This document shows positions 1 through 64,000 of a DNA stretch of 64,000 nucleotides, one piece after another. Source of the DNA: Chloroflexota bacterium (GTDB lineage: Bacteria; Chloroflexota; Dormibacteria; Dormibacterales; Dormibacteraceae); NCBI GenBank assembly GCA_005880915.1, contig VBIW01000047.1, forward strand, positions 1 through 64,000, in the 5' to 3' direction. The notes under the pieces are model-generated. The model did not search any database. It had not been told where the DNA came from and saw nothing but the letters and a program-made list of their open reading frames with translations. Within the stretch, counting starts at the first letter, position 1. Each line of letters begins with the position of its first letter. Both the position numbers and the translations under genes were made by a program.

Positions 1-246
1 CTAGTACGAGAGGACCGGGTTGAACGGCCCGCTAGTGTACCGGTTGTCACGCCAGTGGCAGCGCCGGGTAGCCATGGCCGGTTTGGATAAGCGCTGAAAG
101 CATCTAAGTGCGAAGCCAACTCCAAGATAAGGTCTCCCACCGGGTTAACCGGGTAAGGGCCCTGGTAGACAACCAGGTTGATAGGCCGGAGGTGTAAGAG
201 AAGCAATTCTTTGAGCTGACCGGTACTAATAGCCCGAGGGCTTGTT
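1..246 (+). rRNA. rrl: 23S ribosomal RNA, 3' end (5' part outside the window)
   Basis: The first bases carry the sarcin-ricin loop core (AGTACGAGAGGACC, 3-16), the factor-binding site of the large subunit. The rest follows the usual end of 23S rRNA, including the GGTACTAATAG-type segment near 220-231 and a GAGGGCTTG terminal helix strand. The exact 3' end is estimated. No 5S rRNA-like sequence follows; ribH begins about 110 bases later. Confidence 0.95.
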
Positions 247-357
247 CACCTATAACTCACTCTTCAGGTCACTGAGGAGCGTTATGACGAACAGAACATT
301 GGATCCAGCGCAATAAAGCAAACTGGAGAATCTCATAGACCTAATTCGGTTGTTTCA

Positions 358-870
358 ATGACAGCTGAGTCGCATCCCCTGGAGCCATCCGCTGATAATC
401 AGAGGGTGGGCGAGAGGGGCGCTGAGCCAGACCTCGACGGAAGCGAGCTCAACATCGCGATCGTGGTAGCGCGGCTCAATGAGGATGTGACCAGGCGCTT
501 GCTCCGTGGCGCGCAGGAGGCCCTCCGGCACCGCGGGGTCGAGGATTCGGACGTCTTCTGGGTGCCGGGAGCGCTCGAGCTGCCGGTGACCGCACTCGCT
601 CTAGCAGAAAAGGGCGAGCACGATGCGATCGTTTGCCTCGGAGCTGTGATCCGCGACGAAACGTTCCATTTTGAGGTCGTCGCAATGCAGGCCGCGGCCG
701 GACTGATGCAGGTCCAACTCGACACCGGAGTGCCAATCGCGTTCGGAGTCCTCGCGTCGGAGGACAAGGATCAGGCGCTCGCGCACTCGGGTCCGAAGAG
801 CAATAAAGGCGCAGACGCCGCGGAGGCGGCCATCGAGACGGCCAATTTGCTGCGCTCGATCCAGGGTTAG
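358..870 (+). CDS. ribH: 6,7-dimethyl-8-ribityllumazine synthase
   Basis: Makes 6,7-dimethyl-8-ribityllumazine from 5-amino-6-ribitylamino-uracil and dihydroxybutanone phosphate, the penultimate riboflavin step; the family forms 60-subunit or pentameric shells. The 170-residue product has the family blocks in order: IAIVVARLN near the start of the fold, VPGALELP, CLGAVIRDET followed by FHFE with the catalytic His, GVPIAFGVL, and NKGADAAEAA at the C-terminal helix. About 30 residues precede the fold, longer than usual, so a later start is possible. It stands alone after the rRNA, away from other rib genes, and converges with the lipoprotein gene with a few bases of overlap. Confidence 0.95.
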   Translation: MTAESHPLEPSADNQRVGERGAEPDLDGSELNIAIVVARLNEDVTRRLLRGAQEALRHRGVEDSDVFWVPGALELPVTALALAEKGEHDAIVCLGAVIRDETFHFEVVAMQAAAGLMQVQLDTGVPIAFGVLASEDKDQALAHSGPKSNKGADAAEAAIETANLLRSIQG

Positions 871-2231
871 CCGACGACGGAAATTGCGACAACCTTTCGA
901 CCCGCTGGCGCGACGACGAAACCATCTGTCGCCGCCGGCGTGCTGAAATGCATCGCTGCGCCCAGGCCAACCGAATAGAGCACGCCGCCGGTCTGTTCGC
1001 TGAGCGCGTAAAGCATTCCCGCTCCGGGCTCGATGGCCCACACAGCGCCCGCGGACACGATTGGCGAAGCAAGAGCCGGACGCGCATCATGCCAAACAGG
1101 ATTCATTCCGTTGGGACCGATCGACAACGCATACAGCCCATCAGTGCATGGAATGAAAATGCTAGATGCGTCTCGAGCCGTTCCGCCGAATGCGCCCGCG
1201 CATAACGCACGGCTCGAGAGCTGTCCTCCAATACCGCCCAGCTGATCCGCGCGAAGCATGTAAGCGACGCCATCTTTGCCCACCGCCAGCACCGCGCCAG
1301 GCAGCAATGACGGGCCCAACGCGCCCAGGTCAGCATCGCTCGCATTCAGCGCTGCCCAGTTCGCAGGCGCAAAGTATGACTTGACGGTCTGAAGGTCCGG
1401 CGAAAGCTCAATGACCGCGTTGCTGTGGTCGAACGATGACCGCGACAGGCCGTTTCCCGTCACGACATAGAGGTTTCCACTGGCGTCGATCGCCGGTCCC
1501 GCCGCCGTCCAGATCCCGGCGCCACGAGCACTCGGCACGCGATAGGCAAGGGTTTGCCCACCCGCCAGTGGAACAGCGACGACGTATCCGTGATACGGAC
1601 CGCAATCGCCATACAAGCCGCCGAACGGTACGTAAACGAACCCCGATCCGATCGCCAGTGCGCCACGCTCCTGCTGAACGCTCGGGGTCGAACCAACCGG
1701 GTCGATGTCCTGTTGCGTCAACACCGATCCATTCACCAGGCTCAGGGCAAAAAGCATGTGATGGTGCGAGCGCAAGAACGCCACCACATACAAGCGACCC
1801 GACGCCTCATCGACGGCCGGCGTGCCGGTGATCCCGGTAACCGGCCCGATGTCTCCGCATGGCAGCGACGATGCGTCCACCGGATCGCCGAGGTGCTTCT
1901 GCCACACGACCTCGCCGGTGAAAAGGTCGAGCGAATACACGGTGTTGTTTTCAGTCGCGACTAACACATGACCGTTGACGATCAGTGGCGACGCGTAAAC
2001 ATCCCCGTCGACATCGGCTCGCCACGCGACGACGGGCGAGGTCAGCGCAGGTTCAGCCGGACCAACGCCGGATCGCCCCGCGTCCCGGTGGTACTCGGTC
2101 CACTCGGCTGAGATGGCAGGCGAGGGCGTGGGGGTTGACCGACGAGAGCCGGACGTCACGCCCGGCGAGCCGGGCCCGCACGCGGTGAAGACCACGCAGA
2201 CCAAGACGCCGAGGCAAATGCCCCGAATCAA
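867..2231 (-). CDS. PQQ-like beta-propeller lipoprotein
   Basis: The 454-residue protein begins with a short charged end, a hydrophobic stretch and a lipobox-like FTAC, with Cys18 as the probable lipidation site. It is therefore probably anchored outside the membrane. The body contains repeated blade-like segments of the PQQ/BamB type, such as VYSLDLFTGEVVWQKHLGD and LYALSEQTGGVLYSV, in which a Trp or Tyr-rich strand follows a Gly turn. Such propellers serve as binding scaffolds or quinoprotein-like enzymes; no catalytic residues are evident and the function is unknown. The start overlaps the stop of the upstream PPOX-fold gene by four bases, indicating a two-gene operon. Confidence 0.75.
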   Translation of the reverse strand: MIRGICLGVLVCVVFTACGPGSPGVTSGSRRSTPTPSPAISAEWTEYHRDAGRSGVGPAEPALTSPVVAWRADVDGDVYASPLIVNGHVLVATENNTVYSLDLFTGEVVWQKHLGDPVDASSLPCGDIGPVTGITGTPAVDEASGRLYVVAFLRSHHHMLFALSLVNGSVLTQQDIDPVGSTPSVQQERGALAIGSGFVYVPFGGLYGDCGPYHGYVVAVPLAGGQTLAYRVPSARGAGIWTAAGPAIDASGNLYVVTGNGLSRSSFDHSNAVIELSPDLQTVKSYFAPANWAALNASDADLGALGPSLLPGAVLAVGKDGVAYMLRADQLGGIGGQLSSRALCAGAFGGTARDASSIFIPCTDGLYALSIGPNGMNPVWHDARPALASPIVSAGAVWAIEPGAGMLYALSEQTGGVLYSVGLGAAMHFSTPAATDGFVVAPAGRKVVAISVVG

Positions 2232-2527
2232 AGTCCCCAGGAGAAGTGCCGCACGGGCTTCAATCGAGCGCGCTCGGGCGCGATGAGCTCTACGCGCCCC
2301 TGGATCGAGACTCCGCGCCGAGGGCCCATCGCGTCGACCACCATCGCTGCGCGCGGCTCAGCGGTCAGGTTGCGCAGCTTCACTCCGTCGACGTCAAAAT
2401 CGAGCGAACCATCGTCGTTCATCGCGTACATGACCGGCACCACATGTGGCCACCCCGACGGCCCGGCCGTAGCGAAGCGCCCGAGCCTCTGTGAGCGCAG
2501 GAATTCGAGCTCGGCCGCGGTGAACAC
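2228..2527 (-). CDS. PPOX-fold (F420-type) family protein, short
   Basis: The 99-residue protein starts with FTAAELEFLRSQRLGRFAT, then GWPHVVPVMYAM and a RRGVSIQGRVELI strand, and ends HFSWGL. These are the landmarks of the split-barrel pyridoxamine-phosphate-oxidase-like family, whose actinobacterial members often use cofactor F420. Family members are usually about 130 residues. Here the segment between the last barrel strand and the SWGL end is much shorter, so cofactor use is uncertain. It is divergent from the M16C protease gene with 28 bases between starts, and translationally coupled to the lipoprotein gene downstream. Confidence 0.75.
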   Translation of the reverse strand: MFTAAELEFLRSQRLGRFATAGPSGWPHVVPVMYAMNDDGSLDFDVDGVKLRNLTAEPRAAMVVDAMGPRRGVSIQGRVELIAPERARLKPVRHFSWGL

Positions 2528-2555
2528 GAATCACATCCTAGACTCAACGATTCAC

Positions 2556-5489
2556 ATGGCAAAGTCAACTTCGAGCGAGGTCGCGGGCTACGCGATCACA
2601 AGGCGCGAACCGCTGGACCGGCTCGAAGGCAATTACCTCGAGCTCGAGCACCATCGCACGGGCGCGCGCCACATCCACATCGAGACTTCCGACGACAACA
2701 ACGGTTTTGCGGTCTTCTTTCCCACTCCGCCGAGTGATTCGACCGGCGTCGCGCACATCCTCGAGCACGTCGTCCTCGCCGGCTCCCAGCGCTTCCCGGT
2801 CCGCGACCCGTTCTTCAGCATGACCCGCCGCTCGCTCGCCACCTTTATGAACGCGCTGACCGGTCTCGACTGGACCATGTACCTCTTCAGCACGCGCAAC
2901 GCAAAGGATTTCACCAACCTCCTCGAGGTCTACCTCGACGCTGTCTTCTTCCCGCTCTTGAGCGAAGACGCGTTCCAGCAGGAGGGAATCCGCTACGAGT
3001 TCGAGAATCCCGCCGATCCAACGAGCGGCCTCCGCTACAAGGGCGTCGTCTTCAACGAGATGAAGGGCGCTCTCGCCACGCCGAGCACCGCGATCGACCG
3101 CGCCATAGGCAAGACGCTGTTTCCAGGCTTGCCCTACGCGCATGTTTCCGGTGGCGATCCGCAGGACATCCCCAACCTCACATGGGAGAAGCTCCGCAAT
3201 TTCCACGCCCGCTACTACCACCCGAGCAACGCGCGCTTCTACACATACGGCGACCAAAACCTGGAACGAACACTGCAAGCAATTGAGACCAACGCCCTCG
3301 AGCGCTTCCAGCGCATCGCAATCGATTCCTCGATCTCCAGCGTGAAGCGCATGACCAGACCGACTCAAGCGGTTGAGCCCTACCCGGCCACGTCCGGCGA
3401 CGACAACACGAAAATGGCGCAGGCGCTCACCGCGTGGGTGACCATCCCCACCGCCGACTCGTTTCGCTTGCTCGCGATGAACATCCTCTCCGAGGTCCTG
3501 CTCGGCAACGCCGGCTCGCCTCTGCGCAAAGCGCTGATCGACTCAGGTTTGGGCAGCGCGCTCGCCGACGGCAGTGGGCTGAGAGACGACTACAAGGAGT
3601 CGGTGTTCGGCGCCGGGCTCAAGGGCATCAAGAACGACGACGCTGAGAAAGTCCAGCAAGTCGTCCTCGACACGCTGCAGCGTCTGGCGGACGCGGGCGT
3701 CGACGCCTCGCAGGTCGACGCGGCGATTCACCACCTCGAGTTCGAAAAGCGCGAGCGCTCCAACGCCGGCTTCCCCTACGCGCTGAGATTGCTCTTCACG
3801 AGCATGCCCGGCTACCTCTACGGCGGCGATCCCTTCAGCGCTCTCAATTTCGACAAAGACCTCGAGCACCTCCAGCAGGCGCGTCAGGAGGGCCGATTCT
3901 TCGAAAACCTGATCCAGGCCGAGCTTCTCGACAACCCGCACCGCGCGCTCCTCACGGTGGTGCCAGACCCAGAGCTCGAGGAGCGGCAGCGCCAGACTGA
4001 GCTGAAGCGACTCGCAGAAATCGAAGCCGGACTCACCGGGGAAGAGCGTGATCGCATCGTCCGCCAAGCCCTCCGCCTGAAGGCGGATCAGGAAGCCAAG
4101 CCTGACCTGTCGGTGCTTCCCACACTCGACTTGAGCGACATCCCGATGAAGTTCGAGGACGTGCCGAGCCGCGACGAAAAGGTTCGCACGGCAAGGGTCG
4201 AGTTCTATCCGCAGCCCACGAACGGGATCACCTACCTCGACCTCCGCAGCGATTTTTCGGTACTGACCGCGGAGCAGCAAGACCTCTTGCCGCTATTCAG
4301 CCGCGTCCTGACCCAGAGCGGCGCGGCCGGTCAGGACTATGTGCGAATTGCCGCGCGCATCGCCTCGAACACAGGCGGACTCGGCGCCGCGCCGCAGGTC
4401 CAGTCCCTGGCCGCGAGCGCGGACTACCTGCAGTCATTCGTGCTGTCGGGTCGCGCGCTCGACCGCAACGCGCAGCCATTCATCGATCTTCTGACCGACC
4501 TCGTCGCGCGTCTGGACATTGACCCGAAACGCCTGAAGGAGATCATCGCGGAGATCAGCACGCGACTCGAAAGCTCGCTTGCCGGTCTCGGCTTCCAGTT
4601 CGCGCTGTTGAGAGCGCATTCGAAGCTCAGCTCGGAAGGCGCGCTCAACGACCGCCTACAGGGTATCGGCATGCTGCACACCATGCGCCGCCTGGCGCGC
4701 TTGGAAGATGCTGAGCTGAGCGACGTGGTAGCGGACCTGAACGAGATAAGAAACCGCCTGTTCAAGAGCGACCTGCTCAAGATCATCGTCACGTGCGAAG
4801 AGACGATGATCCCCCAGCTCGAAGAGCTCCTGACAGGTCTCGTGGCGTCACTGAACGAAGACGGCGGCAACGCTGAGCCCGTCAAGCCGCCGCCGCTCGA
4901 GCCGGCGCCCGAAGCCCGCACCGCCCCCGTACCGGTCGCATTCAACGTCCGCGTCTTCAAAACGGTGCGTTACACGCACCCGGACTCGCCCGCTCTCCTG
5001 GTGCTCGCCAACTACATTCGCGACACGTTTCTTCACCGCGAGCTGAGAGAAAAGGGCGGCGCGTACGGCGGTTACGCGCAGGCAGGGGTGGCCAGCGCGA
5101 CGTTTTATTTCGGCTCGTATCGAGACCCAAACATCATCCGCACCTACGACGTCTTCGACCAGGCGGTTCGATGGGTGACCGACCAGGAGATCGACGCGGA
5201 ACCGCTGAAAGAGGCGATCCTCGGCGCGTGCGGCGACGTCGACCCGCTGGAGTCGCCTGACATCAAGGGACGGCGCGATGCGACCAACAAGGCCACGGGC
5301 TTCACGCGCGAAGCGCGCGAACGCTTCAAGCAGCGATTGCTCCAGGTCACTGCGGAAGACCTGCGGAAGGTGACGCGCGCGTATCTCACGGCCACGCCCG
5401 CAGTGCAGACGACGGTGGCGGGAGCGGACCTCATCGCCGCCGCGCGCAAGGAGAAGCCGGAGCTGTTCAAGGTGGTCGCGCCCGTTTAA
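2556..5489 (+). CDS. M16C presequence-protease-like zinc metallopeptidase
   Basis: A 977-residue homologue of the PreP/Cym1 group, which degrades short unstructured peptides inside a closed two-half chamber. The inverted zinc motif HxxEH is visible as HILEH (His67, Glu70, His71). The next block (FFSMTRRSLATFMNALTG) and the distal half with REKGGAYGGYAQ, the substrate-chamber Arg/Tyr region, are present, as is the long helical linker typical of M16C-associated domains around residues 450-550. The chosen ATG begins MAKSTSSEV. The reading frame stays open for 91 more codons upstream, but that stretch is antisense to the PPOX gene and has no family similarity. Confidence 0.9.
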   Translation: MAKSTSSEVAGYAITRREPLDRLEGNYLELEHHRTGARHIHIETSDDNNGFAVFFPTPPSDSTGVAHILEHVVLAGSQRFPVRDPFFSMTRRSLATFMNALTGLDWTMYLFSTRNAKDFTNLLEVYLDAVFFPLLSEDAFQQEGIRYEFENPADPTSGLRYKGVVFNEMKGALATPSTAIDRAIGKTLFPGLPYAHVSGGDPQDIPNLTWEKLRNFHARYYHPSNARFYTYGDQNLERTLQAIETNALERFQRIAIDSSISSVKRMTRPTQAVEPYPATSGDDNTKMAQALTAWVTIPTADSFRLLAMNILSEVLLGNAGSPLRKALIDSGLGSALADGSGLRDDYKESVFGAGLKGIKNDDAEKVQQVVLDTLQRLADAGVDASQVDAAIHHLEFEKRERSNAGFPYALRLLFTSMPGYLYGGDPFSALNFDKDLEHLQQARQEGRFFENLIQAELLDNPHRALLTVVPDPELEERQRQTELKRLAEIEAGLTGEERDRIVRQALRLKADQEAKPDLSVLPTLDLSDIPMKFEDVPSRDEKVRTARVEFYPQPTNGITYLDLRSDFSVLTAEQQDLLPLFSRVLTQSGAAGQDYVRIAARIASNTGGLGAAPQVQSLAASADYLQSFVLSGRALDRNAQPFIDLLTDLVARLDIDPKRLKEIIAEISTRLESSLAGLGFQFALLRAHSKLSSEGALNDRLQGIGMLHTMRRLARLEDAELSDVVADLNEIRNRLFKSDLLKIIVTCEETMIPQLEELLTGLVASLNEDGGNAEPVKPPPLEPAPEARTAPVPVAFNVRVFKTVRYTHPDSPALLVLANYIRDTFLHRELREKGGAYGGYAQAGVASATFYFGSYRDPNIIRTYDVFDQAVRWVTDQEIDAEPLKEAILGACGDVDPLESPDIKGRRDATNKATGFTREARERFKQRLLQVTAEDLRKVTRAYLTATPAVQTTVAGADLIAAARKEKPELFKVVAPV

Positions 5490-5513
5490 TCGGTCGGAAC
5501 TAAACTGGCGCCG

Positions 5514-5678
5514 GTGAACAACTTCTGGCGTCACGAGCTCTTCTGGCCCGTCGTGCTCATCGTCGTGGGCGTGTACCTGCTGCTGCACAACCTGGGCCTG
5601 ATCCGTGAGGACATCTTCTGGCCGCTCGTTCTGATCGGGCTTGGCGTCTGGCTCATCCTCCGCCGAGCGCGCACCTGA
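5514..5678 (+). CDS. small LiaF-type transmembrane protein
   Basis: A 54-residue product starting at GTG. It has two hydrophobic segments, each beginning with an FWP motif (FWPVVLIVVGVYLLL and FWPLVLIGLGVWLIL), separated by a short polar turn (HNLGLIRED). This is the pattern of the LiaF/LiaI transmembrane region (DUF5668). The same WP-V-LI-GL motif recurs in the N-terminal part of the next gene, which starts 8 bases later, so the two probably form a pair. No strong ribosome-binding site is seen. Function is unknown; in Bacillus the related region belongs to cell-envelope stress sensing. Confidence 0.65.
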   Translation: MNNFWRHELFWPVVLIVVGVYLLLHNLGLIREDIFWPLVLIGLGVWLILRRART

Positions 5679-5686
5679 CCGGTCGG

Positions 5687-6592
5687 ATGCGCTACCGAAG
5701 TCTCCTCTGGCCGGCCGTCCTCATCTTCGCCGGAGTCGTCGCACTGCTCGTCAACATCGGCCTCCTGTCGGTCGACCGCCTTTACGAGCTGGTCAACCTG
5801 TGGCCGCTGATCCTCATCGTGATCGGCCTGGAGCTGATCGTCCGCCGCTCGGTTCACGGCACGTCAGGCGAGGTCGCATCGGTGCTGATCATCGTCGTTG
5901 CGATCGCCGCCGCAGCCGGGTATGTAACTCTCGCGCCCAACCCTGCTGCGAGCAGCTCCAGTGATTTTTCGGGCGAGGTTGGAGGCCTAAGTCAGGCCAC
6001 GCTCGAAGTCGACGCCGGTGGGGCAACCGTCGCGATCTTGGGCAGCGCCGACCTGGGCTCCCGCCTCTACAGCGGGCACATCACCTACTCGGGGCCCTCG
6101 CCCGAAGTCGCGTTCAACCGCGAGAGCGCGGTCCTCAAGATCGATCAGCCGAGCAACCAAATCTTCGGCCTTCCCGGGCGCCAGTTCACGCTCACGCTGC
6201 AGCTCAACCGCGACGTGGAGTGGATCATCAACGAGAGCTCAGGCGCAACCAACGACACTTTCCAGCTCGGTTCCCTCCACGTGCGGTCGATCAAGCTGAA
6301 CACCGGCGCAAGCCGGGACGAAATCACGCTGGGTCCGCCCTCGGGCCCTGTTCCGATTCAGATCAACGGCGGGGCCCTCACCGTCCACCTGCACCGACCC
6401 AGCGGCACAGCGACTGCGATCACCGTGTCAGGTGGGGCCTCGAGTCTCTTCGCTGACGGCAAGAACACCCATGCGATCGGCGACATCAGCTACGAGACGC
6501 CGGGCTTCTCCGGCGCGGCCGACGCATACCGAATCGAGGTCAACGGCGGCGCCTCAAACGTCTCGCTCGACACGACTGCGCCCTCAGGCTAG
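5687..6592 (+). CDS. LiaF-like membrane protein with beta-helix sensor-type domain
   Basis: The 301-residue protein has an N-terminal DUF5668-type membrane part with paired WP motifs (WPAVLIFAGVVALLV and WPLILIVIGLELIV) and a third hydrophobic segment around residues 65-80. A short Ser-rich linker leads to an extracytoplasmic beta-rich domain of about 200 residues made of repeated short strands with GGA or GAS turns (DAGGATVAIL, NTGASRDEI, NGGALTVHL, SGGASSLF, NGGASNVSL), typical of DUF4097/LiaF-C right-handed beta helices. LiaF proteins modulate envelope-stress histidine kinases; no kinase gene lies nearby, so that role is only an analogy. Confidence 0.7.
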   Translation: MRYRSLLWPAVLIFAGVVALLVNIGLLSVDRLYELVNLWPLILIVIGLELIVRRSVHGTSGEVASVLIIVVAIAAAAGYVTLAPNPAASSSSDFSGEVGGLSQATLEVDAGGATVAILGSADLGSRLYSGHITYSGPSPEVAFNRESAVLKIDQPSNQIFGLPGRQFTLTLQLNRDVEWIINESSGATNDTFQLGSLHVRSIKLNTGASRDEITLGPPSGPVPIQINGGALTVHLHRPSGTATAITVSGGASSLFADGKNTHAIGDISYETPGFSGAADAYRIEVNGGASNVSLDTTAPSG

Positions 6593-7687
6593 GCGCGCAT
6601 CCAGGGCCGCGATCCTGTCGCGGTAGATCGCCTCGGTCGCCGGCGTGACCGCCGCGCGAAAGCCCCGCGCCGCCACGTCCAGCACCGCCCCAAGCTCGTC
6701 ATCAGCGACCCCGGCCGCCGAGAGCACGCGGACCAACGCCGCCGCCCGCTCCGCGCCACCTAGCACCGCATCCTGGTCGGCCGCCAATCGCGCCAGCTCA
6801 TCCGCCTCGCGTCTCAGCCGTGCCGCGAGCGCGACGTGCTCCTCGTCGCCGCGTTCGGCGCATAGCTCGGCACCGGCCAACGAAGCCGCAGCGGCGACCC
6901 TCCCTTCCAACAGCCGCCCGTCCGCGGCTGGGCTGGCCGCCCGCGCCGGGCACAGGCCGACCACCTGCTCCGCGCCGATCGCGACGCCGCGCCGGGCGAG
7001 CTCAGCGACGACGGCGGCGGGCGTGGTCTCGTCGATCCGGAACAGGTTCATCGACAGCTGCACCCGCTTTCCCGGCAGCTCGAAGGCCAGCGCCTGCACC
7101 CCGCGGAGCCCGGTTCCAGACTCCCGCATTGCGCGCGCCAGCGCGCGCGCCCCGACCAGGTCGTACCCGTACAGGATCACGTTGAACGCGACAAGCAAAG
7201 GACGCGCGCCGACGCACACCGCGCCCGCCGTGGGATGGAGCCCCGGGCCGCCGAGGTCAGGTAAAGCCCTGCCCGCACGGATGTCCGCCAGCGTCCGGCC
7301 CTCGCCATGTCCGTAAAAGAACACCGGCACGCGAAGCTCCGTCCACACACGCTCACCCACGTCGTGCGCGAGCTCGCGGCACGAGTCGAGCGACGTCGAG
7401 CCAAGGGGGACGATCGGCACAACGTCCGCGACCCCCACGCGCGGGTGGACGCCACGGTGCGAGGGCAGATCGATGAGCTCCACCGCGGCACCTACCGCGC
7501 CCATCAACCCATCGATGATCCTGCGCGAGCGGCCGGCCAGCGAAACCACGACCCGGTTGTGGTCCGGGTCGGGATCCACGTCGAGCACGAATGCCCGACC
7601 GGCGGCAGCCGCAAGAGAACCAATCACCTCCGCGCGCCGCCCGTCGGAGAAGTTCGGCACCGACTCGAACAGATCTCCCTCCATCAT
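6584..7687 (-). CDS. ftcD: glutamate formimidoyltransferase
   Basis: Transfers the formimino group from formiminoglutamate to tetrahydrofolate, in histidine degradation or in one-carbon supply. The 367-residue product has SVPNFSDGR at the start, DPDHNRVVVSLAG, LPSHRGVHPRVGVADVVPIVPLG and the FYGHGEGRTLADIR block, all characteristic of the family. The transferase fold ends near residue 290. The remaining 75 or so residues are an Ala/Arg/Glu-rich helical region that may be a reduced remnant of the cyclodeaminase domain found in the bifunctional enzyme. No hut genes are adjacent. It starts 23 bases from the divergent acuC-like gene. Confidence 0.88.
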   Translation of the reverse strand: MMEGDLFESVPNFSDGRRAEVIGSLAAAAGRAFVLDVDPDPDHNRVVVSLAGRSRRIIDGLMGAVGAAVELIDLPSHRGVHPRVGVADVVPIVPLGSTSLDSCRELAHDVGERVWTELRVPVFFYGHGEGRTLADIRAGRALPDLGGPGLHPTAGAVCVGARPLLVAFNVILYGYDLVGARALARAMRESGTGLRGVQALAFELPGKRVQLSMNLFRIDETTPAAVVAELARRGVAIGAEQVVGLCPARAASPAADGRLLEGRVAAAASLAGAELCAERGDEEHVALAARLRREADELARLAADQDAVLGGAERAAALVRVLSAAGVADDELGAVLDVAARGFRAAVTPATEAIYRDRIAALDARLA

Positions 7688-7710
7688 GCGAACCGTTAGC
7701 GTAAGTTGCC

Positions 7711-8829
7711 GTGTCCGGGTCGGTAGCGCTTGTGTATGGCGACGCGCTCATGAAGCACCACCTTTCGGACGAGCACCCGCTGCAGCCCATCCGCGTCAAG
7801 CTGGCGGTCGATCTCATCAAGTCGACGGGTCTGATCGAGCACGCTCACCTTCTCCCGCCGCGCAGCGCAACGGTCGATGAGCTGCACCTCGTCCATTCGC
7901 CGGAGTACGTCGACCTCGTAAGAAAGCTCAGCGACCCCGCGCAGCGCCGCCACGTCTCACCAGCCGCAATCGATGCCGCCGGTTTCGCCTCAGCGGACAA
8001 TCCGATCTCCGACGAGCTGCACGAAGGCACCGCGCTTGTCGCGGGCGCCTCGCTCGTCGCGGCCGAGGCGATCGAGAGCGGTGCCGCGCTGCACGCCTTC
8101 AGCCCGTCGGGCGGACTGCATCACGCGCACCGCGGCCGTGCGTCAGGGTTCTGCACCTACAACGACGCCGCGATCGCGTGCCAGTGGCTGAAAGAACGCG
8201 GCCATCGCGTGGCATACGTCGACGTCGACGTGCATCACGGCGATGGGGTGGAGGAGATTTTTGACAGCGACCCAGATGTGCTGACCATCAGCCTTCACGA
8301 GAGCGGCCGTTGGCTGTTCCCGGGCACCGGGTTTCCCCAGGATGCGGGAAGAGGAGCAGGCAAAGGTTCTGCAGCGAACCTGCCCTTCTATCCCTTCACG
8401 TGGGACGAACCGTGGCTGATGGCCTTCGACCGGGTCGTGCCTGCACTGCTCCGCCGCTTCAAGCCCACCGTGCTGGTGACGCAGGACGGATGCGACACGC
8501 ATCACCTCGACCCGCTCGCGCACCTCGCCGCCACGACGCGCATCTGGCCGCATGTCGGCAGGACGTTCCACGATCTCGCGCACGAGCTCTGCGATGGACG
8601 CTGGCTCGCGCTGGGTGGCGGCGGCTACGCGATCTACGAGGTCGTGCCGCGCGCCTGGACGCTGCTCTTCGCCGAGATGGTCGAGCGCCCGGACCTGGCG
8701 GCGGAAGTCGACGACCCGGTGTCAGCCGAGCCCCAGGAGGAGGCGCAGGAGCGTGTGTGGACCGCTCTACGAAGGGACCTCATCCAGCTGGGCGAAGTCC
8801 ACGGACTGAACTTCTCCCTCTCCCCCTAG
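7711..8829 (+). CDS. acuC: AcuC/histone deacetylase-family zinc deacetylase
   Basis: A 372-residue member of the class I arginase-like deacetylases that act on acetyl-lysine (AcuC on acetyl-CoA synthetase) or small acetylated amines. Visible motifs are HPLQPIR near the start, GGLHHAH with the catalytic His pair, GFCTYNDAA, the metal-binding block DVDVHHGDGVEEIF, the distal metal Asp in TQDGCDTHHLDP, and GGGGY near residue 305. GTG start. The last residues and the TAG stop lie within a GC-rich inverted repeat (8816-8838); the stop falls in its loop. Exact substrate is not deducible. Confidence 0.85.
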   Translation: MSGSVALVYGDALMKHHLSDEHPLQPIRVKLAVDLIKSTGLIEHAHLLPPRSATVDELHLVHSPEYVDLVRKLSDPAQRRHVSPAAIDAAGFASADNPISDELHEGTALVAGASLVAAEAIESGAALHAFSPSGGLHHAHRGRASGFCTYNDAAIACQWLKERGHRVAYVDVDVHHGDGVEEIFDSDPDVLTISLHESGRWLFPGTGFPQDAGRGAGKGSAANLPFYPFTWDEPWLMAFDRVVPALLRRFKPTVLVTQDGCDTHHLDPLAHLAATTRIWPHVGRTFHDLAHELCDGRWLALGGGGYAIYEVVPRAWTLLFAEMVERPDLAAEVDDPVSAEPQEEAQERVWTALRRDLIQLGEVHGLNFSLSP

Positions 8830-8851
8830 GGGAGAGGGTCGGGGAGAGGGG
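8816..8851. repeat. intergenic inverted repeat, CCCTCTCCCC type
   Basis: A perfect 10-base-pair stem (CCCTCTCCCC at 8816-8825 with GGGGAGAGGG at 8829-8838) closes a three-base loop and is followed by a second GGGGAGAGGGG run. It resembles the CTCCCC/GGGGAG repeats elsewhere in the window but differs in sequence. The stop codon of the acuC-like gene lies at the loop. It may act as an RNA 3'-end stabiliser or weak bidirectional terminator between convergent genes. Confidence 0.7.
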
Positions 8852-8870
8852 CGTGAAAGCACCCCAAAAC

Positions 8871-9050
8871 TCAGCCCGAGTAAGTCCTCAGGCACCGGGT
8901 GCACACCTTGGCCCGAAAAGTGCGCCCGGCCACGGTCACGCGTCCCATCTGGAGGTTGGGATTGAACCTCCGGTTGACCCGGTTCTTGGCGTGACTCACG
9001 TGATGCCCGAACTGCGGCGTCTTGCCGCAAATCTCGCACTGCCTGGCCAT
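8871..9050 (-). CDS. rpmB: 50S ribosomal protein L28
   Basis: A 59-residue basic protein with [10 protein letters not shown] at the start, then [19 protein letters not shown] and an ending [11 protein letters not shown]. The two CxxC pairs (Cys5/Cys8 and Cys50/Cys53) make it the zinc-binding form of L28. The start is the ATG preceded by AAGGTGG; the frame stays open further upstream, but that part is antisense to the Asp23 gene. Divergent pairing of rpmB with asp23 and fakA is the same as in Bacillus (rpmB-yloU-yloV). Confidence 0.95.
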
Positions 9051-9123
9051 GGACCACCTTCTGCTTGGAGTTGAGAGGCGCGCGCCATCAAACGAACGCT
9101 CGCGCGCGGACGTGAATTGTACC

Positions 9124-9516
9124 ATGAGCTTTCCGATGGCCTCGAAGACGACCACCACCACGCTGATCCAGTCCCGCCAGTGGGGCCGCATCGAGGTGTT
9201 TCCGTCCGCGGTCGCGGCTATCGCGGGCCACGCGGCCATGCGCTGCTACGGCATCAGCGGAATGGCCGGGCGGGGCCTGCGCGACGGCTTCGCCGAGCTG
9301 CTCCGCCGCGAGAACGTGGACAAAGGCGTCGACGTCGTCCAGGACGAAGCCGGCCTGGTCATCGACGTCTACGTGATCGTCCAGTACGGCATCCGGATCT
9401 CCGAGGTCGCGCACAACCTCCAGGAGACGGTGAAGTTCGAGGTCGAACGCTCGGTCAACGTGCCCGTCGCCAAGGTCAACGTCAACGTGCAGGGCGTTCG
9501 CGAAGAGCGTCCCTGA
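9124..9516 (+). CDS. Asp23/Gls24 family protein (YloU-like)
   Basis: A 130-residue Asp23/Gls24 protein. The conserved core is a [24 protein letters not shown] strand-helix, [32 protein letters not shown] and a [14 protein letters not shown] end. Family members associate with the envelope or with the neighbouring fatty-acid kinase in Gram-positive bacteria, but the biochemical role is unclear. ATG at [12 protein letters not shown] five residues later is an alternative. fakA follows immediately, so the two are in one operon. Confidence 0.85.
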
Positions 9517-11163
<1,647 letters not shown>

Positions 11164-11166
11164 CTT

Positions 11167-11997
11167 TTGAGCCGCAGCTTCGCGGTCGTCACCGACTCGA
11201 CTTCCGACCTGCCCGGCGAATGGCGCGACCGCTACGAGATCGAGGTCGTGCCTCTCAAGGTCCTCTTCGGCAAGGAAACCTTTCGCGACCAGGTCGACAT
11301 GACGAGCGATGAGTTCTTCACGCGCCTTGCCGCCTCGAGCTCCCTGCCTACGACCTCGGCCCCATCACCCGGCGAGTTCGCGGAGGTCTACCGGCGCCTC
11401 GCGGAAGACCACGACGGCTGCATCTCGATCCACATCGGGTCGCGGCTTTCCGCGACCGCGGAGGCAGCGCGCGTGGGCGCCGAGTCGGTGGAGGGATTCA
11501 AGGTCAACGTCATCGACAGCCAGTCGGTCTCGATGCCGATCGCGTTCCTCTGCCGCGTCGCGGCGGAGAGCGCGACGCTGGAAGAAGCGACGCACGCTGT
11601 CGAGGAACGCGCGGCGAAATGCCGCGTGCTTGCCCTTCTCGACACGCTTCGCTACCTCGAGATGGGAGGGCGCCTCAGCCGCGCCCAGGCGATGATCGGC
11701 ACGATGCTCGATCTGAAGCCGCTCCTCCTGGTGTCCGAGAACGCCGAGATCAAACCCGTCGACCGCGTGCGCACGCGCTCGCGGGCGATCCAGCGCATGA
11801 TCGAGTTCTTCCGCTCGGAGCAACCGGTCGAGTACGTCGCCGTGATGCACGCCCAGGCGCAGGAAGATGCCGAGCGAATCGCTGCCGACCTCCGGGCCGA
11901 CCTGCCCGGGCAGGAGATCACGATCGGCCAGATCGGCTGCGTCCTGGGCACCCATACCGGCCCTCGAGCGCTGGGGATCGTCTACATCAAAGAGTAG
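11167..11997 (+). CDS. fakB: DegV family fatty-acid-binding protein (FakB-like)
   Basis: The 276-residue DegV protein starts at TTG and opens with VVTDSTSDLPGEW, the hallmark nucleotide- or lipid-head-group loop. Further signatures are TTSAPSPGEFAEVYRRL, SIHIGSRLSATAEAAR, VNVIDSQSVS, LLDTLRYLEMGGRLSRA and a terminal IGCVLGTHTGPRALGIVY. These proteins hold a fatty acid for phosphorylation by FakA, encoded just upstream. Immediately downstream is a three-copy 60-base repeat array, so the transcript probably ends there. Confidence 0.88.
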   Translation: MSRSFAVVTDSTSDLPGEWRDRYEIEVVPLKVLFGKETFRDQVDMTSDEFFTRLAASSSLPTTSAPSPGEFAEVYRRLAEDHDGCISIHIGSRLSATAEAARVGAESVEGFKVNVIDSQSVSMPIAFLCRVAAESATLEEATHAVEERAAKCRVLALLDTLRYLEMGGRLSRAQAMIGTMLDLKPLLLVSENAEIKPVDRVRTRSRAIQRMIEFFRSEQPVEYVAVMHAQAQEDAERIAADLRADLPGQEITIGQIGCVLGTHTGPRALGIVYIKE

Positions 11998-12000
11998 TGT

Positions 12001-12180
12001 CCTCCCCACCGTGTGGGGAGGTGGTCCGGAGGGCCGGAGGGGCTCGTGGACACTATTCGCTCCTCCCCATTCATGGGGAGGTGGCCCGGAGGGCCGGAGG
12101 GGCTCGTGGATCCTATTCGCTCCTCCCCATTCATGGGGAGGTGGCCCGGAGGGCCGGAGGGGCTCGTGGATCCGATTCAG
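12001..12180. repeat. three tandem 60-base units of the CTCCCC/GGGGAG repeat
   Basis: Three head-to-tail units begin at 12001, 12061 and 12121, each exactly 60 bases. Each has hairpin 1 (CTCCCC-loop-GGGGAG), hairpin 2 (GGCCC-GGA-GGGCC type) and GGAGGGG, then an 18-base linker (CTCGTGGA..ATTCG). The second and third copies are nearly identical and the first has a different loop (CCGTGT instead of ATTCAT). The trailing GGAGGGG can also pair with the leading CCTCCCC. The array lies between convergent genes. The period is a multiple of three, so all frames stay open, but no protein is inferred. Confidence 0.9.
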
Positions 12181-12980
12181 GCCGAGAGTGAGAAATCCGA
12201 AGCGAGCTTCACATTGTGACCTGGTAGCGGCCATACCCGAAGCACCGGCGGTGTGACGGCGACCAGCCTTGGCAGCGCGATTGTCACGAAGCGGAAAACC
12301 CGGTCGTGGTGGGCTCCCCAAGCCAGGCCATACTGGGCGCGCAGAGTCGCCGGCAGCAGCCCGGCGGTGATCACCTCCCACGGGATGAACACCGCACCGG
12401 GCAACCTCAGCAACCTCGGCCGCACCACAAGCTTCGCAAGGTCTCGGGCCTGCGGGCCGACCGTGACCGGCCCGCCGTCGATCATCCTCTGAAGGTAGCT
12501 CTGGAAATCTGTGTGCCGGTCCGGAAAGCGATCGCGCGGGATTCCCAGCAGCTCGCCCAAAACCTTCATCTCCTGGTAGAAGACCTCACGGTCATCGCCG
12601 TCCAGGCGGCGCACGAATATCTCATATGTCACAAGAGCCGTGTCGACCAGCGTCGCGTGGACCCACATCAGCAGATCAGGGTCGAGCGCGCGATAGCCGT
12701 CTCCAACGACGCGTCCGTGCACCCGGTTGACCGACCGCGCCGCGGCCAGCGCCGTCTCCCGTTCGCCAAAAACGATTGCCATCACCATGCGGATCGTGCG
12801 GCGCAACCGGTACATCGGCCGAGCCCGAAAATCCGAGTGTTCGTCCACTCCCGCGGCCACCTTCGGGTGAGCCAGCTGCATCAACAGAGCTCGCCCGCCG
12901 CCCAGCAGCAGCACGTTCTCCCGGTTCACGCGCCTGATGATCGCGTCGTCGGGGAAGAGGCCGGCCCGCATGAAATCCAT
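12177..12980 (-). CDS. DUF2236 (MpaB/latex-clearing-like) oxygenase family protein
   Basis: A 267-residue DUF2236 protein. Family features are RENVLLLGGGRALLMQLAHPKVAAGV near the N-terminus with the conserved His, an RLRRTIRMVMAIVFG segment, VHGRVVGDGYRALDPDLLMWVHATLVD with further His residues that bind heme or iron in characterised relatives, and PRDRFPD. Known members include the latex-clearing protein and fungal MpaB; the substrate here cannot be told. Its stop lies at the end of the 60-base repeat array. It is divergent from the membrane-protein gene with 29 bases between starts. Confidence 0.8.
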   Translation of the reverse strand: MDFMRAGLFPDDAIIRRVNRENVLLLGGGRALLMQLAHPKVAAGVDEHSDFRARPMYRLRRTIRMVMAIVFGERETALAAARSVNRVHGRVVGDGYRALDPDLLMWVHATLVDTALVTYEIFVRRLDGDDREVFYQEMKVLGELLGIPRDRFPDRHTDFQSYLQRMIDGGPVTVGPQARDLAKLVVRPRLLRLPGAVFIPWEVITAGLLPATLRAQYGLAWGAHHDRVFRFVTIALPRLVAVTPPVLRVWPLPGHNVKLASDFSLSA

Positions 12981-13009
12981 TAAAACAGCCGCCGGTTAAT
13001 CTCTAGCGA

Positions 13010-13723
13010 ATGGGCCAACAGTTTTTCAGCTTCGGAGCCGCGTTTCTAGGCTCGGCGGTCGAATCGACCGAGGCCCTCACGATCGTGCTTGCGGTCGGCC
13101 TGACGAGAGGCTGGCGCGCGCCGCTCCTGGGCACGGTGGCCGCGCTCGCCGCGCTTGCCGTGCTGGTGATCTTCTTCGGCCAGCTCATCGTGACGCGTAT
13201 CCCGGACTCGGCGCTGAAGCTTCTCGTCGGGACGCTGCTGCTCCTGTTCGGCCTGCGCTGGCTGCACAAAGCAGTGCTGCGTTCAGCGGGAGTGGTGGGA
13301 CTGCACGACGAGGAGCGCGCGTACCAGAGCACCGTCGACCAGCTGGAAAACGCCACCGATTGGGTTGGCTTCATCCTCGCGCTGAAGGGAGTGTTTCTCG
13401 AGGGACTCGAGGTCGTCTTCATCGTGATCGCGGTCGGCGGCACCGGCAAAGGTCTTCCAGTCGCGGTCGCCGGCGGGCTCCTTGCGATGGTCGTGGTCGC
13501 GATCACCGGCGTGGTCGTACGGAAGCCGCTCGCGCGAGTGCCCGAGAACACGCTGAAGTACGCGGTCGGGGTAATCCTCACCAGCCTCGGCACGTTCTGG
13601 GCCGCCGAGGGGATGGGCGCGTCGTGGCCCCTCGACTTCGTCTCGATCGGCGGCCTCGCGATCATCTACTTCGGCGCGTCGCGGCTGGCCGTCACGTTGA
13701 TCCGGCGGCCCACCCTCGCGTGA
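13010..13723 (+). CDS. COG4280-like polytopic membrane protein
   Basis: A 237-residue protein with about six hydrophobic spans in two similar halves. The halves begin with AVESTEALTIVLAVGLTRGW and VFLEGLEVVFIVIAVGGTGKG, each carrying acidic residues inside a helix. That pattern recalls the E-x-x-E segments of FTR1-type iron permeases and related transporters, though the REGLE motif is not exact. A metal transport role is an inference only. The gene overlaps the following small membrane-protein gene by four bases (GTGA). Confidence 0.6.
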   Translation: MGQQFFSFGAAFLGSAVESTEALTIVLAVGLTRGWRAPLLGTVAALAALAVLVIFFGQLIVTRIPDSALKLLVGTLLLLFGLRWLHKAVLRSAGVVGLHDEERAYQSTVDQLENATDWVGFILALKGVFLEGLEVVFIVIAVGGTGKGLPVAVAGGLLAMVVVAITGVVVRKPLARVPENTLKYAVGVILTSLGTFWAAEGMGASWPLDFVSIGGLAIIYFGASRLAVTLIRRPTLA

Positions 13724-13932
13724 AGTTTCTGCGCGCGGCGGTCCGGGAGGTGGTCGGCCTCTTCGTCGGCGACTGGCTGCAGAGCGTGGTTATCGTCGTC
13801 ATCCTGGCCGCAGGCTGGCTTGCGGTATCGAGGGTGGGCGCACCCGCGGTGGTCCTGCTCGTCCTCCTTATAGCCGGCCAGATGATCTGGTTCGCGCGCG
13901 CCGAAGCGCGTCGAGCGCGAAAGCCCGCATAG
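13720..13932 (+). CDS. small two-span membrane protein
   Basis: A 70-residue product starting at the GTG that overlaps the stop of the upstream gene. An amphipathic start (KFLRAAVREVVGLFVGDWLQS) leads into two adjacent hydrophobic spans, VVIVVILAAGWLAV and VVLLVLLIAGQMIW, and a basic tail rich in Arg. The start-stop overlap points to coupled translation and possibly a partnership with the COG4280-like protein. No family is recognised. Confidence 0.6.
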   Translation: MKFLRAAVREVVGLFVGDWLQSVVIVVILAAGWLAVSRVGAPAVVLLVLLIAGQMIWFARAEARRARKPA

Positions 13933-13936
13933 CGCT

Positions 13937-14791
13937 CTAAGTCGTCGCGGCGACGATCTCTGAGTTGAAGCGGTCGATCAGCGGCTTGTAGAACGCGTCG
14001 ATCTGCGTCCCGATCTGGTCGATGTTGTACGTGCCGATCCTGGTCAGGTCCGCCTGCACGCTGGCCTGGTATGTCGCGACGGCACTGTCGTCTCCCGCGA
14101 GCTGCGCGTCGAGCTGCTTGCCGTAATCCGTGACGAATGACTGGAAGTCGACCATCAGGTCGTGCAGCGCTGGCGGAAGTCCTGGGGACGTGGACAGCTG
14201 CGCCGCCTGTTCCACGTCGCTCTTCATTGTCGAAAGGGTCGTCTTCGCTCCGTTGAGATCGCCTGCGCCGCTCTGACTGTTGAGGTTGGCGAGGTCGGCC
14301 AGTCCCGTATACAGGGCATGCCAGAAGTGGCCGTCGAGGACTTCATCGGCCGAGACCGTCCGCGCCGCGTCGAGCGCCTTGCGGGCATGTGCTATGCGCG
14401 TCGATTCGCGATTGAGGCTGCTTCGTCCGACCAGCGTGAGCCACGGGTTGTGGCCGAGGTCGCGCGCCGCCGTGCTCAGCGATGCGTCATCCTGATTGAT
14501 CGTTTGTGTCGCAAGCTCCGAGTTGGCCACCGACTTGTCGACCAGCGCGAGCGCCTGCTGCGAATTGAAGGCCGACGTGCCGTTCAGCGCGCTGAGCTGC
14601 GAGTTGAGGTCGTTGAACGTGGCGTTCAGCGCATTCTGGTGTGACACGACGGTGTTGAGCGTGTGCTCTGCGTTCGTGACCCGCGATCCCGAATACACAA
14701 GCCCGGCTCCGGCGTAACCGATGAGCCCAATGATCAGGATGAGGATGACTGCGATCTCGATTCGCTTCCAGCTCATGACTTTTTGGAACAT
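13937..14791 (-). CDS. membrane-anchored helical protein of unknown function
   Basis: A 284-residue protein with one N-terminal membrane anchor (IAVILILIIGLIGYAGAGLVY) followed by a long Ala/Ser/Leu/Asn-rich helical region without recognisable motifs. The pattern resembles extracytoplasmic helical-bundle domains. The chosen ATG begins MFQKVMSW; a second ATG five codons later is equally plausible. The recG start lies only 7 bases away on the other strand, so any promoter must sit inside recG or overlap its start. Function unknown. Confidence 0.55.
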   Translation of the reverse strand: MFQKVMSWKRIEIAVILILIIGLIGYAGAGLVYSGSRVTNAEHTLNTVVSHQNALNATFNDLNSQLSALNGTSAFNSQQALALVDKSVANSELATQTINQDDASLSTAARDLGHNPWLTLVGRSSLNRESTRIAHARKALDAARTVSADEVLDGHFWHALYTGLADLANLNSQSGAGDLNGAKTTLSTMKSDVEQAAQLSTSPGLPPALHDLMVDFQSFVTDYGKQLDAQLAGDDSAVATYQASVQADLTRIGTYNIDQIGTQIDAFYKPLIDRFNSEIVAATT

Positions 14792-14798
14792 ACCGTAG

Positions 14799-16877
14799 AT
14801 GGCGATCCTGGTTCTTCCACGCACTCTCGACGCGCCGGTCTCGAACCTGGCCGACGTCGGTCCCACGAATGCAAAACGTCTCGAAAAGCTCGGGGTCAGG
14901 ACGATCCGCGATCTCCTGCTCACCCTGCCGTTCGGCTGGGAGTCTTACGGCGGACCGGCGACGATCTCTTCGCTCGAACCCGGGACGCAGGCGACAGTCG
15001 TCGGCTGGGTCAAATCGATTGCGCCGAAGATCACGCGCCATCGGCGGATGAAGCTCACCGAGGCCGTCATCGAGGATGACGGTGGTGCGCCAATCCGCGT
15101 CGCGTGGTTCAACCAGCCGTTCGTCGCGAAACAGCTGCACAGGGGCGACCGCGTTGCGATCGCAGGGACCGTGAAACGCGGTTACGTCGGAATGCTCGAG
15201 ATGCAGAATCCGCACTACGAGCGGCTCGACCAGAACGCGGACACGCAGCCCGCGCGTGTGGGCGGCATGATGCCGAAATACCATCTCGTCGAAGGCCTGA
15301 GCTCGCGCAAGATCGCACGGTGGGTTGAATCGGCATTGCCCCTCGCCGGCCAGCTCGAGGACCTGCTACCTGAGGATGTGCGGCGGCGCCACCATCTGAT
15401 CGACGTCGCTGACGCCGTTCGCCGCGGCCACAAGCCGGACGGCGATGCCGACTTCGGCGAGGCGCGCCGGCGCATGGCGTTCGCCGAGCTGTTCGAGCTG
15501 CAGGCGGCATTCGCGCTCATGCGCGCAAACATCGCCGCCGAGCCCGCGTCGCTGATCAAGTACCGGCAGGAGGTCATCGAGGCTTTCAAAAAGGGACTGG
15601 GCTTCGAGCTCACGAACGCGCAGCGCAAAGCGACATGGGAAGCATTTCAGGATATGGAGCGAACGATCCCCATGAACCGCCTTCTCAACGGAGACGTCGG
15701 TTCCGGCAAGACGGCGGTGGCGGCAGCGTGCGCCGCGATGGCCCACGCCTCGGGGCTGCAGACCGTGGTGATGGCGCCAACTGAGATCCTCGCCCGCCAG
15801 CACCTGCGTCGATTTCGCGCCTACCTGGAGGACAGCGTGCCCGGCCTCACGGTGGAGCTCCTCGTGAGCAGCCAGACCGCCGCTGAGCGGCGGCGTGTGA
15901 AAACCGCGGCTGCATCGGGCCACTGTGCTCTGGTCGTCGGCACGCAGGCGCTGATCGAGGAGGACGTCACGTTTTCCAACCTTGGACTGGCGGTCGTTGA
16001 CGAGCAGCACCGCTTCGGCACGCGGCAACGGGAGATGCTCCGCGCCAAGGGACTCGGCCGGCCGCACTTCATGGCCATGACCGCGACGCCGATCCCGCGC
16101 TCGCTGGCGCTCGCCCTGTACGGCGAGATGACGCTGTCGGTGATCGACGAGCTGCCGCCGGGCCGAACCCCGATCGAGACCGAGGTCATCGGCCCTGAGC
16201 AGCGCGCCCGGGCCAACGAGCTCGTGCGGGCGGAGGTCCTGGCCGGTCATCAGGCGTTCGTCATCTGCCCTCTGATCGAGGAGTCGGAGGTGCTGGCCGC
16301 GAGGTCCGCGACTGCCGAATACGAGCGCCTGAAGCGCGACGTGTTTCCGGACCTCGAGCTCGGTCTCATCCATGGACGCCTCAAAGAGAAGGAGGAGGTC
16401 ATGCAGCGTTTCGTCGCCGGCCAGATCCAGGTCCTGGTCGCGACCGCCGTGGTCGAGGTAGGTGTCGACGTGCCGAACGCGAGCGTGATGATGATCGAGG
16501 GCGCGGAGCGCTTCGGCCTCGCTCAGCTGCATCAGTTCCGCGGCCGCGTCGGCCGCGGCGCGGCGAAGAGCTGGTGTCTCCTCCTCACCGACGACCCGAA
16601 CGACTACAACATGAGCCGCCTCGCCCTGCTGACAAGCATCCGGGACGGCTTCAAGTTGGCCGAAGAGGACATGCGCATTCGCGGCATGGGCGAGCTGATG
16701 GGGCCGCGCCAGCACGGCATGTCGGACGTTGCGATGGCGTCGCTGCAGCAGCCCGAGCTGCTGAGCGAGGTGCGTCAGGAGGCGGAGCGGATCATCGAGT
16801 CCGATCCCGGCCTGGACGGCCACCCTGTGCTCAAGGCGACGATCGCGCGCCGCCTGGAGCTGACCTCGATCAGCTAG
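14799..16877 (+). CDS. recG: ATP-dependent DNA helicase RecG
   Basis: RecG remodels stalled replication forks and Holliday junctions in the cytoplasm. The 692-residue product has the N-terminal wedge/OB domain (SNLADVGPTNAKRLEKLGVRTIRDLL), then superfamily 2 helicase motifs: GDVGSGKT (motif I), PTEILARQHLRRF, the DEQH box in VVDEQHRFGTRQR, MTATPIPRSLAL (motif III), VATAVVEVGVDVPNA and QFRGRVGRG (motif VI), and the terminal TRG-like segment GELMGPRQHG. ATG start without a clear Shine-Dalgarno sequence, seven bases from a divergent start. Its position after asp23/fakA matches Bacillus. Confidence 0.97.
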   Translation: MAILVLPRTLDAPVSNLADVGPTNAKRLEKLGVRTIRDLLLTLPFGWESYGGPATISSLEPGTQATVVGWVKSIAPKITRHRRMKLTEAVIEDDGGAPIRVAWFNQPFVAKQLHRGDRVAIAGTVKRGYVGMLEMQNPHYERLDQNADTQPARVGGMMPKYHLVEGLSSRKIARWVESALPLAGQLEDLLPEDVRRRHHLIDVADAVRRGHKPDGDADFGEARRRMAFAELFELQAAFALMRANIAAEPASLIKYRQEVIEAFKKGLGFELTNAQRKATWEAFQDMERTIPMNRLLNGDVGSGKTAVAAACAAMAHASGLQTVVMAPTEILARQHLRRFRAYLEDSVPGLTVELLVSSQTAAERRRVKTAAASGHCALVVGTQALIEEDVTFSNLGLAVVDEQHRFGTRQREMLRAKGLGRPHFMAMTATPIPRSLALALYGEMTLSVIDELPPGRTPIETEVIGPEQRARANELVRAEVLAGHQAFVICPLIEESEVLAARSATAEYERLKRDVFPDLELGLIHGRLKEKEEVMQRFVAGQIQVLVATAVVEVGVDVPNASVMMIEGAERFGLAQLHQFRGRVGRGAAKSWCLLLTDDPNDYNMSRLALLTSIRDGFKLAEEDMRIRGMGELMGPRQHGMSDVAMASLQQPELLSEVRQEAERIIESDPGLDGHPVLKATIARRLELTSIS

Positions 16878-17691
16878 GTACGTACGCGGCCGTCAGCATC
16901 CCGAAGTAGGTCGGCGCCTCGTACGAGATCAAGGTGCCTCGCCAGCCGCCGGTCGCGCCGTGGAGCATCAGCATCTGCCACCAGCTGTCCGCTTTCGCCA
17001 GCTCGACGAATTCACGCTTGATCTCGACCAGTCGCTCGAGGCGGTTGCTCCTCACGATGTCGCAGACGAGCGCGTCATATTCGGCGGCTGCGGGGTGAAA
17101 CCCGTACGGCCCGTCCTGGCGATGGGCATGTCCGTGGTCGGCGCTGGCGATGAACGCGACGCGCCGGCCCGATGCCGCAGCCGCGCCGGCGATCGCCGCG
17201 CCCGCGGTGATGTGATCCGACGCGGCCAGCTCGCGCGCCGGCGTCACAACGACGACCGGCGCCGGCGTCTGGCTCCTTCCACCCATGAACCACAGCGGGA
17301 TCAGCACGCCCCAGTCCATGGGGGCGACCGCCGTCGAGGGATCGTTGGACCCAAAGCTCACCGCGGCGGAGGGCACGCCGGCCGCCGCGAACGACTCGAG
17401 GACGCGCCACGCGAGCTCCGTCTCCGAAGGCGCGTCCAGCTCGACCGGCGGCGTCACGCCGTTCAGCTTGCCTTTGAGCCGGCCGGCGACGATGACGCCG
17501 AGCGCGTTGGCGATGTGCACGTTGTGCGGCGTGGCCACCACCACGACCTCCGGCTTCGCGGCGAGAAAGCGGCGTCCGAGCTCCTCCATCCCGGCGCGAG
17601 TCGCAGCCGCGACCTCACGCTCGCCAGGCGAACAAGCCTCTGCGATCGCAATACCGCCATGAGGCGCAATAGCAGCGAACACAAGAGTCAC
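16870..17691 (-). CDS. class III extradiol dioxygenase LigB-like protein
   Basis: A 273-residue member of the LigB/MEMO superfamily. It begins with FAAIAPHGGI, carries ATPHNVHI and ASADHGHAH, the His-rich blocks that line the metal site in extradiol ring-cleaving dioxygenases, and ends with a small-residue GMLTAAYV strand. Members either cleave catechol-type rings with Fe(II) or act as MEMO-type proteins of unknown function. No aromatic-degradation genes are nearby, so the substrate is open. It converges with recG, overlapping its last bases. Confidence 0.7.
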   Translation of the reverse strand: MTLVFAAIAPHGGIAIAEACSPGEREVAAATRAGMEELGRRFLAAKPEVVVVATPHNVHIANALGVIVAGRLKGKLNGVTPPVELDAPSETELAWRVLESFAAAGVPSAAVSFGSNDPSTAVAPMDWGVLIPLWFMGGRSQTPAPVVVVTPARELAASDHITAGAAIAGAAAASGRRVAFIASADHGHAHRQDGPYGFHPAAAEYDALVCDIVRSNRLERLVEIKREFVELAKADSWWQMLMLHGATGGWRGTLISYEAPTYFGMLTAAYVPS

Positions 17692-17701
17692 TAGAAGAGT
17701 G

Positions 17702-17811
17702 TCCTCTCCATTTATGGAGAGGTGGCCGGAACGGCCGGAGGGGCTGGCATTGATTAATTAAAAAAGTCGCCTCCCCATTCATGGGGAGGTGGCGCGCAGC
17801 GCCGGAGGGGA
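17702..17811. repeat. two CTCCCC/GGGGAG double-hairpin repeats
   Basis: One diverged copy at 17702-17744 (CTCTCCATTTATGGAGAG, then GGCCGGAACGGCC, then GGAGGGG) and one standard copy at 17769-17811 whose second hairpin is GGCGCGCAGCGCC. In the diverged copy changes on the two arms compensate (CTCTCC with GGAGAG), which argues for selection on the stem. Between them lies an AT-rich island (TTGATTAATTAAAAAAG, 17750-17766), unusual in this window and a possible promoter element for selD or the divergent LigB-like gene. Confidence 0.85.
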
Positions 17812-17843
17812 GGTGGAATCACCACAGACGATACTAAGCACCA

Positions 17844-18842
17844 ATGGACGTTTCACCGCTGCGATTGACGGAGTACAGCCACGGGGCCGGTTGAGCCTGC
17901 AAGCTCAGCCCGGTGGAGCTAGGGCAGGTACTCGGGGCGCTGCCCCCGATCGTCGATCCCAACGTGCTGCATGGCGCGGCCGCCCGTGATGACGCGGCGG
18001 TCTACCGCATCGCGCCCGACCGCGCGCTCGTCGCGACGGTCGATTTCTTTACGCCGATCGTGGACGGCCCCGCCGACTTCGGAGCCATCGCGGCGGCCAA
18101 CGCACTGAGCGACGTCTACGCGGTAGGCGCGCGGCCGCTTTTCGCGTTGGGCATCACAGCGTTCCCGCGCGACAAGCTCGGCACGGGCCTGCTCGAGAAG
18201 ATCGTCAGCGGGGGCGCGGCCAAGCTTGCGGAGGCGGGCGTCCCGGTGGTCGGCGGCCATTCGGTCGACGACGCCGAGCCGAAGTTCGGCTACGCGGTCA
18301 TCGGCGAGGTGCATCCGGACCGCGCCATCGGCCACGAGTCCGCGCACGCAGGTGACGTTCTATTTCTGACCAAGCCGCTCGGGACAGGCCTGGTCACGAC
18401 CGCCATCAAGCGCGGCCTGTGCCCACCCGCGCTGGAAAGCGCCGCGGTCGCCGTGATGGCCACGCTCAATCGCGAGGCGTCCGAGGCCATGGTCGCGGCC
18501 GGCGCGACCGCCGCCACCGATGTGACCGGCTACGGGTTGATCGGCCACCTCGCGAACCTCAAGGGCGGAGCCGACCTCCACATTGGCGCCGTGCCCTACC
18601 TGGATGGTGTGCGCCAGCTCGCGGAGCGCGACCTTTTTCCAGATGGCAGCCGCCGCAACCACGCCGCCTACCGCGACCTCGTCGACTGGGGCGCCACCGC
18701 CGAGCTCGACCAGATGATGCTGTGCGACGCTCAGACGAGCGGTGGCCTCCTCGTCGCCATCCCGTCCGAAAACGCATCTCGATTCGACCGCTGGACGCGG
18801 ATCGGCGTCATGCGCAGCGACGGCAAGATCCGGATCGTTTGA
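17844..18842 (+). CDS. selD: selenophosphate synthetase, selenocysteine-containing (in-frame TGA)
   Basis: SelD makes selenophosphate from selenide and ATP, the selenium donor for selenocysteine. Reading from the ATG at 17844 gives MDVSPLRLTEYSHGAG, then TGA at 17892-17894, then ACKLSPVELG. In E. coli SelD the same position is the catalytic Cys17 of SHGAGCGCK, with Lys20 conserved, so the TGA falls exactly on the catalytic residue and is read as Sec17. The rest continues with ARDDAAVY, VDFFTPIVD, ANALSDVYAVGA, GGHSVDD, TDVTGYGLIGHL and AQTSGGLL, all family motifs. Total 332 residues. A hairpin begins directly after the TGA. A caller that stops at TGA would start at the GTG at 17913 and lose the active site. 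Overlaps rsmD by one base. Confidence 0.95.
17892..17928 (+). promoter_or_regulatory. UGA-Sec codon with bacterial SECIS-like hairpin
   Basis: Right after the TGA (17892-17894) the RNA can fold with CCTGC (17896-17900) paired to GCAGG (17924-17928) and AGCTC (17902-17906) paired to GAGCT (17916-17920), leaving the apical loop AGCCCGGTG. The loop contains GGU, 17 bases after the UGA, near the spacing recalled for the E. coli fdhF element. Position, length and loop fit a SelB-binding bacterial SECIS; SelB binding itself is inferred. Confidence 0.8.
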
Positions 18843-19381
18843 TGGGCAAGCTGCGAGTGAGCGGGGGAGAGGCGCGCGGCCGCCGGCTCAAGGCGCCGAA
18901 GAACATCCGGCCGACGCAGGGCATGGTGAAGCAGGCGATCTTCAACATGGTGGGTCCACGGATCGAAGGCGCCGAGGTGCTCGACCTGTTCGCGGGTTCC
19001 GGAGCGCTGGGCATCGAGGCGCTCTCCCGAGGCGCGGCCCGCGTCACGTTCGTGGACCAGCAGCCGCGCGGTCTTGCTATCCTGCGGCAGAACTTGGACG
19101 CCCTCGGCTTCAAGGCACGCGCGCAGGTCGTCCGCGGTGACGTCGTGCGGTGGCTCGAGGCGTCCCCCGATGCGATCAAGTCCGCCACCTTCGTTTTTCT
19201 CGACCCGCCTTACGAAGACGTGGTGCTCGACCGCGCCCTTGACGTGCTCGACCGCGAGGTCACCGGCGCCACGGTGCTCGCGGAGCATTCGCGCCGCCAG
19301 ACCCTGCCAACCCTGAGCCGCCTGCGAGTCGACCGCGAGCGCCGCTACGGCGACACCCTGGTCACGGTGCTCACGACTTGA
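18842..19381 (+). CDS. rsmD: 16S rRNA (guanine966-N2)-methyltransferase RsmD
   Basis: Methylates G966 of 16S rRNA in the small subunit. The 179-residue product has RVSGGEARGRRLKAPK at the start, IRPTQGMVKQAIFNM, the SAM-binding LDLFAGSGALGIEALSRGA and the catalytic DPPY (in FVFLDPPYED). ATG shares one base with the selD stop, and its own stop shares one base with the coaD start, so selD-rsmD-coaD is a tightly coupled operon. The rsmD-coaD pair is widespread. Confidence 0.95.
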   Translation: MGKLRVSGGEARGRRLKAPKNIRPTQGMVKQAIFNMVGPRIEGAEVLDLFAGSGALGIEALSRGAARVTFVDQQPRGLAILRQNLDALGFKARAQVVRGDVVRWLEASPDAIKSATFVFLDPPYEDVVLDRALDVLDREVTGATVLAEHSRRQTLPTLSRLRVDRERRYGDTLVTVLTT

Positions 19382-19893
19382 TGGCGCGCAACAACCTGAA
19401 CCGCGTGCCGAACTCGAAGTTGGCCGTGTATCCCGGCAGCTTCGACCCGTTCACCAACGGACACCTCGACGTAGTCGACCGCGCGCTGGGCATCTTCGAC
19501 AAGCTCATCGTCGCGGTGGCCGCAAACCCGGAGAAGCGTCAGCCGTTGTTCACCGTCGACGAGCGCCTCCAGCTGATCAGGGCTTCTGTCAACGGCCGCG
19601 ATCGCGTAGAGGTGGCGAGCTTCACAGGTCTGACCGTCGAGTTCGCGCGCTCGCGCGGCGCGAGCACGCTGGTCAAGGGCTTGCGGGCCTACTCCGACTT
19701 CGACGCTGAGCTGCAGCAGGCGCTGATGAACCGCAAGCTCGCGCCGGACATCCACACCGTCTTCCTGATGTCTGGCTTCGCGCACATCTTTGTCTCGTCA
19801 AGTATCTTGAAGGACATCGCCAGCTACGGCGGGAAGGTCTCGGACCTGGTCCCGCCACCGGTTGCGAGAGCGTTGAAGGAGAAGTTCAGATAA
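19381..19893 (+). CDS. coaD: pantetheine-phosphate adenylyltransferase
   Basis: Transfers AMP from ATP to 4'-phosphopantetheine, the fourth step of CoA synthesis. The 170-residue product carries AVYPGSFDPFTNGHLDVVDRA with the (T/H)xGH nucleotidyltransferase motif, then LVKGLRAYSDFDAELQQALMNRKLAP and SSSILKDIASYGGKVSDLVPP, corresponding to the ISSTxxR-type segment. A TTG three bases upstream is a possible alternative start. The Shine-Dalgarno sequence of the next gene lies inside the last codons. Confidence 0.96.
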   Translation: MARNNLNRVPNSKLAVYPGSFDPFTNGHLDVVDRALGIFDKLIVAVAANPEKRQPLFTVDERLQLIRASVNGRDRVEVASFTGLTVEFARSRGASTLVKGLRAYSDFDAELQQALMNRKLAPDIHTVFLMSGFAHIFVSSSILKDIASYGGKVSDLVPPPVARALKEKFR

Positions 19894-20375
19894 AGGTCGA
19901 CGAGCTGCTTGACCGTTTCGAGTATCTGATCCAGAACGCGCGCCATGTCCCGCTCTCGACTCAGATCATGCTGAACGAAGATGAGCTCATGGAGCTGATC
20001 GACCAGATCCGGTTCAACCTGCCAGACGAGATCAAGCAGGCCAACTGGACCGTTTCCGAGCAGCAGCGCATCGTCGCCGAGGCCCACGCCGAGGCCGCGC
20101 GGACGATGTCGCGCGCCAACGAGCGCGCGGAGGAGGCGGCCTCAGAGCACGAGATCCTGCGCCGCGCCGAGCGTCACGCCGCGCAGGTCGTGAAGGACTC
20201 GCAGGCGAAGGGTGATCAGATCATCCGTGAGGCAGAGGCGTACGCGCTGGAACAGCTGAAGCAGCTCGAGGCCCACCTCGGGCGCACGCTGCAGACCGTG
20301 CGGCGTGGGGTGGAGGCGCTGCAGGCCAACCAGCCGCAGGCCGAAGAGACCGCCGACCGGGCGGCCGGCAGCTAG
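19890..20375 (+). CDS. coiled-coil protein following coaD, probable ATA start
   Basis: A 161-residue helical protein if read from the ATA at 19890 (KVDELLDRFEYLIQNARHVP, then TQIMLNEDELMELIDQIRFNLPDEIKQA), or 135 residues from the first ATG at 19968. The N-terminal segment matches my recollection of a small family found beside coaD in Chloroflexota-like genomes, often labelled F0 subunit b-like, in which this region is conserved; that argues for the longer form. There is no ATG, GTG or TTG before it. AAGGAG at 19876-19881 lies about eight bases before the ATA, which overlaps the coaD stop (ATAA). From about residue 55 on it is an Ala/Glu/Arg-rich coiled coil. Function unknown. Confidence 0.65.
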   Translation: MKVDELLDRFEYLIQNARHVPLSTQIMLNEDELMELIDQIRFNLPDEIKQANWTVSEQQRIVAEAHAEAARTMSRANERAEEAASEHEILRRAERHAAQVVKDSQAKGDQIIREAEAYALEQLKQLEAHLGRTLQTVRRGVEALQANQPQAEETADRAAGS

Positions 20376-20397
20376 CTTCCCGTAGAATTCCCGGGCC

Positions 20398-20586
20398 ATG
20401 GCTCTACCGAAGGTCAAGCTATCCAAGTCGAAGAAGGGCCGCCGCCGCTCGCACCTCGCGCTGGCGCTGGTCCAGATCCAGGCCTGCCCGAACTGCAAGC
20501 ACATGAGGCGACCACACTCGATCTGCCCGAACTGCGGCCACTACGGCCCGGGCGCCGGCCGCGAAGTCATCAAAGCTAAGGAATAG
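20398..20586 (+). CDS. rpmF: 50S ribosomal protein L32
   Basis: A 62-residue basic protein with the typical MALPKVKLSKSKKGRRRSH start and two zinc-binding CxxC pairs (CPNCKHMRRPHSICPNCG). The usual DUF177/YceD gene that precedes rpmF in many bacteria is absent; the coiled-coil gene occupies that place. Repeats follow the stop at once. Confidence 0.96.
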   Translation: MALPKVKLSKSKKGRRRSHLALALVQIQACPNCKHMRRPHSICPNCGHYGPGAGREVIKAKE

Positions 20587-20596
20587 CCAGAACGTG

Positions 20597-20716
20597 TCCT
20601 CCCCATTCATGGGGAGGTGGCCTGAAAGGCCGGAGGGGCTGATGGCTCCTCCCCATTCATGGGGAGATTGGCTCCTCCCCATTCATGGGGAGGTGGCGCG
20701 AAGCGCCGGAGGGGCT
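20597..20716. repeat. CTCCCC/GGGGAG repeats: two full copies and one half copy
   Basis: A full copy at 20597-20640 (second hairpin GGCCTGAAAGGCC), a copy of hairpin 1 alone at 20646-20667, and another full copy at 20672-20714 (second hairpin GGCGCGAAGCGCC, compensated relative to the first). The half copy shows that the first hairpin can exist or move independently. The terminal GGAGGGG of the last copy lies about nine bases before the fabD start codon and is its best Shine-Dalgarno match. Confidence 0.88.
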
Positions 20717-20723
20717 TGAGATA

Positions 20724-21641
20724 GTGGCACATAGCGTGGCGTTTCTCTTTCCCGGCCAGGGTTCGCAGCAGCCCGGCATGGGAGTCGAGCTTCTTCAAGA
20801 TGACGAGGTCTCGGCGCTGTGCGACCAGTGTGCGTCGACCGCGAACATCGACCTGCGCACCCTCCTCACCACCGCCTCCGACGACGAGCTGCGCCTGACC
20901 CAGAACGCGCAGCCGGCACTCTGCTTTGCTGGCATCGCGCTTACCCTCCTGCTTCGCCGCCGAGGCATTGAGCCGGCCGCGACAGCGGGTCATTCGGTCG
21001 GCGAGTACGCAGCGCTGGCCACGGCCGGGTCGATCGGCGCACCGCAGGTGATCAAAGCGGTGGTCGAGCGCGGCAAAGCCATGGCCGACGCCGCGCCCGC
21101 CGGCACCAGCTCGATGGCCGCCGTCCTCGGCCTCGACGCGCAGGCGATCGAGGTCGCATTTGCGGGGATGAACGATGCTTGGCCCGCCAACTACAACACG
21201 CCGACGCAGACGGTGATCGCAGGCACGATGACTGGCCTCGAGGTCGCGACGCAGCGTCTCCAGCTCGCCGGTGCGAAACGTGTCATCCCCCTCAACGTCA
21301 GCGCGGCATTCCACACGCCGCTCATGGCACCTGCGGCAGAACGTCTGCGCGCCGCGCTCGACCGCGTGGAGTGGCGCACGCCGCGGATTCCGGTGATGGC
21401 AAACCTCACCGGCAGACGCCACCAGGATGGGGATCGGATCCCGCATGTCCTCGAGATGCAGCTTCGTTCCCCCGTGCGCTGGTCGGCCTGCATCGCGTCT
21501 CTGCTCGAGCTTGGGTGCGACACGTTCATCGAGGTCGGGCCGAAGCGCGCGCTGACCGGGATGATGCGCGAATTGGCCCCCGGCCGGGCCGCACATGCCG
21601 TCGCAGCTCCAGCCGCGGTCGAGGAGCTCGAAGTCACGTAA
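20724..21641 (+). CDS. fabD: malonyl-CoA:ACP transacylase
   Basis: Loads malonyl groups onto acyl carrier protein for fatty-acid synthesis. The 305-residue product has FLFPGQGSQQPGMG at its start, the nucleophile elbow in AGHSVGEYAAL, a QNAQPAL segment, NVSAAFHTPLM with the catalytic His, and FIEVGPKRALTGM. The GTG at 20724 is chosen; the frame extends 13 codons further upstream into the repeat, where the residues are repeat-derived. The gene order fabD-acpP-rnc-smc-ftsY is the usual one, but fabG, fabF and plsX are missing here. Confidence 0.94.
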   Translation: MAHSVAFLFPGQGSQQPGMGVELLQDDEVSALCDQCASTANIDLRTLLTTASDDELRLTQNAQPALCFAGIALTLLLRRRGIEPAATAGHSVGEYAALATAGSIGAPQVIKAVVERGKAMADAAPAGTSSMAAVLGLDAQAIEVAFAGMNDAWPANYNTPTQTVIAGTMTGLEVATQRLQLAGAKRVIPLNVSAAFHTPLMAPAAERLRAALDRVEWRTPRIPVMANLTGRRHQDGDRIPHVLEMQLRSPVRWSACIASLLELGCDTFIEVGPKRALTGMMRELAPGRAAHAVAAPAAVEELEVT

Positions 21642-21793
21642 GGAAGCAGGCGACAAAGCGTTGCCTGGCGAGGTTCTGCCCCTTGACTCGTCGCGGAAGG
21701 CCGGGCGCAGAATCTCGCGCGGTGGACTGCGGTCCACCCCTCGGCGTGTCCCCACGCGCCAACCGCCTAGTCGGGTTCTCACGGAGGTGAGAG

Positions 21794-22534
21794 ATGCATA
21801 CAGGCGTAGTCAAGACGACCTTCAAGAAGACCGACCTCGACCAAGCGATCGAGGAGTACAAGAAGCAGGCGCTTCCGGCGATCGCGACCCACCAGGGCGC
21901 CCGGTCAGCATTCTTGCTGCTCAACCGCGAGACGGGCGACGCCATATCGATTGCGATGTACGAAGACGAGACGGCCGCAAAGTCGTTTGCACCCAAAGCC
22001 GAGAAGCTCATCGAATCGTTGAAGAAGTATCGAGCGGGCACGGCCGAACCGAAGCGAGAGCTTTACGAGCTGGCAGTGTCGACGCAGATCGAGGCAAAGT
22101 CCGTTGTCGAGCGTGGCAACAAGAACTTCAACGCGCACAACCTGGAAGCAATCGCGCGCGACGCGACGCCGGACAGCGAGATGACGGCACCCGGCGACGT
22201 CAAGCTCAAAGGACCGCAGGCGATCAAGGAGTACAACCAGAACTTCATCACGGCGTTTCCGGACGCTCGCGTGGAGGCGAAGAACACGTTCGCGCAGGGC
22301 AACCACGTCATCGTGGAAGGTGTGTTCACCGGGACGCACAACGGAACCTTGAAAACGCCGATGGGTGATGTACCCGCCACGGGACGCAAGGTCAAGGGCG
22401 AGTTCATCCAGATCTTCGAGGTCGATCGGGGTCTCGTTAAGAAACTCAACCTGTTGTACGACCAGGTCCAGCTGATGACCCAGCTCGGCATGGCCCCGGC
22501 GCCGCCGCAGCAGGCGGTCAAGACCAACCGGTAG
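21794..22534 (+). CDS. ABM-like plus SnoaL-like two-domain protein
   Basis: A 246-residue protein after a good AGGTGAG site. Residues 1-85 look like a dimeric ferredoxin-like barrel of the antibiotic-biosynthesis-monooxygenase type (QALPAIATHQGARSAFLLLNRETGDAISIAMYED). Residues 105-235 form a SnoaL/ester-cyclase-like NTF2 fold (NFNAHNLEAIARDATPD, FPDARVEAKNTFAQGNHVIVEGVFTGTHNG, GEFIQIFEVDRGLVKKLNLLYDQVQLMTQLG). Both folds occur in polyketide tailoring and in uncharacterised stress proteins. It sits between fabD and acpP, where fab genes usually lie. Activity unknown. Confidence 0.65.
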   Translation: MHTGVVKTTFKKTDLDQAIEEYKKQALPAIATHQGARSAFLLLNRETGDAISIAMYEDETAAKSFAPKAEKLIESLKKYRAGTAEPKRELYELAVSTQIEAKSVVERGNKNFNAHNLEAIARDATPDSEMTAPGDVKLKGPQAIKEYNQNFITAFPDARVEAKNTFAQGNHVIVEGVFTGTHNGTLKTPMGDVPATGRKVKGEFIQIFEVDRGLVKKLNLLYDQVQLMTQLGMAPAPPQQAVKTNR

Positions 22535-22556
22535 AGAAGTTAAGGGCGTAAGGGCC

Positions 22557-22576
22557 GGGGGCCGCGCGGAGCCCCC
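22557..22576 (+). terminator. GC-rich hairpin before acpP, possible attenuator
   Basis: GGGGGC pairs with GCCCCC across an eight-base loop and a second short GCCCC/GGGGC stem follows. There is no T-run, so it is at best a weak intrinsic terminator or an RNA end-stabiliser between the ABM/SnoaL gene and acpP. Confidence 0.3.
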
Positions 22577-22632
22577 GCCCCTGGGGCGGCCCCGCCTGTC
22601 GAGCTCCCTGCTCGGTGTACAGTAGACCGCGT

Positions 22633-22881
22633 ATGGAAACTCAAAAGCTGAGCTTCGAGGACTTCAAGAACATTATCGTCGAGCGACTTGGATGCGAGCC
22701 CGAGCAGGTGACGATGGACGCGTCGTTCCAGGAGGACCTTAACGCCGACTCGCTCGACCTCGTCGAGCTTATCTACGCCTTCGAGGAAAACACAGGCCTC
22801 GAGATCCCCGACGAGGACGCAGAGAAGATCACGACCGTGGGGCAGGCCTGGGAGTACATCCAGGAGAAGGCCGGCTCATAG
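22633..22881 (+). CDS. acpP: acyl carrier protein
   Basis: An 82-residue acidic protein carrying the growing acyl chain on 4'-phosphopantetheine. The attachment Ser is in [18 protein letters not shown], followed by [22 protein letters not shown]. The ATG beginning METQKLSF is preferred over an upstream in-frame start that adds six unrelated residues. The upstream spacing is short and shows a TACAGT hexamer at 22618-22623, which could be a -10 element giving a very short leader. rnc follows with an overlap at the stop codon. Confidence 0.96.
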
Positions 22882-23792
22882 CACAGCCTCAGTCTGCAGT
22901 CCCGCTCGCCCAGTCACTGCAGCAGCTCCAGCAAAAGATCGGCATCCACTTTCGCGACCCCGGACTCCTGCTCGAAGCCGTCACCCACAGCTCATTTGCG
23001 AACGAGAGCCCCTCCATCTCTCCCCGTGACAACGAGCGCCTCGAATACCTCGGCGACGCCGTCCTCCAGCTGATCGCGGCCGAGTATCTCTACAAGCACC
23101 ACCCAGGTGCCACCGAAGGCGAGCTGACGCAGACGCGCTCCGCGATGGTCAACACCAACACGCTCGCCCAGCTCGCCGAGCAGCTCGGCCTGGGCGACTA
23201 TCTCTATCTCGGGAAGGGCATCGCGAAGGGAGGCGGCCGCAACCTCAAGTCGCTCCTGGCCAACGCCTTCGAGGCAGTCCTCGGCGCGGTGTTTCTCGAC
23301 GCCGGCTACGACGCCGCCTATCACTACTACCTCAACCGATACCGCGCCCTCCCGTCACCCATCCGCGACGAGAACTTCAAGGGCCGCCTGCAGCAGGTCG
23401 CGCAGGAGCGCTTCGGCGAGACGCCTGTCTACGACAGCGAAGGCGCGCGAGTGGGCCAGCACCGCGAGTACACCTCGGTCGTGTTCGCCGGCGCGCAGCC
23501 GCTCGGCACGGGCCACGGAGTCAGCAAGCAAGAAGCGGAGCAGGACGCAGCACGCGCCGCCCTCGAGAGCCTCCTCGGCTCGACGACCGAGGCGCCCGCG
23601 GCCAAGACTGCCAAGACCCGCTCTCGCCGCGCCCCGCGCAAAAAGCGCGAGACGCCGCCGTCCGAGCCGTCGCCGGCGGAGCCCTCGGCGCTGGAGACGG
23701 TCCCTGCCGAGGTGGTGCCCCTCCACGCGATGGCCGAAGAACCGGTGGCCCCCGCCCCGCGCAGCAGGCAGTTCGGGGAACCGATCGAGTAA
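22878..23792 (+). CDS. rnc: ribonuclease III, probable ATA start
   Basis: Cleaves double-stranded RNA in rRNA maturation. The catalytic block (HSSFANE, then [15 protein letters not shown] with the acidic residues) lies upstream of the first available ATG at 23145, so the gene must start earlier, yet no ATG, GTG or TTG exists between the acpP stop and that block. The ATA at 22878 overlaps the acpP stop (ATAG) and follows AGGAGAAGG at 22862-22870, giving 304 residues with a normal N-terminus ([19 protein letters not shown]). The dsRNA-binding domain ([20 protein letters not shown] to [16 protein letters not shown]) is followed by a 70-residue Arg/Pro/Ala-rich tail not usual for the family. CTG at 22917 is an alternative start. 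Confidence 0.88.
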
Positions 23793-23805
23793 ACTCCGCG
23801 CCAGT

Positions 23806-26550
23806 TTGTTCCTCAGGTCCCTGCAATTGCTGGGCTTCAAAACCTTTGCCCGGCAGACCGAGATCCAGTTCGACGGCGGAGTGACCGCCATCGTTGGCCC
23901 CAACGGTTCGGGGAAGACGAACATTGTCGACTCCATCAAATGGGTGCTTGGCTCGGGCCAGGCTCGCGACATTCGCGGCAAGAAGATGGAGGAGGTCATC
24001 TACGCCGGCGGCGAGCGGCGTTCGCGCGCCTCCTACGCCGAGGTCACCATGGTTTTCGACAACACGGCCGGCCGCCTGCCCGTCGACTACCACGAGGTCG
24101 CGATCAAGAGGCGGGTGGAGCGCGACGGTGAGAGCGACTACTTCCTCAACGGCACCCGGGTGCGACGCCGCGACCTCATCCACCTGCTCGCCTCGACGGG
24201 CCTGACCGTCGACTCGTACGCGATCATCGACCAGCACGACATAGAGCACATCGTCGTGTGCACCCCGGCTGAGCGCCGGCAGCTGCTGGAGGAAGCCGCG
24301 CAGGTGCGCGGCGTCAAAGCCCGCCGCCAGGAGGCGGTGCAGAAGCTGCAGGACCTCGCGGCAAATCTGCTCCGGCTCGAAGACCTGAAGACTGAGCTCG
24401 GGCCGCGTCTCGAAACACTGCGTGCCCAGGCCGCCGCCGCCCGGGAGGCCGCCGAGGCAAACGGCAGGCTGGAGCTCCTTCGCGGCAGCATCGTGTGGGA
24501 AGAGTGGCGAGAGGCGCGGGACGCCCACCGCCGCGCGTCGGCCCAGGTCCAGTCGCTGGAGCGCCGCCTCATCGAGGCGCGCGAGCAGTCCCGAGTCACG
24601 GAAGAGGAATTTCAATCGGGCCGGGCCGCCATGCAGGAAGCCCAGGACCGGCGCCTTGCCCGACAGCGAACGCTGGGCCAGCTTCGGCTCGAGCTGTCCG
24701 ACGCCGAGCACCGGCTGCAGCTGGCCGAGGAGAGGCTCGAGAACCGCAAGTCCGTGGCCGAGACCGCCCGCCGCGCCGAGGCCGAGAACAAAGCTGTCCT
24801 CGAAGCGGCGGCCGACCTGCACAAACAGCTGACCAAAGAGCTCGCCCTCGAGGCCCTTCCTGTCGAGGAGGTTGCCGAGACCGAGCTCGCCGAAGCCGAG
24901 AGGCGGGCCAAGGTCGCGGAGGAGGCGGCGGTAGCGCTGGCCAGACTTCGCTCTGAGCTCGAGGGCATCGAATCCCTCCGACCGGACTCGTCCTCTGGCG
25001 TCCGTCTCGGCGAGGTCATCACGGCGCGGCCCGGCTACGAGGCAGCGCTGGCGGCGGTGCTGGGCCCGCTGCTCGACGCGATGGTCGTGGCCGACGAAAG
25101 CGCAGCGATGGAGTCGACACGCGCGACCGACAGGCAGGTCACAGCCCTCTTCCCGGTGGACGGAGTTGAGCCGGTCGACGGTTCGCTCTACCACCACGTC
25201 GAGATCCGCGATGGTTACGAAACCATCGCCCGCCGGCTGCTGGGCGGGGTGGTGGTCGGCCGCGACGTGACAGTCGAAGGCGTCTACAGCGAGCCGGGCA
25301 TGATCCGATCGGGCGCGGACCCGCGCGTGGCCCTGGAGGCGCGCCGGGCCGAGCTCCAGCGGCGGATGCCGAAGCTCGAGGCAGACGCGTCGCTCGCCCA
25401 TGACACAGCCAGCGAGCTGCGGCGCCTGCGGGAGGCGATGGAACGCGGCCAGATGCGCAACCGCCTGGATTCGATTCGCCGGCAGGCGGCAATGGTGGAG
25501 GAGGACCTCGCCCGACTGACGGCCGTATCCGAGGACCGCCGGACGCGCGTAGTCCAGGCCGAGCAGGCGGTGACGACCGCGTCCGAATCGATTCCCGAGC
25601 TGCACCGCGCCGCCGAGGGTGCGCGCCAGGTGCTGACGAGCGCCGAGCACGACGCCCCTGAGGACGAGGCCGAGATGGCGGAGAGCGCCAAGCGCCTTGT
25701 CGCCCTCGAAGAGGCCCGGATCGACGCCCGCCTTCGGGCAGGCAACCTGGAAGGCAACATGGAGCTGATCGCCCGCGAGACCGAGCTGCTGCAGGCGAAG
25801 ATGGATGAGATCCGCGCCCGCATGCCGGACGGCGTCGCGCCCGAAGAGGTGCCGGGTGGCAAGGCCCGCGAGCGCGAGATGCGCGCCCTGGAGCGGCGCC
25901 TCGAGGAGATCGGCCCGACGAACGCCCTGGCCGAATCCGAATGCCGCGAGCTCGAGGAGCGCTACGTGAACCTGGCCGAGCAGCTCGAAGACATCACCAG
26001 GGCGCGTGCCGACCTGGAAAACCTCATCTCCAAGCTGCGCGAGGAGGAAGAGTCGCGCTACGAGGCGGTCTTCGGCGCCGTCGCGGCAAACTTCCACGAG
26101 TACTTCGCCGAGCTGATCCCCGGCGGGCGCGCCACCCTGCGTCACGCGGAGGGTGACGAGGGCCCGCGCACCGGCGTGGAGATCCTCGTCCAGCCTCCGC
26201 GCAAGAGACTGCAGAACGTCACGCTCCTTTCCTCCGGTGAGCGCTCGCTCGCCGCGCTCGCCCTGGTGCTCGCGCTGGACGAGGTCAACCCGAGCCCCTT
26301 CACGATCCTGGACGAGGTCGATGCGGCGCTCGACGACGCAAACGTGGACAGGTTCGGACAGATGGTCGCGCGCCTCGGCGCCCAGCGCCAGTTCCTCGTG
26401 ATCACGCACAACCACGTGACCATGTCCTACGCATCGACGCTTTACGGCATTCATCTGGACGAGAGCGGTTCGTCGCACCTCGTCTCGGTCCGTCTCGAGG
26501 ACATCCGCAAGCCCGCGAGCCGAGCGGCGACCACAGCCCAAGCAGGCTGA
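23806..26550 (+). CDS. smc: chromosome segregation SMC protein, short-armed
   Basis: SMC compacts and segregates chromosomes with ScpAB. The 914-residue product has the N-terminal head (LLGFKTFARQTEIQF, Walker A GPNGSGKTN), coiled coil, a hinge around residues 395-500 with GYEAALAAVLGPLLDAMVV, returning coiled coil, and the C-terminal head with signature motif LSSGERSLAALALVLA and Walker B FTILDEVDAALDDAN. Usual bacterial SMCs have about 1150-1200 residues, so both arms are markedly shorter. The signature reads SSGE where SGGE is usual. TTG start; no clear ribosome-binding site. Position between rnc and ftsY is canonical. Confidence 0.92.
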   Translation: MFLRSLQLLGFKTFARQTEIQFDGGVTAIVGPNGSGKTNIVDSIKWVLGSGQARDIRGKKMEEVIYAGGERRSRASYAEVTMVFDNTAGRLPVDYHEVAIKRRVERDGESDYFLNGTRVRRRDLIHLLASTGLTVDSYAIIDQHDIEHIVVCTPAERRQLLEEAAQVRGVKARRQEAVQKLQDLAANLLRLEDLKTELGPRLETLRAQAAAAREAAEANGRLELLRGSIVWEEWREARDAHRRASAQVQSLERRLIEAREQSRVTEEEFQSGRAAMQEAQDRRLARQRTLGQLRLELSDAEHRLQLAEERLENRKSVAETARRAEAENKAVLEAAADLHKQLTKELALEALPVEEVAETELAEAERRAKVAEEAAVALARLRSELEGIESLRPDSSSGVRLGEVITARPGYEAALAAVLGPLLDAMVVADESAAMESTRATDRQVTALFPVDGVEPVDGSLYHHVEIRDGYETIARRLLGGVVVGRDVTVEGVYSEPGMIRSGADPRVALEARRAELQRRMPKLEADASLAHDTASELRRLREAMERGQMRNRLDSIRRQAAMVEEDLARLTAVSEDRRTRVVQAEQAVTTASESIPELHRAAEGARQVLTSAEHDAPEDEAEMAESAKRLVALEEARIDARLRAGNLEGNMELIARETELLQAKMDEIRARMPDGVAPEEVPGGKAREREMRALERRLEEIGPTNALAESECRELEERYVNLAEQLEDITRARADLENLISKLREEEESRYEAVFGAVAANFHEYFAELIPGGRATLRHAEGDEGPRTGVEILVQPPRKRLQNVTLLSSGERSLAALALVLALDEVNPSPFTILDEVDAALDDANVDRFGQMVARLGAQRQFLVITHNHVTMSYASTLYGIHLDESGSSHLVSVRLEDIRKPASRAATTAQAG

Positions 26551-27440
26551 GCGAGCCGAAGCCCAGCCTCTGGAGTCGAGTCGGCAGCCGCACGCGCGGC
26601 GTGCTGGCGGCAGGTCTTCGCTCGCTCAGCCCGCCCCTTGCATCCGGTTTCTACGAAGGGCTCGAGGAGGTGCTGGTCGCAGCCGACCTCGGCCCCGCGA
26701 TGGCAGCTCGCCTTACGGCGGGCGTCCGCTCTCGCGCCCCTCGCACACGCGAGGAGGCCGCCGAGGCACTTGTCGCGGCGGCCTCCGCAGTGATGTCGAA
26801 GCAGCCTCGCGAGCTGAACCTCGCCGGTAACCCCGCCTGCATCTTGCTCTACGGAGTGAATGGCGCGGGCAAGACGACGACCGCCGGCAAGCTCGCCCAT
26901 CGACTCCGCGCTGAGGGTCGCAAGCCTCTCATCGTCGCGGCCGACACCTACCGCGCCGCGGGGATCGAGCAGATGGTGCTCTGGGCAGAGCGCGCCGGCG
27001 TGCCTCATTTCGACGGCTCCAGCGGAGCCGACCCTGCGTCGGTCGTGTTCGATGGAGTACAGACCGCGCACAAGCGAGGCCACGACGTGGTCATCGCCGA
27101 CACGGCGGGCCGCCTCCAGACCCAGCGCAACCTCATCGAAGAGCTGGGCAAGGTGGGGCGCGTCGTAAGCAAGGCCCTGGACGGCGCGCCATACGAATCG
27201 CTGCTTGTCCTCGACGCCGTGATCGGTCTCACCAGCGTCGTCCACGCGCGCGCGTTCAACAAAGCAATCCCAATGACGGGCCTCGTGCTCGCAAAGCTCG
27301 ACAGCAGCGCCAAAGGCGGCGCCGCGATCGCCATCGAAGCCGAGCTCGACGTGCCGGTGAAACTGGCCGGAGTGGGGGAGGGCATCGACGATCTCGTGCC
27401 CTTCGACCCGGCGGCCTTCGTGCGCGCCATCTTCGACTAG
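26547..27440 (+). CDS. ftsY: signal recognition particle receptor FtsY
   Basis: GTPase docking ribosome-SRP complexes at the membrane. The NG domain shows GFYEGLEEVLVAADLG, GVNGAGKTTTAGKLAHRL (G1), ADTYRAAGIEQM, IADTAGRLQTQRNL (G3) and VLAKLDSSAKGGAAI, where the TKxD motif reads AKLD. A GTG at 26601 would drop the basic start SLWSRVGSRTRGVLAAGLRSL, which resembles FtsY N-termini. CTG at 26547, overlapping the smc stop as CTGA, includes it and gives 297 residues; this start is uncertain. The acidic A domain of larger FtsY proteins is absent. Confidence 0.9.
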   Translation: MSEPKPSLWSRVGSRTRGVLAAGLRSLSPPLASGFYEGLEEVLVAADLGPAMAARLTAGVRSRAPRTREEAAEALVAAASAVMSKQPRELNLAGNPACILLYGVNGAGKTTTAGKLAHRLRAEGRKPLIVAADTYRAAGIEQMVLWAERAGVPHFDGSSGADPASVVFDGVQTAHKRGHDVVIADTAGRLQTQRNLIEELGKVGRVVSKALDGAPYESLLVLDAVIGLTSVVHARAFNKAIPMTGLVLAKLDSSAKGGAAIAIEAELDVPVKLAGVGEGIDDLVPFDPAAFVRAIFD

Positions 27441-28669
27441 ATGTTGTCCTCCCCATTCATGGGGAGGTGGCTCCTCCCCGTCTCATCGGGAGGTGGCCCG
27501 GAGGGCCGGAGGGGCTGCTTCCCTTCCCCGCTCGCCGGGGAAGGTGGGCGTGGCTGCCAAGCAGCCCCGCCCGGATGGGGAGTTCCAAACTCAATCCTCG
27601 GCGCAACGGTCATCAAGCGTCCGTCATCCGTCTTGACGATCTGCCAACCGCCCTCATGCACCAGCCAGTGATGCCGGTGGCAGAGCAGGACCTGGTTCTC
27701 GATCTCTCCGCCGCCGCCGTGCAGCCAGTGCACCAGGTGATGCCCGTCGCACCACAACGCCGGCCGCTCGCACCCGCCCCACTGGCAGTGCTGATCGCGC
27801 GCGATGAGCGCTCGGCGTCGCGGACCCTTGATGGTCCGCTCGCTCCGCCCGACATCGATCACGACCGAGTCCCGCATGAGGACGCGGGTCAGGCTGCAGT
27901 CACAGGCCCAGCGCTCGACTGTCTTCGACGCGATGGGGAGGGAGAACTCGTTCTCCGCGCCCGGCGCCCCGATGACACCGAGAAGGGTCTCGATCGAGCT
28001 CGTGACCTGCATCTGGACTCTCAGCCCGCCGCCGTGGCTGGCCAGCTCCACGAGAGCATCGGCGTAGCGTCTTTCCAGGTTCCGTCCGTCGTCCCAGCTC
28101 GTCCGACGGGCGAGCGGCTCGAGCGCCGTGCGCACCGCGGCGCCGCCGATGGAATCGAGTGCGCCACTGATCAGCAGTCCGCCGTCCTCGCCCTTGCTCA
28201 ACCACAGGCGCCGATTCTCGACAAGCTCCACCTGCTCAGCCGCATAGCCTTCGGCGTCCACCGCGTGCCGGTAGTGGAGGCTCTCGTAATAGAACTTGCC
28301 CGGCGAGACCTTGCGCGCCACATCGAGCAGCTGCGTCTCATCGAACCGCGCCCCGGTCGCCATCGCTGTCCGCGCCATCACGGCCAGGTTGCTGAAGCCG
28401 ATCTCGCCGGCCTCCATCGCCTGGACGCTGGCCGCGATCTGGGCATGCCGCTGGCCGACCGCGATCCGATCGCCGGCCACCTTCTCGGTCAGGTTGCAGT
28501 TGAATCGGATCCAGTCGATCGGGGTGTTCGAGCCCTCATCGGACCAGTGATCGGTCTGGGCAAACTCCGCGGCGAGCTTCGACTGCTCCAGCTGGAGTGC
28601 GTCGATCTGACGCTGGATCTTGATCAACTCTCGGGCGATCTCAGCGCCCCGGGACACCATCTGAAGCAC
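27437..28669 (-). CDS. DUF222/HNH endonuclease-domain protein (13E12 type)
   Basis: A 410-residue protein with an N-terminal DUF222 helical domain (ARELIKIQRQIDALQLEQSKLAAEF, WIRFNCNLTEKVAGDRIAVG) and a C-terminal HNH nuclease: ARDQHCQWGGCERP, then CDGHHLVHWLHGGGGEIENQVLLCHRHH with zinc Cys pairs and the HNH histidines. Relatives include the mycobacterial REP13E12 proteins, several of which are in the LexA regulon. A perfect LexA-type box lies 14 bases upstream of this start. Residues 364-410 are translated from intergenic repeats and are unlikely to be part of the fold. The end overlaps the ftsY stop. Confidence 0.88.
   Translation of the reverse strand: MLQMVSRGAEIARELIKIQRQIDALQLEQSKLAAEFAQTDHWSDEGSNTPIDWIRFNCNLTEKVAGDRIAVGQRHAQIAASVQAMEAGEIGFSNLAVMARTAMATGARFDETQLLDVARKVSPGKFYYESLHYRHAVDAEGYAAEQVELVENRRLWLSKGEDGGLLISGALDSIGGAAVRTALEPLARRTSWDDGRNLERRYADALVELASHGGGLRVQMQVTSSIETLLGVIGAPGAENEFSLPIASKTVERWACDCSLTRVLMRDSVVIDVGRSERTIKGPRRRALIARDQHCQWGGCERPALWCDGHHLVHWLHGGGGEIENQVLLCHRHHWLVHEGGWQIVKTDDGRLMTVAPRIEFGTPHPGGAAWQPRPPSPASGEGKQPLRPSGPPPDETGRSHLPMNGEDNI
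27447..27580. repeat. cluster of CTCCCC/GGGGAG and TTCCCC/GGGGAA repeats inside a coding end
   Basis: A half copy (27447-27468), a full copy with altered loop (27472-27516) and a second-type copy (27521-27580; CTTCCCCGCTCGCCGGGGAAG, then GGCTGCCAAGCAGCC) lie head to tail. They lie after ftsY and within the 3' part of the DUF222/HNH gene on the other strand, encoding its last 45 or so residues. Confidence 0.85.
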
Positions 28670-28682
28670 GCCTGGCAGCGTA

Positions 28683-28696
28683 CGAACAACTGTTCG
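28683..28696. promoter_or_regulatory. LexA/SOS box
   Basis: The palindrome CGAACAACTGTTCG matches CGAAC-N4-GTTCG, the LexA operator of Gram-positive bacteria and actinobacteria. It lies 14 bases before the DUF222/HNH start codon, where a repressor would block RNA polymerase, and 60 bases before the divergent PHP gene. Regulation by LexA is inferred; lexA is not in the window. Confidence 0.75.
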
Positions 28697-28755
28697 TCAG
28701 ATCAACGCCCTTTACAGCCAAAAAACGCAACCCGAATCTGCGACAGTCGAAGGCA

Positions 28756-29457
28756 GTGCGAGCCGACCCCCACTGCCACACCATCTCCTCCGACGGCATG
28801 GTCACCCCGGCCCAGCTGGTCGCGGCCGCCGTTGCAGCCAAGCTCGACCTGATCGCGGTCACCGACCATGACACGATGGCCTCGGTCAAGGAGACGCAAC
28901 AGCGTGGCGAGGACGCCGGCATCCAGGTGGTGGCCGGGCAGGAGATCACGACCAGGTGGCCCGCCCAGACCCACCTCCTGGCCTGGTTCCTGGATCAGCC
29001 CGTCAAGCGCAGAATGTCGCTCGCGGACAGCGTGAAGGCGATCCACGATCAAGGCGGGCTCGCGATAATCCCGCACCCGTTCATGCCTGTCTACGTCGCT
29101 TCGGTGCAGCCCGACATGCTGCGCAGGCTTATCGAGGACCATCCGATCGACGGGATCGAGATGGTCTTCACGGTCCCCATCGGCGCGAGGCGCCGCAAAC
29201 AGCTCGACGCGTTCTACGCGGCAAACAAGGAGCGACTTGGCGCTGCGATAGGAGGCAGCGACTGCCACTTCGGCGAGCACGATATAGGTATCGCGGTCAC
29301 CGAATACGACGGAGACTTCAAGACGGCGGTCAAGAACGCCGCCACCAGGCCGCGACGTCTGAAGGACAAGCGCGACGTGCCGCTCGGGATCGCCGCCCGC
29401 CAGCAGTGGCGGGCCCTCGTCGACCTACCTTTCAGGAGACTGCGCGGCCAGGTCTAG
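28756..29457 (+). CDS. PHP-domain metal-dependent phosphoesterase
   Basis: A 233-residue PHP protein from GTG. Metal-binding motifs are visible in order: ADPHCHTISSDG (HxH), VTDHDTMAS (DHD), VVAGQEITT (the bridging Glu), IPHPFMP and GGSDCHFGEHDIG (DxH). The family includes 3',5'-nucleoside bisphosphate phosphatases (TrpH type) and polymerase-associated domains; a stand-alone protein of this size is most like the former. It shares an intergenic region and possibly the LexA box with the DUF222/HNH gene. The 3' end overlaps the convergent inositol-phosphatase gene by 33 bases. Confidence 0.85.
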   Translation: MRADPHCHTISSDGMVTPAQLVAAAVAAKLDLIAVTDHDTMASVKETQQRGEDAGIQVVAGQEITTRWPAQTHLLAWFLDQPVKRRMSLADSVKAIHDQGGLAIIPHPFMPVYVASVQPDMLRRLIEDHPIDGIEMVFTVPIGARRRKQLDAFYAANKERLGAAIGGSDCHFGEHDIGIAVTEYDGDFKTAVKNAATRPRRLKDKRDVPLGIAARQQWRALVDLPFRRLRGQV

Positions 29458-30189
29458 CAGCACCTCGTGCACCGCCGGCGAGGCCGCCAGGACGTTGCCC
29501 GTTTCGATCCAGCTGTCACCGCCCGACCAATCGGTGACGCGGCCGCCCACCTCCATCACCATCCCTGCCCCCGCGGCGAGGTCCCAGGTGTGGAGGCCGA
29601 GCTCGAAGAACCCGTCGAACGTGTTCGACGAGGTCCAGGCCAGGTCCAGGGCAGCCGCGCCCGCGCGGCGGAGGTCCTCGAAGCGCAGCAGCGCCTGTCT
29701 CATCACCGGCAGGTAGCGCGACAACAGCTTCTTGTTGCGAAACGGAAAGCCGGTGGCGACCACCGCGCTCGACGGGTCGACAACCCTATGCTGCGGCAGG
29801 CGGTCGCCATTCAAGAAAGCGCCCTCGCCGCGAGCGAAGGTGAACTCGAGGCTCAGAAAGGGTGCCAGAACAATGCCAACGGCCGGCCGGCCGCTGTCGA
29901 GCAGCGCCACCGACACCGCCACGATGGGAAACCCGCGCGTGAAGTTCGTCGTCCCGTCCAACGGGTCGACCGCCCACATCGTCTGGGCGCGCAGGCCGCC
30001 GCCCTCTTCGGCCAGCACGGCGATTCCAGGCGCCTCCCGGGCGAGGACTTCGAGGATCGCCGCCTCGGATCGCCAGTCCGTCGCGGTGACGTAGTCGCCG
30101 ACGCCCTTCAGCTCGAACGCGCTCCCCGGCCTGGGCAGCCCTGTCTCGAGAATCACAGCGGCCCCCGCGCGTGCGGCGCGCAGCGCCAC
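29425..30189 (-). CDS. inositol monophosphatase family protein
   Basis: A 254-residue Mg-dependent sugar-phosphatase. Motifs: GDYVTATDWRSEAAI, LAEEGGG (metal Glu), WAVDPLDGTTNFTRGFP (the defining DPxDGTxN), and the distal metal site in TWDLAAGAGMVMEVGG. It could hydrolyse inositol-1-phosphate, histidinol-phosphate, fructose-1,6-bisphosphate or PAP; the sequence alone does not distinguish these. Transcribed with the Lrp-type and DinB genes upstream, with a 14-base gap. Confidence 0.88.
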   Translation of the reverse strand: MALRAARAGAAVILETGLPRPGSAFELKGVGDYVTATDWRSEAAILEVLAREAPGIAVLAEEGGGLRAQTMWAVDPLDGTTNFTRGFPIVAVSVALLDSGRPAVGIVLAPFLSLEFTFARGEGAFLNGDRLPQHRVVDPSSAVVATGFPFRNKKLLSRYLPVMRQALLRFEDLRRAGAAALDLAWTSSNTFDGFFELGLHTWDLAAGAGMVMEVGGRVTDWSGGDSWIETGNVLAASPAVHEVLLDLAAQSPER

Positions 30190-30203
30190 AGGAAGGAGCG
30201 AGC

Positions 30204-30494
30204 TCAGGCCTGCTTGTCCTCGAGGCCGAGGCCGAACATCGCCTCGAGGTCGTGGGCCGAGAACTGCTGAAACGCGACCATGGTCTGCGTCCGCGCGATG
30301 TGGTTGAGCTTGGCCAGGTGCTGGGTCACCACTTTGGCGAGGTCATCATGCTCGCGCACCCGGACGATCGCGATGAAATCCCAGTCCCCGGTGACCGTGT
30401 ACACCTCCGCCACGCCGTCCACGTCGGCGAGCTCCGGGCCGAGGTGGGTGAGACCCTCGCGCTCGGCCTTGACGAGGATGAACGCGGTCAGCAT
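30204..30494 (-). CDS. stand-alone Lrp/AsnC ligand-binding (RAM) domain protein
   Basis: A 96-residue protein with the alpha-beta RAM fold of Lrp/AsnC regulators (LTAFILVKAEREGLTHLGPELADVDGVAEVYTVTGDWDFIAIVRV, then LNHIARTQTMVAFQQ). There is no DNA-binding helix-turn-helix, so it probably binds an amino acid and acts by pairing with other Lrp proteins. The ATG after the DinB stop is chosen; the open frame upstream is antisense-like and unrelated. It sits 4 bases after the DinB gene. Confidence 0.85.
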   Translation of the reverse strand: MLTAFILVKAEREGLTHLGPELADVDGVAEVYTVTGDWDFIAIVRVREHDDLAKVVTQHLAKLNHIARTQTMVAFQQFSAHDLEAMFGLGLEDKQA

Positions 30495-30498
30495 GGAG

Positions 30499-30999
30499 TC
30501 ACGTCGCGAGCACCGGAACCATCCCGCCGGTTGCCTCGCCGTAAGCCCACACGTCCATGTCGCCGTATTCGAGACCGTGGGCGCCGAGGATCGTGCAGAT
30601 ATGGGTCCGGTGGTCGTTGCCGTGGTGCAGCGCCTGGAGGAGCACCACGCCAAGGTGCAATTGGAACTGTCGGTCGCCGTACTGCGTATCGATCACGTCA
30701 TCGGGGGTGATCCGTCCGGCGGCTTCGATGAGCTGGTTCCCGCCGCGTTCGGCGATCAGCCTGAGGGCGCCGACGCCCGGGAACTTATCCTTCTCATGGA
30801 TCTGGGGCTCGTGCCCGACCATGCGTCGCAAATACCGCTGCTCTCCGCCCAGCAGGTGCTGCAGCGTCGCGGCGATGGTGCCGTACGTCCCCGGCGTGGT
30901 GAGCTGCAGCTGCTCGTTGCTCAACCTGGCGCAAACGTCGAGCAGGTGCAGGTTGGCCCACTTGTGATAGCGAAACGCTTCGATCAGCAGCGGCCCCAC
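30499..30999 (-). CDS. DinB family protein
   Basis: A 166-residue four-helix DinB/YfiT-like protein: YHKWANLHLLDVCARL at the start, TIAATLQHLLGGEQRYLRRMVG with the first metal His, and ALHHGNDHRTHICTIL with the His pair completing the Ni/Zn/Fe site. Members include bacillithiol- or mycothiol-dependent transferases and many uncharacterised proteins. First gene of a three-gene minus-strand operon, divergent from ylxM. Confidence 0.85.
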   Translation of the reverse strand: MGPLLIEAFRYHKWANLHLLDVCARLSNEQLQLTTPGTYGTIAATLQHLLGGEQRYLRRMVGHEPQIHEKDKFPGVGALRLIAERGGNQLIEAAGRITPDDVIDTQYGDRQFQLHLGVVLLQALHHGNDHRTHICTILGAHGLEYGDMDVWAYGEATGGMVPVLAT

Positions 31000-31036
31000 G
31001 ACGCCCTGATTCTAAAACTTGGTAACCTGTCAAGGC

Positions 31037-31357
31037 ATGGCACTTGACACCCTCCAGGCCCGTGGCCGGACGCTGGCCCTCTACGAGCGTTATGGGACGC
31101 TGCTGACAGAGCACCAGCGCGAGGTGCTGGACCTCTACCTGCGCAGCGATTGGTCCCTCGCCGAGGTGGCCGCCCACCAGGGCACATCGCGGGCCGCGGT
31201 GCACGATCTGCTCAGACGCTCGACCCGCGCCCTCCAGGAGTACGAGCGGAGGCTGGGCCTCCTGGCGGAGTCGACACGACGCAAGCGGGCGCTCGCAGCG
31301 GTCGAGCGCGAGCTGAACGGCCTGAAGCGCCGCCTGGAGAGGCTCGAAAGTGTTTGA
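31037..31357 (+). CDS. ylxM: YlxM-family HTH protein (UPF0122)
   Basis: A 106-residue helix-turn-helix protein with the family pattern: LYERYGTLLTEHQREVLDLYLRSDWSLAEVAAHQGTSRAAVHDLLRRSTRALQEYERRLGLL, similar to sigma-70 region 4. In streptococci YlxM modulates SRP GTPase activity. It precedes ffh with an eight-base overlap, the usual arrangement. The ATG beginning MALDTLQ has AAGG just upstream and is preferred to an earlier in-frame TTG. Confidence 0.92.
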   Translation: MALDTLQARGRTLALYERYGTLLTEHQREVLDLYLRSDWSLAEVAAHQGTSRAAVHDLLRRSTRALQEYERRLGLLAESTRRKRALAAVERELNGLKRRLERLESV

Positions 31358-32693
31358 GTCTCTGGGCGAGCGCCTCGCCGCGGCGCTGAAGAAGATCACC
31401 GGCAAGGGCGTGCTCCGGTCGGAGGACGTGGACGCCGCGCTGCGCGAGGTCCGCCTGGCGCTGCTCGAGGCCGATGTCAACTTCAAGGTCGTCAAGGATT
31501 TCGTCGAGCGCGTCCGGGCCAGGCTTGTCGGAGCGGAGATCTCTCCCGGCCTCACCGCGCCCCAGACCGTGGTCAAGGCCGTCAACGATGAGCTGGTCGA
31601 TCTCCTGGGCGGCAACGCCGAAGGCCTTCGCTACGCGCCCCAGCCCCCGACGGTCGTGATGCTCGTCGGCCTGCAGGGTTCCGGCAAGACGACAACCGCG
31701 GTGAAGCTGGCGCTGATCGCCAGGCGCGATGGCCACCGGCCGCTCGTGGCCGCGCTCGACTACCGCAGACCCGCCGCGGTCGAGCAGCTCAGGACGCTGG
31801 CCGAGCGCGAGAAGGTCGCGTTCCACACGAGCCCGGGCGCCGTCGAGAGCATCGCCAGAAATGCAATCGCCGAAGCAAACCGCCTCAACAGCGACGTGGT
31901 CATCCTCGACACGGCCGGCCGCCTCCACGTCGACGCAGACCTCATGGACGAGCTGAAACAGCTCAAGTCCGCGGTCCCGGTCACCGAGACCCTGCTGGTC
32001 GCCGACTCGATGACCGGCCAGGAGGCGGTGAAGGTGGGGGAGGCGTTCGGCCAGGCGGTCGGGCTAGACGGTGTGATCCTCACCAAGCTCGACGGCGACG
32101 CAAGAGGCGGCGCGGCGCTATCCCTGAGAGCGGCGACCGGCCAGCGGATCAGGTTTGCGGGTACGGGCGAGAAGCCCCAGGACCTCGAGGTCTTCCTGGC
32201 CGATCGCATGGCGTCGCGCATCCTGGGGATGGGCGACGTGCTCTCTCTGATCGAGAAGGCGGAGCGAAACCTCGACACTGAAAAGGCGGCGGAGGTCGAG
32301 CGCCACCTGCGCGCCGGGCAGCTGAGCTTTGACGACTTCCTCGCCCAGATCCGCCAGCTGCGCGGCATGGGCTCGCTCGAAGGGATGCTCGACATGATCC
32401 CTGGCGCGGGCGGCCTGAAGGGCCAGCTCGCGGGCGCGGACACGGAAAAAGAGATGAGGCGCATGGAGGCCATCATCCTTTCGATGACGCCCAGAGAGCG
32501 GGCGCACCCGGAGCTCATCGACGGCGCACGGAAGCGCCGGATCGCCCAGGGCAGCGGCGTCCAGCCGGCCGACATCAACCGGCTGATCAAGGCGCGCGAC
32601 GCCATGCAGAAGATGGCCAGGCAGCTCGGTCGGCAAGGCGGCAAACGAATCGGACTTCCACGAATCTATGGACAAGGAGGCGCAGGTTGGTAA
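31350..32693 (+). CDS. ffh: signal recognition particle protein Ffh
   Basis: GTPase subunit of SRP, binding signal peptides and 4.5S RNA. The 447-residue product has the N domain ([17 protein letters not shown]), G1 in [41 protein letters not shown] (G3), [16 protein letters not shown] (G4) and the Met-rich M domain from about residue 300 ([31 protein letters not shown]). GTG start inside ylxM. The last codons hold the AAGGAGG that drives rpsP, whose TTG start overlaps the ffh end. Confidence 0.97.
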
Positions 32694-32959
32694 AGATCAG
32701 GCTGAGGCGGATGGGGGCGAAGAAACACCCCTTCTACCGCCTGGTGGTGGCGGACGCGCGCTCACCGCGTGACGGACGCTTTATCGAGCACCTCGGGTAC
32801 TACGACCCGATGACAGACCCGGTGCAGGTCAAGATCGACGTGGAGAAAGTGCAGAAGTGGCTGCAGCAGGGCGCCCAGCCAAGCGAGGCGGCGCGCAGCC
32901 TGTTGAAGCGGGAGGGAATCCTTGAGCGACGTGCAGAGAAACCGACCCCCACGGCGTGA
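32687..32959 (+). CDS. rpsP: 30S ribosomal protein S16
   Basis: A 90-residue protein with the typical [40 protein letters not shown] start and [25 protein letters not shown] end. TTG start overlapping the ffh stop, preceded by AAGGAGG. The 3' end overlaps the KH-domain gene by 38 bases. Second structural member of the ffh-rpsP-khpA-rimM-trmD-rplS operon. Confidence 0.96.
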
Positions 32960-33347
32960 CAACTTTCGGCGGGGCGGCGGAGGAGGTTTCAACCGCGGCG
33001 GCTACCGCGGCGACAGGCCTTCCGGTCCGAGCGGACCTGGCATCGACTACCGAGCCCTGGTCGAGTACGTGGCGAAGTCGCTGGCGGAGAAGCCTGAGGA
33101 CGTTTCTGTCGAGTCATTCGAGCGCGGCGGCGGCACAGTCGCCATCAAGGTGAAGCTCGCCGACGAGGACGTCGGGCGTTTCATAGGCAAGGCGGGCCGC
33201 AACATCGAAGCCCTACGCACGCTGGTGCGCGTGGCGTCGTCGCGCGACCGCAAGCGTGTGTTCGTCGACCTGGCCAACGCGCCTGTCGCTGGCCAGCATT
33301 TCGCGCCGCGCGGCCGGCGTCCATCAGGAGGCGAGGTAACGGCATGA
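32922..33347 (+). CDS. khpA: KH-domain RNA-binding protein (KhpA-like) with Arg/Gly-rich N-terminus
   Basis: The C-terminal 95 residues are a KhpA-type KH domain: [18 protein letters not shown], then [13 protein letters not shown]-type GxxG loop ([20 protein letters not shown]). KhpA works with KhpB/Jag as an RNA chaperone linked to cell-wall growth. KhpA is normally about 77 residues; here roughly 40 extra residues at the N-terminus form an RG/RGG-like segment ([20 protein letters not shown]), partly encoded over the end of rpsP. TTG start with GGGAGG upstream; a GTG three codons later is an alternative. Confidence 0.85.
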
Positions 33348-33847
33348 TCCGAGTCGGGCAGGTTACGGGGGCATATGGTCTCGAGGGTGCTGTAAAGGTC
33401 ACCCCCTTGACAGACTTCCACGAGCGTTTCGACCCAGGCGCGTGCCTGATGCTGGACGGCTCCGAGCACCATGTGGAGTGGAGCCGGCCGAGCCAGCCGG
33501 GCATCGTGGTCAAGCTCAAAGGCATCGAGAACCGCACGATGGCCGAGCTGTTCCGAGGCCGCTATCTCGAGATCGCGGACGAGCACATGAGATCCCTCGA
33601 GCCCGGACGGTTCTACCACCGCCAGGTGGTGGGGCTGGCCGTGTTCTCCAGTTCGGGCGAGCGGCTCGGCGTGGTGGAGGAGGTCCTCGAGCGGCCTGCC
33701 AACGACGTCTGGGTCAGCAAGGACGGCGCGATCGAGCATCTGATCCCCGCCACGAAGGACGCTGTGGTCCAGGTGGACATCGCGCATGGCCGCATCGTCG
33801 TGGCCGACTGGCTGCTCAACATCGAGGACGCCCGAGAAAGCAACTGA
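33344..33847 (+). CDS. rimM: ribosome maturation factor RimM
   Basis: A 167-residue 30S assembly factor. The N-terminal barrel ([31 protein letters not shown]) and the C-terminal PRC-type barrel (GRFYHRQVVGLAVFSSSGERLGVVEEVLERPANDVWVSKDG, LIPATKDAVVQVDIAHGRIVV) are both complete. ATG overlaps the khpA stop by four bases (ATGA). Confidence 0.95.
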   Translation: MIRVGQVTGAYGLEGAVKVTPLTDFHERFDPGACLMLDGSEHHVEWSRPSQPGIVVKLKGIENRTMAELFRGRYLEIADEHMRSLEPGRFYHRQVVGLAVFSSSGERLGVVEEVLERPANDVWVSKDGAIEHLIPATKDAVVQVDIAHGRIVVADWLLNIEDARESN

Positions 33848-33848
33848 G

Positions 33849-34523
33849 ATGAGATTCGACGTCGTCACCATCTTTCCGGCCATGTTCGGGCCCGTGTTTC
33901 AACAGGGCGTCATCGGGCGCGCTGTCGAACGCGGCATGCTGGAGCTGCAAGCGCACGACCTGCGCGAGCACACACACGACCGGCACCGTCAGGTCGACGA
34001 CATGCCATTCGGCGGTGGCCCCGGGATGGTGATGAAGCCCGAGCCGGTGATCGAGGCGGTGGAGGCGATCCGCGCCAGGAACTCCGGACCGGTCGTGCTC
34101 ATGGAGCCGTGGGGTGAGCTACTCGACCAGAGGGTCGCGGCAGAGCTGGCCAACGAGACTGGACTGATCATCGTTTGCGGTCGTTATGAAGGCATCGACG
34201 ATCGGGTGCGGGCGGCGCTGAACGCCCGCGAGATCTCGATTGGCGATTACGTGTTGAGCGGCGGTGAGATCCCGGCGATGGTCCTCATCGACGCGGTCGC
34301 GAGGCTCGTCCCAGGCGTGGTCGGCGATCCCGGCTCGCTGGCGCAAGACAGCTTCTCCGACGAGCTGACAGGCTGGCCGCAGTTCACCCGGCCCGCCGAG
34401 TACCGAGGCATGACCGTCCCTGAAGTGCTGTTGTCCGGCGACCACGCGCGCATCAAGCAGTGGCGCCGACAGCAGGCAGCGCAGAGACGCGTTCCACAAC
34501 GTAAGGAGTTGAAGAAGACATGA
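33849..34523 (+). CDS. trmD: tRNA (guanine37-N1)-methyltransferase TrmD
   Basis: Makes m1G37 in tRNAs to prevent frameshifting. The 224-residue product has the deep-knot SPOUT motifs: [46 protein letters not shown] and [29 protein letters not shown]. It is slightly shorter than most TrmD proteins at the C-terminus. The ATG two bases after the rimM stop is chosen; the open frame upstream runs antisense to nothing but overlaps rimM. Overlaps rplS by four bases. Confidence 0.96.
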
Positions 34524-34951
34524 ACGTCATCCAGCAGCTCGAGAAAGAGCAGCAGAAAAAGAAGGTGCCCGCACTGCGTGCAGGCGACACGGTGAAGGTG
34601 CACGCCAAGGTCGTCGAGGGCACGCGCGAGCGCATCCAGATGTTCGAAGGAACCGTGATCCGAGTCACGGGCGGAGGCCTGCGCCAGAACTTCACCGTGC
34701 GGCGCGTGACGCACGGAGTCGGCGTCGAGAGGACGTTCATGATCCACTCGCCGCGCATCGACAAGATCGACGTCCTGCGCCACGGCGACGTGCGCCAGGG
34801 CCGGCTCTACTACCTGCGAGGCAAGGTGGGCCGCGAAGCCCGCATCAGAGAGCGCCGCCGCGTGGTCGCTGAGCCGGAAGCCGAAACGGCAGCTGAAGAG
34901 CCGGAAGCTGGTCAAGAAGGCGACGAGGTGGAGACGAAGGAACAGCCCTAG
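34520..34951 (+). CDS. rplS: 50S ribosomal protein L19
   Basis: A 143-residue protein with FRAGDTV-like [49 protein letters not shown] and the RAKLYYLR-like [18 protein letters not shown] end. A 35-residue acidic tail (Glu/Ala-rich) extends beyond the usual L19 end. Last gene of the ylxM-rplS operon. Confidence 0.96.
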
Positions 34952-35056
34952 GTCGATTCACACCACGAGCGATTTGATAGCGGCGGTTACCCCGATGGCA
35001 CTACAACAACTCCGGGCAGGCGGAGCGGTCCCTCGTTGTGTCAATCTCCTGCACTT

Positions 35057-35560
35057 ATGGACGCGATCGACCACGTTGTGATGAATGCGCATCTTCACTA
35101 CCTGGGAATGGCGGCGCGAGTCATCGAGCCTGTCATGAAACTTGCCGTGTTGACCTGCATGGATGCGCGCATCGATGCTGCCGCCTTGCTTGGGCTGCGG
35201 CCAGGAGACGCTCATGTGATCCGCAACGCCGGCGGCCGGGCATCGGGCGATGCATTGCGTTCATTAGCGATATCTCAGGCGATCCTCGGCACCCGTGAAG
35301 TGATGGTGCTTCATCACACGGATTGCGCTCTGGGTCGCTTCACCGAGTCAGACCTTGCTGAACGAATCACGGCAGCGACCGGCCATCCCTTTGCTGAAGA
35401 GCTCGGCTGCTTCACCGATCCGATCGATGCTGTGCTAGAGGACGTCGATCGGTTGAGGGGCTATACAGGTTTGGTTCATCGCGACAAAGTCCGCGGGTTC
35501 ATGTACGACCTGGCTGCCAATGCTCTGAGAGAGGTCCTCGAACGCAAGAGCGCCTGTTAG
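35057..35560 (+). CDS. beta-class carbonic anhydrase
   Basis: Interconverts CO2 and bicarbonate with zinc. The 167-residue product shows LTCMDARID (zinc Cys and the catalytic Asp-Arg dyad), HVIRNAGGRASGDALRSLAISQAILGTREVMVLHHTDCALG with the zinc His and Cys, and a DKVRGFMYDLAANALREV end, the arrangement of the short mycobacterial Rv1284-like group. Base composition and codon choice look less GC-biased than in the neighbouring ribosomal genes, which hints at later acquisition. It occupies the place where rbgA follows rplS in Bacillus. Confidence 0.9.
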   Translation: MDAIDHVVMNAHLHYLGMAARVIEPVMKLAVLTCMDARIDAAALLGLRPGDAHVIRNAGGRASGDALRSLAISQAILGTREVMVLHHTDCALGRFTESDLAERITAATGHPFAEELGCFTDPIDAVLEDVDRLRGYTGLVHRDKVRGFMYDLAANALREVLERKSAC

Positions 35561-35646
35561 GTCTCTGGCGTCGCGCACGGGCCGCGAAGCTGAGGAGTTC
35601 GATCGGACAAGTCAGAACCGGGGCCTGAGCCTAAAATCCCGCCAGC

Positions 35647-38600
35647 ATGGTGCCGCGTCGCGCATCCAACCCACGGGTCGCCCTCCTGCGCCCAGGCTTT
35701 TTGGCCGCTACAGGCCTCCTGCTGGCGATGGCGACTTTCGCGTTCCAGGCTCCCGCGGTGGCGTCCGCGGCTGGTCGAGCCTGCGCCACCGCCGGTAACG
35801 ACGGCCCGAACGCAGCGCTGACCGGAGTCGTCAACTCCTATTACCCCGCCACCGCCAGCGCGGCGTCCGGAGCGACGGCCATCTCGGTGGGCGCTCGGAT
35901 TCCGTCGGCTTCACCGCCAATCGCGCCCGGAGATCTTCTCCTGGTCATCCAGATGCAGGACGCCGACATCTCGGGGACCAACGCGATCACATACGGTGAC
36001 GGCGCCAGCGGCCGAGGCACCACCAGCCTTCGCTCGACCGGGTTGTACGAGTACGTGGCCGCGACAAGCGCGGTCGTCGCCGGCGCCGTAAACATCGCAG
36101 GGACCGGGGCCGGCGGCGGCCTGGTCAACAGTTACGACTTCTCCACGGCGGTCACAGCGACCAACGGCTTTCGGACATTCCAGGTGATTCGTGTTCCGCA
36201 GTACTCGAGCGCGACGGTCGTCGCCGGTCTGACGGCGGCAGCATGGGATGGCACCGTGCATGCGGGCGGAATCCTCGCCCTCGACGTCGCGGGCGCGCTC
36301 AACCTGAACAGCCAGACGATCGGCGTCGATCAGCTCGGATTCAAAGGCGGCCTTGGCGTGATCCAGGCTGGTCCGCTCAACGGGGACACGGGTACTGACT
36401 ACGTCGTGGCCAGCCAGCGTGGGCATCACGGTTACAAAGGCGAGGGCATCGCCGGCACTCCCCATTTCCTCTACGACGCAATCGCCAACGCCGCAGTCAG
36501 CGGCGCGGCGGACGGCTACCCGAGCGGTGATGCGGCCCGGGGAGCTCCAGGCAATGCCGGCGGGGGCGGCACCGACGCAGACCCCGCGATCAACGATCAG
36601 AACAGCGGCGGCGGCGGCGGCTCGAACGGCGGCCAGGGCGGCACGGGCGGCAACTCCTGGGCCAGCAACCAGCCGGTCGGTGGCCTCGGTGGTGCCGCCG
36701 TGCCGGCGACGGCGGCCAGGGTCGTCCTCGGCGGTGGCGGCGGGGCTGGGTCTCGCAACAACTCGACCGGCTTTGCGTCCTCGGGCGGCACCGGCGGCGG
36801 GATCGTCATGATCCGGACGGGCTCGCTGACGGGAACCGGCACCATCACGGCCAACGGTGGGGTTGGAGTCACGCCGGCCAACGACGGCGGCGGCGGCGGC
36901 GGGGCCGGCGGCAGCGTAGTCGTCACCACCAACGCAGGCACGGTCAACGGCCTGACCATTCAGGCCAACGGCGGCAACGGCACCGACGCCTGGCCGGCCG
37001 GCCCCGCGGGCCTCCCGAACCGCCACGGTCCCGGAGGCGGCGGCGCGGGCGGCGTGATTGTCACCTCCAACGCGTTGCCGCCGGCCCAGACGAGCGTTGC
37101 CGGTGGTGCGCATGGCACCACCACGAATGGCCCAGATCCGTACGGTTCCACGAGTGGGGCTCTCGGACTTGTCGTCACGACGACGGTGGGGGCGATCCCT
37201 GGGTCGTCGTCCGGCGCCGAGTGCGTTCCTGCGGTGGCCGTCTCCAAATCGACCAGCACGCCCAATGTGACCAACACGCCGCTTGGAACGGTGGCGACCT
37301 ATACGATCACGGTGAGCAACGCGCCCGGCACGTCGCCGGCGTCCGGCGTGAGCGTCTCGGACGCGTTGCCCGCCGGGTTCAGCTACGCAACCACGGTAAG
37401 CGTCGTTCTCAGCGGTGGCGCAACCCGCCCTTCCACCGTCAACCCGGCCCCCGGGGCCACGAACCCGACGTTCGGCACCTTCACCATCCCAGGCGGCGGC
37501 TCGGTTGCGATCACCTTTACGGTCAACATTGCCTCGAGCGTTCCTCCGGGCACATATAACAACCCGGCCACCGCGACGTTTCTGGATGCGGTCCGCACCT
37601 CGCCCGCGGGAACCACATCGAGCAACTACCCAGGCGGTGGGCTCGATCGGGTGACGGTCGGCCTCCCCGATCTGACAATCACCAAGAGCCACACAGATCC
37701 GTTCGTGCGAGGGTCCACCACCTCCACCTACACGCTGGTCGTGAGCAACTCGGGCGGCGCAGCGACCATCGGGGTGGTCACGGTGACGGACACGTTGCCG
37801 GCCGGGCTGACGCCCACCGGCGCGGCAGGAACCGGGTGGACCTGCCCGCCACCTGTCGGTCAAACCGTGTCGTGCACACGGGCCGACGCGCTTGCTGGCG
37901 GCTCCTCGTATCCGCCCATCACGGTGACGGTGACCGTCCTGGCAAGCGCGCCAAGCGCTGTCACCAACCAGGCGGTTGTCAGCGGCGGCGGCGAAACCAA
38001 TACCGCCAACGACACCGCAAACGATCCCACCAACATCGTCACCCTGCCCGGCCTGCCGAACACCTCAGGACCTCTGATCCTGGCTCATGCATCCGGACCT
38101 CTCAGGCCGGACTCGACCCCCGACATGTGGCCGGCGGTTTTGGGCGGAATCGCCGGCGTTGCAGGTCTGGGCATCGTGTTGCGTGACTCTCGCCAGGCGC
38201 CGGCTCGGTTCCGGCGCAGGCGCCGTCGATCCGGCAGCCGCCGGCTTCCTTTGATTCTGTGCGCTGTCGTTGGCGCCCTCGGCGTCCTCCCATCGATCGC
38301 GTTTCCCGCGACCACCCCGGTATCGCCCTCGTCCGCACCTGCTGTCGCGGAGGCGCCTGCCGGCACCGAGCTGATTGGGACCAAGATCGTGACCGAATCG
38401 AAGCCTGCCACCCCGCCGGCTGAAGAGACCTTCCATCCCGCCGGCGGACCGATCACGCCCGCGCGACTGCGGATTCCATCGATTGGTGTTGACGCCCCGG
38501 TCGCCAGTGTCGGTCTGCTCCGTGACGGCTCCATGGATGTCCCCGACAACCTGTGGAAGTCGGGGTGGTTGTCGAGCAGCGCGCGCCCGGGCCAGGCTGG

Positions 38601-38886
38601 GTCGTCGGTCATCGCCGGCCACAGAGGAGTCGGCACCCCGGCCCTCTTCAGCCACCTCGAAGATTTGCGAGCGGGCGACAGGATCCACGTCGTCGATGCC
38701 GGCGGGGGTGAGCTCGTCTATGAGGTAACAGGCGTGACCGTGCTCGACCTGAGCGTCGCATCGCAGGTCAAGGTGTTTGGGAACACGTCGCAGCAGCAGC
38801 TCGTGTTGATCACCTGCTTCGGCCGGTACTCGAGCGCCACGCGGACGTACGACCGCCGGCTGGCGGTCTTCAGCCGCCTGATCTAG
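35647..38886 (+). CDS. secreted DUF11 surface protein fused to a class F-like sortase
   Basis: One uninterrupted frame of 1079 residues. After a signal peptide (LLRPGFLAATGLLLAMATF, ending near AVASAAG) comes a beta-rich domain, then a Gly-rich region (about 290-470, GGGG and GNGG runs). Two DUF11 repeats follow (AVSKSTSTPNVTNTPLGTV; DLTITKSHTDPFVRGSTTST), then LPNTSG at 803-808, a hydrophobic span near 827-845 and a very basic stretch (RFRRRRRR), together a cell-wall sorting signal. The chain then has a second span (LPLILCAVVGALGVL) and a sortase domain from about 925: RLRIPSIGVDAPV, catalytic His992 in AGHRG, Cys1057 in LITCFG, and Arg in TRTYDRR. Class F assignment rests on the pattern RIPSIGVDAPV/GSSVIAGH. 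Substrate and enzyme are normally separate genes. Confidence 0.85.
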   Translation: MVPRRASNPRVALLRPGFLAATGLLLAMATFAFQAPAVASAAGRACATAGNDGPNAALTGVVNSYYPATASAASGATAISVGARIPSASPPIAPGDLLLVIQMQDADISGTNAITYGDGASGRGTTSLRSTGLYEYVAATSAVVAGAVNIAGTGAGGGLVNSYDFSTAVTATNGFRTFQVIRVPQYSSATVVAGLTAAAWDGTVHAGGILALDVAGALNLNSQTIGVDQLGFKGGLGVIQAGPLNGDTGTDYVVASQRGHHGYKGEGIAGTPHFLYDAIANAAVSGAADGYPSGDAARGAPGNAGGGGTDADPAINDQNSGGGGGSNGGQGGTGGNSWASNQPVGGLGGAAVPATAARVVLGGGGGAGSRNNSTGFASSGGTGGGIVMIRTGSLTGTGTITANGGVGVTPANDGGGGGGAGGSVVVTTNAGTVNGLTIQANGGNGTDAWPAGPAGLPNRHGPGGGGAGGVIVTSNALPPAQTSVAGGAHGTTTNGPDPYGSTSGALGLVVTTTVGAIPGSSSGAECVPAVAVSKSTSTPNVTNTPLGTVATYTITVSNAPGTSPASGVSVSDALPAGFSYATTVSVVLSGGATRPSTVNPAPGATNPTFGTFTIPGGGSVAITFTVNIASSVPPGTYNNPATATFLDAVRTSPAGTTSSNYPGGGLDRVTVGLPDLTITKSHTDPFVRGSTTSTYTLVVSNSGGAATIGVVTVTDTLPAGLTPTGAAGTGWTCPPPVGQTVSCTRADALAGGSSYPPITVTVTVLASAPSAVTNQAVVSGGGETNTANDTANDPTNIVTLPGLPNTSGPLILAHASGPLRPDSTPDMWPAVLGGIAGVAGLGIVLRDSRQAPARFRRRRRRSGSRRLPLILCAVVGALGVLPSIAFPATTPVSPSSAPAVAEAPAGTELIGTKIVTESKPATPPAEETFHPAGGPITPARLRIPSIGVDAPVASVGLLRDGSMDVPDNLWKSGWLSSSARPGQAGSSVIAGHRGVGTPALFSHLEDLRAGDRIHVVDAGGGELVYEVTGVTVLDLSVASQVKVFGNTSQQQLVLITCFGRYSSATRTYDRRLAVFSRLI

Positions 38887-40283
38887 AAGGCGGGAATTTC
38901 GAGTACCCCGCCCGATCGATCATCCAGTCCGGGTAGCCGGCCCACGTAGGAGACCCAGATCCTCGAGTGGTCGGAGGACGTGGCGATCCCATTGAGCCTG
39001 GCGCCGCCGAACGCCCTGCCACGCGCTCGCACGTGGCGTACGTCCACGACGGAGCCGTCCTGGCGCATGCGTACCACGGTTCCGTTGCCGCGGTTGCAGA
39101 CGTAGAAGTCCGAGTTCTCTTCCAGCGTCGTGTTGCTCGCCCAGTTTGGATCTTCAGTTTCGATGTTCACAGGTGCGAGATCGACCGGCTGATCCAGCGC
39201 CGAGGATCGGATCGTTCGGCTGCTCGTCGGCATGAAGACCTGGCTGCCGGACGTCCCGCCTGTCTCGAGCCCTAACGCAAGTATCGAGTTGTCGAAGGGC
39301 TGGCTCACATAAAGGACGATTGCCCCGGCGTAGTTGACGAGCGCGCCCAGGCGGGGAGTGGTCAGCACCGCGGGATCGCCGTCTTCGAGGTCGCTCCACG
39401 AACTTCCGACTAGAGGCTGAACGGTTCCACCCGGAGCGAGCCCATCGAGTCCTTTGCCCGTGTGCTCTTGAACCACGCTGCCGTCGGCGACGATGACGCA
39501 AAAGACGGCGCGGCCGCTGCCATCTGGGGAGTGCCCAAGAAACGCAGTCCCGACCGCCCCTTTGGTGAGGGCGCCTGGGATGACTTGAGCTGGCCTCCGG
39601 CCAGTCAGGTCGCCGAAATACACACCGCCGGTGATAGCGTTCGGTGCTCCCTTGAGGGGCCGGCCGTCCGGGTCGTCGATGGTCGAGCTGCCCGGGCCAT
39701 CAAGCCCATACGGCGCGTTGGCCGGCCACAACCGGCCAAAAGCGTTATTGATCGAAATTCCGAGGGGGTTTGTAACACCGGTCTGGGCCGCCGTGACAGC
39801 GGCCGGGTTGTAGAAACCGTTGCGCCACGCCGGGCTTTGCGCGCTGTACATCTGGACCGCGCCACCTTGCGTGCTGGCCTGATCGCCTGCGCCGGCAAAT
39901 GTGGGCGGCACTTCAAGGATCGAGCCGCCTCGCGGGTCGACCGAAAGGAAAGAACCCTCCAGCTGGTCCTGGTTCGCTTTAGGAGCCCCGAAGTTGGACG
40001 TGCTTCCGACCACCAACCTCGCCGCATCGAGCACGCGGCCGGGTTGGGTGAACGCGGCCAGGGTAGGGTTGTCGTGGATCGGCCCTCCGCGCAGGAAGGT
40101 CCCGATCGCCGCAATCGCGGACGCGCCTGGAATGCCGACCACCACCACCCGGCCATCAATGGCCAGCGCGCTCCCGGTGTCCTGTCCATAAAGCACTTTG
40201 GGGTCGAACAGGGTGGCGACTCCCGCTGCGCCTGCCGCCGAGGCCAGCAAACCGAGCGCACGCCGTCGAGTGATCTTGATCAT
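38883..40283 (-). CDS. Tat-exported protein, probable beta-propeller, function unknown
   Basis: A 466-residue protein whose start MIKITRRRALGLLASAAGAAG is a Tat signal peptide (twin Arg, hydrophobic core). A GTG at 40301 would add six residues. The mature part has repeated segments with short Gly/Asp turns and isolated motifs such as ITGGVYFGDLTGRRP, GTAFLGHSPDGSGRAVFCVI and DFYVCNRGNGTVVRMRQDG, similar to NHL or YVTN propellers, ending SGGVLEIPAF. No catalytic residues recognised. It converges on the sortase-fusion gene with four bases of overlap and might be co-localised with it at the envelope. Confidence 0.6.
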   Translation of the reverse strand: MIKITRRRALGLLASAAGAAGVATLFDPKVLYGQDTGSALAIDGRVVVVGIPGASAIAAIGTFLRGGPIHDNPTLAAFTQPGRVLDAARLVVGSTSNFGAPKANQDQLEGSFLSVDPRGGSILEVPPTFAGAGDQASTQGGAVQMYSAQSPAWRNGFYNPAAVTAAQTGVTNPLGISINNAFGRLWPANAPYGLDGPGSSTIDDPDGRPLKGAPNAITGGVYFGDLTGRRPAQVIPGALTKGAVGTAFLGHSPDGSGRAVFCVIVADGSVVQEHTGKGLDGLAPGGTVQPLVGSSWSDLEDGDPAVLTTPRLGALVNYAGAIVLYVSQPFDNSILALGLETGGTSGSQVFMPTSSRTIRSSALDQPVDLAPVNIETEDPNWASNTTLEENSDFYVCNRGNGTVVRMRQDGSVVDVRHVRARGRAFGGARLNGIATSSDHSRIWVSYVGRLPGLDDRSGGVLEIPAF

Positions 40284-40404
40284 GATCCGAAGAGGGTACA
40301 CAACGGAGGGGGGTGAGGCCTTCTGCAGTGAAGGATGAGGCCGTGTCTACATGTGCTGTGTTAAGCGCCTAGCGGTCCGAGCCGTCGGACATTAATCTCG
40401 GAAG

Positions 40405-41031
40405 ATGCGTCCCAAGCTCTGGAAGTTCGAGAGGATGGCCGCCGACATGGGCTACCAGGTCGTGGCGGGCGTCGACGAGGTCGGGATGGGCCCACTCGCA
40501 GGCCCTGTGGTCGGCGGCGCCGTGGTGCTGAAGATCGGCGACCGGATCCCCGGCCTCAACGACTCCAAGCTGATGACCGCAGAGGAGCGCGAGCGCGTCG
40601 ACAAGATCATTCGCCGCCGCGCCGTCGCGGTCTCGCTGTGTGCGGTCGACCACACACAGATTGGCCGGCTCGGCCTCTACAAGGCCCGCATCCTCGCCCA
40701 CGCCGGCGCGGTCGCCGGCCTTGCGGTCAAGCCCGAGTACCTCTTGATCGATGCGTTCGACATACCCGACACCCCGCTGCCCCAGATGGCGGTGGTGCGC
40801 GGCGACAAGATATGCGCCTCGATCATGGCCGCCAGCATCGTGGCCAAGGTTGCGCGCGACGCGACCATGGTCGAGTACGACCGCCTTTACCCGGGGTATG
40901 GCTTTGCCGACCACAAGGGATACGCCACTCCGTCGCATCGCGCCGCGATCCGGCGACTCGGCCCAAGCCCGATTCACAGGACGTCTTGGGCGCCCTTTCG
41001 CGTCTCCGAGCTGGTCGGGATCGAGAGCTAG
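40405..41031 (+). CDS. rnhB: ribonuclease HII
   Basis: Removes ribonucleotides from DNA-RNA hybrids. The 208-residue product has GVDEVGMGPLAGPVVGGAVVL with the first two catalytic acids, LNDSKLM, LLIDAFDIPDTPLP (third acid), SIMAASIVAKVARDATM (fourth acid) and GFADHKGYATPSHRAAIRRLGPSPIHR. The normally invariant GRG motif that senses the 2'-hydroxyl reads GMG here. The end overlaps the yraN start by about 46 bases. Confidence 0.93.
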   Translation: MRPKLWKFERMAADMGYQVVAGVDEVGMGPLAGPVVGGAVVLKIGDRIPGLNDSKLMTAEERERVDKIIRRRAVAVSLCAVDHTQIGRLGLYKARILAHAGAVAGLAVKPEYLLIDAFDIPDTPLPQMAVVRGDKICASIMAASIVAKVARDATMVEYDRLYPGYGFADHKGYATPSHRAAIRRLGPSPIHRTSWAPFRVSELVGIES

Positions 41032-41366
41032 GAAGGGCCGGCGAGAGCGCCGCCGCCGACCTGCTCCGCGCCCGCGGCTATGAGGTGATCGGCGCTGGGT
41101 TCCTCGCCCGGCGCGGCGAGATCGACCTGGTCTGCAGGCGTGGCAGGACGCTCGTCGTGGTCGAGGTGAAGACGCGAAGCACCGACGAATTCGGCACGCC
41201 CCTCGAGGCGGTCGGCTCGCGCAAGAAGCGCGCGCTCATGAATGCAGCCGCGGAGTACCGCGCACTGGCGGAGTGGCGCGGACCAATTCGTTACGCAGTG
41301 GTCGGCCTGACGGCCAAGCCCGACGGAAGCTTCGATGCAGAGCTCGTAGAAGACCCATTTGACTGA
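40986..41366 (+). CDS. yraN: YraN/UPF0102 nuclease-fold protein
   Basis: A 126-residue restriction-endonuclease-fold protein: RELGRAGESAAADLLRARGYEVI, RRGEIDLVCRRGRTLVVVEVKTRS (the D-ExK nuclease triad) and LEAVGSRKKRALMNAAAEYRAL. Function in the family is unclear. The TTG at 40986, inside rnhB and preceded by AGGACG, is the best start. rnhB-yraN adjacency is common. Confidence 0.88.
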   Translation: MGALSRLRAGRDRELGRAGESAAADLLRARGYEVIGAGFLARRGEIDLVCRRGRTLVVVEVKTRSTDEFGTPLEAVGSRKKRALMNAAAEYRALAEWRGPIRYAVVGLTAKPDGSFDAELVEDPFD

Positions 41367-41392
41367 CCGCCGAACGCGCCATCCCGCCCGCG

Positions 41393-43066
41393 TCAGTTGG
41401 TGGCGATCGAGTCCTCGAAACCGCGCAGGTGCGAGCTGGCGAGCCACAGCATCAGCCAGACCACCGCCGCACCCGCCGCAGCCAGCGCGACCGCAACGAC
41501 GGCGCTCAACACGGCGAACGCCGGCGTTGCGGAGACGGGCAAGCCGGCGACCGGGTTGCCCGCCGCAAGGCTGGCCGCCAGGTAGAAAAGCGCGAGCGCT
41601 CCGACCGAAAACAACCCGAAGGCCAGCTCGCCGCCCATGGCGGCGAACGTCCCGATGATGCCCACGGAGCGGCGGTCGTCCGAGGACTCGAAGTTCGGGT
41701 CGATCGCCCCGGCCGAGACCCCGATGCACACGCACCCGACGCCCAGCCACACGGCAAGCAGAGCGACCTGCAGGGTCTTCCACGGACTGTTGCCGCCGAC
41801 AATGGAGAGCCCGAGGCTGATCACGCCCGTCAGGGCCAGCACCGGCACGAGCGTGAACAGCACCTTGGCGCGAATCAGCTGCCACGCCGTCACCGGCGCT
41901 AAGCGGAGCAGCTGGTAACCCCTGCGCTCAGCGGGGATGGCGGTAGTGGCGAACATCATCGACATGAAGAGCGAGACGAACGACACGACGAAGACGTCGT
42001 TCCAGAACAGGTCGACGCCTCGCCCCGGCCGGATGAGCAGCACGGCGTAGGCGAGGAGGAAGATCATCGCGGGCAGAAAGCGGCTGAGCCGCCGGATGTC
42101 GCGGCGATATGCGATCCAGTCCTTGCGCGCGATCGCGAACCCGGGGGAGCCGGCGCCTCTCGTCGCAACCCGCGGCGGCTTCCGGCGTCGCGTCCTCCAT
42201 CGCGAGGGCACGCCCCCGAGCAGACCGAGCCCGGCCAGCAGCGTCCGCTCGTACAGCAGCGCGGCGGCGCCCACCAGGACGATGGCAAACACCAGCGTGA
42301 CTCCGGTCCATACAAGCGCAGTGGACGTGTTGCCTTCGATCACAGCGCTCAGCGCATGCCCGGGCCATGACGAAGGCAGCCACTCGATGCGCTGGAGGGA
42401 GGAGACGAGGTTGGAGAGGTCCGGCTGGTGCCGCGGGGTGAAGGAGCCGAGGGTCTGTCTGAGGGTGAGGTTCCACGCGAGGTAGAGCCCGCCCCCGGCG
42501 ATGGTCGCCACCGCGACCGCCACGTCGCGTGCGATCCGGGCGGGGACCCACCGCAGGACCGCCGCCATGAAGGTGGCCTGCAGCGCCGTCACCAGCAGCA
42601 CCTGGACGAAAACGAGGACCAGCGCGAGCAGGTAGTAGACAGGCGATGCGCCCGATCCGGCGCCAACGCCTGCGACGAAGATGAGAAAAACTACCGCCAC
42701 GAGAAGGTTCGCGCTCATCGCGAAGAGCGAGCGGGCGAGAAAGATCTCGAGCGACCGGACTGGGGCCAGCACGAGCTGCATGAGGTCGCGTCCTGCGAAG
42801 TACGTGGCGATGACACTCGGAAAACCGACGACCAGCATCAGGACCGACAGCGCCGTGAACGCGCCGGCGAGCATCGCATCGCGCGCCGAGGGCAGAAGAT
42901 GGCCCGCGGCGGCCGCCAGCGCAAACAGGAACCCGCCGAAGACAGTCCCGCCCAGCAGGGCGAAGAGCACGAGCCCGACGACTCGCAGAGGGTTGGCCTT
43001 CGCGATGCGATTGCGCCATGCCCGCCACTCGGCGCGCAGGATGATCCCGACCGCCGAACGGCTCAC
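41393..43066 (-). CDS. ABC transporter permease, exporter type
   Basis: A 557-residue membrane protein with about 12 hydrophobic spans in groups (VGLVLFALLGGTVFGGFLFAL; YLLALVLVFVQVLLVTALQATFM; FLPAMIFLLAYAVLLI; ALLAVWLGVGCVCIGVSAGAI). It resembles the ABC-2 type permeases with two halves in one chain. The GTG at 43066 overlaps the stop of the ATPase gene upstream (GTGA), so permease and ATPase are one unit. Substrate unknown. The frame remains open another 209 codons upstream but antisense-like. Confidence 0.82.
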   Translation of the reverse strand: MSRSAVGIILRAEWRAWRNRIAKANPLRVVGLVLFALLGGTVFGGFLFALAAAAGHLLPSARDAMLAGAFTALSVLMLVVGFPSVIATYFAGRDLMQLVLAPVRSLEIFLARSLFAMSANLLVAVVFLIFVAGVGAGSGASPVYYLLALVLVFVQVLLVTALQATFMAAVLRWVPARIARDVAVAVATIAGGGLYLAWNLTLRQTLGSFTPRHQPDLSNLVSSLQRIEWLPSSWPGHALSAVIEGNTSTALVWTGVTLVFAIVLVGAAALLYERTLLAGLGLLGGVPSRWRTRRRKPPRVATRGAGSPGFAIARKDWIAYRRDIRRLSRFLPAMIFLLAYAVLLIRPGRGVDLFWNDVFVVSFVSLFMSMMFATTAIPAERRGYQLLRLAPVTAWQLIRAKVLFTLVPVLALTGVISLGLSIVGGNSPWKTLQVALLAVWLGVGCVCIGVSAGAIDPNFESSDDRRSVGIIGTFAAMGGELAFGLFSVGALALFYLAASLAAGNPVAGLPVSATPAFAVLSAVVAVALAAAGAAVVWLMLWLASSHLRGFEDSIATN

Positions 43067-43851
43067 GGCTGCGGCGCGAGCAGGCGCTCGATCAGCGCGC
43101 TCGACTCTGGCCCGGCGGTGAGGCGGAGGAACAGGTCCTCGAGGGTGGCCTGCGCACTGCCCGCCTGCGCGCGCAGGTCCTCCATCGTGCCCGTGGCGAC
43201 GAGGTTTCCGTGGTCCATGATCGCGATGCGCCGGCAAAGCGCCTGCGCAACCTCGAGGATGTGGGTTGACAGCAGAACAGTGGTGCCCCGCGCGGCGAGC
43301 TCCTCGAGCAGGTCTTTGACGAGACGCGCCGAACGCGGGTCCAGGCCGTTGGTCGGCTCGTCGAGCAGCAGCACGGACGGCTCGCGGATGAGCAGCGATG
43401 CGAGCCCGATCTTCTGCTTCATGCCGTGGCTGTACGCGCCGATCAGCTCGCCGTCGCGATCCGCCAGCTCGAACAAGCCCAACAACCTCTCCATGCGCTG
43501 CTGGCGCTCCGGTCCGCGCGGCATGCGGTACAGGTCCGCGATGTAGTCGAGGAATTCGCGTCCGGTGAGGTGCGGGTGGATGAACGGCTCCTCGTCCAGG
43601 TAACCCAGGCGCGCCTTCGCCTCCATCGGTTGGGCGAACACGTCGAAGCCGTCGATCAGCGCGGTCCCAGCGGTGGGCCGGATGAGCCCGCACAGCATGC
43701 GCAAGGTGGTCGTTTTGCCGGCGCCGTTGGCGCCGAGGAAGCCGAAGATCTCTCCGCGCGATACCTCGAAGCTCACGTCACGCACGGCGCGCACGATTCC
43801 ATATCCCTTGACCAGGTGACGCGCTTCGACCGCGGAGTGTGCCTGGCTCAT
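43063..43851 (-). CDS. ABC transporter ATP-binding protein
   Basis: A 262-residue ATPase with Walker A GANGAGKTTTLRMLCGL, Q-loop region YLDEEPFIHPHLTG, signature YSHGMKQKIGLAS, Walker B LLLDEPTNGLDP and the switch His in LLSTHILEV. All catalytic motifs are intact. Paired with the overlapping permease downstream, and overlapping the SDR gene upstream by four bases. Confidence 0.93.
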   Translation of the reverse strand: MSQAHSAVEARHLVKGYGIVRAVRDVSFEVSRGEIFGFLGANGAGKTTTLRMLCGLIRPTAGTALIDGFDVFAQPMEAKARLGYLDEEPFIHPHLTGREFLDYIADLYRMPRGPERQQRMERLLGLFELADRDGELIGAYSHGMKQKIGLASLLIREPSVLLLDEPTNGLDPRSARLVKDLLEELAARGTTVLLSTHILEVAQALCRRIAIMDHGNLVATGTMEDLRAQAGSAQATLEDLFLRLTAGPESSALIERLLAPQP

Positions 43852-44768
43852 CGCCAGTGCCGCTCCAGCTCAGAGGCGTATTTCCTGCCGATGATGTCGG
43901 CGTTGCTCAGGAGCCAGTTGTCGAGCCGTCGCGTGCCGCGCGGCCGCTCACGCGAGACCAGGAGCTCCTCCATCAGCCCCGTCAGCTCGGGCTCGTTCAG
44001 CGTCACGTCGTTGACCCATCGCCCGATGAGTCTGGCGGCTCGCACCGCGTTGCGAGGCGACATATAGATGAAGCGGGGATGGCGGCTGACTGCGATCGCG
44101 ATCGATTCCACCATCTCGCTGTAGTAGACGATGTCGGGGCCGGCCGCATCCACCGTCACGCTGTCGGCCTGTTCCGCCGCCCAGGTCGCGATCTCTGCGA
44201 CGTCCTCGCCCGCGACAGGCTGCAAGCGGTAGTCGCCCTTGCCGGGGATGCCGAAGATGGGCAGCCTCCGCAGGAGCCACGCGATGTTGTTGATCAAGAT
44301 GTCGCCCTGGCCGAAGACGAGCGTCGGCCGCACGATCGCCCACGAGATGCCCGTCTCACGAAGGGCACGCTCGGCCCACGCCTTGCCCGCGTAGTAATCG
44401 AGGTGCGAATCCTCTGCCGGGTTGCTGACCGATATGTGCACGACCTTGCGCACGCCGGCGTCCCTTGCGGCGCCGAACAGAATTCTCGAGTTGGCGACCG
44501 CCTGCCCGAAGTGGAAGCGGCCGCGCTGAAACCGCACCCAGTAGGTGTTGTAGAGCACGTCCGCCCCGCGAAGGCTCTCGACCAGCGCCTCGCGGTCGGT
44601 GAACTGGAGAGGCGCCACCTCGGCGGTGATGTCCTCAGTGCCCGGGCGCCGAGGGTGATTGGTCAACGTTTTGATCCGTCGCTCCTGGGCCATCAGCCGC
44701 CGCGCGATGAACCTGCCGGTGAAGCTGAACGCGCCGGTGACGACGTCGAGACCGGTGGCCTGGCTCAA
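43848..44768 (-). CDS. NAD(P)-binding atypical SDR/NmrA-like protein
   Basis: A 306-residue Rossmann protein starting at the TTG that overlaps the ligase stop (TTGA). The dinucleotide motif is VTGAFSFTGRFIARRL, then LRGADVLYNTYWVRF, a KVVHISVSN strand with downstream DYYAGKAWAERAL (YxxxK), and IVRPTLVFGQGDIL. It belongs with NDUFA9/NmrA-like atypical SDRs that bind NAD(P) and may act on quinone or lipid substrates; activity unknown. Coupled by four-base overlaps to DNA ligase upstream and ABC ATPase downstream. Confidence 0.8.
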   Translation of the reverse strand: MSQATGLDVVTGAFSFTGRFIARRLMAQERRIKTLTNHPRRPGTEDITAEVAPLQFTDREALVESLRGADVLYNTYWVRFQRGRFHFGQAVANSRILFGAARDAGVRKVVHISVSNPAEDSHLDYYAGKAWAERALRETGISWAIVRPTLVFGQGDILINNIAWLLRRLPIFGIPGKGDYRLQPVAGEDVAEIATWAAEQADSVTVDAAGPDIVYYSEMVESIAIAVSRHPRFIYMSPRNAVRAARLIGRWVNDVTLNEPELTGLMEELLVSRERPRGTRRLDNWLLSNADIIGRKYASELERHWR

Positions 44769-45796
44769 AACGGGAAGCGCGTGAGGTCGTAGGCCGCGGA
44801 GCCGGGCAGCACGTGTCCAGCGATCACGACGCGGGGCCGGTGGCGCACGGCCTCCGCGGGATGCACCTCGGGCCGCAAGCCGTTGAAGATAGGAAAGCGC
44901 AGCGTGCCGTCGGGCGACCACTCTGAATAGCGGATGCTCACGACGAGCTCCGGCCTGACCCAGTGGACCGGCCGGATCATGATCGGCGGCGGCTCGAGCG
45001 GCGAGCTCTCCGTGCTGAGCTCGATCAGCCTCTCATGCAGGGCCCGCATCGCATCGTCGTCGTAGCCTCCCCCGACCGCGCCGCATGGCAAGAGCCGGCC
45101 GTCTTCGTGGTAGCCGACCACCAGAGCGTCGAACGGCCGCTCCCCCGTCCACCCGATGACGACGAAGTCATCCGACTTCACCGCCTTGACCTTCAGCCAG
45201 AACGGGCTTCGCTGGCCCGGCACGTAAGGGCTCTGCCGGTGCTTCGCGACCACGCCCTCGAGGCCTCGCTCGAGACACGCCTCGAACAGCTCGACCCCGT
45301 CCTCCTCGATGTGCTGGGGGACGAAGATGTGGCCGCCGGCCTCAACTGCCTTGGCAAGGCGGGCACGCCTTCTGATCAGCGGCTGCCTCAGCTGGGGCCG
45401 TCCCTCGAGGTAGAGGGCGTCGAACGCCAGGTAGGCGGTCGGGATCTCGTCTCGCATGCGGGCCCCGCCGGCCAGGCGCTGGCGCAGCCGCGGATAATCG
45501 GGGCGGCCGTCGTTGTCGGTTGCCACCAGCTCGCCGTCGATGACGCTTCCCGGGGGCACTCGCTTTGCTGCGGCCACCACCTCAGGGATATCCGCCGTGA
45601 GGTCGCTCAGCCCGCGGTCCTGCAGGCGGACCGTTCCGTCCGGGTCGCGAAACAGGATGCAGCGCAGCCCGTCCCACTTCACCTCGAAGACATACTCCGG
45701 CGAGCTGAACGGGGCCTCGGCCGAAGCAGCCTGCATAGGGCGCGCCTCGCCCGGGAAGCTCTCGAGCTCGATCTGCAGCTGGTCGGGATCCGCCAT
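44765..45796 (-). CDS. ATP-dependent DNA ligase (LigD ligase-domain type)
   Basis: A 343-residue ligase. The nucleotidyl-transfer Lys lies in FEVKWDGLRC (motif I), followed by VIDGELV (motif III), LAFDALYLEG, GLEGVVAKHR (motif IV) and FWLKVK (motif V). The C-terminal OB domain (DDFVVIGWTGERPFDALVVGYHEDG to VHWVRPELVVSIRYSEW) is complete. Polymerase and 3'-phosphoesterase domains of full LigD are absent. It follows the Ku gene by 25 bases, so the two probably form the non-homologous end-joining module. Confidence 0.92.
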   Translation of the reverse strand: MADPDQLQIELESFPGEARPMQAASAEAPFSSPEYVFEVKWDGLRCILFRDPDGTVRLQDRGLSDLTADIPEVVAAAKRVPPGSVIDGELVATDNDGRPDYPRLRQRLAGGARMRDEIPTAYLAFDALYLEGRPQLRQPLIRRRARLAKAVEAGGHIFVPQHIEEDGVELFEACLERGLEGVVAKHRQSPYVPGQRSPFWLKVKAVKSDDFVVIGWTGERPFDALVVGYHEDGRLLPCGAVGGGYDDDAMRALHERLIELSTESSPLEPPPIMIRPVHWVRPELVVSIRYSEWSPDGTLRFPIFNGLRPEVHPAEAVRHRPRVVIAGHVLPGSAAYDLTRFPF

Positions 45797-45821
45797 CCGG
45801 CTCAGGTTAGAGCCCAGGCCC

Positions 45822-46658
45822 TTATGAAGCTTTACGCCGTCTCCGGGTCTCGGCGGCCGGCTTCTCGCGTCCGGCGCGCTGCTTCTTGGCCTGCTCGACC
45901 GAAGCCCGCAAGGCTTCCATGAGGTCCATGACCTTGGCGGGCTGAGGCGCCTCTGGCGCTTCGATGACCTCGCCCTCCATCTTCGCCTGGACGACCTTCA
46001 TGACCGCCTCGCGGTAGTTGTCCTTGTAGCGGCTGGGGTCGAACGTGTCGGCCAGGCTCTCGATGAGCGCCTTCGCCATCTCGAGCTCCTTGGGGTTGAT
46101 CTTCACCTCGTCCTCGAGGCCCTTGAGGCCTTCGGTCGAGCGGATCTCGTCGGGCCAGTGCAGCGTGTTCATGATCAGGCCCTTGCCGTTGGGGTGGAGG
46201 GCGGCGAGGTGCTCTTTGTCGCGCAGCGCGATCTTCGCGATTGCCATCCGGCCCGTCCCTTCGAGCGCCTTGCGGAGCAGGTGGTAGGGCTTCTTGCCGA
46301 GCTCTTCCGGCTCGACGTAGTAGGCGCTGTCGAAATACAGGCCCGGCTCGATGTCGTCGACCGGCACGAACTCCTCGATGTCGATCGCGTGCTGCGTCGG
46401 CAGAGGGAGGTTGTCCAGGTCCTTGTCCTCGATGATCACGTAGCGGTCCTTGCCGACCTCGTAGCCGCGCAGGATCTCGCTGTACTGGACCTCGTGGTCG
46501 CCTTCGGCGCACCAGCGCTTGTACGAGATGGGGGAGTGATGGTCTGGACAGAGCTGGCGGAAGGAGACTTTCGATGTCGACTCCGTCGCGTTGTAGAGGC
46601 GGATCGGGATCGAAACCATCCCGAATGAGACGACGCCTTTCCACATCGATCTCGGCAT
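45822..46658 (-). CDS. ku: Ku DNA end-binding protein
   Basis: A 278-residue bacterial Ku: MWKGVVSFGMVSIPIRLYNATES at the start, then ISYKRWCAEGDHEV, RGYEVGKDRYVIIEDKDLDNL, GRMAIAKIALRDKEHLAAL, NTLHWPDEIR and a Lys/Arg-rich C-terminal tail (AKKQRAGREKPAAETRRRRKAS) that aids end threading in other Ku proteins. It binds double-strand ends and recruits the ligase encoded next. Transcribed after a second ABC exporter pair. Confidence 0.96.
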   Translation of the reverse strand: MPRSMWKGVVSFGMVSIPIRLYNATESTSKVSFRQLCPDHHSPISYKRWCAEGDHEVQYSEILRGYEVGKDRYVIIEDKDLDNLPLPTQHAIDIEEFVPVDDIEPGLYFDSAYYVEPEELGKKPYHLLRKALEGTGRMAIAKIALRDKEHLAALHPNGKGLIMNTLHWPDEIRSTEGLKGLEDEVKINPKELEMAKALIESLADTFDPSRYKDNYREAVMKVVQAKMEGEVIEAPEAPQPAKVMDLMEALRASVEQAKKQRAGREKPAAETRRRRKAS

Positions 46659-46716
46659 GGCGACGCAGTTTACCTCCTGTTCCTCGGCTTGGCTACGTTT
46701 CGTAAGCTCAGGCGCC

Positions 46717-48252
46717 TCAGGCGCCTACGTCCCGCCTCTGCATCACAAGTATCGAGCTTCCCAACCCGACGAGCGCGAGAAGGAGAAGAAGCGCCAGGTT
46801 GCGTCCGTCGATTCCGCTCGCCAGCGGCGCACCGACGAGCCGGAAGGCGGAGATGCTCTGTGCCCAGCCGGGCAGCCCGAGAGCGCCACCGATCTGGTCG
46901 TCGAGGTAGCTCGCGAACGCGAATCCGACGAACAGGGCCGGCGCCGCGCGCGGCACCCAGGAAACGAGCAACGACCCCGCCGCTCCCATGACGAGGCTGA
47001 AGAGAACGAGGAGGAGGCATGCATCGACGAGGCGTGCCGGGTCCAGCGCCAGGTTCGCCGAGCGTGACGTGAACGCGACGGAGAGGCCGCTCAGAGCCGC
47101 GAGGACGGCCGCGGTGACGGCCAGCGCGCCCAGGCGCTCGAGCACGACCGCCGATCGTGAGTACGGAGCGCTGAGCTCGGCCTCGAGCCGACCGTCGCGG
47201 TCCTCGGCCGCCCAGCGTGCCACGAACGCGAAGGTCAGCCCCGCAAGCATCAGGACCGCGGCGTGGAACCATGTCTGGCCGAGCACCTGCGCGTAGAACA
47301 CAAAGATGTACTGCGGAAGGCCTGGCAGGAGGCGGGGCAGGGACAGCAAGCCTTGCATCGAGCTTCGAGTCGCGGCTACGAGAACGATCCCAAGAACGGC
47401 AAACGCGGCGCACCACGCCGCGAGGGCGATGCGCTCCGAATAGAGCTCACGCGTGACTGCAAGGCCGAGCAGCGGCGTGCCCGAGGGTTCGTGTGTGGTT
47501 CGCCTCGGCACTTGCCCCCCGACACGACTAGTTGACGCGCCGGCCGCGAGGGCGATTCCGACCGCCGCGATCGCGACGAGCATCGCCAACCCGCCCAGGT
47601 CGAAGTGGCCGCCAGGCGGAAGGGGCGTGGACAGATCGTAGTAGTGGAAAGGGGACAGCCAGCGTGCCAGGTCGAGTTGCGTGAAGATGCGGCTGAGGCT
47701 GTTCAGGAAATAGAGTGTGAGCAGCAATCCACCCGCGACCACGGTCGCGGCCGGTGTGAGCTGCGCCACGAGAAGGCAGATCGCGTAGCAGGCGATCGCG
47801 AGCGCAACCAGGAGCACGCCTGCCTCGACGAGGGGGAGCCCACCGACCGACTCGCCACCTGACGCCGCTCCGATGAGGACTCCGATGCACGCCGCGACCG
47901 AGGCGATGATCACAGAGAGCGCGAAGGCGGCCGCACGCGAAACGATCTGCGGTGACCGGGCTCCGGTCGCAGCCACCAATGCCCACGCGGCAAAAAGAAT
48001 CGCCAGCGGTCCAAACGCGCGCCACTCGACGTAACCCGCAATGGTGCCGGGGCGGAACGGAGGTGAGAAGAGGGCCGCGTTCGCCACGGCCTCGGTCGAT
48101 AGCGAGTATCCGAACGCGGCGCGCTCGGCGAACGTGTGGCCCGCCATGCGGAAATACGCCAGGGATTGCAGAAGGGTCGTGGCAAATCCCGCGATGGCAA
48201 AGGCGAGGACGGTCCACCGCGCCTGCCCTAGCGCGCGGAGCGTGGCACTCAT
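46717..48252 (-). CDS. ABC transporter permease
   Basis: A 511-residue protein with roughly 12 membrane spans (VLAFAIAGFATTLLQSLAYF; AILFAAWALVAATG; AGVLLVALAIACYAICLLVAQL; LLALVGLGSSILVMQ). This is the long single-chain exporter permease type. The ATG at MSATLRAL overlaps the stop of the ATPase gene upstream by four bases (ATGA). It precedes the Ku gene, on the same strand, by about 58 bases. Confidence 0.8.
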   Translation of the reverse strand: MSATLRALGQARWTVLAFAIAGFATTLLQSLAYFRMAGHTFAERAAFGYSLSTEAVANAALFSPPFRPGTIAGYVEWRAFGPLAILFAAWALVAATGARSPQIVSRAAAFALSVIIASVAACIGVLIGAASGGESVGGLPLVEAGVLLVALAIACYAICLLVAQLTPAATVVAGGLLLTLYFLNSLSRIFTQLDLARWLSPFHYYDLSTPLPPGGHFDLGGLAMLVAIAAVGIALAAGASTSRVGGQVPRRTTHEPSGTPLLGLAVTRELYSERIALAAWCAAFAVLGIVLVAATRSSMQGLLSLPRLLPGLPQYIFVFYAQVLGQTWFHAAVLMLAGLTFAFVARWAAEDRDGRLEAELSAPYSRSAVVLERLGALAVTAAVLAALSGLSVAFTSRSANLALDPARLVDACLLLVLFSLVMGAAGSLLVSWVPRAAPALFVGFAFASYLDDQIGGALGLPGWAQSISAFRLVGAPLASGIDGRNLALLLLLALVGLGSSILVMQRRDVGA

Positions 48253-48947
48253 GGCGGCAGTGCTTTGCGGCTCCGCTCCTCGAGCTCCAGGGGCAGGTCT
48301 TCGATCCTCATCACCCTCGACAGCTTTCCCCTCCGCAGCAGGCCGACGACGTCGCATTGACTTTCAACTTCCGCTGCGCTGCGCGACGCCAGCAGGATCG
48401 TCGCCCCCCCTGCGCGCGCTTCGTCGATCAGTGCGTGCAGCTCGGCGGTTCCACGCTCGTCGAGATGTTTTGATGGCTCGTCGAGGATCAAAAGATCGGG
48501 ATCGTGCATGAAGGCCAGGACGATCGAAAGCTTCTGCCGATCGTCCCTGCTGTACTCACGATGGCGACGACCCAGGTCGAGATCGAAGCGCTCCGCAAGC
48601 TCGCTCACGCGGTCCTTGTGCACACCGCCCCGCAGGCCCGTGAGGTACGCGACGATCTCGCCGCCTCGCATGGAACCAAACTCCGGCGTCTCGTCGGGTA
48701 CATAGCCGACCCTGCGCTTCACCTCGACCGCCTCCCGAATGCAGTCCAGACCGAAGACGTATGCGGAGCCGCGCGTCGGCCGGATCATGCTCATCAGCAG
48801 GCGGATGGTGGTCGTCTTGCCGGACCCATCCGGGCCGAGGCAGCCGAAGATCTGCTGCGGCGAGACCTGCAGGTCGAGGTCGAACAGGCCCTGGCCCGAG
48901 CCGTAATCCTTGGTAAGCGCCGAGGTCCTGATCGCGGCGACCGCCAT
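48249..48947 (-). CDS. ABC transporter ATP-binding protein with degenerate motifs
   Basis: A 232-residue ATPase. Walker A (GPDGSGKTTTIRLLM) and Walker B (LLILDEPS) are intact. Other elements deviate: the signature reads YSRDDRQKLSI rather than an SGGQ- or SKGM-like form, the D-loop reads KHLDERG rather than SGLDP, and the switch His position in LLASRSAAEVE is Arg. The ATG at MAVAAIRT is chosen; another ATG at 48959 is possible. The start is about 20 bases from the divergent MBL-fold gene. Coupled to the permease downstream. Confidence 0.82.
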   Translation of the reverse strand: MAVAAIRTSALTKDYGSGQGLFDLDLQVSPQQIFGCLGPDGSGKTTTIRLLMSMIRPTRGSAYVFGLDCIREAVEVKRRVGYVPDETPEFGSMRGGEIVAYLTGLRGGVHKDRVSELAERFDLDLGRRHREYSRDDRQKLSIVLAFMHDPDLLILDEPSKHLDERGTAELHALIDEARAGGATILLASRSAAEVESQCDVVGLLRRGKLSRVMRIEDLPLELEERSRKALPP

Positions 48948-48968
48948 TTCGACGAGCATATAGGCGAC

Positions 48969-49808
48969 GTGCGCCTGGGCGACATCGAGCTCCACCTCCT
49001 GGTCACCGACCACTGGAAAGCGGACGGCGGCCTGATGTTCGGAGTCGTGCCCAAGATCCTGTGGGAGAAGCAGAAGCCGGCCGACCGCAACAACATGGTT
49101 GACGCCAGCTGCGTCTGCCTGATCGCGCGCATGAACGGTCGCGTCATCGTGTGCGAGACAGGCATCGGGAACAAGATCAGCGAGAAGCGCGCGCAGCAGT
49201 TCGCGATTCGTGAGCCGGAGGACCTACTCCACGCGCTGCAGCGTCTGGGGATCCGGCCCGAGGAGGTAGACGCGGTCGTCACGACGCATCTCCACTGGGA
49301 TCACGCCGGAGGCCTTACGCGCCGCAATCAGCTGGGCGCGCTGCAGGTCACGTTCCCCAAAGCTCGTCATTTCATCCAGCGCAGCGAGTGGGACTTCGCG
49401 GTGCATCCCGACGTGCGCAGCAAATCTAGCTACCTCATCGATGACTTCACGCCGCTGGCCGACGGCCACGACGCAGTCGAGTTCCTCACGGGCGACGCCG
49501 AGATCTTGCCCGGCGTGCACCTCCGCCATGTCGGCGGCCACACACCCGGGAGCCAGGTGCTGATCCTGCGGTCGGGCGAGCTTGCTTGCGCGGTGACGGG
49601 GGACCTCGTGTGCCAGACACCGCACCTGCGCGTGCCGTGGAACATGTCCGCCGACCTCGAGCCGCTCCGCGTCTTTGAGCAGAAGGCGCGGCTGTTCGAC
49701 GAGGCGGAGAAGCATCGCTGGCTGCTCGTGCTGAGCCACGAGCCCGACCTGCCGGCCGGCTACCTCGAAGAAGGACGCTGGATCGCCGAGCCGCGGCTGA
49801 CGACGTGA
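48969..49808 (+). CDS. MBL-fold metallo-hydrolase
   Basis: A 279-residue metallo-beta-lactamase-fold protein. The metal motif THLHWDHAGG (HxHxDH), further His residues in HVGGHTPGSQVLIL, and CAVTGDLVCQ and LSHEP supply the usual binuclear site. The start region RLGDIELHLLVTDHW, then DGGLMFGVVPKILWEK, is the pattern of the lactonase-like MBL subgroup. GTG at 48969 is chosen; the frame is open further upstream but antisense to the ABC ATPase. Substrate unknown. Overlaps the alpha/beta hydrolase gene by four bases. Confidence 0.85.
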   Translation: MRLGDIELHLLVTDHWKADGGLMFGVVPKILWEKQKPADRNNMVDASCVCLIARMNGRVIVCETGIGNKISEKRAQQFAIREPEDLLHALQRLGIRPEEVDAVVTTHLHWDHAGGLTRRNQLGALQVTFPKARHFIQRSEWDFAVHPDVRSKSSYLIDDFTPLADGHDAVEFLTGDAEILPGVHLRHVGGHTPGSQVLILRSGELACAVTGDLVCQTPHLRVPWNMSADLEPLRVFEQKARLFDEAEKHRWLLVLSHEPDLPAGYLEEGRWIAEPRLTT

Positions 49809-50662
49809 GCTTCACCACCGCCGACGGGCGCAAGCTGACCTACCGCAAGCTCGGCCACGGGCCGGTGCTCGTGTGCCACCCCGGCGGTCCGGGATTCTCC
49901 TCCACCTACTTCAGCGACCTAGCTGCGCTGTGGGAGCAGCACACGCTGATCATGCTCAACCCCCGCGGCACCGGTGGCTCGGACCGGCCCAAAGATCCGC
50001 GCGCCTATGGAATCGACGATTACGTCGCCGACATCGAGTCATTGCGAGAGCACCTCGGCCTGGAGCGCATGAATCTGCTCGGCCACTCGCACGGCGGCGT
50101 GGTCGCGATGGCGTATGCCGCGACCCACCCGGGGCGCGTGCGCAGCCTCGTGCTGGCCTCGACGCTGGCTCGTTTCGGACCGGAGCAAGAGGCCGCGATG
50201 CAAAAGGGAATGGAAAAGCGAGCCGGCCAGGAATGGTGCGCCGACGCGATCGCTGCGCTGCAGGAGGAGCAGGCGGGCAACTTCGAGACGGACGAGGAGC
50301 TGAGCGGGCTCGTGTTTCGCGAGCTGCCGCTTTACTTCGCGCACTACGGCGCGGTCGAGGCCGGATATCTGGACACACTGAGGACCGAGACGATCAACGC
50401 CGACGCGCTGAAGCTCTTCAACCAGGAGATCTTCACCACTTTCGACCTGCGCAGCCGCCTTCCATCGATCACGTCCCAGACGCTTGTGCTGACAGGCGAC
50501 GAGGACTTCATCTGCGGTCCGGTGTGCGCCGAAGAGATCTGCGCCGGCATCCCGGGCGCCCGTTTTGTGATGGTCGGCGACTCGGGCCACCAGGTGTTCA
50601 TCGAGCAGCCACAGTCCTTCCACGACGAAGTAGCCGACTTCCTGGCCTCACCTCCCCGCTAG
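49805..50662 (+). CDS. alpha/beta hydrolase (proline iminopeptidase-like)
   Basis: A 285-residue serine hydrolase. The oxyanion region CHPGGPGFSS and NPRGTGGSDRP, the nucleophile elbow LLGHSHGGVVAM, the acid in LTGDEDFICGP and the His in VGDSGHQVFIEQP follow the prolyl iminopeptidase pattern, though peptidase activity is not shown. GTG start overlaps the MBL gene stop. The last residues (ASPPR) and the stop codon come from a repeat unit that begins at 50647. Confidence 0.88.
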   Translation: MSFTTADGRKLTYRKLGHGPVLVCHPGGPGFSSTYFSDLAALWEQHTLIMLNPRGTGGSDRPKDPRAYGIDDYVADIESLREHLGLERMNLLGHSHGGVVAMAYAATHPGRVRSLVLASTLARFGPEQEAAMQKGMEKRAGQEWCADAIAALQEEQAGNFETDEELSGLVFRELPLYFAHYGAVEAGYLDTLRTETINADALKLFNQEIFTTFDLRSRLPSITSQTLVLTGDEDFICGPVCAEEICAGIPGARFVMVGDSGHQVFIEQPQSFHDEVADFLASPPR

Positions 50663-50906
50663 CCGGGAAGGCCAGGCTTCACCTCCCCGCTCGCCGGGAA
50701 GGACAGGCTTCACCTCCCCGCTTGCCGGGGAGGTCGGCGGCGAAGCCGCCGGGTGGGGACGTCCGTACTGCCTTTTCACCTCCCCGCTTGCCGGGGAGGT
50801 CGGCGGCGAAGCCGCCGGGTGGGGACGTCCGTACTGCTGCTTCACCTCCCCGCTTGCCGGGGAGGTCGGCGGCGAAGCCGCCGGGTGGGGACGTCCGTAC
50901 TGCCAG
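50647..50906. repeat. tandem CCTCCCCGC/GGGGAGG repeat array
   Basis: Two short units start at 50647 and 50678 (31-base period, CCTCCCCGCTNGCCGGGAAGG with second short stem), followed by three long units starting at 50709, 50775 and 50841 with an exact 66-base period. Each long unit has hairpin CCTCCCCGCTTGCCGGGGAGG, then CGGCGGCGAAGCCGCCGGG, and a shared GGGGACGTCCGTACTGC tail. The long units are almost identical, suggesting recent duplication or conversion. They lie between the hydrolase stop and comM. Confidence 0.9.
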
Positions 50907-50960
50907 AGCCGTTAACACCCAGGGCTGAATTTCGCGCGGCCTTTCAATAACGTCGAGCGC

Positions 50961-52475
50961 ATGCTCGGAAGCGTCGACTCGTGCGTGCTTGCCGGCCTGG
51001 ATGTGCGACGGGTCCACGTCGAGGCCGACATCGGCCGCGGCGATCCTGGCAAGTTCTTCCTGGTTGGCCTCGCGGCCACGACCGTCAAGGAAGCACGAGA
51101 GCGCGTCCGCTCCGCGATACGCAACAGCGGCCTCGAGTTCCCACGGACCCGTCTCACGGTGAACCTGGCGCCCGCGGAGATGCGCAAGGAGGGCACCGGA
51201 CTCGAGCTGCCGATGGCCGTGGCAATCGCCCTCGCGTTTGCCCATAAGCCAGCGCCGCCGCGCACCGCGTTCCTCGGCGAGCTCGCTCTTGACGGCGCGG
51301 TCCGCCACGTCGACGGAGTGCTCGTCGCAGCGCGCGGGTTGTCGAGGCTCGGCTACCAGCGCGTCTTCGTGCCCGCGGCGGACGCAGCGGAGGCGGCGCT
51401 CGTCGAAGAGCTCGAGGTCATCCCCTGCGCCTCGCTGATCGCCGTGGTCAACCACCTGCTTGGCATCGAGCCCATAGCGCCCTCGTCCCGAATGACAGTC
51501 GAAGACACAACACCGGCGCCCGATTCGGAGCACGACCTGTCCGAGGTCCACGGCCAGGAGGAGGCGAAGCGCGCGCTGGAGGTCGCGGCCGCAGGCGGCC
51601 ACCACATGCTGATGAGCGGTCCGCCCGGCGCCGGCAAGACGATGCTTGCCCGCTGCCTGCCAGGCATCCTTCCGCCCCTCGAGCTCGCCGAGGCGCTCGA
51701 GGTGGCGCAGGTGCGCAGCCTGCTCGGCGAGCTGCCGCGTGACGGCCCGCTCGACTGGGCCCGCCCGTTTCGCGCGCCACACCACGGCGTCTCGATGGCG
51801 GGTCTCATCGGCGGAGGAAGCGGTCTCGCGTTGCCCGGGGAGATCAGCCGAGCCCACCACGGAGTGCTGTTCCTCGACGAGCTGGCCGAGTTCCAGACGC
51901 CAGTCCTTCAAGCGCTCCGCCAGCCCATCGAGGCTGGCCGCGTGACCATCACGCGGTCTGGTGGATCGGTGGCCTATCCCTCGCGCTTCACGCTGATCGC
52001 GGCCACCAATCCATGCCCGTGCGGGTGGGCAGGTGACGGTATCCGGGCCTGCAGCTGCACGCATGCCGCGATCGACACTTACCTGCGCAGGCTGTCCGGC
52101 CCCCTGCTCGACCGGATCGACCTCCAGGTCGCCGTTCGGCGCGTGGAGCTCGAGCTGCTCTCCGCGCAGCCGGAGGGCGAGCGGTCCGCGGCGGTCCGCG
52201 AACGAGTCGTCATCGCGCGCCGGCGCCAGCTCGAGCGCCAGGGCTGCCTGAACGCCCAGCTGAAACCGGCGCGCCTCCGCCAGCTCGCAGCACTGGCCCC
52301 GGCGTCGCGCCGCACGCTCGAGCGCTGGGGCAACCAGCGGGGCCTCACCGCCCGCGGCTTCCACCGCGCCTGGCGCGTGGCTCGCACCTCAGCCGACCTC
52401 GACGGCTCGTTGGAGATCGAAGAGAACCACATCCTGGAAGCGCTCGGCTACCGCCTGCAAGATGTCGCCGCCTGA
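50961..52475 (+). CDS. comM: YifB/ComM family Mg-chelatase-like AAA ATPase
   Basis: A 504-residue protein. The N-terminal Lon-substrate-like domain has FFLVGLAATTVKEARERVRSAI and RLTVNLAPAEMRKEG. The AAA part has SEVHGQEEAKRALEVAAAGGHHMLMSGPPGAGKTMLARCLPGILP (Walker A), FRAPHHGVSMAGLIGG, GVLFLDELAEF (Walker B) and ATNPCPCGW with a CxC-type cluster. In other bacteria ComM helps branch migration in natural transformation. dprA follows with overlap, which supports a shared role in DNA uptake or recombination. Confidence 0.93.
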   Translation: MLGSVDSCVLAGLDVRRVHVEADIGRGDPGKFFLVGLAATTVKEARERVRSAIRNSGLEFPRTRLTVNLAPAEMRKEGTGLELPMAVAIALAFAHKPAPPRTAFLGELALDGAVRHVDGVLVAARGLSRLGYQRVFVPAADAAEAALVEELEVIPCASLIAVVNHLLGIEPIAPSSRMTVEDTTPAPDSEHDLSEVHGQEEAKRALEVAAAGGHHMLMSGPPGAGKTMLARCLPGILPPLELAEALEVAQVRSLLGELPRDGPLDWARPFRAPHHGVSMAGLIGGGSGLALPGEISRAHHGVLFLDELAEFQTPVLQALRQPIEAGRVTITRSGGSVAYPSRFTLIAATNPCPCGWAGDGIRACSCTHAAIDTYLRRLSGPLLDRIDLQVAVRRVELELLSAQPEGERSAAVRERVVIARRRQLERQGCLNAQLKPARLRQLAALAPASRRTLERWGNQRGLTARGFHRAWRVARTSADLDGSLEIEENHILEALGYRLQDVAA

Positions 52476-53307
52476 GCAGGCTCAGCTCCGGACGCGAGGC
52501 AAGTGGCCGCCGCCCGAGGGACCGCGGGTGGCAATCGTCGGCTCGCGCCGCCCATCGCCTTACGGCGAGGCTGTGGCGGAGCAGCTCGGCCTCGAGCTCG
52601 CTCGAGCGGGGGTGGTCGTCGTCAGCGGGCTGGCCCTTGGGATCGACGCCGCCGCTCACCGCGGCGCCCTCAACGCGGGCGGGGTGACGGTCGCCGTGAT
52701 GGGCACCGGGATCGACGTCATCTACCCGGCTGCCCACGGTGTGCTCGCTGAAGCAATCCTCGCGGCGGGCGGGGCGCTCGTCAGCCAGTTCCCGGACGGC
52801 ACGGCGCCCCGGCGCCACAACTTTCCGGCCCGCAACTACACGATGGCGGCACTCTCCGACCTGGTCGTGGTCGTCGAAGCTGCCGAGGGTTCGGGCGCCC
52901 TCATCACGGCCGAGGCCGCGCTCGACCTACATAAAGAGGTAATGGCCGTCCCGGGCAGCGTCTTCTCGCCGCTCTCGGTCGGCACCCACAAGCTGCTCCG
53001 GGACGGGGCCGGCCTGGTCCAGAACGCACGGGACGTCCTGGCCGCCCTGAGCCTCGGCGGAGAGGTCCTGGACGACCCGCTCAAGACGCCCGGCCACCTC
53101 GGTTTCAAGCTCCCGGCCGAGCGCGACGGAATCCTTTCCCACCTCTCCGACGTTCTCGCTATGAACGCCGCCGAGATCTCCCGGAAGCTCCAGCTGCCGA
53201 TCGCCGAAGTGCTCGGCCGGTTGACCGCCCTGGAGCTCAGCGGGGCGGTTCGCCGCCACGAGGGCGGCTACGTGAAGGCATTGCGCCGCGGCAAAGAACG
53301 GGCGTAG
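52462..53307 (+). CDS. dprA: DNA-processing protein DprA
   Basis: Loads RecA on incoming single-stranded DNA during transformation. The 281-residue product has the Rossmann core: VAIVGSRRPSPYGEAVAEQLG, VVSGLALGIDAAAHRGAL, VAVMGTGIDVIYPAAH, FPARNYTMAALSDLVVVVEAAEGSGALITAEAA and AVPGSVFSPLSVGTHKLLRDGA. A C-terminal winged-helix (HLSDVLAMNAAEISRKLQLPIAEVLGRLTALEL) is present; the N-terminal SAM domain of many DprA proteins is absent. Starts within the last codons of comM. Confidence 0.95.
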   Translation: MSPPEQAQLRTRGKWPPPEGPRVAIVGSRRPSPYGEAVAEQLGLELARAGVVVVSGLALGIDAAAHRGALNAGGVTVAVMGTGIDVIYPAAHGVLAEAILAAGGALVSQFPDGTAPRRHNFPARNYTMAALSDLVVVVEAAEGSGALITAEAALDLHKEVMAVPGSVFSPLSVGTHKLLRDGAGLVQNARDVLAALSLGGEVLDDPLKTPGHLGFKLPAERDGILSHLSDVLAMNAAEISRKLQLPIAEVLGRLTALELSGAVRRHEGGYVKALRRGKERA

Positions 53308-53321
53308 GATGCCCGCCTCAG

Positions 53322-53349
53322 ACCCGGCCTGGGGAACAACTGGCCGGGT
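53322..53349 (+). terminator. candidate intrinsic terminator between dprA and topA
   Basis: ACCCGGCC pairs with GGCCGGGT over a 12-base loop and is followed by TTTGGG. The stem is strong but the T-run is short, so termination may be partial; topA follows on the same strand from its own signals. Confidence 0.4.
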
Positions 53350-53369
53350 TTGGGAATAAAGAGAGGGCT

Positions 53370-55682
53370 GTGACAGAAGGACTGATCATCGTCGAGTCGC
53401 CCGCCAAGGCCAGAACGCTGAAGCGGTTTTTGGGTGACCGTTTCGACGTGCGCGCCTCCATGGGCCACGTCCGCGACCTGCCCGGAAAGGAGATGGGCGT
53501 CGAGGTCGACGACGGTTTCAAGCCTCACTACGAGGTGGTGGAGAGCCGCCGCAAGACCATCAACGAGCTCCGTTCGGCGGTCAAGGGCGACGGCGGCCAG
53601 GTCATCCTCGCCTCCGACCCCGACCGGGAGGGCGAGGCGATCGCCTGGCACCTGGCCGAGGTCCTGAAGCTTCGCAACCCGAAGCGGATCGAGTTCCACG
53701 AGATCACTGCGGAAGCCGTCCGCCACGCGCTCGAGACCCCGCGGGACATCGACATGAAGCTGGTCAATGCCCAGCAGGCCCGGCGCGTGGTCGACCGGCT
53801 CGTCGGGTTCCGGCTGAGCCCGTTCCTCTGGGCCAAGGTCCAGAAGGGAATCGGCGCGGGCCGGGTCTCGTCGGTCGCGCTGCGCCTGGTCGTCGACCGC
53901 GAGGAGGAGATCCGCAAGTTCGTCCCGGTCGAGTCGTGGACGATCGACGTCGAGCTGGCCAAGCAGAGCGCGGACAGCCACTTCCTGGCTCGGCTCAACC
54001 GCCCGATCGGGACGGCGGGGATCGAAGCCGACACCAAGTTCGAGGTCCGCAACGAGGCCGATGCCCTGGAGATCGTGCGCAAGCTCGAGGGCGCGAGCTA
54101 TCGCGTCATCGGCGTGGAGCAGAAGCGCCGGACCAAGAGCTCCAACCCGCCGTACATCACCTCGACCCTCCAGCAGGACGCGTCGAGCCGCCTGCGCATG
54201 CGTCCGTTTGCCGCCATGCGGGTCGCCCAGCAGCTGTACGAGGGCATCGATCTCGGGAGCGAGGGGTCGACCGGCCTCATCACCTACATGCGTACTGACT
54301 CGACCCGCATCTCGGCCGACGCCGACGCAAAGGTCAAGGCGTGGATCCAGCAGGCTCACGGAGAAAAGTATCTGGGCGCATCACGCGCCGCCAAGGCGAC
54401 GCCAGGTGCACAGGATGCACACGAGGCGATCCGGCCGACCGACGTTGGCCGCACCCCGGAGTCCGTCAGGCAGTATCTGACCGCCGACCAGCTGAAGCTC
54501 TACGACCTCGTCTGGCGGCGCTTCGTCGCGAGCCGCATGGCGCCCGCCGTGTACGACCAGACCCAGGTCGAGATCGAAGGCGGCGACTACGTCTTCCGGG
54601 CCAACGGCTCGGTGCTGACGTTCGACGGCTTCTACAAGGTATGGGGGCGCGACGAGAACGGCGAGAACGACCTTCCGCCTCTCGGTGAGGGCGAGAATCT
54701 GGACTACCACGGCCTGAAGCCGGAGCAGCACTTCACGCAGCCACCGCCGAGATACACCGAGGCGACGCTGATCAAGGAGCTCGAGCAGCGCGGCATCGGC
54801 AGGCCCTCGACCTACGCGCCGATCGTGCAGACGATCACCAAGGCCCATGGATACGTCGAGATCAAGGACCGCCGGCTGTTCCCGACTCGCGTGGGGGAAG
54901 CGGTGAACTCCCTGATGGTCGACCATTTCAAGACGATCTCCGACGACGAGTACACCTCGCAGCTCGAGAAACGCCTTGACCAGGTGGAGAGCGGCAGCCA
55001 GGAATGGGTGCCCGTCGTGAAGGACTTCTACGGTCCGCTGCAGCGAATGCTCAGCGCAGCGGAAGAGGCGACGCCGGCGGATACCGACGAGGAGTGCCCG
55101 TTGTGCCACGAGGGACACCTGGTGCACAAAGCCAGCCGCTTCGGACCGTTCATGGGCTGCTCGCGCTATCCGAAGTGCAAGTTCCGCCGCGCTCTCACAC
55201 CCGAGGGTGAGACTCCGCAACCGGTGCTTCTCGACGAGGCGTGCCCGGTGTGCGGCAAGCCGCTCCAGAAGCGCAACGGCCGGTACGGGGAGTTCATCGG
55301 GTGCTCCGGCTACCCGGACTGCAAGTACATCAAGCGCGACCCCGCGACAACCGAGGCCAAGCCCACGGGCGAGAAGTGCCCGCAGTGTGGGGAGGGGCAG
55401 CTGGTCGAGCGCACGGGTCGCTACGGTCCGTTCGTCGCGTGCTCGCGGTACCCGGAGTGCAAGTACCGGGCCAACATGGGCAAGGACGGCAAGCCTCGCG
55501 AGGGCCCGAAGCTCCTGGACGAGCCATGCCCGATCTGCGGCAAGCCCATGGTCGAGCGGCGCGGCCGGTTCGGCCTGTTCAAGTCCTGCTCGGACTACCC
55601 GCAGTGCCCGGGCCCGAAGGGCGTCGCCGGGCGCGCGCAGGGCGCATCGAAAAGGAAGACCGAGAAAGCCGTCGAGGCTTAG
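53370..55682 (+). CDS. topA: DNA topoisomerase I
   Basis: Relaxes negative supercoils. The 770-residue product has the TOPRIM domain (LIIVESPAKARTLKRFLG, ASDPDREGEAIAWHL with the DxD metal site), LVNAQQARRVVDRLVGFRLSPFLW, the catalytic Tyr in GLITYMRTDSTRIS, and HEAIRPTDV. Four C-terminal zinc ribbons follow (ECPLCHEG, ACPVCGKP, KCPQCGEG and PCPICGKP each with a distal CSxYPxC pair), all with complete Cys sets. GTG start. Confidence 0.97.
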   Translation: MTEGLIIVESPAKARTLKRFLGDRFDVRASMGHVRDLPGKEMGVEVDDGFKPHYEVVESRRKTINELRSAVKGDGGQVILASDPDREGEAIAWHLAEVLKLRNPKRIEFHEITAEAVRHALETPRDIDMKLVNAQQARRVVDRLVGFRLSPFLWAKVQKGIGAGRVSSVALRLVVDREEEIRKFVPVESWTIDVELAKQSADSHFLARLNRPIGTAGIEADTKFEVRNEADALEIVRKLEGASYRVIGVEQKRRTKSSNPPYITSTLQQDASSRLRMRPFAAMRVAQQLYEGIDLGSEGSTGLITYMRTDSTRISADADAKVKAWIQQAHGEKYLGASRAAKATPGAQDAHEAIRPTDVGRTPESVRQYLTADQLKLYDLVWRRFVASRMAPAVYDQTQVEIEGGDYVFRANGSVLTFDGFYKVWGRDENGENDLPPLGEGENLDYHGLKPEQHFTQPPPRYTEATLIKELEQRGIGRPSTYAPIVQTITKAHGYVEIKDRRLFPTRVGEAVNSLMVDHFKTISDDEYTSQLEKRLDQVESGSQEWVPVVKDFYGPLQRMLSAAEEATPADTDEECPLCHEGHLVHKASRFGPFMGCSRYPKCKFRRALTPEGETPQPVLLDEACPVCGKPLQKRNGRYGEFIGCSGYPDCKYIKRDPATTEAKPTGEKCPQCGEGQLVERTGRYGPFVACSRYPECKYRANMGKDGKPREGPKLLDEPCPICGKPMVERRGRFGLFKSCSDYPQCPGPKGVAGRAQGASKRKTEKAVEA

Positions 55683-55699
55683 GGCCTCGGCGGTCTGGG

Positions 55700-55705
55700 T
55701 ATACT
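55700..55705 (+). promoter_or_regulatory. possible -10 element upstream of rpsB
   Basis: TATACT stands out in a GC-rich leader about 107 bases before the rpsB start. No convincing -35 is seen at the usual distance. A 100-base untranslated leader would fit control of the ribosomal-protein operon, but nothing specific is recognised. Confidence 0.35.
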
Positions 55706-55811
55706 CCCGTAGCCAGTCCAAACGACTGAGTTAGCACGCCCGGGCCAAGCCCCTGTCCTTCCTGCGAAGGCCGGATCCCGAGCGGAAGAGAAACAGGAGG
55801 CACTCAACAAC

Positions 55812-56660
55812 GTGGCTCAAGTGACCTTGAAGCAGCTGCTGGAGGCGGGCGTCCATTTCGGACATCAGACCAGCCGCTGGAACCCGAAGATGAAGACCTA
55901 CATCTTCACCGCCCGCAACGGCATTCACATCATCGACCTGCAGAAGACCGTCCGCCTGCTGGACGACGCGTGGGACTTCACGCGCAACGTCGCGGCCAGC
56001 GGCCGCCCGGTGCTTTTCGTCGGCACCAAGAAGCAGGCTCAGGAGACCATCCAGACCGAGGCCGCGCGCTGCGGCATGTACTTCGTCAACCGGCGCTGGA
56101 TGGGCGGCATGCTGACCAACTTCAGCACAGTGAAAAAGAGGATCGAGCGGCTGCAGGACCTGCGCAAGATGCAGCAGGAAGGGCAGTTCGAGCAGATGTC
56201 GAAGAAGGAGGCCAAGCGCCTCACCGACGAGCTCGACCGCCTGATGTTCCACTTCGACGGCATCGCCGACATGAAGCGGCTGCCGGGCGCCCTCTACGTG
56301 GTGGACCCGCGCAAGGAGCACATCGCCGTGACCGAGGCCAACCGGCTGAAGATCCCGGTGGTGGCGATCACCGACAGCAACTGCGACCCGGACCTCATCA
56401 CGTATGTGATCCCCGGCAACGACGACGCGATCCGCGCCGTGAAGCTCCTCACCGGCAAGATCGCCGACGCGTGCCAGGAAGGACGCCAGGAGGCCGCCGC
56501 TCGCGGCGAGATCATGCCTGAGGTCGAGGAGCGCGAGTTCCTGGAGACGCCTCGTTACGAGGAGATCGAGGAGTACCTCGAGGACGAAGAGGACTACCTG
56601 CCCACGGTCTCCGAAGAGGAGTTCATCGGCCACACCACCGAAGACGACGAGAAGCGTTGA
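55812..56660 (+). CDS. rpsB: 30S ribosomal protein S2
   Basis: A 282-residue S2 with [81 protein letters not shown] and [21 protein letters not shown]. An acidic tail of about 50 residues follows the fold. GTG start after AGGAGG. First gene of rpsB-tsf-pyrH-frr, sharing one base with tsf at TGATG. Confidence 0.97.
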
Positions 56661-57271
56661 TGGCCGTGGACATGGACCTGATCAAAAAGCTCCGCGAGAT
56701 GTCTGGCGCCGGCATGATGGACTGCAAGAACGCCCTCGAAGAGGCGGGCGGCGACATCGAGAAGGCGTACACGATTCTGCGCGAGAAAGGAATCGCGAAG
56801 GCGGCCAAGCGCGCGGACCGCGCGACCGGCCAGGGGGTCGTCGAGGCGTATCTGCACAGCACCTCGCCCGACTTCCCCCCACAGCTCGGCGTGCTGATCG
56901 AGGTCAACTGCGAAACGGACTTCGTCGCCAAGGGCGCGGACTTCCGCAAGCTTGCGAAGGAGCTCGCGCTCCAGGTCGCGGGCTTCGGCGCGCGGTGGGT
57001 CACGCGCGAAGATGTGCCCGACGAGGTGCTCGTCACGGAGCGCGAGGTCTACGAGGCGAAAGCGCTTCAGGATGGCAAGCCGGAGCAGGTCATCCCGCGA
57101 ATCGTGGAGGGGCAGATCGAGGCCTTCCTCAAGCAGAGCTGCTTGATGGAGCAGGACTACTTCCGCGAGCCGAGCCGCACCGTCGGCCAGATCATCGCGG
57201 AGAACATCTCGAAGCTCCAGGAGAACATCACAGTCCGGCGCTTCGCGCGATTTAACATCAGGGAGTCCTGA
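56660..57271 (+). CDS. tsf: elongation factor Ts, short form
   Basis: Nucleotide exchange factor for EF-Tu. The 203-residue product has the UBA-like start ([48 protein letters not shown]) and the core [10 protein letters not shown], followed by a single core subdomain and [15 protein letters not shown]. It lacks the second subdomain and coiled-coil module of the E. coli protein, as in Thermus and several other phyla. The ATG at 56660 is chosen over an in-frame TTG three bases earlier. Confidence 0.96.
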
Positions 57272-57285
57272 TCGAGAACGTAGCG

Positions 57286-58014
57286 GTGGGAGACCGATCT
57301 CCGAAGTACAACCGCGTGCTGTTGAAGCTGAGCGGGGAAGCGCTCGGTGGTTCACGCGATTACGGAATCGATCTCGAGATCGTTGAGAAGATCGCCGCGC
57401 AGGTCAAGCGCGTGCACCAGATGGGCGTCCAGATGGCGCTCGTGGTCGGAGGCGGCAACATCTTCCGCGGCCTTGCCGCGACCGAGCGCGGCTTCGACCG
57501 CGCGACCGGCGACTACATGGGCATGCTCGCGACCGTGATCAACGCGCTGGCGCTGCAGGACGCGCTCGAGCGCACGGGCATCCCGGCCCGCACCATGACC
57601 GCGATTCAGATGCCGCAGGTCGCTGAGCCGTACATCCGGCGCCGCGCCGTGCGCCACCTGGAGAAGGGAAGGGTGGTCATCCTCGCGGCCGGCACAGGCA
57701 ACCCCTACTTCACGACCGACACGACGGCCGCGCTGCGCGCGGTCGAGATCGAAGCCGACGTGATCCTCAAGGCGACCAAGGTGGACGGCGTCTACACCGC
57801 CGACCCCAAGCGCGATCCCACCGCGACCAAGTTCGAGCGACTCGGCTACCTCGAGGTTCTCAACCGTGGCATCGAGGTGATGGACAACACAGCGCTCACG
57901 CTGTGCATGGACAACGACGTGCCCATCATCGTCTTCAATTTGTTGACTCCGGGCAACATCGAGCGCGTGGTCCTCGGTGACCAGATCGGGACGCTGGTGG
58001 GCAGCGCATCGTGA
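57286..58014 (+). CDS. pyrH: UMP kinase
   Basis: Phosphorylates UMP to UDP. The 242-residue product has [14 protein letters not shown] (P-loop-like Lys), [76 protein letters not shown] and a terminal [12 protein letters not shown] start; there is an in-frame CTG at 57268 that overlaps the tsf stop with AGGGAG upstream, so an earlier start is not excluded. Confidence 0.96.
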
Positions 58015-58568
58015 TCGACCCAGTACTGCGCGATGCGGAAACCAAGATGGCGAAGTCGGTCGACCACTTTGCTGGCGAGCTCGCGACCATCCGCACAGGG
58101 CGCGCCAACCCCGCGCTGATCGACAAGGTCATGGTCCCGTACTACGGCACACCGACTCCGCTCAACCAGCTCGCGCAGATCAGCGTGCCGGAGCCGCGCC
58201 TGCTGGTGGTATCGGTCTACGACAAGAGCCAGATCGGCGTGATCGAGAAGGCACTGCGGACCAGCGAGCAGGGTCTGAATCCCGCCAGCGACGGCCAGGT
58301 CATCCGCGTGCCCATCCCGCCGCTCACGGAGGAGCGACGCCGCGAGTTCGTCAAGCTCGTCCGCCAGAAGGCAGAGGACGCCCGCGTCGCGATCCGCAAC
58401 GTGCGGCGGGATGAGCTGCACCGGATCGACCAGATGCAGAAGGCCGGCGACGTGGCAGAAGACGACTCGAAACGAGCCCACGCCCGCCTCCAGAAGATCA
58501 CCGAAAGCCAGATCGAGAAGGTGGACGCCCTGGCAAGCCGCAAAGAATCCGAGGTAATGGAGATCTAG
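58011..58568 (+). CDS. frr: ribosome recycling factor
   Basis: A 185-residue tRNA-mimic that splits post-termination ribosomes with EF-G. Conserved segments: [101 protein letters not shown] start overlaps the pyrH stop (GTGA). A repeat lies directly downstream. Confidence 0.97.
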
Positions 58569-58583
58569 GGGGAGGGAGGTGGC

Positions 58584-58631
58584 TCTTCCCCGCTTGCGGG
58601 GAAGTACCCGCCGCAGGCGGGGGATGGGGCT
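58584..58631. repeat. CTTCCCC/GGGGAAG double-hairpin repeat
   Basis: One copy with hairpin 1 CTTCCCCGCTTGCGGGGAAG and hairpin 2 CCCGCCGCAGGCGGG, followed by GGATGGGGCT. It matches the second type of repeat near 27521 and lies between frr and uppS. Confidence 0.85.
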
Positions 58632-58645
58632 CGCCCAAGCTGGCT

Positions 58646-59431
58646 GTGTCGCGGCTCGGTAACCTTTCCTCACCCTTGGACTCCCAGGTCCCTCGCCACA
58701 TCGGAATCATCATGGACGGCAACGGCCGCTGGGCCCGCCGCCGCGGCCACCCGGCCAGCTTCGGCCACCGCGCCGGCGTGCGGGCGATCAAGCGAGTGCT
58801 CCAGGCTTGCGAGGACTTCGGCGTGCACGCGCTTTCGATTTACGCGTTCTCGACCGAGAACTGGGCCCGGCCCCGTGCTGAGGTACGCGCGCTGATGCGC
58901 CTGTTTCACGAGACGATGCAGCGCGAGATCGACGAGATGCACCAACGCGGAGTGCGCATCCTCGTCAGCGGACGCCGCGACGAGCTCTCGGCGCGCATGC
59001 GAGCCCGCATCGATGAGGCCATGGCACTCACCGCGAATAACAAGAATGGCGTGCTCAACGTTTGTCTCAATTACGGAGGGAGGGCCGAGATAGTCGACGC
59101 GGTGCGCAAGGTGATCAAGGATGGAGTTCCAGAGAGCGATGTCGACGTGGCGGCCATCTCGGCGCGCATGTATCAGCCCGACCTGCCCGATCCCGACCTG
59201 ATCATCCGCACGGCGGGCGAGCACCGGGTCAGCAACTTCCTGCTCTGGCAAGGCGCGTACGCCGAGATGCTGGTGACCGAAACGCTGTGGCCCGACTTCG
59301 GCGCCGACGACCTCAGGGCGGCCCTGGACGACTACGCGTCGCGTATCCGCCGCTTCGGCGCCAGGCCTGATTCAGAAGGCTCCTCCCCACTCGGTGGGGA
59401 GGTGGCGCGCAGCGCCGGAGGGGCTCGCTGA
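58646..59431 (+). CDS. uppS: undecaprenyl diphosphate synthase (isoprenyl transferase)
   Basis: Makes the cis-polyprenyl carrier for cell-wall precursors. The 261-residue product has HIGIIMDGNGRWARRRG (the catalytic Asp), HRAGVRAIKRVLQACEDFGVHALSIYAFSTENWARP, LNYGGRAEIVDA and DPDLIIRTAGEHRVSNFLLWQGAYAEMLVTETLWPDF. The last 18 residues (from about Glu244) are encoded by a CTCCCC/GGGGAG repeat and are not part of the family. GTG start. Confidence 0.95.
   Translation: MSRLGNLSSPLDSQVPRHIGIIMDGNGRWARRRGHPASFGHRAGVRAIKRVLQACEDFGVHALSIYAFSTENWARPRAEVRALMRLFHETMQREIDEMHQRGVRILVSGRRDELSARMRARIDEAMALTANNKNGVLNVCLNYGGRAEIVDAVRKVIKDGVPESDVDVAAISARMYQPDLPDPDLIIRTAGEHRVSNFLLWQGAYAEMLVTETLWPDFGADDLRAALDDYASRIRRFGARPDSEGSSPLGGEVARSAGGAR
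59381..59427. repeat. CTCCCC/GGGGAG repeat inside the end of uppS
   Basis: One full copy: CTCCTCCCCACTCGGTGGGGAGG, then GGCGCGCAGCGCC, then GGAGGGGCT. It lies in the last codons of uppS, and the stop codon follows three bases after it. Confidence 0.9.
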
Positions 59432-59448
59432 CAACCAGAAATGCGTCG

Positions 59449-60267
59449 ATGAGTAGCTGGAAGCCGAGCCCGCTGATGGTCCGCATCTTCAGCGCGTTCG
59501 TCATCCTGGGCGGCGTCATAGGGCTCGTGTTCGCCGGCATATTCGGCGTGTACCTGCTCGTGCTCATACTCGGCGGCCTCGCGCTGTGGGAGTTCAACGG
59601 TCTTTCCGAAGGCATGGGCTCGCGCGCGCCTGCCTGGCTCCTGTTCCCGCTTGGAGCGTTCTTCGCCTTCAGCGGCACGCTGCTCAAAGCGGTGGACGTC
59701 AACCTGGTGCTCGCGCTGTCGCTTGTCGGCGGCCTGGCCGCGTTCCTCGTCGTCCCGGGCCGCAGGCAGGGACTCAGCCGGTGGGCGATGGGGGTGGCCG
59801 GCGCGCTATACGTCGGCATGCCGTTCAACTTCTACCTGCTCCTCTACACGTCCAAGCCCAACGGCCTGGTGTGGACCCTGTTCACGATCTTCGCCGTGGT
59901 CGCGAGCGATGCCGCGGCGCTGCTCGTCGGGAGCCGCATCGGACGCCATCCGTTCTTCAGCAACATCAGCCCGAAGAAGACGGTGGAAGGCGCCATTGCC
60001 GGCGTGGTCGCACCGATCCTCGTGATGCTGATCGGCGTTTCTGCGGTGATCGGCTTCTCCCCGGTGCATGCGATCTTGCTGGGTTTCCTCGTCGGCGCCA
60101 GTGCCGAGATCGGCGACCTGGTCGAGTCGCAGATGAAGCGCCTGGCAGACGTGAAGGATTCGTCCCATCTCATCCCCGGGCATGGCGGAGTGCTCGACCG
60201 CATCGACTCGATCCTGTTCCCGCCGATCCTCGTGTACTTCTATGTGGCGCTCTTCCACCTTCTTTAA
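59449..60267 (+). CDS. cdsA: phosphatidate cytidylyltransferase
   Basis: Makes CDP-diacylglycerol at the membrane. The 272-residue product has about eight spans and the family signature near the C-terminus: FSNISPKKTVEGAIAG, GASAEIGDLVESQMKRLADVKDSSHLIPGHGGVLDRIDSI with the metal-binding acids. ATG start 17 bases after uppS. The uppS-cdsA-dxr-rseP order is conserved widely. Confidence 0.95.
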   Translation: MSSWKPSPLMVRIFSAFVILGGVIGLVFAGIFGVYLLVLILGGLALWEFNGLSEGMGSRAPAWLLFPLGAFFAFSGTLLKAVDVNLVLALSLVGGLAAFLVVPGRRQGLSRWAMGVAGALYVGMPFNFYLLLYTSKPNGLVWTLFTIFAVVASDAAALLVGSRIGRHPFFSNISPKKTVEGAIAGVVAPILVMLIGVSAVIGFSPVHAILLGFLVGASAEIGDLVESQMKRLADVKDSSHLIPGHGGVLDRIDSILFPPILVYFYVALFHLL

Positions 60268-61365
60268 ATGACGCGACCCATCAACGTGGCCGTGCTCGGC
60301 GCCACCGGGTCGATCGGCCGCCAGACGCTCGACGTGATCGACCGCAACCCCGGCCGCTTCAAGCTCTTTGGCCTGACGGAGGGCGCGCGCTCGACCAACC
60401 GCGAGGCCGAGTACCTCGTCCAGGGCCACGCAGGCGAGCCCGACTTCGACGCGACGGTGGAGGCGATGGTGACCGACCCCCGGTGCGACCTCGTCGTGGT
60501 CGCGATTCCCGGCGCACGCGCGCTCGCGCCGACCATGGCGGCCCTTCGCGCGGGCAAGGAGGTGGCGCTGGCGACCAAAGAAGTGCTGGTCATGGCGGGC
60601 GAGCTGGTCATGAGGCTCGCGGGCGAAAAAGGGATCAGGCCCGTGGACAGCGAGCACAGCGCGATCTGGCAATGCCTGTGGGGCGAAGAGCGCGAAAACG
60701 TGCGCCGCCTCATCATCACCGCCAGCGGCGGCCCATTCTGGTCGCAGCCGAACCTCGACCTCGACCAGGTGACTGTCGAGCAGGCCCTCAATCACCCGCG
60801 CTGGTCGATGGGGCCAAAGGTGACCGTCGACTCAGCGACCCTTATGAACAAGGGCCTCGAGCTGATCGAGGCACACCACCTCTTCGGGCTGCCCCTGGCT
60901 GCAATCTCGGTGTGCGTCCACCCGCAGAGCGTCGTCCACTCGCTGGTCGAGTTCGTCGACGGAAGCCTGAAGGCGCAGCTGGGGCGGCCGGACATGAGGC
61001 TGCCCATCGCCGTCGCGCTCGCCTACCCGGACCGGCTGCCTGACGCGGTGCCCCCGACCACCATCCAGGAGCTCAGCGGCCTCGAGTTCTACGACCTGGA
61101 CGAGAAGCGGTTCCCCAGCGTCCGGCTGGCACGGGAGGCTGCCACCACCGGAGGCGGGCATCCCGCCGTCCTGAACGCGGCCAACGAGGAGGCCGTGAAT
61201 GCGTTCCTGGCGGGCGAGATCCCCTTCAGCGGCATCGTGTGGGCCGTGGAGCGCGCTCTGAGCGACTTCTCAGGCTGCAAGGGCACCCTCGAGGAGATTC
61301 TCGAGGCCGATCGCTGGGCGAGGGCTTATGTCAGGCAGATGGACGGGATCCGTCCGGTAGGCTGA
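60268..61365 (+). CDS. dxr: 1-deoxy-D-xylulose 5-phosphate reductoisomerase
   Basis: Second step of the MEP isoprenoid pathway. The 365-residue product has the NADPH motif VAVLGATGSIGRQTLDVI, LATKEVLVMAGELV, the metal/substrate block RPVDSEHSAIWQCLWGE, ITASGGPFW, VTVDSATLMNKGLELIEAHHLFGLPLAAISVCVHPQSVVHSLVEFVDGSLKAQLG and NAANEEAVNAFLAGEI. ATG directly after the cdsA stop. Confidence 0.97.
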   Translation: MTRPINVAVLGATGSIGRQTLDVIDRNPGRFKLFGLTEGARSTNREAEYLVQGHAGEPDFDATVEAMVTDPRCDLVVVAIPGARALAPTMAALRAGKEVALATKEVLVMAGELVMRLAGEKGIRPVDSEHSAIWQCLWGEERENVRRLIITASGGPFWSQPNLDLDQVTVEQALNHPRWSMGPKVTVDSATLMNKGLELIEAHHLFGLPLAAISVCVHPQSVVHSLVEFVDGSLKAQLGRPDMRLPIAVALAYPDRLPDAVPPTTIQELSGLEFYDLDEKRFPSVRLAREAATTGGGHPAVLNAANEEAVNAFLAGEIPFSGIVWAVERALSDFSGCKGTLEEILEADRWARAYVRQMDGIRPVG

Positions 61366-61373
61366 AGGCCGAC

Positions 61374-62434
61374 ATGGGCTGGCTCCTCTACGTCGTCGGC
61401 ATCGCCGGGATGTTCCTGATCTTGATCGCGCCCCACGAGGCGGGCCACTTCGCCCTGGCCAAGCTCTTCAAGGTCCGGGTGATCGAGTTCTCGATCGGGG
61501 CCGGCACCCGGCTGTGGTCGACCACCCGCGGGGGCACCCTCTACGCGATCCGGGCGCTGCCGATCATGGGCTACGTTCGGATGGGGGGCATGGAGGGCGG
61601 CGATTTCGACGACCCCGACGGATTCCACCGCAAGGCGGCCTGGCAGCGGATCGTGATCCTGGCGGCAGGGCCGGCCGCCAACTTCCTGGTCGCCATGATC
61701 CTCGCCACCGGTCTGCTCCTGAGCCAGGTGAACACTGAGCCAGGCAAGATCGCCGTCGTCCTCCCGAACACGCCGGCCGCCGCCGCCGGGTTTCAGGCCG
61801 GCGACCGGCTGACCTCGGTCGATGGCCAGCGGATCGCCAAACCGGACCAGCTGAAGAGGGCGGAGGATGCGGCCCCGGGCGTTCCGCTGGTCGTTTCCGG
61901 GATCCATCCGAACGGCCGGACCTTTACGGTCACGGTGACGCCGCAATGCGACGCGGCAGGCAAGAGCTGCCAGATGGGCCTGCGGGTCCTGCCGGTGATG
62001 ACAGTCCAGGACGCGGTCGGACAGGGGGTGCAGTTCCCCGTGCTCGCGATCCGCAACATCGTCCAGGGGCTGGGTCAGCTGGTGACGGGCCAGGTGCCAG
62101 GCGGACTGCTTGGGCCCAACGGAGTGACCGGGCCGATCGGGATCGCCGACGTGGCAGCCCAGTCCGTCTCGCTGGGCCTGGGCACATACATTTTCTTTGT
62201 CGCCCTCCTGTCGGTGGCGCTCGGGTTTACGAACCTCCTGCCTTTCCTGGCTCTCGACGGCGGCCGCGTGGCGGTGGTGCTGATCGAGGTGCTACGCCGC
62301 CGCCCGTTTGACCGGAACAGCGAGCTGAACTTTCAGCGCATCGGGCTCGCGGCGCTGATCGCGATAGCGGTGCTGATCAGCGCGCTCGACATCCAGCGCA
62401 TCGCGTCAGGCCAGTTTCCGGGTCTCACGCGCTG

Positions 62435-62435
<1 letters not shown>
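61374..62435 (+). CDS. rseP: RseP-like site-2 protease (M50)
   Basis: A 353-residue intramembrane zinc protease. The active-site helix is FLILIAPHEAGHFALAKLF (HEAGH), followed by GYVRMGGMEGG, one PDZ domain near residues 130-200 (PAAAAGFQAGDRLTSVDGQRIA) and the C-terminal LLPFLALDGGRVAVVLIE with the LDG motif. The ATG beginning MGWLLY is chosen; the frame extends 45 codons into dxr without similarity. Likely cleaves anti-sigma factors or signal peptides. Confidence 0.93.

Positions 62436-64000
<1,565 letters not shown>

Follow-up and report, generated by a model that had tools for sequence, protein, structure and literature searches.

The locus at 35647-38886 on the forward strand of the window, meaning the whole stretch of 64,000 nucleotides analysed here, raises the question of whether a sortase and its substrate are made as one protein and, if so, what the enzyme does with a sorting motif carried in its own chain. 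To our knowledge, sortases have been described as acting on separate substrates. The search for comparable fused chains covered the window's class, samples of its phylum and the matches listed in one species-genome scan.

Architecture of the window protein

The host is a soil bacterium known from assemblies alone, and its class probably belongs to Chloroflexota. Its locus is a single open frame of 1079 amino acids, in which the following features were placed:

35647..38886, forward strand: whole fused gene (P0001), with full-length relatives L007 and L008
35695..35775, forward strand: signal peptide, residues ~17-43, read by eye from the sequence as a hydrophobic run followed by AVASAAG
35773..37101, forward strand: AgmC-like Gly-rich N-terminal region, residues 43-485 (NCBIfam NF047640)
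37243..38022, forward strand: two DUF11 repeats, residues ~533-650 (approximate limits) and 675-792 (PF01345 and TIGR01451, two stretches each)
38053..38070, forward strand: LPNTSG sorting-motif candidate, residues 803-808 (LPNTS in 4 of 4 f1 relatives of the AgmC type)
38128..38181, forward strand: first hydrophobic span, a stop-transfer candidate, residues 828-845 (equivalent in L007, L008, L013 and L070)
38206..38244, forward strand: Arg-rich loop RFRRRRRRSGSRR, residues 854-866 (Arg-rich also in L007, L008 and L013)
38245..38304, forward strand: second hydrophobic span, residues 867-886 (hydropathy)
38467..38880, forward strand: class-F-like sortase domain, residues 941-1078 (PF04203, NF033748 and, by sequence, solved sortases)
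38620-38622, 38815-38817 and 38857-38859, forward strand: catalytic His992, Cys1057 and Arg1071 (alignment A1)

A preliminary description of this DNA had read the frame as a sortase substrate and a sortase in one polypeptide, with two spans that could place both the motif and the enzyme outside. The single 1079-residue frame indeed holds two DUF11 repeats, LPNTSG and an intact sortase domain, and charge and hydropathy agree with the suggested placement. More specifically, both spans were predicted with a simple hydropathy window, and because the positive charges sit between them, the Arg loop is predicted to lie inside and the two ends, carrying LPNTS and the enzyme, outside. The window protein probably joins a surface protein to a dedicated class-F-like sortase in one membrane-hairpin polypeptide.

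The N-terminal region matches the AgmC model NF047640 with E 1e-35 and 123.5 bits, under its cut-off of 275, and has relatives in other phyla among the matches listed in the species-genome scan. Pfam finds DUF11 in two stretches (68.3 bits), the best of which is 675-792.

The sortase domain scores 83.3 bits against Pfam Sortase PF04203, above the cut-off of 26.6, and His992, Cys1057 and Arg1071 are invariant in the six rows of alignment A1. The full sortase domain claimed earlier, with His992, Cys1057 and an arginine, was correctly positioned, and the conserved arginine is Arg1071. Class F (NF033748) is the best-scoring NCBIfam sortase class at 110 bits, under a cut-off of 166 that is passed in just 2 of 201 genomes of the phylum. 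Two AlphaFold2 models on four-row alignments reached pLDDT values of 38.7 and 48.8, the latter for the sortase domain; the best 33 PDB matches of this poor model are all sortases. Both models are too poor to support a docking argument for the motif in the cleft. The window's assembly holds five further sortase matches. A 3.1 kb contig of this assembly (G000:C148), possibly contamination, carries two tandem sortases (L005 and L006), one with Asn replacing the Thr before the catalytic Cys.

The junction in related genomes

The matches listed in the species-genome scan include Dormibacterota relatives, two full-length (L007 and L008) and one C-terminal (L013). The preliminary description had proposed looking for the same architecture in related genomes, and in these three it is present, with LPNTS, span, Arg-rich loop, span and sortase all in one frame. 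The same in-frame junction was found in the separate assemblies of L007, L008, L013 and L070, of which L007 and L008 stem from one sampling project and L013 from another. Over the span-loop-span region, pN was 0.43-0.51 and pS 0.66-0.68, with dN at 0.63-0.84 and dS at 1.60-1.83; dN was smaller than dS in three of three comparisons, and the junction is therefore most likely translated.

Between the motif and the sortase domain, no stop codon was found in the AgmC-type relatives L007, L008, L013, L070, L137, L138 and L200. An internal start giving a separate sortase was rejected, as the in-frame starts between the spans share no position in four relatives; L008 has no in-frame start codon there. 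Ten of the 110 class genomes encode the AgmC-like N-terminal part. Wherever the C-terminus of such a homologue is assembled, it is fused (4/4: G000, G079, G276 and G103). Five of the other six genomes have frames that run open off the contig end, and in G275 the match stops at the contig end; the fused C-terminal half lies on another contig in four of these six (G242, G244, G250 and G275) and was not found in G017 and G199. With no stop in seven relatives and all four homologues with an assembled C-terminus fused, the claim of one polypeptide has survived.

A conserved operon was rejected, since the window's neighbour genes are not shared: none of eight was found in the flanks, some of them short, of L007, L008, L013, L158, L159, L120 and L122. 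The end of the fused gene overlaps by 4 bases with a convergent gene at 38883-40301 on the reverse strand, which has a twin-Arg-like start. No relative was found in viral contigs.

The LPNTS motif as a sorting signal

The motif, first span and Arg-rich tail had been described as a complete cell-wall sorting signal. The order holds, with the motif at 803-808, the hydrophobic span at 828-845 and basic residues at 854-866. The completeness does not: 19 residues separate the motif from the first span, the window protein has no match at E <= 1 to Gram_pos_anchor or the NCBIfam anchor models, and the Thr is followed by Ser, a residue shared by all four close relatives (LPNTSG, LPNTSG, LPNTSA and LPNTST), so that the site is LPNTS and fails as an LPXTG pentapeptide. 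The anchor model is insensitive here, because even the clear sorting-signal end of a two-gene partner in the same genome scores just 9.7 bits against a cut-off of 20.

Within an otherwise variable linker, LPNTS is the best conserved piece. Across the four relatives, 7 of 9 motif columns are invariant; of the 18 columns that follow and lead to the span, just one is (one-sided Fisher p = 3e-4, on columns picked after the motif alignment had been read). LPxT alone is not diagnostic, because LPHT recurs inside the LPHTRT passenger described below and LPxT-like linkers occur in stand-alone sortases.

In f3 genomes (L161-L173), a conserved stand-alone sortase carries LP[NG]T[NSGK] in its linker, some 15 residues ahead of the catalytic domain, at 11 of 13 loci; in L171, LPSTDG lies further upstream, and L170 has no such segment. 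This linker is possibly a lid or a self-cut site. Five sortases (L160, L176, L177, L192 and L195) have a lipoprotein-like N-terminal signal (e.g. LTAC, LAAC, LAGC) and may be held by a lipid in place of a span. L193 (frame 2998-3894) has an Ig-like domain, Big-type by eye, before the sortase in one frame.

Fused loci and motif families in the class

Profile A1, which represents the C-terminal part, matched 52 of the 110 class genomes at 1e-10. Reading the sequences gave 18 fused loci in 17 of the 110 genomes, a count that leaves out L079, whose upstream frame reads like a non-coding translation. In part of the locus readings the domain was placed by whole-protein E-value, which misplaced it in L085, L086, L124, L132 and L158. 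Eight fused loci have stops at both ends (the window's, L007, L008, L158, L159, L121, L122 and L123), nine are truncated at a contig end (L013, L120 and L137-L142 N-terminally, L125 C-terminally), and L200 is fused with a cut N-terminus and a frameshift inside the domain.

These loci carry two passenger families, one of the AgmC/DUF11 type and one without a Pfam match that is marked by the conserved peptide LPHTRT. In family f1 the site reads LPNTS four times and, in the second passenger family, LPNTG four times, hence LPNT[SG] in 8/8. In family f3 it reads LP[GA]PPNGGM four times and VPGPP[DAG]AGRG six times; P[GA]PPx[GA]G is present there in 10/10 and LPxT in 0/10. The change between f1 and f3 runs in parallel in two unrelated fused proteins, with LPNTS versus PPNGG in one and LPNTG versus PPDAG and alike in the other.

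The loss of Leu and Thr of LPxT at the f3 site could be decay. Separate substrates next to sortases of a neighbouring lineage, however, carry GPPSGG (L160, which also has LPATLPPT at its end) and GPPSAGG (L176) just before the span, and these two pairs suggest that PPx[GA]G functions as a motif rather than being a product of decay. In 16 chosen genomes (11 of f3, 5 of f1), the DNA pattern for PGPP[ND][GA]G was found at 12 places versus 13 for the reversed control, and is therefore not enriched in these genomes as such. Seven of the 12 places coincide with the site in the fused genes; next to the other five, no sortase was seen. Furthermore, the span between motif and sortase is absent in 6/6 f3 LPHTRT loci and in L121, so the hairpin is not essential.

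Gene pairs and the history of joining

Separate substrate-sortase pairs and other fusions occur in the same class and phylum. Among 61 sortase loci with flanks (L004 and L120-L179), 20 have a putative upstream partner, 14 are fused and 27 are neither; partners were called by an automatic rule that asks for an upstream frame to close with a span and basic residues directly ahead of the sortase. The 27 include L132, a frameshifted gene pair that mimics a fusion. The two-gene form, substrate and then sortase, occurs once in the window's own genome: at L004, an ice-binding-like protein (PF11999) ends in LPATLG, a span and RRRRRRNA, its stop codon ends at 1229, and the frame of a separate sortase gene opens at 1237. 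At L126, an LPNTG protein of the LPHTRT kind, assigned by eye, is followed by a separate, overlapping sortase gene, so the same passenger seems to occur in both the fused and the split state.

A quick tree of 87 sortase domains from chosen loci (149 columns), with the domains placed by domain score, is unrooted and has many open forks; it leaves out 6 partial matches from L002, L124, L125 and L183, L003 gave none, and L079 is labelled fused in it. One group (SH-aLRT 92) unites the AgmC-type fusions of f1 and f3, and three of four f1 LPHTRT fusions form another (99) that lies among gene pairs. The f3 LPHTRT fusions are a third group (99), which falls with the AgmC type and the L160/L176 lineage in a set that is not resolved further (88, open). 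Together with the different passengers, these groups point to at least two joinings in the class, although in an unrooted tree a single old fusion with later splits is the alternative. Gene fusion of an adjacent substrate-sortase pair is the likely origin.

Fusions elsewhere in the phylum

Among 201 phylum genomes, several sortases are part of long frames. Profile A4, which represents L082-L084 and covers the motif, had matches in 38 of 301 genomes at 1e-20; 32 listed places in 18 genomes reach the motif, and one place per genome was read. [LI]PxTGF stands just before a fused C-terminal sortase in 18/18 (16 LPxTGF and 2 IPVTGF, with x variable), a count favoured by the motif-bearing profile, of which three of the 18 (L205-L207) are themselves rows. 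By hydropathy, no span-like stretch of 19 residues was found in the linker between [LI]PxTGF and sortase in the 18 loci. The frames measure 2234-3856 aa in 15 of the 18 and 689-875 in three.

These loci (L205-L219 and L221-L223) are repeat proteins, mostly longer than 2000 aa, with up to five A4 matches per genome. The repeats of L082 and L084 are SdrD_B, CarboxypepD_reg and DUF11; L074 has similar repeats and LPNTGD twice, and L073 a DUF4012 region with LPLTAG. Five sortases (L160, L176, L177, L192 and L195) have a lipoprotein-like N-terminal signal (e.g. LTAC, LAAC, LAGC) and may be held by a lipid in place of a span. L193 (frame 2998-3894) has an Ig-like domain, Big-type by eye, before the sortase in one frame.

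Proposed mechanism and alternatives

Overall, we consider it reasonably probable that the enzyme cleaves LPNT|S, whether in its own chain or in a sister chain, and anchors the N-terminal half. The signal peptide would export the N-terminal half. The first span would then stop transfer and leave the Arg loop inside, and the second would re-insert, as charge and hydropathy suggest. Cys1057 could attack the LPNT|S site in the same or a sister chain to give an acyl-enzyme, from which an amine, most likely that of a cell-wall precursor, would take up the N-terminal half (~43-806). The two-span membrane sortase that remains could act again. Comparison suggests that an adjacent substrate-sortase pair, like those that this genome and its relatives retain, was joined to give the fusion. 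Self-cutting has been seen in SrtA-LPETG fusions built in the laboratory, at 20 to 40% in the course of cell-free synthesis (PMC2901362).

The best-surviving alternative, unlikely in our view, is a fusion without self-processing, in which the N-terminal half displays or tethers a sortase that acts on other proteins and LPNTS is a relic of two genes. The Ser at P1' and the f3 relatives' loss of L and T speak for it, and with five other sortase matches in the assembly the motif need not be read by the fused enzyme. Nevertheless, a relic would sit poorly with LPNTS as the most conserved piece of a variable linker, with the non-random f3 site (P[GA]PPx[GA]G in 10/10) and with [LI]PxTGF in 18/18 distant fusions, even though the profile that finds these includes the motif.

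Class C sortases have N-terminal lids, and the motif could likewise be a pseudo-substrate that occupies the active site and keeps the sortase inactive until needed. Stand-alone sortases (L161-L169, L172, L173, L228-L231, L233 and L234) and span-less fusions (L121, L205-L219 and L221-L223) do have LPxT-like segments ~15-40 residues ahead of the catalytic domain. In the window protein, however, the motif is set apart from the catalytic domain by two spans and ~130 residues, and the arrangement of motif, span and Arg matches a sorting signal, which makes such a lid clearly improbable.

Very improbable is a self-polymerising subunit, a pilin and a pilus sortase in one gene, in which a DUF11 Lys of a neighbour would resolve the acyl-enzyme into a chain. 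The isopeptide-forming fimbrial domain model TIGR04226 reaches 28.9 bits at 533-629, just below its cut-off of 30, only four Lys are present in the N-terminal half, two at the starts of the DUF11 repeats, and SpaA/SdrD_B repeats occur in distant fusions; against this, both DUF11 Lys occupy positions that might suit an internal isopeptide bond. We regard it as quite unlikely that the gene encodes a natural covalent assembly machine, in which chains would cut themselves or neighbours, halves would be joined via DUF11 Lys or to the wall, and motif and enzyme would co-evolve (LPNT[SG], PPx[GA]G).

That two genes were joined through sequencing error or annotation is next to negligible: the assembly is metagenome-like with 8.59% contamination, and frameshifts produce the pseudo-fusion of L132 and interrupt the domain of L200, but an assembly fault is rejected because separate assemblies (L007, L008, L013 and L070) have the same in-frame junction, the junction evolves as coding DNA with dN < dS, and 4/4 homologues with an assembled C-terminus are fused.

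Relation to known systems

The reading that we prefer, a surface protein with its own sortase, draws on familiar elements in a different arrangement. The window protein shares the His/Cys/Arg sortase domain (PF04203) with class F sortases (NF033748), which score best; these are small separate enzymes, whereas here the sortase forms the C-terminus of a surface protein and follows two spans. It resembles an LPXTG-type sorting signal in having a motif, a hydrophobic span and an Arg-rich stretch after an exported repeat protein, but its chain continues beyond the Arg stretch, P1' is Ser and no anchor model matches. Adjacent pairs of the class (L004, L128, L134, L150 and others) have the same elements in the same order, often in gapless frames, yet consist of two genes and carry another passenger (ice-binding-like PF11999 in L004). 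The [LI]PxTGF repeat proteins also join motif and sortase in one chain, but lack a span between motif and enzyme, and the three included in the tree form a separate group. In the engineered self-cleaving BISOP fusions the enzyme likewise cuts the motif of its own construct (PMC2901362); these are man-made, with the sortase N-terminal, the motif after it and no membrane hairpin.

A natural substrate-sortase fusion was not found among the papers listed in searches of the open-access literature, which weakly supports its absence from print. If the proposed mechanism is true, this conserved one-to-one fusion would be a self-anchoring surface protein and a natural counterpart to engineered self-cleaving tags. 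With motif and enzyme encoded together, the specificity of the enzyme would be readable from sequence, and the LPNT[SG] and PPx[GA]G families would offer a chance to test how sorting motifs change.
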